Below are positions 1 to 20,813 of a stretch of 20,813 nt of DNA, piece by piece. The stretch comes from a virus. The notes beneath the pieces are model-generated. The model was not told where the DNA came from, ran no database searches, and saw only the letters and a list, made by a program, of their open reading frames with translations. The stretch lies in the IMG/VR virus record IMGVR_UViG_3300009504_000045, positions 1 to 20,813 of that record; one strand, given 5' to 3'. The position numbers were made by a program, and so were the translations under genes. Numbering within the stretch: position 1 is the first letter of the stretch; each line of letters starts with the position of its first letter.

Positions 1-240
1 CTACATGTTCTGTTTGACCCGAACCCTCGGTATCAATGTGTACCGTAGACTCGGAGCTATCTACATGTTCTGTTTGACCCGAACCCTCGGTATCAATGTG
101 TACCGTAGACTCGGAGCTACCTACATGTTCTGTTTGACCCGAACCCTCGGTATCAATGTGTACCGTAGACTCGGAGCTACCTACATGTTCTGTTTGACCC
201 GAACCCTCGGTATCAATGTGTACCGTAGACTCGGAGCTAT
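1..240 (-). repeat. Four near-identical 60-bp repeat copies at the window edge
   Basis: Positions 1-60, 61-120, 121-180 and 181-240 are identical except for the last base of each (t, c, c, t). On the coding strand this base is the middle position of one codon and switches Asp (GAT) to Gly (GGT). The near-absence of silent differences implies very recent duplication or gene conversion. The array runs into the window boundary, so the true copy number cannot be read here and may have been collapsed in assembly. Confidence 0.95.
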
Positions 241-1600
241 CTACCGAGCTCTTAGAGCCCGTGCCATCAGGGTCAACCCAAATTGTGGATTCCGAGCCGC
301 CTTCGTAATCCGCTATAACCTCGCCGCTGCCTTCGGTGTCGACATGTACTGTAGACTCTGAGCTACCTATGGACTCACGAGTGCCTTGACCCTCGGACTC
401 TACAATTACAGTGCTATCTGCGCTGCCTACCCGGCTTGATAGTCCCTGACCATCTGAGTCTATATGTACTGTAGACTCGGAGCCGTCTTGTGCAGCTTTG
501 TGACCCAAACCCTCGGCATCAACATGTACCGTAGACTCAGAGCTTCCCGCAGACTCTCGTGTCCCTGAACCCTCAGTACCAACATGTACCGTAGACTCGG
601 AGGAACCCTGGACTTGCCTAGTGCCCGAACCCTCAGTATCGATGTGCACTGTAGACTCAGCTGAGCCCTGGGACTGCTTTGCACCAGACCCTTCGGCATC
701 AACATGTACCGTAGACTCAGAGCTTCCTACCGATTCGCGTGTGCCCAAGCCCTCAGTATCGATATGTACCGTGGACTCGGAGCTTCCTACAGACTCCCGT
801 GCTCCCGAGCCCTCAGTGTCGATATGTACTGTAGCATCGGTGCCATGCTGCCCTGTTTTGGCACCCAGACCTTCGGTATCGATGTGTACCGTCGACTCAG
901 AACCACCGCTGATATCCTCAACAACTTCGCCAGAGCCCTCCGGTTGGACAACTACGGTGCTATCCGCAGAACCAAGCCCCTGTTTAGCCCCCGAGCCCTC
1001 GGAGTCGATGTGCACTGTGGAATCCGCAGAGCCTTGGGACTGCCTGGTGCCCGAACCCTCGGGGTCGACTAGAACAGAAGCATCACTACCAGAGGAGTGC
1101 CCCGCTTGCCCCGCGCCCTCGGGGTCAACATGTACTGTGGAATCAGAGGAACCCTGAGCCTGTCTGGCACCGGAGCCTTCGGGGTCAACATGTACCGTGG
1201 AATCGGAGGAACCCTGAGCCTGCTTAGCACCGGAACCCTCGGGGTCTATGTGTACCGTGGAATCGGCAGAGCCTACGCGACTTGATAATCCTTGACCTTC
1301 CGGGTCTATATGGACTGTAGCATCAGCAGGCGGAGCTCGGGCTTCCTTGAGCCCCAAGCCTTCAGCAAATACGTGTATTATAGCCTCAGAACCGCCCGAA
1401 AACTCATAGACTACTTGTCCCTGGCCCTCAGTGGATATCTGTACCGTAGCATCCGAACCGCCAGCCGCAGCCTTGGCTCCGGCACCTTCGGGAGATACGT
1501 GTACATTGGTCTCAGAGCTACCTTGTGCAACTTTGTTCCCCGAACCCTCTGGTGCAACATGAACGGCGGCCTCCGAACCGCCCTCCACTTCACCAGATTC
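1..1600 (-). repeat. Tandem array of about 26 imperfect 60-66 bp units inside the fibre gene
   Basis: Each unit carries a core close to GAGTCTACGGTACA(T/C)(A/G)T followed by GAYRCYGAGGGTTCGGG on the minus strand, in phase with the reading frame. Units near the Fn3-like domain are diverged; those towards the window edge are increasingly alike. Most units are 60 bp (20 codons). Three of them (encoding GQVVYEFS, GEVVEDIS and GEVIADYE before the next GG) are 66 bp, and one or two others gain or lose a codon. This is a coding repeat, not a CRISPR: there are no unique spacers of constant length and the frame stays open throughout. Confidence 0.9.
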
Positions 1601-2527
1601 ATACTTTACAGAGTCCTCGTTGGACCAGCCAGACCAAATCTCCGCGACTCTATCGCGTGCTCTGAAGTAGTATGTTACATCGTTGGTGAATGGCCCCGTG
1701 TCGTCGTATGTTTCTGCTGGGTAAGGCAAACTGGCTAGGTGTTCATATTCACCTGTGCCAACCTTGCGTTCAATCTCCGTGACATTCAGCACCGAATCCG
1801 GAGCGATTGTTACTGTAGCCTCTGAACCGCCCTCAGTGCTGCTTTTATGTCCGGCACCCTCTGGTGCCACTGTAACACTGGCATCAGAGCCCCCATCGGG
1901 TGTAATGGAATACTCTAGCTCAATGGCACCCGGTGCGCCTGCGCCGCCTGCGTTGTTCCCGCCGCCCGAACGCCTAGCACCGCCACCGCCACCGCCGTAG
2001 TTTAGGCCAACACCGCCTGCCCCGTTGGTGCTACGGCCTGCGCCGCCGTTGCCGCTATGTTCGCCGTTGCCCGTACCGCCGCCAGGTGCTGCGCCTGCGC
2101 CACCGACTCCATCTTCACCAGCAGCACCTCCACCGCCTCCAGAGGTGGTGCCTGCACCATCCCCGCCCTTGCCACCGTTGTACTTGGTGTCGCCAACACC
2201 GCCCGTACCGCCAGCCCCACCCAGAGCTGTGCCGCCTGGAGAGCCACCTTTGGCTAGAGCATCGGATGTACTCTTGAACCAGGTGTCACCGCCAGCGGAA
2301 GCAGCAGCCCCGCCCGAACCAATCTGGTAACTAACGCTGCTGCCCGATACAGCCAGGTCAATGACTTCCGACCACTCACCGCCGCCACCGCCGCCGCAGT
2401 ATTGGCTGTTGCCAGTAGTAGAGCCGCCGCCTGCGCCACCGCCGATGAGCCGTGCCGTGACTTTGCTGACATTAGCAGGGACAGACCAGCTAGAGCCGCT
2501 GGTTAGCAGGACCTTTGTTGGTGCCAT
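1..2527 (-). CDS. Giant repetitive tail fibre/adhesin: glycine-rich head, Fn3-like domain, tandem 20-residue repeats (3' end outside window)
   Basis: An open frame of 842 codons starts at ATG 2527 and reaches the left edge with no stop, so the C-terminus is missing. The sequence AAGGGGGC lies just upstream of the ATG, 12 bases after the propeller gene. Residues about 30-205 are extremely rich in Gly, Ala and Ser, like the glycine-rich domains of phage fibres. Two degenerate repeat units follow (residues about 210-245), then a fibronectin-III-like segment (about 246-312, with the signature TYYFRARD and WSGWSNE). After that come about 26 tandem units of 20-22 residues, of the type GSSESTVHIDTEGSG plus five variable residues. 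The alternating hydrophobic pattern (STVHID) suggests one short beta-strand per unit. I infer an elongated, probably trimeric, virion fibre or surface adhesin. Its last position in the tail operon, after two other binding-type genes, supports a receptor role. No enzymatic motif is visible, and the repeat family is not one I recognise. Confidence 0.85.
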   Translation of the reverse strand, partial: MAPTKVLLTSGSSWSVPANVSKVTARLIGGGAGGGSTTGNSQYCGGGGGGEWSEVIDLAVSGSSVSYQIGSGGAAASAGGDTWFKSTSDALAKGGSPGGTALGGAGGTGGVGDTKYNGGKGGDGAGTTSGGGGGAAGEDGVGGAGAAPGGGTGNGEHSGNGGAGRSTNGAGGVGLNYGGGGGGARRSGGGNNAGGAGAPGAIELEYSITPDGGSDASVTVAPEGAGHKSSTEGGSEATVTIAPDSVLNVTEIERKVGTGEYEHLASLPYPAETYDDTGPFTNDVTYYFRARDRVAEIWSGWSNEDSVKYESGEVEGGSEAAVHVAPEGSGNKVAQGSSETNVHVSPEGAGAKAAAGGSDATVQISTEGQGQVVYEFSGGSEAIIHVFAEGLGLKEARAPPADATVHIDPEGQGLSSRVGSADSTVHIDPEGSGAKQAQGSSDSTVHVDPEGSGARQAQGSSDSTVHVDPEGAGQAGHSSGSDASVLVDPEGSGTRQSQGSADSTVHIDSEGSGAKQGLGSADSTVVVQPEGSGEVVEDISGGSESTVHIDTEGLGAKTGQHGTDATVHIDTEGSGARESVGSSESTVHIDTEGLGTRESVGSSESTVHVDAEGSGAKQSQGSAESTVHIDTEGSGTRQVQGSSESTVHVGTEGSGTRESAGSSESTVHVDAEGLGHKAAQDGSESTVHIDSDGQGLSSRVGSADSTVIVESEGQGTRESIGSSESTVHVDTEGSGEVIADYEGGSESTIWVDPDGTGSKSSVDSSESTVHIDTEGSGQTEHVGSSESTVHIDTEGSGQTEHVGSSESTVHIDTEGSGQTEHVDSSESTVHIDTEGSGQTEHV

Positions 2528-2539
2528 AGCTCTGCCCCC

Positions 2540-4399
2540 TTACCTGGTCATAGTCAAACGGATGATTGCGCCGACTTGGGCGGCTGAGAGGGTTGGGGTG
2601 GGTGGTCCCTCATCAGAGGGAACAAATAGAGCACTAACTCCCATAACGGTGCTGCCGTGGAACCTTGACCAAACAACACCCCCATCGACTTCGACATACT
2701 TGTAGTGGGTAGTCGAATCGACATTGGCTGCTCCAAAGTAAAGGTATTCTTTGGAGACCTTAACGGCCATGCCTTGTGCGGCGTGTACCGCAGACCAAAT
2801 CGGAGTACCATCAGTGTCGAGCTTGCGGACATTAAAATTGCCAACACTTGTTGGATACCCACAGATGTACATGTATCCATCTCTAACATCAGGTTTGCCC
2901 ATAGGTGATGCTCCGTGGTCCTTGGACCATAATGGGTCACCGTCTGCATCGAGTTTGCGGTGGGTTACGCTGCTAACGCGTACACCATCAATGTATGCAT
3001 GACCATCTTCGACTGCTACTCCGAGGATGTTGTGCCCGTGGTCTTTGCTCCATATTGGGTCACCGTCTACGTCAAGTTTGCGGTGGCTTATACTGTCTTG
3101 CCTAAAGCAGGCCAGATACATGTGGCTATCTTCGACTGCCACACCCCTAACGCCGTCACCGTGGTCTTTGCTCCATATTGGGTCGCCGTCTTTATCCAGC
3201 TTGCGGTGAGTATAATACGGGTCGCTTCCTGCACGCATACCGCCAATGTAGACATATTCATCCTCAACTGCAAGACCCATAACGGTGTTGCCGTGGTCCT
3301 TTGACCAGACTATGGTTCCCTCAGAGTCAAGTTTACGATGAGAGACGCTGCTGGCACGTTCTCCCCAGATGTAGACGTTATCGACCTGAGCATCGATACC
3401 ATACAAAGTGGCACCGTGGTTCTTAGACCAAATAGGGTCGCCATCTTCTTCGAGCATCCGATGTGTTATGCCGCTGGCCGCTATACCAGCTATGTAGGAA
3501 TAGTGTCGTCCCGATTCAGGTATGGTCTCGACTGAGACTCCCCACACAGTGGCTTCGTGGTCCTTGGACCAAATAGGGTCGCCGTCTACACCAAGTTTGC
3601 GGTGGGAATAGTATGGGTCACTTCCTGCACGGTCACCACCGATGTATGCGTGACCGTAGTCGACTGCGATAGTGTATACAACAATCCCGTGGTCCTTAGA
3701 CCATATTGGGTCGCCGTCTACGTCAAGTTTGCGGTGGGTTAGGTTGCTTATACGTGAGCCACCGATGTAGGCGCGACCATATTCTACCGTGATAGTGCGC
3801 ACACTTGCCCCGTGGTCCTTGGACCAAATAGGGTCACCGTCTACGTCAAGTTTGTGGTGGGTTAGGTCGCTTTCGCGGTCGCTGCCAATGTATGCGTAGC
3901 CATCTTCGACTGCGATGCCGTTTACGTAGTCCCCGTAGTCCTTGGACCATATTGGGTCGCCGTCTACGTCAAGTTTGCGGACGCTTACGCTGCTGGTACG
4001 CCGACCACTGATGTATGCATGACCATCTTCAACCGCGATGCCGTATACAGTGGACCCGTGGGCCTTAGTCCATATTGGGTCACCGTCTACGTCAAGTTTG
4101 CGGTGGCTTGCGGATACGCCTACACCTCCGATGTAGGCGTAGCCATCTTCGACTGCGATAGTGTATACAATATTCCCGTGGTCCTTGGACCATATTGGGT
4201 CGCCGTCTGAATCTAGCTTACGATGAGTTACGCTGCTGATACGTGTGCCAGCGATGTATGCGTAGCCATCTTCAACTGCGATGCCATACACGATGCCCCC
4301 GTGGTCCTTGGACCAAATAGGGTCACCGTCTTTATCCAGCTTGTGGTGGCTTATGTTGCTGATACGTTCGCCACCTATGTAGATAAACGGCCCAGACAC
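2540..4399 (-). CDS. 14-unit beta-propeller-like repeat protein, putative receptor-binding or fibre-associated
   Basis: The 619-residue protein starts at GTG 4399, eight bases past the TGA of the upstream gene. It is almost wholly made of about 14 units of 40-47 residues, each of the form KLDVDGDPIWSKDHG, then V.GIAVEDGYAYIGG and a variable stretch ending THR. The pattern resembles PQQ-like or SBBP-type beta-propeller blades (WSK near one strand, AYIGG in the next). The 14th unit lacks its YIGG strand, while the N-terminus begins with a free FIYIGGERIS strand, as expected if the ends meet in one blade (velcro closure). Most units contain DxDGD, a possible calcium-binding or tight-turn loop. 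Fourteen blades would fit two seven-bladed propellers or one large ring. The last 25 or so residues (TPTLSAAQVGAIIRLTM) lie outside the repeats. No signal peptide or catalytic motif is seen. Its place between a carbohydrate-binding-like gene and the giant fibre suggests a virion adhesin; the function is inferred. Confidence 0.85.
   Translation of the reverse strand: MSGPFIYIGGERISNISHHKLDKDGDPIWSKDHGGIVYGIAVEDGYAYIAGTRISSVTHRKLDSDGDPIWSKDHGNIVYTIAVEDGYAYIGGVGVSASHRKLDVDGDPIWTKAHGSTVYGIAVEDGHAYISGRRTSSVSVRKLDVDGDPIWSKDYGDYVNGIAVEDGYAYIGSDRESDLTHHKLDVDGDPIWSKDHGASVRTITVEYGRAYIGGSRISNLTHRKLDVDGDPIWSKDHGIVVYTIAVDYGHAYIGGDRAGSDPYYSHRKLGVDGDPIWSKDHEATVWGVSVETIPESGRHYSYIAGIAASGITHRMLEEDGDPIWSKNHGATLYGIDAQVDNVYIWGERASSVSHRKLDSEGTIVWSKDHGNTVMGLAVEDEYVYIGGMRAGSDPYYTHRKLDKDGDPIWSKDHGDGVRGVAVEDSHMYLACFRQDSISHRKLDVDGDPIWSKDHGHNILGVAVEDGHAYIDGVRVSSVTHRKLDADGDPLWSKDHGASPMGKPDVRDGYMYICGYPTSVGNFNVRKLDTDGTPIWSAVHAAQGMAVKVSKEYLYFGAANVDSTTHYKYVEVDGGVVWSRFHGSTVMGVSALFVPSDEGPPTPTLSAAQVGAIIRLTMTR
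2620..4342 (-). repeat. Tandem array of about 14 coding units of about 123 bp (propeller blades)
   Basis: On the plus strand the unit is recognised by recurring text close to ccatattgggtcgccgtcta followed by cgtcaagtttgcggtggg. Most units are 123 bp (41 codons). Longer ones occur where PYYSHR, PYYTHR or an ETIPESGRHYS insertion is encoded. The central units are the most alike in DNA, and the last three before the stop are the most diverged. Confidence 0.9.
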
Positions 4400-4404
4400 T
4401 TAGC

Positions 4405-5037
4405 TCACCACTCTTTTTCCCAGCCGTACACCCCTGGTTCCCAATTATTTGCGTCCACTATGGACACCCACACGAAGCCCTGGTGAATCACCCTTGCTCC
4501 TAGAGCATAGGAGTCATGTGCCCCTAGTGGCTGGACCCACTCATCAATCACGCCTTCGGGGGTGCGCAGCTTGAACAGCGCAGGCACCTCTGGAGGCTCC
4601 CAGCCCACCTGTGCCGTGTGCGCCTGGATGCACTCGTATAGCACATGGGCATACACGCACACCTCGCCGACCACATACGCCTTGCCAGCCGTCCAGGGCG
4701 GGTGCTGGTGAATGGCTATTTGCTTGAGCCGCCCCATCTCCACCATCAGGTCGGCCATGATTTCCTCCTGGGTTAGCGGCCTATCATACTGCTCCCAGAA
4801 CAGCTCCTCCGTCGAAACGGTCAGCATGAGCCTGTTATTCTTGCCCTTGACCAGTGCAGGAGCCGCCGGAATAGCCGACTCCTCCACAATCAGCCCCTTA
4901 GTTGATAACTCCTCTAGCTCAGCTTCGGTAGCATCCTCAACCTTGTAGTATTTGCCGTCTGCCCGTTGAAACTTGTGGATACGCCCATCTACCCAGGCCG
5001 TGTCCTCGGTTACCATCTGATACGTAAGTAGGACCAA
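4405..5037 (-). CDS. Tail-tip protein with two C-terminal chitin-binding-like (CBM5/12) modules
   Basis: The 210-residue protein appears to start at TTG 5037: a stop codon lies one codon further upstream, and a GGAGGGGGG ribosome site ends eight bases before the TTG. ATG 5016 (MVTEDTAW) is an alternative start with worse spacing. Residues about 115-157 (PPWTAGKAYVVGEVCVYAHV, then YEC and a Trp) and 167-210 (WVQPLGAHDSYALGARVIHQ, then FVWVS) both show the aromatic W....Y..G..V...G..Y/W pattern of CBM5/12 (ChtBD3) modules, which bind chitin-like or peptidoglycan-like glycans. The central part (about 75-110) looks helical. I infer a glycan-binding accessory on the virion, acting with the propeller and fibre genes downstream. 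The module assignment is by pattern only. Confidence 0.75.
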   Translation of the reverse strand: MVLLTYQMVTEDTAWVDGRIHKFQRADGKYYKVEDATEAELEELSTKGLIVEESAIPAAPALVKGKNNRLMLTVSTEELFWEQYDRPLTQEEIMADLMVEMGRLKQIAIHQHPPWTAGKAYVVGEVCVYAHVLYECIQAHTAQVGWEPPEVPALFKLRTPEGVIDEWVQPLGAHDSYALGARVIHQGFVWVSIVDANNWEPGVYGWEKEW

Positions 5038-5062
5038 CGCCTAAACCCCCCTCCATCTGCAA

Positions 5063-5087
5063 CAGGGGAGGCCGAAGCCTCCCCCTG
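5063..5087 (-). other. Stable stem-loop with C(UUCG)G tetraloop between structural genes
   Basis: On the transcribed strand an 11-base arm CAGGGGGAGGC and a 10-base arm GCCTCCCCTG flank TTCG, giving a GC-rich stem with one bulged G and an extra-stable C(UUCG)G loop. It begins 14 bases after the stop of the gene ending at 5101 and lies just before the TTG-start gene. No U-run follows, so a classical intrinsic terminator is doubtful. An mRNA-processing, stability or attenuation element is as likely. Confidence 0.7.
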
Positions 5088-5100
5088 CCACTTCGCTGAC

Positions 5101-5451
5101 CTACACTGGGTCGATGTGCCTGATACCTGTCGAAGCCGCCAACAGCTTGTACGTGCCCTGGTTGGAGTAGGTCTCCAGGTCCAGGTCATGTCCGCCATAG
5201 TTGGTGCCCGCTGACAACGCCGAAAATCCGCGCCAACCACCAACGGTGGTGCTATCCGGGACGTTGAACGTCAGGTCCGCCGCAAGGCGAATAATACCGC
5301 CGCTGGCCGTATCCCAGCTCTCCGTGTGTCGACCATACGCCGGGCTACCTCCATCGAGCTCAGTGCCAGATGCGTCTACCAGCCCAATGTGGGTAACCAG
5401 TGTAGCTCCGTGTTCCGCAATCGCGTCACGATAACCCTCTGACATTGGCAT
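5101..5451 (-). CDS. Small beta-rich phage structural protein (fibre-proximal, unknown function)
   Basis: The 116-residue protein starts at ATG 5451, three bases after the holin's TAG, with AGGAGG ten bases upstream. A second in-frame ATG is two codons later. The sequence (THIGLVDASGTELDGGSPAY, then LTFNVPDSTTVGGWRGFSAL) is rich in Gly, Thr, Ser and aromatic residues, with no signal peptide, membrane segment or catalytic motif. It resembles small proteins I associate with tail-fibre regions of phages, but I cannot name a family with confidence. It is the first gene after the lysis cassette and is followed by a strong stem-loop, so it may mark a transcript boundary before the adhesion module. 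Confidence 0.75.
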   Translation of the reverse strand: MPMSEGYRDAIAEHGATLVTHIGLVDASGTELDGGSPAYGRHTESWDTASGGIIRLAADLTFNVPDSTTVGGWRGFSALSAGTNYGGHDLDLETYSNQGTYKLLAASTGIRHIDPV

Positions 5452-5453
5452 GA

Positions 5454-5765
5454 CTACTTAACCTCCTCTTTGATAATCCCAAATCTAGTGGCTCCCTGGT
5501 GCGTCAGGACCGCAAAAGCAGCCACAATGATGCCGTTGATGACGCTTAGATAGACGGTCTCGCCCCAGTTGATGTCTACTCCGCCGCGTACCGCCGTGCC
5601 CACAAAGAGCAGTAGAGCCCCAAGGCCCCAGGCGTACAGCAGGGTCGGTAGCTTAGCGATTACGGGCAGCTCCTTGGTGGCCTGTACAATGAGGAACAGG
5701 ACCACGCCCATGACCCCGAGGGTCAGTGACTCTGATAGCGTCAGAAACTCGGTCGGCAGATTCAC
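5454..5765 (-). CDS. Putative holin with three membrane segments
   Basis: The 103-residue protein starts at GTG 5765 with a strong AAGGAGG seven bases upstream; it lies 15 bases after the amidase. Three hydrophobic stretches are visible: about 14-30 (LTLGVMGVVLFLIVQ), 39-58 (LPTLLYAWGLGALLLFVGTA) and 70-88 (TVYLSVINGIIVAAFAVL). They are followed by a short charged tail (KEEVK). Small size, three membrane segments and position directly after a peptidoglycan amidase fit a class I-type holin that permeabilises the cytoplasmic membrane at the end of infection. Sequence family not identified; the call rests on topology and context. Confidence 0.75.
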   Translation of the reverse strand: MNLPTEFLTLSESLTLGVMGVVLFLIVQATKELPVIAKLPTLLYAWGLGALLLFVGTAVRGGVDINWGETVYLSVINGIIVAAFAVLTHQGATRFGIIKEEVK

Positions 5766-5780
5766 GTTCTAACCTCCTTG

Positions 5781-6458
5781 CTACTGCCAGCATCTTACCA
5801 GCTCAGCGATGCTTTGCAGCCTGCCTTGCAGGTCCGTTAGGTTCTGATGACACCCGCCCAGGTCATCATACAACCGCGACACGTCATCACCGCTCCAGGT
5901 CAACACCCCCCGTGCTATAGCGTGTGCCAGAGCAAAACGGCCCCAGAAGTTGCCCATCACCGCTGCGTCAGCAGCGTTAGTGATGAAACCCAGCTCTACC
6001 AGCACCGCAGGTATGCCCCGCTTTCGGGGTTCATTAACTACATAATAGAAGTCCTCGCCATCATCGCGCAACCGGGTCAGGACTGGTATGGGCCGTGGGG
6101 GTATTTGAGGTACGCGGTTTGTGAGCTCACGCGAGATGCTCTCGCCCAGTTTTCGGGACTCGGGGAGGTAAGCACTGACGAACACCTCGTGCCCCCGGGC
6201 TGAGCTACTCACCGCCGCGTTGGCATGTATACTAATCACGCAGGTAGACGGCTTGATAATCGCCGCCGTCCGGTTCGCTGGCAGGAGTAGAACATCCTGG
6301 GTCCGGGTCAACGAGACATTGACATCGAGGGACCGGATAGCCGCCGCACACAACTGCCCTACCGCCAACACAACATCGGATTCGTACAGCCCGTTTCCCA
6401 CAGCTCCGGGGTCCGGACCGCCATGTCCGGGGTCGATGCACACTAGGTTCGGGGCCAC
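5781..6458 (-). CDS. Phage endolysin: N-acetylmuramoyl-L-alanine amidase (Amidase_3 type)
   Basis: It cleaves the amide bond between N-acetylmuramic acid and L-alanine in peptidoglycan. I chose GTG 6458 (MAPNLVCIDPGHGG); the frame stays open to GTG 6488, and a third GTG overlaps the upstream stop as TAGTG at 6443. None has a strong ribosome site, which suggests translation coupled to the peptidase gene. With the 6458 start (225 residues) the zinc-ligand and catalytic residues of the family are all visible: His12 (DPGHGG), Glu26 (LYESD), His78 (SIHAN) and Glu155 (LVELGF). There is no signal peptide and no recognisable wall-binding domain. The last 35 residues (LYDDLGGCHQNLTDLQGRLQ) look helical and could mediate oligomerisation or targeting. 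It sits between the C1A peptidase and the holin, as expected for a lysis cassette. Confidence 0.9.
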   Translation of the reverse strand: MAPNLVCIDPGHGGPDPGAVGNGLYESDVVLAVGQLCAAAIRSLDVNVSLTRTQDVLLLPANRTAAIIKPSTCVISIHANAAVSSSARGHEVFVSAYLPESRKLGESISRELTNRVPQIPPRPIPVLTRLRDDGEDFYYVVNEPRKRGIPAVLVELGFITNAADAAVMGNFWGRFALAHAIARGVLTWSGDDVSRLYDDLGGCHQNLTDLQGRLQSIAELVRCWQ

Positions 6459-7456
6459 GGCTTGTTCACCAACTTTGCGTCGAACCACATTTTAGCTGGC
6501 CATTTCGGGTGGTCGGGCAGGTATTTTCCCCAAGCTACTATCTCGCCGCCGAGAGCTTCTATTATGTGTCGCATCGAGGCCACAAAACGATGACCACCTG
6601 GTACGTCAGCCAAATAAGGTGCCAAGTCGACCGCAGGGAGTGGTTGCCCATCCCGGTACATCACTGGGTCTCCCTCAATGACGATAAGTCTGGTCTCCTG
6701 CACGGTGGGCTGGTCAACAGTGGTCCAACATTCGACTATAGGATATGACCACGGGATGTAGCAGTAGCCTGGCAGGTGCCGCCCATCCGGCAGGTTTACG
6801 CCCGGACCCCAACCTTGCCCCCAGCTATTCGGCACCACCCACAAGCTGCGGAGATATGCTAGACTGGGCATCATGTGGTATCCCACAAGGTTGCCGGATG
6901 GATACGGTATCACACCATCCGAATCTGGCCGGAAGTTTGTGTGTATGGGCACCCCCAGCAGTATGCCGGACCTGGAGTACACAGCCGATTTTGCCTCGGG
7001 GATGAATCTCGGGTCGACCGCCGTGTAGGAGCCTATACGATGTGGTAACGCTGCCCGCAACACCTCCTCAAATGGGTTCGGCTCAGTCTCTGAGCCCCGC
7101 TCATCGTTGCCCGGCCAGTATATCTCTGGGGGAGCCCCATACCGCCGCAGAGTGTTTAGGTGCTCCCGGGGCACCACACCTTTACCCTGCCAGAAATACG
7201 CACTGGGCCTGTAGTGATACGCAAAGTTTCGGCTTAGCCGCACCGGGTATCCTAGCTCGTCTTGCTCTTGGAGCTCTCGGACCATCATCGAACTGAACGC
7301 AACACACGAAGCCACGGCTCCTTGGTCCTCAACAGGTGGCAGGTATTCCGGCAGGTATTCGTCTGGTAGCTCATCGGTGCTGTACATCTCGCCGTAATGG
7401 GCGTATTGATAATCTCGCTGGTCCACTGGTGACGGTATCATGCCCATCTCAGGCAC
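6443..7456 (-). CDS. Papain-like C1A cysteine peptidase with C-terminal copper-amine-oxidase-N-like stalk domain
   Basis: The 337-residue protein starts at GTG 7456 with AAGGAGG seven bases upstream. The papain triad is visible: Gln45 and Cys51 (PVEDQGAVASCVAF), His194 (NLVGYHMMPSL) and Asn210 (VVPNSWGQGWG). The first Cys of the usual papain SCGSC motif is absent (AVASC), as in many bacterial members. Residues about 256-312 (LIVIEGDPVMYRDGQPLPAV, then HRFVASMRHIIEALGGEIVA) follow the pattern of copper amine oxidase N-terminal (PF07833-like) domains, which are frequent on Firmicutes surface proteins. No signal peptide or propeptide is evident. Placement in front of the amidase, with membrane-protein genes on both sides, suggests a role in host exit (cutting wall peptides or an S-layer protein) or a tail-borne protease. 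The peptidase fold is well supported, its substrate is not. Confidence 0.85.
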   Translation of the reverse strand: MPEMGMIPSPVDQRDYQYAHYGEMYSTDELPDEYLPEYLPPVEDQGAVASCVAFSSMMVRELQEQDELGYPVRLSRNFAYHYRPSAYFWQGKGVVPREHLNTLRRYGAPPEIYWPGNDERGSETEPNPFEEVLRAALPHRIGSYTAVDPRFIPEAKSAVYSRSGILLGVPIHTNFRPDSDGVIPYPSGNLVGYHMMPSLAYLRSLWVVPNSWGQGWGPGVNLPDGRHLPGYCYIPWSYPIVECWTTVDQPTVQETRLIVIEGDPVMYRDGQPLPAVDLAPYLADVPGGHRFVASMRHIIEALGGEIVAWGKYLPDHPKWPAKMWFDAKLVNKPWPRT

Positions 7457-7468
7457 ATTCGCACCTCC

Positions 7469-7750
7469 TTAAGGTATCCAGCCCATGACCTTGCTAATGG
7501 AGAGAAACACGGTTGCCACTATGCCAGCTATCGCACCACTGGTCACCCGACCCCACCACTGTTTCCGGGAGTTTTGTTGTTCGGAAATCTTCCGCTCTAG
7601 TTTTTGGAGAGCTGCGTGATTAGCACTTAACAGAGCCAACGAAATACGGCACAGCTCCGGTGGGTTTATGCCGTTGAGTATACTAATCAGCTCACGGCTT
7701 TCGGGCCCTTTGCTGCTAAGTACCAGTTTTAACAGCTCATCTGTGCTCAT
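7469..7750 (-). CDS. Small coiled-coil/C-terminal membrane protein, holin-accessory (XhlA-like) candidate
   Basis: The 93-residue protein starts at ATG 7750 with AGGAGG six bases upstream. Residues about 35-65 (LALLSANHAALQKLERKISE) look like an amphipathic or coiled-coil helix. One membrane segment follows at about 70-90 (VTSGAIAGIVATVFLSISKV). This helix-then-membrane layout and size resemble XhlA-type proteins that act with holins. The gene is the first of the lysis-like cassette, 12 bases ahead of the peptidase. It could instead be an antiholin or a membrane anchor for tail proteins. I see no specific family motif. Confidence 0.65.
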   Translation of the reverse strand: MSTDELLKLVLSSKGPESRELISILNGINPPELCRISLALLSANHAALQKLERKISEQQNSRKQWWGRVTSGAIAGIVATVFLSISKVMGWIP

Positions 7751-7767
7751 TTAGCCCCTCCTAGATA

Positions 7768-10332
7768 TTATGATGCTACATAGTCCTGCCCGACAAGCCA
7801 GCTCCCGTCATTGACGCGGTTGCCCGCGCCAAAGGAGGTGTTGATGCCGTCGTCCTTTATTGCAAAGTCCGCGCCCGCCGTGTAGCAGTCGTTGTTGGAG
7901 ATTAGAGTGCGCTCCGAAGCATCCCACACATCAATCCCCAGGGAGTTGGTGTCGCCCCGCAATAAGTTGCCCGTGATAAACGCCTTGTCTGCGTTGTACA
8001 CGAGTATCTGACAGTCCAACCCATCGCCGCCGTTGGACCAAAGGACATTGTTCGCTACCAGCGTATTCCACGAATCAGAGAGTAGATATATCCCACAGTT
8101 GCCGCAATTTGCCACATAGTTGTTGGCGATGATGCTGGTGCTTCCCCGGAACCACACGCCTGTCGTTGCATTGGCACGGTCAATGTGCAGACGAGTAAGC
8201 AACACGTCGAAGCTGTCCTGAAGAACACCAACGACACAGCGGGTGTGGCTAAACGTGCCAGTATCATCGCAGTCTAACGCCTTAAACCCATCCACGGTCA
8301 GACGGTTAGAGTTAGCTGTTGCCCATAGTGCGCTGCCGTAGGTTCCCAGCACTGTCACATTGTTTATAACCGCATCGTTGAGGTGGCCCACTATACCGTT
8401 ACACTTCACGCTGGCAGCTAGGGCGGCACGCATATCTATCTCTAAATCCCTGATGGCGCAGTGGCCCTTTCCCCAGATTGCGTGCCAGCCATCGTCCCAC
8501 CCGCTGGTAGCCACCAGACGAGTACCCGCCCCCTGCCCCTGCAACGTCAAGCCGCTGTACAGCTCCAAGCCGGTCGCTATGGAGTACCGCCCTTCCAGCA
8601 GGACGATGCGCCCGGAACGCCGGTCTATGCGTACTACCGAAGTGTTGTCGGGATTTACGGAGAAGTTGGAGCTGACGACGACGCTCCCCGGCCCGCTCTC
8701 CTTGATTGTCCGCACCTGGCCGGAACCCGTGCCGGACGTAATGGTCAACCTGGCCCCGGCGTACCAGTAGGATGCACCTATCAGCGTGGATGGCAGGGAC
8801 ACATAATTCGCCCCGCCACCAGTCGCCGTACCCGTGTATATCGTCACCCACGGCATAGCGTCAGCGGCCTGCTGAATATACGGGGTCGCGTTGGTATGGT
8901 TGGCTGGTATCACGATGTCAGCGCGGTTCGCGTGGAGCGATTGTCCAGACACACCAACAATAAGTGTCACAGGGCTGCGTATAGAACCGCCGCTGCCACC
9001 GATTTTACTTTTCTTGGTGAGCTCCTCGAAGTATTCCACATAGTCGGGCTGACGTTGGGTTGAAAATCCTTCATCTTCTACCCCAGTACCAAACACGCCG
9101 CCCATTGGTTCTTCTTCCTCTGGTTCCTCCAAACTTGACCTCCGGCGAACAGCCTTGACGCTTACATTGAGGTCTGCCCCCCGGTCACTGAACACAACTT
9201 CGTCTATAAGGAAATAGCGGTCCTCGGGGATACCCAGCGAGGGAAGATTGGCCAACAGCCTGGTTCCACCCCGCCAATAGGATTGGTGCGACTCAAAAGT
9301 CAGTACAACGGGTATCCGGCCAAACTTTTTAAGCAGGTTCTGGGCTATTGGCCCCGCAGTCGCATCGTCGACTATGTTAAAGTCCTCGTATACGTTGCCA
9401 TATACCCCAGTACCACCTTCGATGGCTGCTCTAGCTGCTACTTCGTCCTCATCTTCTAACAGGTAAACATATTCACCGCCACCATAGATGAACTGCTTGT
9501 TACGGTACAGCTCCATACGGTGCTCAATGCGCGGGTTGTTGTAGTTGTTGAGTCCCTCCTCAGATATAGGATGTGGGGTATCAACAACCGGGGATTCTTG
9601 TACAAAGTGTAGTGCCTTGAAATCGTCTATCCACCACTTGAATCCACTTAAGCTGGCCATATCGTCTAGAACATCTTTAATAGACACCACACGTCGAGTA
9701 TACTGGTCGACGTGAGCTCCGGTGTCTATGGTGCCCGCGACAATACCTTCTTCGTGGAGAAACTCAGTAATGAGATACGTAACGATGTCTCCGGCATCAA
9801 TAGCTGACCAGTCAGTAATGATGGTCCTTCGGAGGGGGATATGATGGTAGCCGTCAGAGTTGACCTCGATACGTAGCCAACTGGCTTCGCCGTCCAAGAC
9901 ACTTATTCGGGATACCGGAGCATAGCGTATTACACCGCCAAACAGTATGGCGGCGTAGGATACATATACTTCTACTTCATCGCCGGGCGCAGAGTCGAAG
10001 GTTATTACCCCAGTCTGGTAGTCTACTTCATAGTCACCGGGGTCCTCGGGGTCCGTAGAGTCATCGAAAAACACCTCTACGCTATCTGCTAGTATGGGTG
10101 TTCCATCAACTGAGAACTCAGTTTCAATCCCATCTCCTATACCAGCAAGCTCTCTACTAACCAGGTCAATAACCTTGAGGTCCTGCCCGACCTCTGGAAG
10201 CCAATCCTCTACACGGGTCTGAAATGTGATGTCGCACTCGTTACGTTGGTCTGCTCTTTGAGTAACAGAGAGTCCGTGACGTTGCACCGAGAGCGTTCGG
10301 TCCACACTTTCGATTAGAACTTTCCAGGACAT
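7768..10332 (-). CDS. Tail-tip hub protein fused to a right-handed beta-helix tailspike
   Basis: The 854-residue protein starts at ATG 10332, overlapping the tape measure stop by one base (TGATG). Residues 1-400 look like a siphovirus tail-hub or baseplate protein (WKVLIESVDRTLSVQRHGLS, later DVLDDMASLSGFKWWIDD). They contain a probable inserted beta-domain at about 70-130 (VEVFFDDSTD, then VDYQTGVITFDSAPGDEVEV). A Glu/Gly-rich hinge follows (about 400-455: EEPEEEEPMGGVFGTG). From about 455 the pattern turns into a pectate-lyase-like right-handed parallel beta-helix, with the classic entry at about 570-600 (GRIVLLEGRYSI, LTLQGQGAGTRL) and repeated N-rich turns (NNYVANCGNCGIYL, ISNNDCYTAG). 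Such helices typically bind or cleave host polysaccharides. I infer that tail tip and spike are one chain. No catalytic residues can be assigned by eye. Confidence 0.8.
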   Translation of the reverse strand: MSWKVLIESVDRTLSVQRHGLSVTQRADQRNECDITFQTRVEDWLPEVGQDLKVIDLVSRELAGIGDGIETEFSVDGTPILADSVEVFFDDSTDPEDPGDYEVDYQTGVITFDSAPGDEVEVYVSYAAILFGGVIRYAPVSRISVLDGEASWLRIEVNSDGYHHIPLRRTIITDWSAIDAGDIVTYLITEFLHEEGIVAGTIDTGAHVDQYTRRVVSIKDVLDDMASLSGFKWWIDDFKALHFVQESPVVDTPHPISEEGLNNYNNPRIEHRMELYRNKQFIYGGGEYVYLLEDEDEVAARAAIEGGTGVYGNVYEDFNIVDDATAGPIAQNLLKKFGRIPVVLTFESHQSYWRGGTRLLANLPSLGIPEDRYFLIDEVVFSDRGADLNVSVKAVRRRSSLEEPEEEEPMGGVFGTGVEDEGFSTQRQPDYVEYFEELTKKSKIGGSGGSIRSPVTLIVGVSGQSLHANRADIVIPANHTNATPYIQQAADAMPWVTIYTGTATGGGANYVSLPSTLIGASYWYAGARLTITSGTGSGQVRTIKESGPGSVVVSSNFSVNPDNTSVVRIDRRSGRIVLLEGRYSIATGLELYSGLTLQGQGAGTRLVATSGWDDGWHAIWGKGHCAIRDLEIDMRAALAASVKCNGIVGHLNDAVINNVTVLGTYGSALWATANSNRLTVDGFKALDCDDTGTFSHTRCVVGVLQDSFDVLLTRLHIDRANATTGVWFRGSTSIIANNYVANCGNCGIYLLSDSWNTLVANNVLWSNGGDGLDCQILVYNADKAFITGNLLRGDTNSLGIDVWDASERTLISNNDCYTAGADFAIKDDGINTSFGAGNRVNDGSWLVGQDYVAS

Positions 10333-13118
10333 CAGGGACTCACTCCCCGTGAATTAAGGTCACGTACCAGCTCAGATGCAAACACCTTGGACAGTCGACG
10401 TGTTTCCTGCTCTCGGCCCCGTACCAACGGGTTATCGCCGTAAAACGAGAAGTTGAAAATGTTGTTAGCCTGAACACGGTCAACAGCGGAGTCCGCAGGA
10501 GTTATCCGCTCCCCGCCGTGTGCAATCACAAGCTGCGGCTGACCGGGGTAGCCGGGCACCACACCGCCGTACCGAAACTCCGGGATGGAAGGTGGCACAG
10601 CTCCGACCGTTTGTAGAGCTGGTTCGCCACGGGGCTGTAGTATACCCTGTAGCAGCTGCGCGGCCTCGTCTACAAACTCGGTGGCCATGCTTACCGGACC
10701 TCGGGCAACCGCAGATGCCAGGTTGAGCAGCTTGTTCAGTACCAGCCCAAGAGCCGTCTGGACAAACGGCAGGACCTTACCACCAGGAAGATGCGGCACA
10801 ATGCCACCAGTTGCGAAGTGCATCATGTCTCCAGTGCTTATACCGGGAACTGCTGGGCTTGTGGAGCCAACGAACGTCTGAGAAATCCTCGTCAGCAGAT
10901 TAGACACCGGGGAAGGTTCCTTCGCCTCACGATACCCTAAATAGCGTAGTGCTATATTGTATGTCTCGCGCTCTACTTCGTATCTCCGCACAATCGCGCC
11001 ACGTTCGCCTTTAGTTAGTGTGTTATACTCGGGCGCAGCTCTAACCGCTCGGTAGTCCTTCGTGCGCTGGTCAAAGTCCTTAAGCAGCGCACCGATGTAG
11101 GCACGTCTATCTATCTCAGGCAACTCGAACAGTGCGCTGGCGATACGGCTTTTGTTGGAGAACACCCAATCTACTGCTTCTTGGAACATTGGACCCGCTG
11201 TTTCCGGCACTGCCTCGCGGGCTCGGCCATACATGTTAAACTCCCGCAACAAAAGCCGAAACCAACCAGCCAGGTTTGCATCCCACTCAGACCTACTACG
11301 CAGCACAGTGGGTCGGAGATACTTTGGCAAGCTCATCGATTCTTCGATTGAGGCTATGTCTAGCTTGTTTGCCCACGACAGAGCCTTCATGCGGTCAATA
11401 CGTCTAACTACATCAGCAGGGACAACAAGCTCTCCTGCATGTGCGGTGATTGGTACAGCTTGCCCGGGACTGCCCGGCACAATGCCACCTTCCTCAAACG
11501 AAGGAAACTCCTCAGCTAAGTTGGTGGTCACCGGAGCAGCCCGAGTGGTGACGGTAATCTCTGGTGGGTCAGCTGCATCCTCCAAGCCGAACAGCCTCTT
11601 TACCCAGCTGACCGCTGATTTAACGGGCTGTAGGAACCAGTCAACGATTTTCCGGACGTTCTCACCGAATCGCCGGAGTCTGGCCGTGATGCTCTCCCAA
11701 ATCCGGTTCAGGAAGTCGCGCAGCCCCCCGAACACGGTCTCTACAGTGGTCGAGAACCAGGTCCAGATAGCCGCAGCTACAGCCTTGATGGATTCCCAGG
11801 CTTCGGACCAATCCCCTCGGATGACGGCCAGAAAGAAGTTGATAATCCCACTGATTATCTCGATTGCAGCCTCGATTGTGTTGGCTATGAGCCCCCAGAC
11901 CGTGGTGGCCACGGCCAGGATGGCCCCGCCCCAACGCTCCCAGAACGCCTGTAGGGCCGACCATATAACCTCAGCGGTGCGCTTTATGTTTTCCCAGACT
12001 CCGATTAGGAACGCCTGGATACGAGACCATATAGCCAGTATACGCTCCCGAAACTCCTCGTTGTTTTCCCACAAATGCTTGAACACCAAGATTAGGCCAA
12101 CAACAGCCGCCGCAACCAACAGCCACGGTCCGATGACCCCCAAAGATGCGCTTTTCAGCCCGACAAAACCCTGTTTTACCCGGCCTAATCCGTGACCCAT
12201 CGGACCCATTAGTGGCACAATGCCCGCCGTGGCCATGCCAAACTCGCGCATGTTTTCGAGGTATCCGCCCATCGCAAACTTCATTTCGGTCCACTGATGT
12301 TTCATCTTGTCCCACAGAGTAAAGTGGCGGATATTGATGGCCGCGTGTTCTTCGAGCATCTCGGTCCCGCCGTCTATCATCGCAGCGTACTCGCCCAACG
12401 GTCCGGTGGTCTCCTCGATTGCCTTCTTGAACGCTTCGAGGTCGCCGTCAGCCGCCGCCATAGCTTTACGCATGTAGGTTATGGCTTCCCGGCTTGACCC
12501 GGTGTTGCGGTCCAAGGCCAGCATAATGGTGGCCGTTTCCTCAAGGTCCATACCCATTTCACGCATTTGCGGCCCGAACTGCCGGGCCACCATGCTCATG
12601 GGTTGGAGACCCTCGCGGGTCAGCTTTTCGAGGGCATATATTGTGCCTGCGGTCTTTTCATCCAGGTCCTCCAGGGTCATTCCAAACGCCCCGAGGAATC
12701 GGTCAGCCTTCTCAGCCACCGCAGGGATATTTGAGCCCAATGCGTCAGCTATGGTGTCCAGTATCGGGGTTAGCCGACCCAAAGACTCAGCTGAATGGAT
12801 ACCGCGCTCAGCCAGAAACTCGAACGTCTCTACTACCTGCTGCACGGGTCGGTCGACCTGAGCTACTGATGTGACCAGTCTACGCAGCTCATCTGATGCT
12901 ACCCCGGTCATTTGTGATGTGCGGTCCAGAGCTTGGTTCAATGGGATGACTTCGTTGGCCATCTTATTGATGGCCAGGCCAGCTCCAATAACGGCCCCCT
13001 TTAACAGGTTGGCCGGGCTTAATATACCCTGGAGACCACCCTTGGTCTTGTTCAGGGCCTCGGTTGCGGAGCTGCTGTCGCCGCGAATCCGCAGCAGCAG
13101 CTCTCCTAGAACGTCCAC
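10332..13118 (-). CDS. Tape measure protein
   Basis: The 928-residue protein starts at GTG 13118, three bases after the chaperone stop, with AAGGTGG upstream. It is the largest tail gene and follows the chaperone frames, the usual place of the tape measure that sets tail length. The N-terminal 300 residues are helical with phage-tail-measure features (NQALDRTSQMTGVASDELRR). Hydrophobic segments at about 326-348 (WLLVAAAVVGLILVFKHLW) and 394-434 (Trp-rich WERWGGAILAVATTVWGLIA) are typical of proteins that enter the host membrane. Two copies of a GGxVPGxPGQ motif followed by an AHxGE and PAD element occur at about 536-566 and 848-876, with a related GGIVPHLPGG at about 770. A charged helical block lies between. 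With about 0.15 nm per residue the tail would be near 140 nm, an estimate from the general rule. Confidence 0.9.
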   Translation of the reverse strand: MDVLGELLLRIRGDSSSATEALNKTKGGLQGILSPANLLKGAVIGAGLAINKMANEVIPLNQALDRTSQMTGVASDELRRLVTSVAQVDRPVQQVVETFEFLAERGIHSAESLGRLTPILDTIADALGSNIPAVAEKADRFLGAFGMTLEDLDEKTAGTIYALEKLTREGLQPMSMVARQFGPQMREMGMDLEETATIMLALDRNTGSSREAITYMRKAMAAADGDLEAFKKAIEETTGPLGEYAAMIDGGTEMLEEHAAINIRHFTLWDKMKHQWTEMKFAMGGYLENMREFGMATAGIVPLMGPMGHGLGRVKQGFVGLKSASLGVIGPWLLVAAAVVGLILVFKHLWENNEEFRERILAIWSRIQAFLIGVWENIKRTAEVIWSALQAFWERWGGAILAVATTVWGLIANTIEAAIEIISGIINFFLAVIRGDWSEAWESIKAVAAAIWTWFSTTVETVFGGLRDFLNRIWESITARLRRFGENVRKIVDWFLQPVKSAVSWVKRLFGLEDAADPPEITVTTRAAPVTTNLAEEFPSFEEGGIVPGSPGQAVPITAHAGELVVPADVVRRIDRMKALSWANKLDIASIEESMSLPKYLRPTVLRSRSEWDANLAGWFRLLLREFNMYGRAREAVPETAGPMFQEAVDWVFSNKSRIASALFELPEIDRRAYIGALLKDFDQRTKDYRAVRAAPEYNTLTKGERGAIVRRYEVERETYNIALRYLGYREAKEPSPVSNLLTRISQTFVGSTSPAVPGISTGDMMHFATGGIVPHLPGGKVLPFVQTALGLVLNKLLNLASAVARGPVSMATEFVDEAAQLLQGILQPRGEPALQTVGAVPPSIPEFRYGGVVPGYPGQPQLVIAHGGERITPADSAVDRVQANNIFNFSFYGDNPLVRGREQETRRLSKVFASELVRDLNSRGVSP

Positions 13119-13120
13119 TA

Positions 13121-13318
13121 TTACACCACCTTTCGCTCCAGTGCGAACGGTAGTAGCCCTTCCGGCACCTTGCCGTCAACTACGTCCTCTAGCTGGATAT
13201 GCTGACCCGGACCCCGGTTTTTGTTCGGAGCCGGACTGCCGTCCTCATCGGCCCCGTATTCCCGGAGCTTACGGTTGATAATCGCGGAGGCTAAGACCGT
13301 AATCTGCTCCCAGGTCAT
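13121..13318 (-). CDS. Second frame of the tail assembly chaperone (T-like part), probably made by -1 frameshift
   Basis: The coordinates give the segment from the first in-frame ATG (13318) to TAA 13121, 65 residues (MTWEQITVLASAIINRKLRE). The same frame is open without a stop back to 13522. The part before the ATG (EHLAELYDLVLSEYGGYTLD) reads smoothly into the rest as one helical domain typical of phage tail chaperone T parts. The ATG has only a poorly spaced GAGGAG (three bases). This frame is -1 relative to the preceding gene, the same relationship as lambda G and T. I therefore infer that it is translated mainly as the C-terminal part of a G-T fusion of about 244 residues, bound to the tape measure during tail assembly. 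Confidence 0.75.
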   Translation of the reverse strand: MTWEQITVLASAIINRKLREYGADEDGSPAPNKNRGPGQHIQLEDVVDGKVPEGLLPFALERKVV

Positions 13319-13383
13319 CGACTCCTCGATTGTGTCTAACGTATACCCCCCGTATTCGGACAGTACCAGGTCATATAGCTCCG

Positions 13384-13854
13384 CTAGGTGCTCCCCCTCA
13401 TCGAGGACATCCCTGCGGGACTGCCCAGACGTAGTGTTTGGGTCAGCCCCGCTAACATAGGGAAGTTTATTTTGATGGCCTCCGCCAGAACTAGCTGCAA
13501 TTCCCCGGCGGTTACATTGTCCTCAATCCATTCGTCACCCTTCGCGGCCACCTCGGGTAGAGCCAGTTTGCCCAACTCAACCAACTCATCATCGAAGAAG
13601 GTCTCAACCAGGCTCAGCATCTGCCCTACCTGCTCGGCAACCGGAAGCTCACTGAACGCGGTGCCGCCCGGCGCGGGGTCATCCATCGCAGCCCCCATGA
13701 ACAGCACCGCTTGTCGGACCACCCCGACCAATCGATTCTTGAACGCACGGCATTTTTTGATTGACAGCGGTCGCAGCCAGAATGTCTCGCCGCCGAATTG
13801 AACCTCGACAGGGACCGCTGTGAGCTTGTCCATCGTGCTACGTTGCTGCGTCAC
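13384..13854 (-). CDS. Tail assembly chaperone (G-like part)
   Basis: The 156-residue protein starts at GTG 13854 with AGGGGGAG six bases upstream; ATG 13833 is a later alternative. It begins with a beta-rich section (VPVEVQFGGETFWLRPLSIK), as in many phage tail chaperones that describe the tube-like N-terminal fold, then turns helical. It lies between the tail tube and the tape measure, the diagnostic position. The stop at 13384 comes two codons after a run of five G (13393-13397) at which the -1 frame could be entered. The product probably chaperones the tape measure and is absent from the finished virion. Confidence 0.75.
   Translation of the reverse strand: MTQQRSTMDKLTAVPVEVQFGGETFWLRPLSIKKCRAFKNRLVGVVRQAVLFMGAAMDDPAPGGTAFSELPVAEQVGQMLSLVETFFDDELVELGKLALPEVAAKGDEWIEDNVTAGELQLVLAEAIKINFPMLAGLTQTLRLGSPAGMSSMRGST
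13386..13522 (-). other. Overlap window for a programmed -1 ribosomal frameshift
   Basis: Here both the upstream chaperone frame and the -1 frame are open. I find no canonical X XXY YYZ heptamer with both tRNAs re-pairing. The best candidate is G GGG AGC (GGG at 13393-13395 preceded by G): the GGG tRNA can slip onto GGG, but the AGC tRNA pairs poorly with GAG. The surrounding AGGGGGAG also looks like an internal Shine-Dalgarno sequence, which could favour slipping. The existence of a frameshift is likely; the exact site is uncertain. Confidence 0.6.
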
Positions 13855-13876
13855 TCAAATCTCCCCCTAAGTGCTG

Positions 13877-14446
13877 TTAGAGACCCTCGGAAGTCTGGAC
13901 CGTGATTTTACCGATGCGCTCCCCGAGGCTCTTGCTCATGTCGGCCAAGGCCCGGAACGCGACCCGGTAGACGGTCTTGCCGGACCTAGTATATCTCTGC
14001 TCGATATCCGGCGTTGCGACCACACGATACAGGTCGATGGTGATGGTCAATGCGCCTGTCTTGCACTCTCGCGGAATGATGTACTGGAGCGATGACTCCT
14101 CAAGTCCGCAAGCTCCGCCAAACGCCCAGGCATCATAGCCGGGGACTCCTGTAGTTGCTGCTACAGTTGTCACACCGCCGAATCCGTAAGCCTCGCTGAT
14201 GATGTTTGCATCAAGCTCCAAGCTCTGTAGCTCGAAGGTTACCTCCTCGGACGTGATGTACGCAAAGAGCGGGCCAACTACCTCCGCCGCCTCGACGTAC
14301 TCGACAGAGCGGTTCATACGCAAAACTCCGCCGTCCTCGGTGGCCGCAAATGTGACTGTCACGGTGCTGCCGTTCTCGACCCGGCTCAACACCAGTGTAC
14401 CGGGTCCTACGTGTATATTTTTGACTGTTGCCGTTGTGATGGACAC
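13877..14446 (-). CDS. Major tail tube protein
   Basis: The 189-residue protein starts at GTG 14446 with GGGAGG about ten bases upstream. It is rich in Val, Thr and Gly with a clear beta-strand pattern (GSTVTVTFAATEDGGVLRMN, then KTVYRVAFRALADMSKSLGE). The theme of a test-like beta-sandwich ending in a short helix and strand (RIGKITVQTSE) matches siphovirus tail tube subunits that stack into the hollow tail. Position directly before the chaperones and after a terminator-like gene fits the standard order. The gap to the chaperone gene is 22 bases. Assigned by size, composition and synteny rather than a specific motif. Confidence 0.75.
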   Translation of the reverse strand: MSITTATVKNIHVGPGTLVLSRVENGSTVTVTFAATEDGGVLRMNRSVEYVEAAEVVGPLFAYITSEEVTFELQSLELDANIISEAYGFGGVTTVAATTGVPGYDAWAFGGACGLEESSLQYIIPRECKTGALTITIDLYRVVATPDIEQRYTRSGKTVYRVAFRALADMSKSLGERIGKITVQTSEGL

Positions 14447-14452
14447 CTCTAT

Positions 14453-14929
14453 CTAACCTCCCTCACGCATGAACTCACGTACCTCAAACTCCACCCTACA
14501 GCCTTGGACTAAGCGATGCCCGGCTTGGAACACGTTGGTATACATGGTGGTGGTCACTGTCGGGTTGTGATACCCCGACCAGTTGCTCCGGTCTGAGATT
14601 ACCCGCCGCAAAGACTCCCCATACCGCATAGCCCACACAAACAGCTGCTCTACGCTGGTCCCTACTGCAAACGCCCATCCCCACAGGGTGTGCCGGACTT
14701 CCTGCCACGGCTCTTGGGTGCCTATCAGTGTTGTGGACCGGGCTTCGAGTGTAACCGCTGGGAGCTCGGCCAATATCTCCTCCCGACCGAGATATGACCC
14801 AACCTTGATGGCTCTTGGCGGTGGAGTCTTAGTCGCCAAAGTGTACTCCTCGTCTAGATTCGCCAGCACAGTTTCTATATGTTGCGTCAGCATGTCCCGC
14901 GCTTGATAAAGTGCACCTTCCGCTGTCAT
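14453..14929 (-). CDS. Tail terminator/minor tail protein
   Basis: The 158-residue protein starts at ATG 14929 in an ATGA overlap with the preceding stop, a sign of coupled translation. The order of features (helical start MLTQHIETVLANLDEEYTLA, then strands ELPAVTLEARSTTLIGTQ, then a region where it would meet itself in a ring) is that of tail terminator (lambda gpU-like) proteins, which cap the tail tube and join it to the head. It sits between the gpG/S-type completion protein and the tail tube, which is the usual slot. No motif proves this, so the call rests mainly on synteny. Confidence 0.65.
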   Translation of the reverse strand: MTAEGALYQARDMLTQHIETVLANLDEEYTLATKTPPPRAIKVGSYLGREEILAELPAVTLEARSTTLIGTQEPWQEVRHTLWGWAFAVGTSVEQLFVWAMRYGESLRRVISDRSNWSGYHNPTVTTTMYTNVFQAGHRLVQGCRVEFEVREFMREGG

Positions 14930-15519
14930 CCGGGCTCACGCTCCAACTGAGAAGCTAGTTGCCGTTCAACCCCGGTCTCGCTGATGTACCCCCGCCGAGA
15001 ATCTTCCAATGTGGCCTGTAGCTGCTCCCACATAACCGTCCGCACTATCTGGGTCCAACGCCGTTTTTGTGGTTGCGTAAGCTCAACCACCTTGCGCTGC
15101 GGCATCTTAGATGTTCCGTGTTGGTGGTACTGGGCATACGGCGACCGCACACCAATGGTCATCTGGTCCTCGTCTATCTCGTAAACATGGTCCGGGTCAT
15201 TGGGGTCAGTCAGGCCGCTCATCATGGCCCCAGTGAGCACCAGTATGTTGCGTCCAGGGTAGTGAAGGTCCTTCCAGGCTCTGTACCTGGGACTTAGCTC
15301 AGCCCAACGTGACCTGCCCTCAAAGGCCCCCTCATTCCAGAACACATTATACTGAGTCTCGCGGAAGTCCTCGCCCCAAGCTGCGAACACGGGTGCCCAA
15401 TCCTCTAGGGTCTGGCCAGCCATGTCGAAGGCCCGGCTGAGTTGAACCTCGCCGTCAACCTCGAATCTAAAAGCTACCTTCGGAGTAGTCACGACCACTG
15501 CTCCTTGCCGAAACTCCAT
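14926..15519 (-). CDS. Phage virion morphogenesis (Mu gpG / P2 S-type) tail completion protein
   Basis: The 197-residue protein starts at ATG 15519, overlapping the connector gene by 31 bases. It carries the hallmarks of the PF05069-type family: RYRAWKDLHYPGRNILVLTG (Y..WK....P...L..TG), then VRSPYAQYHQHGT and KMPQRK (YA.YHQ.GT...P.R). These proteins help join tail and head or finish the tail. The N-terminus (VVVTTPKVAFRFEVDGEVQL) adds a strand-rich extension and the C-terminus a charged helix. Confidence is fairly high because the YHQHGT/MPQR motif is distinctive. Confidence 0.85.
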   Translation of the reverse strand: MEFRQGAVVVTTPKVAFRFEVDGEVQLSRAFDMAGQTLEDWAPVFAAWGEDFRETQYNVFWNEGAFEGRSRWAELSPRYRAWKDLHYPGRNILVLTGAMMSGLTDPNDPDHVYEIDEDQMTIGVRSPYAQYHQHGTSKMPQRKVVELTQPQKRRWTQIVRTVMWEQLQATLEDSRRGYISETGVERQLASQLEREPG

Positions 15520-15926
15520 CTGCGCTCGGGAGCCTCGGGACTGTGGGCTGTGTGCGAATACATCCCGCCCTCAGCCCGCGATATTGGGGTCTCCGAAAGC
15601 ATGATTTCCTGCTCCAATAGCTGTTGTAGCAGGCGTTCCGCGTCATCTCGCCAACTGGCCACAATCGCCGGGATGTCTCCACCCGCCTGGAGGATGATGA
15701 TTTTAGCAGTCTCATAAGCCGCCAGTCGGACGGCGATGTAACCAATGATGCCGAGGTCAACCGCCGCTGTAATCGGCACCTCGTATATGGTGGCCAGGAT
15801 GCCGTCTATCTTGGCACTGGTCTCAGTTATTAGCTGCTCTAGCTGCACGGTAGTCAGAACGGTCGACCCGGTGAACGTGACCCAACGTATCAGGGTCTGG
15901 ACCTCATCAACAGTGGTATAAGCCAC
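15489..15926 (-). CDS. Head-tail connector (DUF1320/gp36-like)
   Basis: The 145-residue protein starts at GTG 15926 with GAGGGGG seven bases upstream. It opens with AYTTVDEVQTLIRWVTFTGS, then LTTVQLEQLITETSAKIDGI: the helical bundle pattern (T..EV...L, then a helix with 'I..A...ID..L') shared by phage adaptor proteins that ring the portal. The family is usually 130-150 residues, as here. It lies directly before the gpG/S-type gene. It comes after the sugar cassette, which separates it from the head genes. Confidence 0.75.
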   Translation of the reverse strand: MAYTTVDEVQTLIRWVTFTGSTVLTTVQLEQLITETSAKIDGILATIYEVPITAAVDLGIIGYIAVRLAAYETAKIIILQAGGDIPAIVASWRDDAERLLQQLLEQEIMLSETPISRAEGGMYSHTAHSPEAPERRWSFGKEQWS

Positions 15927-15941
15927 TGCTACACCCCCTCT

Positions 15942-16604
15942 CTACAGGTGGGTGACCTTGCTGGCCGGAGTCTCGGTCCGGTTCCGCAGGTCGGCGAACG
16001 CACCGACCTCTTTGGCACGATTAAAGTCTGCCAGCCCAAACTCATACATCCCCACGTGCCCAATCGGTATAGTCGTGTCGCAAATAGCCGGGATACCAGC
16101 CTTTTTAACCCTGGTGAAGAAGCTGATATCCTCAGCCGCTCCCCATTCTGATAGCCCGAACCACGGCTGCGGAATCTGCTCGAACACCTCACGCCGGATA
16201 AGTAGGCAGGCGCATCCCGCCGCATCAATGGGCTGGATTTCCTCCCACTCTGTCAGGTTGCGAATGGTGTTCATATCGTCATCATCGGCCTTGTAGATTG
16301 TCGGCCTGGGTGGCCACTGCCGCTTAAAGGCCAGCCCAGACACTATCGGAGCATCGTGCGCCAGCAGCTTCTTTAGTGTGTCCGGCGGAAACGTCATGTC
16401 GCTGTCGATGAAGAACAGCCACTCATATTTGCCGTCTAGACAGTTGCGGGCCGCAGTCTCCCGGGCAATATGGGTCCAGTGATACGCAATCCACAGTGTT
16501 GCCGGGTTACCTATCTCGTGAAACGTGGTCATCAGGTAACAAAACGACTGCATAAACTGCGTTGGCACCGTGCCCATGTGCGGTATGGCTATCAGGCCAG
16601 CCAT
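15942..16604 (-). CDS. GT-A fold glycosyltransferase (second of cassette)
   Basis: The 220-residue protein starts at ATG 16604, overlapping the methyltransferase stop by one base (TGATG). A DSD motif at residues 67-69 (WLFFIDSDMTFPP) sits after a strand in the position of the nucleotide-sugar/metal-binding DxD of GT-A enzymes. Further on are a G-[AC]-A-C-L-L-I-R segment (AAGCACLLIRREVF) and an acidic pair (GAAEDISFFTRVKKAG) matching the acceptor/catalytic region of GT2-like enzymes. It would transfer a sugar from a nucleotide-sugar to an unknown acceptor. No membrane segment, so it is probably cytoplasmic. It is in the same operon as virion genes, so a virion protein or a host surface glycan are both possible acceptors. 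Confidence 0.8.
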   Translation of the reverse strand: MAGLIAIPHMGTVPTQFMQSFCYLMTTFHEIGNPATLWIAYHWTHIARETAARNCLDGKYEWLFFIDSDMTFPPDTLKKLLAHDAPIVSGLAFKRQWPPRPTIYKADDDDMNTIRNLTEWEEIQPIDAAGCACLLIRREVFEQIPQPWFGLSEWGAAEDISFFTRVKKAGIPAICDTTIPIGHVGMYEFGLADFNRAKEVGAFADLRNRTETPASKVTHL

Positions 16605-17395
16605 CAGAGTTTTGCACTCCCCAAGTGCATCAGTACATGGGCCTCAAACGGGATGTTCTCCAGGTCGCTGAGTTTCCGGTGTCCGATTGTACCGTCCATA
16701 GACAGGTAGTGGAATGTGGCCCCCTTGTCCGCATACTGGTGCAGTAGCTTGTACAGGGGCTTAAAGTCCTTGCCGAGAACATCGGGGTTCCACTCAAATA
16801 TCACGTTCTTGGTACGTTTCAGAGTTTCGGTCGCGCCTTTGAGCACCCGGTATTCCGAGCCCTCAGTGTCTATCTTGATAATGTCGAAGTTACCCTCAAG
16901 AACCGCGTCCAAGGTTGTGCATGAGACCTTTTGGACATGCTTCTCCTCATGTTCGAGGGTTCCGTAGTAGCCGTGCAGGCTGGCCCCGGACTCCTCGCCC
17001 GTGGTCCAGTAAATCTCACGTTCCTCCACCTTGTCACCGACCGCTTGCTCGAACACCTCGACCGTATGTCCCTGTAGCTTGGTGACGTAGTTGCAGCTCA
17101 GGTTGAGTCGCAAAAACTCCAGAGTCCGAGGCATGGGCTCGAACGCTGCCACATAGCCTGTCGGCCCCACAACCCGAGCCATCAGTACAGTGAAATACCC
17201 GACCTGTGCTCCTACATCGACCATCCGAGCCCCCTTGAACTGGCCTTTAGCAAGCCAGTTGGTCAAGCAGGGCTCGTGGTAACCACGTGTAGCCACCAAT
17301 GGCATGACGTGGATATCTTCTGCCGGGTAAAACAACCGCGCTCCGTACTGGGTATTGGTCAGCACTCTGCCGTTACCTACGTAAGCACCGTACAT
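16604..17395 (-). CDS. FkbM-family SAM-dependent methyltransferase
   Basis: I chose ATG 17395 (263 residues): GGGGGG lies nine bases upstream, and a longer frame to 17527 would cover 151 bases of the glycosyltransferase with a non-natural N-terminus. The SAM motif is at residues 60-66 (VDVGAQVGYF). The FkbM signature is at about 172-189 (IIKIDTEGSEYRVLKGA). The expected FEP (AAFEPMPRTLEFLRLN) and later FEWNP elements are also present. FkbM enzymes are O-methyltransferases often acting on sugars, which fits its position between two glycosyltransferases: it may methylate the sugar they add. It overlaps the upstream gene by 19 bases and the downstream one by one base, a tight translation unit. 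Confidence 0.88.
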   Translation of the reverse strand: MYGAYVGNGRVLTNTQYGARLFYPAEDIHVMPLVATRGYHEPCLTNWLAKGQFKGARMVDVGAQVGYFTVLMARVVGPTGYVAAFEPMPRTLEFLRLNLSCNYVTKLQGHTVEVFEQAVGDKVEEREIYWTTGEESGASLHGYYGTLEHEEKHVQKVSCTTLDAVLEGNFDIIKIDTEGSEYRVLKGATETLKRTKNVIFEWNPDVLGKDFKPLYKLLHQYADKGATFHYLSMDGTIGHRKLSDLENIPFEAHVLMHLGSAKL

Positions 17396-18120
17396 TTGTA
17401 CTTGCCCCCCTTGGTGGATTCGATGTCGCTGGGTCGGTACAAGTGCTGCGCCGGATACGTGGTCTCCAACCATATCTCGTATCCGTGTACCGCCGCCCGC
17501 ACACAGAAATGCCTGTCCTCTCCCCAAAAGGACAGGTTTGGCACCCTATCGTAATTTATCCCCTGCTCCAACACCCTGCGATGTACCAGGATGCAAGCCC
17601 CGGACATCCCCACCCGGTAGAGCCCTGGCTGTTTCCACCGCTCCAAACTACCCTCAAAAAAGGACCAATGGTCCATATCCCAGGCGTTTGGAGCAGGTTC
17701 AGAGTCCGGGTTCCATTTGGTCCAGAACACATTGGCCACAATGTCCTTTTGTGCGTCGAGTAGCTGTATCAAGGTCCTGGGATGCAGCAAAAGGTCGGAG
17801 TCCGCCAAGAAAAAGTAGTCGTGCCCCTGTAGTATAGTGTGTTTTAGCAGGGCGTTCTTCATCAAGGTGACTTCCCGGATGTGGCTCGTGGTCCAGTGGT
17901 GGGTTGTCTCGTCAACTTGATAATCTGTGGTGCGGGTCTCGTTGTGCAGTGCAAAGCACTCACCTGGCCGAAGTTGTTTGGCCAGGTGTGCAGAGTTGTG
18001 CAGAATGAACAGGGTCTCTACCTGCACCCCATCCGGCACAACCAAACCCCGCAGACTCTCCAAGTACAGCGCAAATACATGCGGGTCCTGTCGCACGGGT
18101 GCGCCTATCAGTATCCGCAT
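17377..18120 (-). CDS. GT-A fold glycosyltransferase (first of cassette)
   Basis: The 247-residue protein starts at ATG 18120, three bases past the upstream stop. The fold is visible as MRILIGAPVRQDPHVFALYL (first strand and helix), a DSD motif at 107-109 (YFFLADSDLLLHP), then GMSGACILVHRRVLEQG and an acidic WGEDRHFC near residue 205. This is the same plan as the second glycosyltransferase of the cassette (GACILVHRRV compares with GCACLLIRRE), so the two may be distant paralogues. It lacks membrane segments. Probably it begins or extends the sugar made by the cassette. The donor and acceptor cannot be read from the sequence. Confidence 0.8.
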   Translation of the reverse strand: MRILIGAPVRQDPHVFALYLESLRGLVVPDGVQVETLFILHNSAHLAKQLRPGECFALHNETRTTDYQVDETTHHWTTSHIREVTLMKNALLKHTILQGHDYFFLADSDLLLHPRTLIQLLDAQKDIVANVFWTKWNPDSEPAPNAWDMDHWSFFEGSLERWKQPGLYRVGMSGACILVHRRVLEQGINYDRVPNLSFWGEDRHFCVRAAVHGYEIWLETTYPAQHLYRPSDIESTKGGKYKCTVLT

Positions 18121-18123
18121 AGC

Positions 18124-18474
18124 CTAGACCTTCATCATTACCCAGCCGTTTAGGGACCCGGTGGTCGGTTCGTCCGCGTTCGTGACCATGAGACGGATAT
18201 AGGGATAGTAGTCGTTTCTCACCGCCGTAGCTGGGGAGGCTGAGGTAACGGCCACCGCTGCCCCAATACCCGCTGAGTGGGTAAACACCTCATCGATGCA
18301 CCCCTGGAGCGTTGCGGAGACATTTTTGTCCAGGGAGCTGACGAGGAACACGGTCCGCGCATCATAGCCCCGAGCGTCGACAACCGCCGAGTAAACAGTA
18401 GCTGTGGTGGTGATAGCTACGTCATCGATGACCTTGACCAGCGAATCTAGAGTGTGCCGCTTAGCCTTATACAT
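18124..18474 (-). CDS. Small probable virion protein of unknown function
   Basis: The 116-residue protein starts at ATG 18474 with GGGGGG seven bases upstream. The strand-rich sequence (DSLVKVIDDVAITTTATVYS, then RTVFLVSSLDKNVSATLQGC, then YYPYIRLMVTNADEPTTGSL) suggests a beta-sandwich. Ending in a strand (GWVMMKV) it resembles small phage decoration or fibre-like domains. No specific family recognised. It is the last gene before the sugar cassette and follows another Ala/Thr/Val-rich structural gene by 15 bases, so a head role is inferred. Confidence 0.65.
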   Translation of the reverse strand: MYKAKRHTLDSLVKVIDDVAITTTATVYSAVVDARGYDARTVFLVSSLDKNVSATLQGCIDEVFTHSAGIGAAVAVTSASPATAVRNDYYPYIRLMVTNADEPTTGSLNGWVMMKV

Positions 18475-18489
18475 TCCGGCACCCCCCTA

Positions 18490-18969
18490 TTACTCTTTGA
18501 CTTCGAGAACAACTACGCCCGCCTTAGAAGTCGCGCCTGAGCTACCCTGTTTTGTGACCTGGAACACAATGCTGCCCCCTGTGGCCACACTTGTATTGGC
18601 CGGAGTGCCGAGGTCCAACATCTTGTAGGCCACCAGGTCGGTAGCAGTCCCAGCATACGATGCGATGGTTGCCGTGCCATCGCCCGCAGTGCCTGCATTA
18701 ATGACGGTGAAGTTGAATGAGTCCGCATTCTTGGAAAACGCAGCATCGGGCACAAACCCAACTTTATTTACAGTCATAGCTACCGGAGCTCCGACCAGTG
18801 ACACGGTGCTGGGCATATCGCCCACCGTTACCACACCTACGGGCACGGAGACTACACGGACGTTTGCCCTGTTGAGCTGAGCCGCAGTAGCTGATACAGC
18901 GGTGCCGCCCAGCACCAGTCTGCGGGTGTTGATACGCCGGAATCGACCGACTGCGCCCTTGAAAGCCAT
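18490..18969 (-). CDS. Probable head structural/decoration protein
   Basis: The 159-residue protein starts at ATG 18969 with a strong AGGAGG eight bases upstream. The Thr/Ala/Val/Gly-rich sequence includes VLGGTAVSATAAQLNRAN, a pattern (GTAV.ATAAELN) common in phage capsid and fibre accessory proteins, and then beta-rich text (FNFTVINAGTAGDGTATIAS, GGSIVFQVTKQGSSG). Position next to the major capsid gene, separated from it by a stem-loop, and its own strong ribosome site suggest abundant production, as expected for a decoration protein. No sequence family is certain. Confidence 0.65.
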   Translation of the reverse strand: MAFKGAVGRFRRINTRRLVLGGTAVSATAAQLNRANVRVVSVPVGVVTVGDMPSTVSLVGAPVAMTVNKVGFVPDAAFSKNADSFNFTVINAGTAGDGTATIASYAGTATDLVAYKMLDLGTPANTSVATGGSIVFQVTKQGSSGATSKAGVVVLEVKE

Positions 18970-18992
18970 TTAGCTGACCTCCTTTGCTAGGT

Positions 18993-19015
18993 CGGGAGAG
19001 CTACCCGCTCTCCCG
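18993..19015 (-). other. Stem-loop after the major capsid gene
   Basis: The arms CGGGAGAG and CTCTCCCG are perfectly complementary (8 bp) with a 7-base loop, 28 bases past the capsid stop codon on the transcribed strand. No U-run follows, so it may act in mRNA stability or partial termination to set the ratio of capsid protein to downstream genes. Confidence 0.6.
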
Positions 19016-19043
19016 CCTGCGCTCATCACTGAGCCTCGGGATA

Positions 19044-19976
19044 CTAAGCTACAGAATCCCGGATGACGTAACCGAGATTTGTCCCGGTCACCTTGGGGTC
19101 AAAGCAGGTGAAACCCTCGATGATATCGCTGTGATGACGCTCATCGCGCCACCTGCGGATACCGCGCATCTGGCCATTTTCCGTCCAAATGAACACATAG
19201 CCCGCTGCCGGGGTCTCCCGGGCCGGACTCTTGCTCACGTGGCCAAGCCAGACGTTCTTGTTCCAAATGTGGCTGTAGCTGGCCGTCACACCACGATTCG
19301 AGGAGTTGTAGAGAGCCGAGCCGACCAAAATCTTATCGACTCCGACCAGTGCCTTGAGCGTGTCGAGGGTGGCAGTCCGTAGGCTGGTAACCGCTAGACG
19401 GTCAAGCAGCTGTGGGTGGTGGCGCAGTTTGCGCCATACCGCAACCGACAGGACCATAGTGTTGACAGGCTGACCCGTGGCATCCTGCACGGTCTGTATG
19501 CCAGTCTCGATGTCGGCGATGGGGTCCGAGTTGTCATAGTCGGACCACTGGCTGGTCCCGGATAGCTGGGTGCTGTTGCCCCAGTTGCCGTGGGTTTGGA
19601 CCTTGGAGGCAATCTCCCGCTCAATCTTGAGCAAGATTTTCTCCGTTACAAAGTTGACCTTGGCGGTCTCGATACGCAGGATACTGTCAGCGTTCCGCTT
19701 GACCTCATCCGGCAGGACATCGTGCCAGGCGAACTCTTGACAAAAATACGTGTCGGTCGACAGGCTGAACCCACCGCCCTCGGACGCACCGCCCGGAGCC
19801 CGTAGCTTGGCCTCATCCCTGAACCAGTGTTCCTGGTCGAAGATGTAATATTTGTCCGACTGCTTATCGACCTTGACTGCCGGGAAAATCTGCTCACCGA
19901 TGTAGGTGTCGTTTGTGTAGGCGATGGAGATGTTCGACAGAATCGCGTCTACGTGGACATCACGTGGAGTCGGCAT
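19044..19976 (-). CDS. Major capsid protein (HK97-fold)
   Basis: The 310-residue protein starts at ATG 19976 with AAGGAG upstream. It follows a protease/scaffold gene and a cement-like gene, the usual order for a capsid. Near the N-terminus the text AYTNDTYIGEQIFPAVKVDK, then KYYIFDQEHWFRDEA, is typical of a group of phage capsid proteins with extended N-arms. The middle is helical (ETAKVNFVTEKILLKIEREI) with a Gly/Ser/Trp-rich loop (HGNWGNSTQLSG), and the C-terminal half (PVNTMVLSVAVWRKLRHHPQ) is like the P-domain and spine helix. The size is in the normal range. There is no N-terminal pro-domain that I can recognise, so cleavage by the upstream protease is uncertain. Confidence 0.88.
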   Translation of the reverse strand: MPTPRDVHVDAILSNISIAYTNDTYIGEQIFPAVKVDKQSDKYYIFDQEHWFRDEAKLRAPGGASEGGGFSLSTDTYFCQEFAWHDVLPDEVKRNADSILRIETAKVNFVTEKILLKIEREIASKVQTHGNWGNSTQLSGTSQWSDYDNSDPIADIETGIQTVQDATGQPVNTMVLSVAVWRKLRHHPQLLDRLAVTSLRTATLDTLKALVGVDKILVGSALYNSSNRGVTASYSHIWNKNVWLGHVSKSPARETPAAGYVFIWTENGQMRGIRRWRDERHHSDIIEGFTCFDPKVTGTNLGYVIRDSVA

Positions 19977-19994
19977 TTAGCTGGTCACTCCTTC

Positions 19995-20372
19995 CTATGC
20001 CGGGGTTACAGCAGGTGTCAACAGGAACACAGAGAGCTCCTGATTGGTCACCGCTGCTTCCCGCGCCCGACCTACAGCATACTTGGAGGTCCCAGCCGCC
20101 TTGGCCTGACCTGCCGTGGTAGCCATAACCAGGGCACCTGCATCAATTTCCGCTGCCGCCACTACCCGGGTAACGCCCAAGACGGCCACCGTAGCAGCCT
20201 CGCTGGTCTCAGGCTTGTTGGTCAAAACACCGTATACCGCGTCACCTTCGGTGGTGACCCCAACCGTGACCGCACGGTCTCCACTGATACGGACAAAATG
20301 CCACTGCTTGGTCTTGTAGTCCGCAGCAGCCTTCATAGAGTCGTTAAGTACGATAATGCCTCCAGTGGTCAC
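19995..20372 (-). CDS. Capsid cement/decoration protein (DUF2190-like)
   Basis: The 125-residue protein starts at GTG 20372, overlapping the upstream stop by four bases (GTGA), with AGGAGGGG six bases before the start. Composition and pattern (RAVTVGVTTEGDAVYGVLTN, then VLGVTRVVAAAEIDAGALVM, then KYAVGRAREAAVTNQELSVF) match small DUF2190-type proteins: repeated Val/Ala/Gly strands with GD.V.GVL and AG..V motifs. These lie directly before the capsid gene in many phages and stabilise the head. The family assignment is by pattern and synteny. Confidence 0.75.
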   Translation of the reverse strand: MTTGGIIVLNDSMKAAADYKTKQWHFVRISGDRAVTVGVTTEGDAVYGVLTNKPETSEAATVAVLGVTRVVAAAEIDAGALVMATTAGQAKAAGTSKYAVGRAREAAVTNQELSVFLLTPAVTPA

Positions 20373-20813
20373 TCCACGCCCCTCCTCTCACGGTCGACCT
20401 CGGCCCAAAGTGCCGGGTCCTCTGCGGCCACCGCTTGTACAGCCGCCGCATAGTCTATCTTGGCCGAGGCCACCTTGTCGGTAACCTTGCGCTCAAACAA
20501 AGACATGTGGCTGTCCACACTGCGCTGAGAGCCGCGCTCACCCAGCTCTACAACGGGCTCTAGCAGGTCAATGAGCTCACGGGTGCCTTCCGGGTCCTTC
20601 ATGAAACGCTCCCGGAACTTGAGCTCCTGCTTGGGGGTCAACCGACCCTCAGCCATAGCCTGGCGCGACAGCTCTTGCCAGTCAGCCTCGACCAACTTGG
20701 TCTTTACCTCGCTGAGCTGGGCAACCAACTCATCGCGCTCGGCAGTTACGGTATCTACGTTCTGGACCTTCTCGACCAGCTCGGCCACGGCTTGCTGGAT
20801 TTCTACAATCCCA
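20369..20813 (-). CDS. C-terminal part of a Mu gpI-like protease/scaffold protein (5' end outside window)
   Basis: The frame is open to the right edge, so the N-terminus is missing; the GTG at 20788 is probably internal, because the frame reads on as GIVEIQQAV before it. The visible 147 residues are a coiled coil (VTAERDELVAQLSEVKTKLV), then the segment GRLTPKQELKFRERFMKDPE, which resembles the 'G.LTP.Q......A.DPE' region near the end of Mu gpI-type prohead protease/scaffold proteins, and then a helical tail. The catalytic part would lie outside the window. It sits before the cement and capsid genes as expected and could alternatively be a plain scaffold. Confidence 0.75.
   Translation of the reverse strand, partial: GIVEIQQAVAELVEKVQNVDTVTAERDELVAQLSEVKTKLVEADWQELSRQAMAEGRLTPKQELKFRERFMKDPEGTRELIDLLEPVVELGERGSQRSVDSHMSLFERKVTDKVASAKIDYAAAVQAVAAEDPALWAEVDRERRGVE

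Follow-up and report, generated by a model that had tools for sequence, protein, structure and literature searches.

The window analysed here is the whole stretch of 20,813 nucleotides of the viral record IMGVR_UViG_3300009504_000045. Four genes follow one another on its minus strand: a 93-aa ORF with a membrane segment, a C1A peptidase, an Amidase_3 endolysin and a 103-aa multi-span ORF (Table 1). The peptidase ORF occurs as a single copy in the record, and its ribosome-binding site (AAGGAGGT) lies 6 nt upstream of the GTG start. The overlap of the amidase with the peptidase gene is 46 nt from the listed start and 16 nt from an alternative GTG at 6458. The family matches of the two holin-like ORFs are weak, the 93-aa ORF matching a holin PHROG at E 0.089 only. 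An earlier note on this DNA had placed the peptidase in a lysis-like cassette, and this holds: the amidase gene overlaps the stop of the peptidase gene, and small transmembrane ORFs flank the pair. As far as gene content tells, the presence of a holin-like gene and of a peptidoglycan hydrolase beside the peptidase gene makes this locus a lysis cassette, as it does in the related viral contig L041.

Table 1. Features of the peptidase locus in the window (positions of the window, all on the minus strand)
Feature	Position	Strand	Remarks
C1A papain-type (xylellain-like) peptidase gene	6443..7456	-	337 aa, GTG start, stop included
Catalytic domain, residues 1-248	6713..7456	-	Gln45/Cys51/His194/Asn210; N-terminal 'PSPxDxRD' motif at residues 8-15
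Divergent Cu_amine_oxidN1-like (PF07833) domain, residues ~253-319	6500..6700	-	tail HMM and L041 homology
N-acetylmuramoyl-L-alanine amidase (Amidase_3), endolysin	5781..6488	-	PF01520, E 1.6e-34
93-aa ORF, C-terminal transmembrane segment, XhlA/holin-like by layout	7469..7750	-	hydropathy; family matches weak
103-aa multi-transmembrane ORF, likely holin by position	5454..5765	-	hydropathy; post-amidase place as in L041

The peptidase matches the PHROG family phrog_16701 'peptidase' over residues 5-218 (E 1.6e-13). Its score against the Pfam family Peptidase_C1 (PF00112), 19.0-20.3 bits, is just below the cut-off of 20.7, which close relatives exceed, and its best PDB match by phmmer is Ervatamin-C (2e-5). 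The AlphaFold2 model has a pLDDT that is mostly above 90 over the catalytic domain, and its best fold match is xylellain, 3ois (Z 26.9, 2.5 A over 233 residues, 24% identity; Foldseek E 4e-16), followed by procathepsins and papains, with Cwp84 (4ci7) at Z 21.8. The modelled protein thus has the papain-like fold of family C1A, xylellain type. The Gln oxyanion residue and the Cys-His-Asn triad occur in the C1A order, with an NSWG motif at residues 210-213. None of the 79 aligned viral relatives departs from the Cys, the His, the Asn or Trp212, and 78 of them keep the Gln, a conservation which, judged from the alignment, far exceeds chance. The four catalytic residues are numbered exactly as the earlier note had them, and the homologues with mutated catalytic residues that it had named as a counter-argument are not what the relatives show. 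We therefore predict, from the fold and the intact catalytic residues, that the product of the gene is an active C1A endopeptidase. A chance ORF or a pseudogene is ruled out by the ribosome-binding site, the profile matches, the invariant residues and the high-confidence model. The hydropathy profile of the protein reveals neither a signal peptide nor a transmembrane segment, and its N-terminus has no hydrophobic stretch.

The C-terminal tail (residues 250-337) lies in a low-confidence region of the model and does not reach the profile cut-off of PF07833 in Pfam. We consider that it is a divergent member of this family by homology, because the tail of the L041 peptidase, a close relative, matches PF07833 with E 1e-12 (48.4 bits), because an HMM built from the tails of six relatives, with the window sequence excluded, assigns 13.7 bits to the window tail and no more than 10.3 to any of 2000 shuffles, and because a D, a P and two R residues of the tail are invariant across the seven sequences. 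The copper-amine-oxidase-N-like tail that had been proposed from the sequence is therefore retained, as a divergent version of that domain. The amidase of the window carries no wall-binding-type tail of this sort. Among the entries of BFVD that match the peptidase model are an 'N acetylmuramidase' fragment and a phage protein that bears the name 'Copper amine oxidase'.

It took alignment searches of viral contigs to reveal the relatives. Searches of viral and genome collections with the single peptidase sequence gave no relative, and an alignment search of genome contigs gave none that was confirmed. The amidase and the tape measure protein of the window resemble mostly those of Bacillota phages; no close named relative of the window phage was found, and the sequences of two relatives by major capsid protein (L113 and L114) end short of the lysis region.

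The L041 peptidase is 40% identical to that of the window over the catalytic domain, and 37% overall. Its surroundings reproduce the same four-gene order: a transmembrane ORF, a C1A peptidase with a PF07833 tail, an overlapping Amidase_3 gene, and an ORF that matches a holin PHROG (2.7e-5). Beyond the window, a C1A gene lies at most two genes from a peptidoglycan hydrolase of one of four types in at least nine distinct phages or viral contigs. The partner is an Amidase_3 in L041 and L054, an Amidase_2 in L065, L082, L112, L078 and L126, a glucosaminidase with an SLH domain in L047, and a GH25 lysozyme in Thermoanaerobacterium phage THSA-485A, where the lysozyme gene is directly followed by the C1A gene and then by an ORF of a holin PHROG. 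In three more contigs the C1A domain is fused to a hydrolase: a single protein combines C1A, choline-binding repeats and a phage lysozyme in L014 and L020, the fusion gene of L014 being placed right after a Hol44 holin, and C1A is fused to Peptidase_M15_3 in L139. The peptidase-amidase pair, which the earlier note had suggested looking for in other phages, does recur, in the case of L041 with the whole cassette and the tail. This partnership in many unrelated phages suggests that the C1A enzyme is a second, little-noticed tool for exit from the host cell.

One candidate partner was left out of the count, the gene at position +3 from the C1A gene in L060, which is NlpC/P60-like by eye and has no Pfam match. 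In L132 (414-2574), a GH25 gene and a transmembrane ORF are accompanied by a C1A frame that is interrupted by in-frame TAG, TAG and TAA codons at 1840, 1927 and 2164; this may be either a decayed copy or the gene of a recoded phage.

The peptidase of the window belongs to a well-supported clade of 18 rows (99/97), which includes the C1A protein of THSA-485A. When the genes within two positions of the C1A gene are tallied, a hydrolase belonging to one of the 25 families that are most frequent in the tally is adjacent or fused in 10/26 cases in group A (8 adjacent, 2 fused) and in 2/27 cases in group B, a sample of the other half of the C1A tree (Fisher p 0.009), a comparison that is supporting and not decisive because the two groups are split along the weakly supported deepest node, because the groups were fixed when part of the neighbourhoods was already known, and because each tally is confined to 25 families.

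The domains appended to the peptidase also vary. The position of the window tail is occupied in relatives by wall-binding-type modules: SPOR in L011 and L078, SLH in L126, and choline-binding repeats in L014 and L020. In L112 and L065, PF07833 is over the cut-off on both the C1A peptidase and the adjacent amidase (the match of the L082 amidase to this family is weak). A short C-terminal domain is common to the lysozyme and the peptidase of THSA-485A, with a score that none of 20,000 shuffles reached. The C1A proteins of L047 and L054 are 81% identical and their neighbouring hydrolases differ; the C1A gene therefore keeps its place while its partner changes. That anchors and partners are swapped around a constant C1A domain argues, on the basis of these comparisons, for a distinct function of the peptidase in lysis. 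The SLH domains of the L126 peptidase and of the L047 partner hydrolase point to hosts that probably use SLH-type surface anchoring, and lend the conjectured S-layer target no more than indirect support. Only the pairs L014/L020 (0.34/1.08) and L007/L009 gave a usable dN/dS, the other pairs being saturated.

The family is not exclusively lytic, since in some large phages of the window's clade (L007 and L059 among them) the C1A homologue is embedded among tail and baseplate genes, with no adjoining endolysin. The peptidase gene of the window is itself directly downstream of tail genes, so that one may think of a virion- or tail-associated protease, used for entry or for the processing of tail proteins. 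We find this improbable for the window peptidase, considering that a holin and an endolysin are co-located with C1A in the window, L041, L054, L112, THSA-485A and L014, that wall-binding-type tails are common to the peptidase and the endolysin, and that the L014, L020 and L139 proteins are fused to lytic domains. The homologues of L007 (6971-7738) and L059 (6992-7792) end in basic, amphipathic-looking stretches.

Many phages have xylellain-type C1A genes without any lysis neighbour (group B), and the window peptidase lacks a signal peptide, as would be the case for an intracellular effector or anti-defence protease; the enzyme might also destroy receptors on debris, its position near the lysis genes being due to chance in either case. 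This we hold to be very unlikely: repeated fusion or pairing with several unrelated hydrolase families, together with wall-binding-type tails, is unexpected for a cytoplasmic effector, although the destruction of receptors on debris may still occur and overlaps with the explanation in terms of an auxiliary lysis enzyme.

We favor, with a probability of about 0.72, the conclusion that the window peptidase is an auxiliary lysis enzyme, which is released together with the amidase, becomes anchored to the wall and cuts a protein of the envelope. It would be expressed late, from one operon with the holin-like protein and the Amidase_3 endolysin, and, since it has no signal peptide, it would remain cytoplasmic up to the opening of the membrane by the holin. 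Both enzymes would then exit through the holin lesion, and the peptidase would bind the envelope via its Cu_amine_oxidN1-like tail, as the interchangeable wall-binding-type tails of its relatives suggest, and cleave a protein barrier that is beyond the reach of the amidase. Since the enzymes of family C1A are protein endopeptidases, the likeliest substrate would be an S-layer or another wall-attached protein; peptide bonds of peptidoglycan would be less likely.

If the peptidase did cut peptidoglycan peptides directly, it would be a true second endolysin domain, like CHAP, NlpC/P60 and C39-like domains. The stem peptides of peptidoglycan contain many D-residues, and C1A enzymes do not normally cut these; the fold match and the set of residues are those of ordinary C1A protein endopeptidases (xylellain, cathepsins, Cwp84), not those of CHAP or NlpC enzymes. 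Two relatives outside lysis cassettes adjoin a chagasin-type inhibitor of C1A enzymes, which fits general proteolysis. We therefore regard the direct cleavage of peptidoglycan as unlikely, even if the fusions with a phage lysozyme or an M15 peptidase and the pairing with single-activity amidases resemble multi-domain endolysins, and even if mycobacteriophage Lysin A offers a precedent with its papain-superfamily N5 domains (PMC3314691). As for the inhibitors, the C1A gene is directly followed by a gene of the chagasin family I42 in the viral contig L143 (4983-6172; PF09394, E 1.4e-13), and by an annotated gene of that family in L115, the Priestia megaterium plasmid NZ_CP085450.1 (5983-7177); judging from their position, these neighbours may form enzyme-inhibitor pairs.

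The presence of xylellain-type C1A peptidases in phages is already known: such enzymes occur in bacteria and in Caudoviricetes and, according to the consulted portion of PMC10380794, were horizontally acquired by Myoviridae and Siphoviridae, and that portion assigns them no lysis role. Xylellain (3OIS), the best fold match of the window peptidase, covers its catalytic domain completely, N-terminal stretch included, and has an equal set of residues, but the window protein differs from this type by its Cu_amine_oxidN1-like tail and its location in a lysis cassette. Tsac_2838 of THSA-485A, annotated as 'peptidase C1A papain' (AFK87691.1), is in the same clade and adjoins a lysozyme and a holin-PHROG gene; unlike in the window, the partner is a GH25 enzyme and not an Amidase_3, and the tail is another short domain, which the lysozyme also has. 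Cwp84 (PMC4414356, PMC4089489) shares the C1A fold and is a protease of the envelope to which a binding-type domain has been added, which makes it a model for the class of substrate that we propose; it is, on the contrary, a secreted cellular enzyme with a propeptide and a lectin-like domain, and its kinship with the window peptidase is at the level of the fold. The N5 domains of Lysin A likewise combine a papain-superfamily peptidase with an amidase or a glycosidase for phage lysis, but they are C39-like and part of one multidomain polypeptide, whereas the peptidases described here are of type C1A and mostly encoded by a separate gene. In the open-access literature, we found no paper that describes a lysis cassette with a C1A peptidase, nor a tested lysis role or substrate for any enzyme of the clade of the window peptidase.

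Phage lysis is usually described as the breaching of the membrane and of the peptidoglycan (and of the outer membrane in Gram-negatives). To our knowledge, there is little discussion of how a phage clears the coat at exit when its host is S-layered or heavily protein-coated, and we know of no standard list of endolysin domains that includes C1A-type lysis-associated enzymes. We propose tentatively, as a generalization whose chances we put at somewhat less than even, that many phages use a two-enzyme exit, in which a peptidoglycan hydrolase is accompanied by a dedicated C1A endopeptidase with a matching wall-binding tail, and this endopeptidase clears the S-layer or wall-protein coat, against which the hydrolase is powerless. 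The recurrence of the peptidase points to a class of lysis-associated protein endopeptidases, and the fact that it sometimes shares the anchor of the endolysin or is fused to it makes protein-coat clearance at exit a testable idea.

Last, we note some other genes on the minus strand of the window. Just downstream of the cassette, 4405-5037 codes for a 210-aa protein with a chitin-type CBM_5_12 module (7.4e-16), and 2540-4399 for a 619-aa protein made of HRKLDxDGDPIWSKDHG units, which matches a beta-propeller PHROG family (8.4e-35). At 2-2527, an ORF that runs off the end of the contig encodes a large, glycine-rich protein in which a unit of about 20 residues (STVHIDTEGSG...) recurs dozens of times nearly unchanged. 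Between the head and tail genes (15942-18120), three consecutive ORFs resemble by eye a glycosyltransferase, an FkbM-type methyltransferase and a glycosyltransferase.
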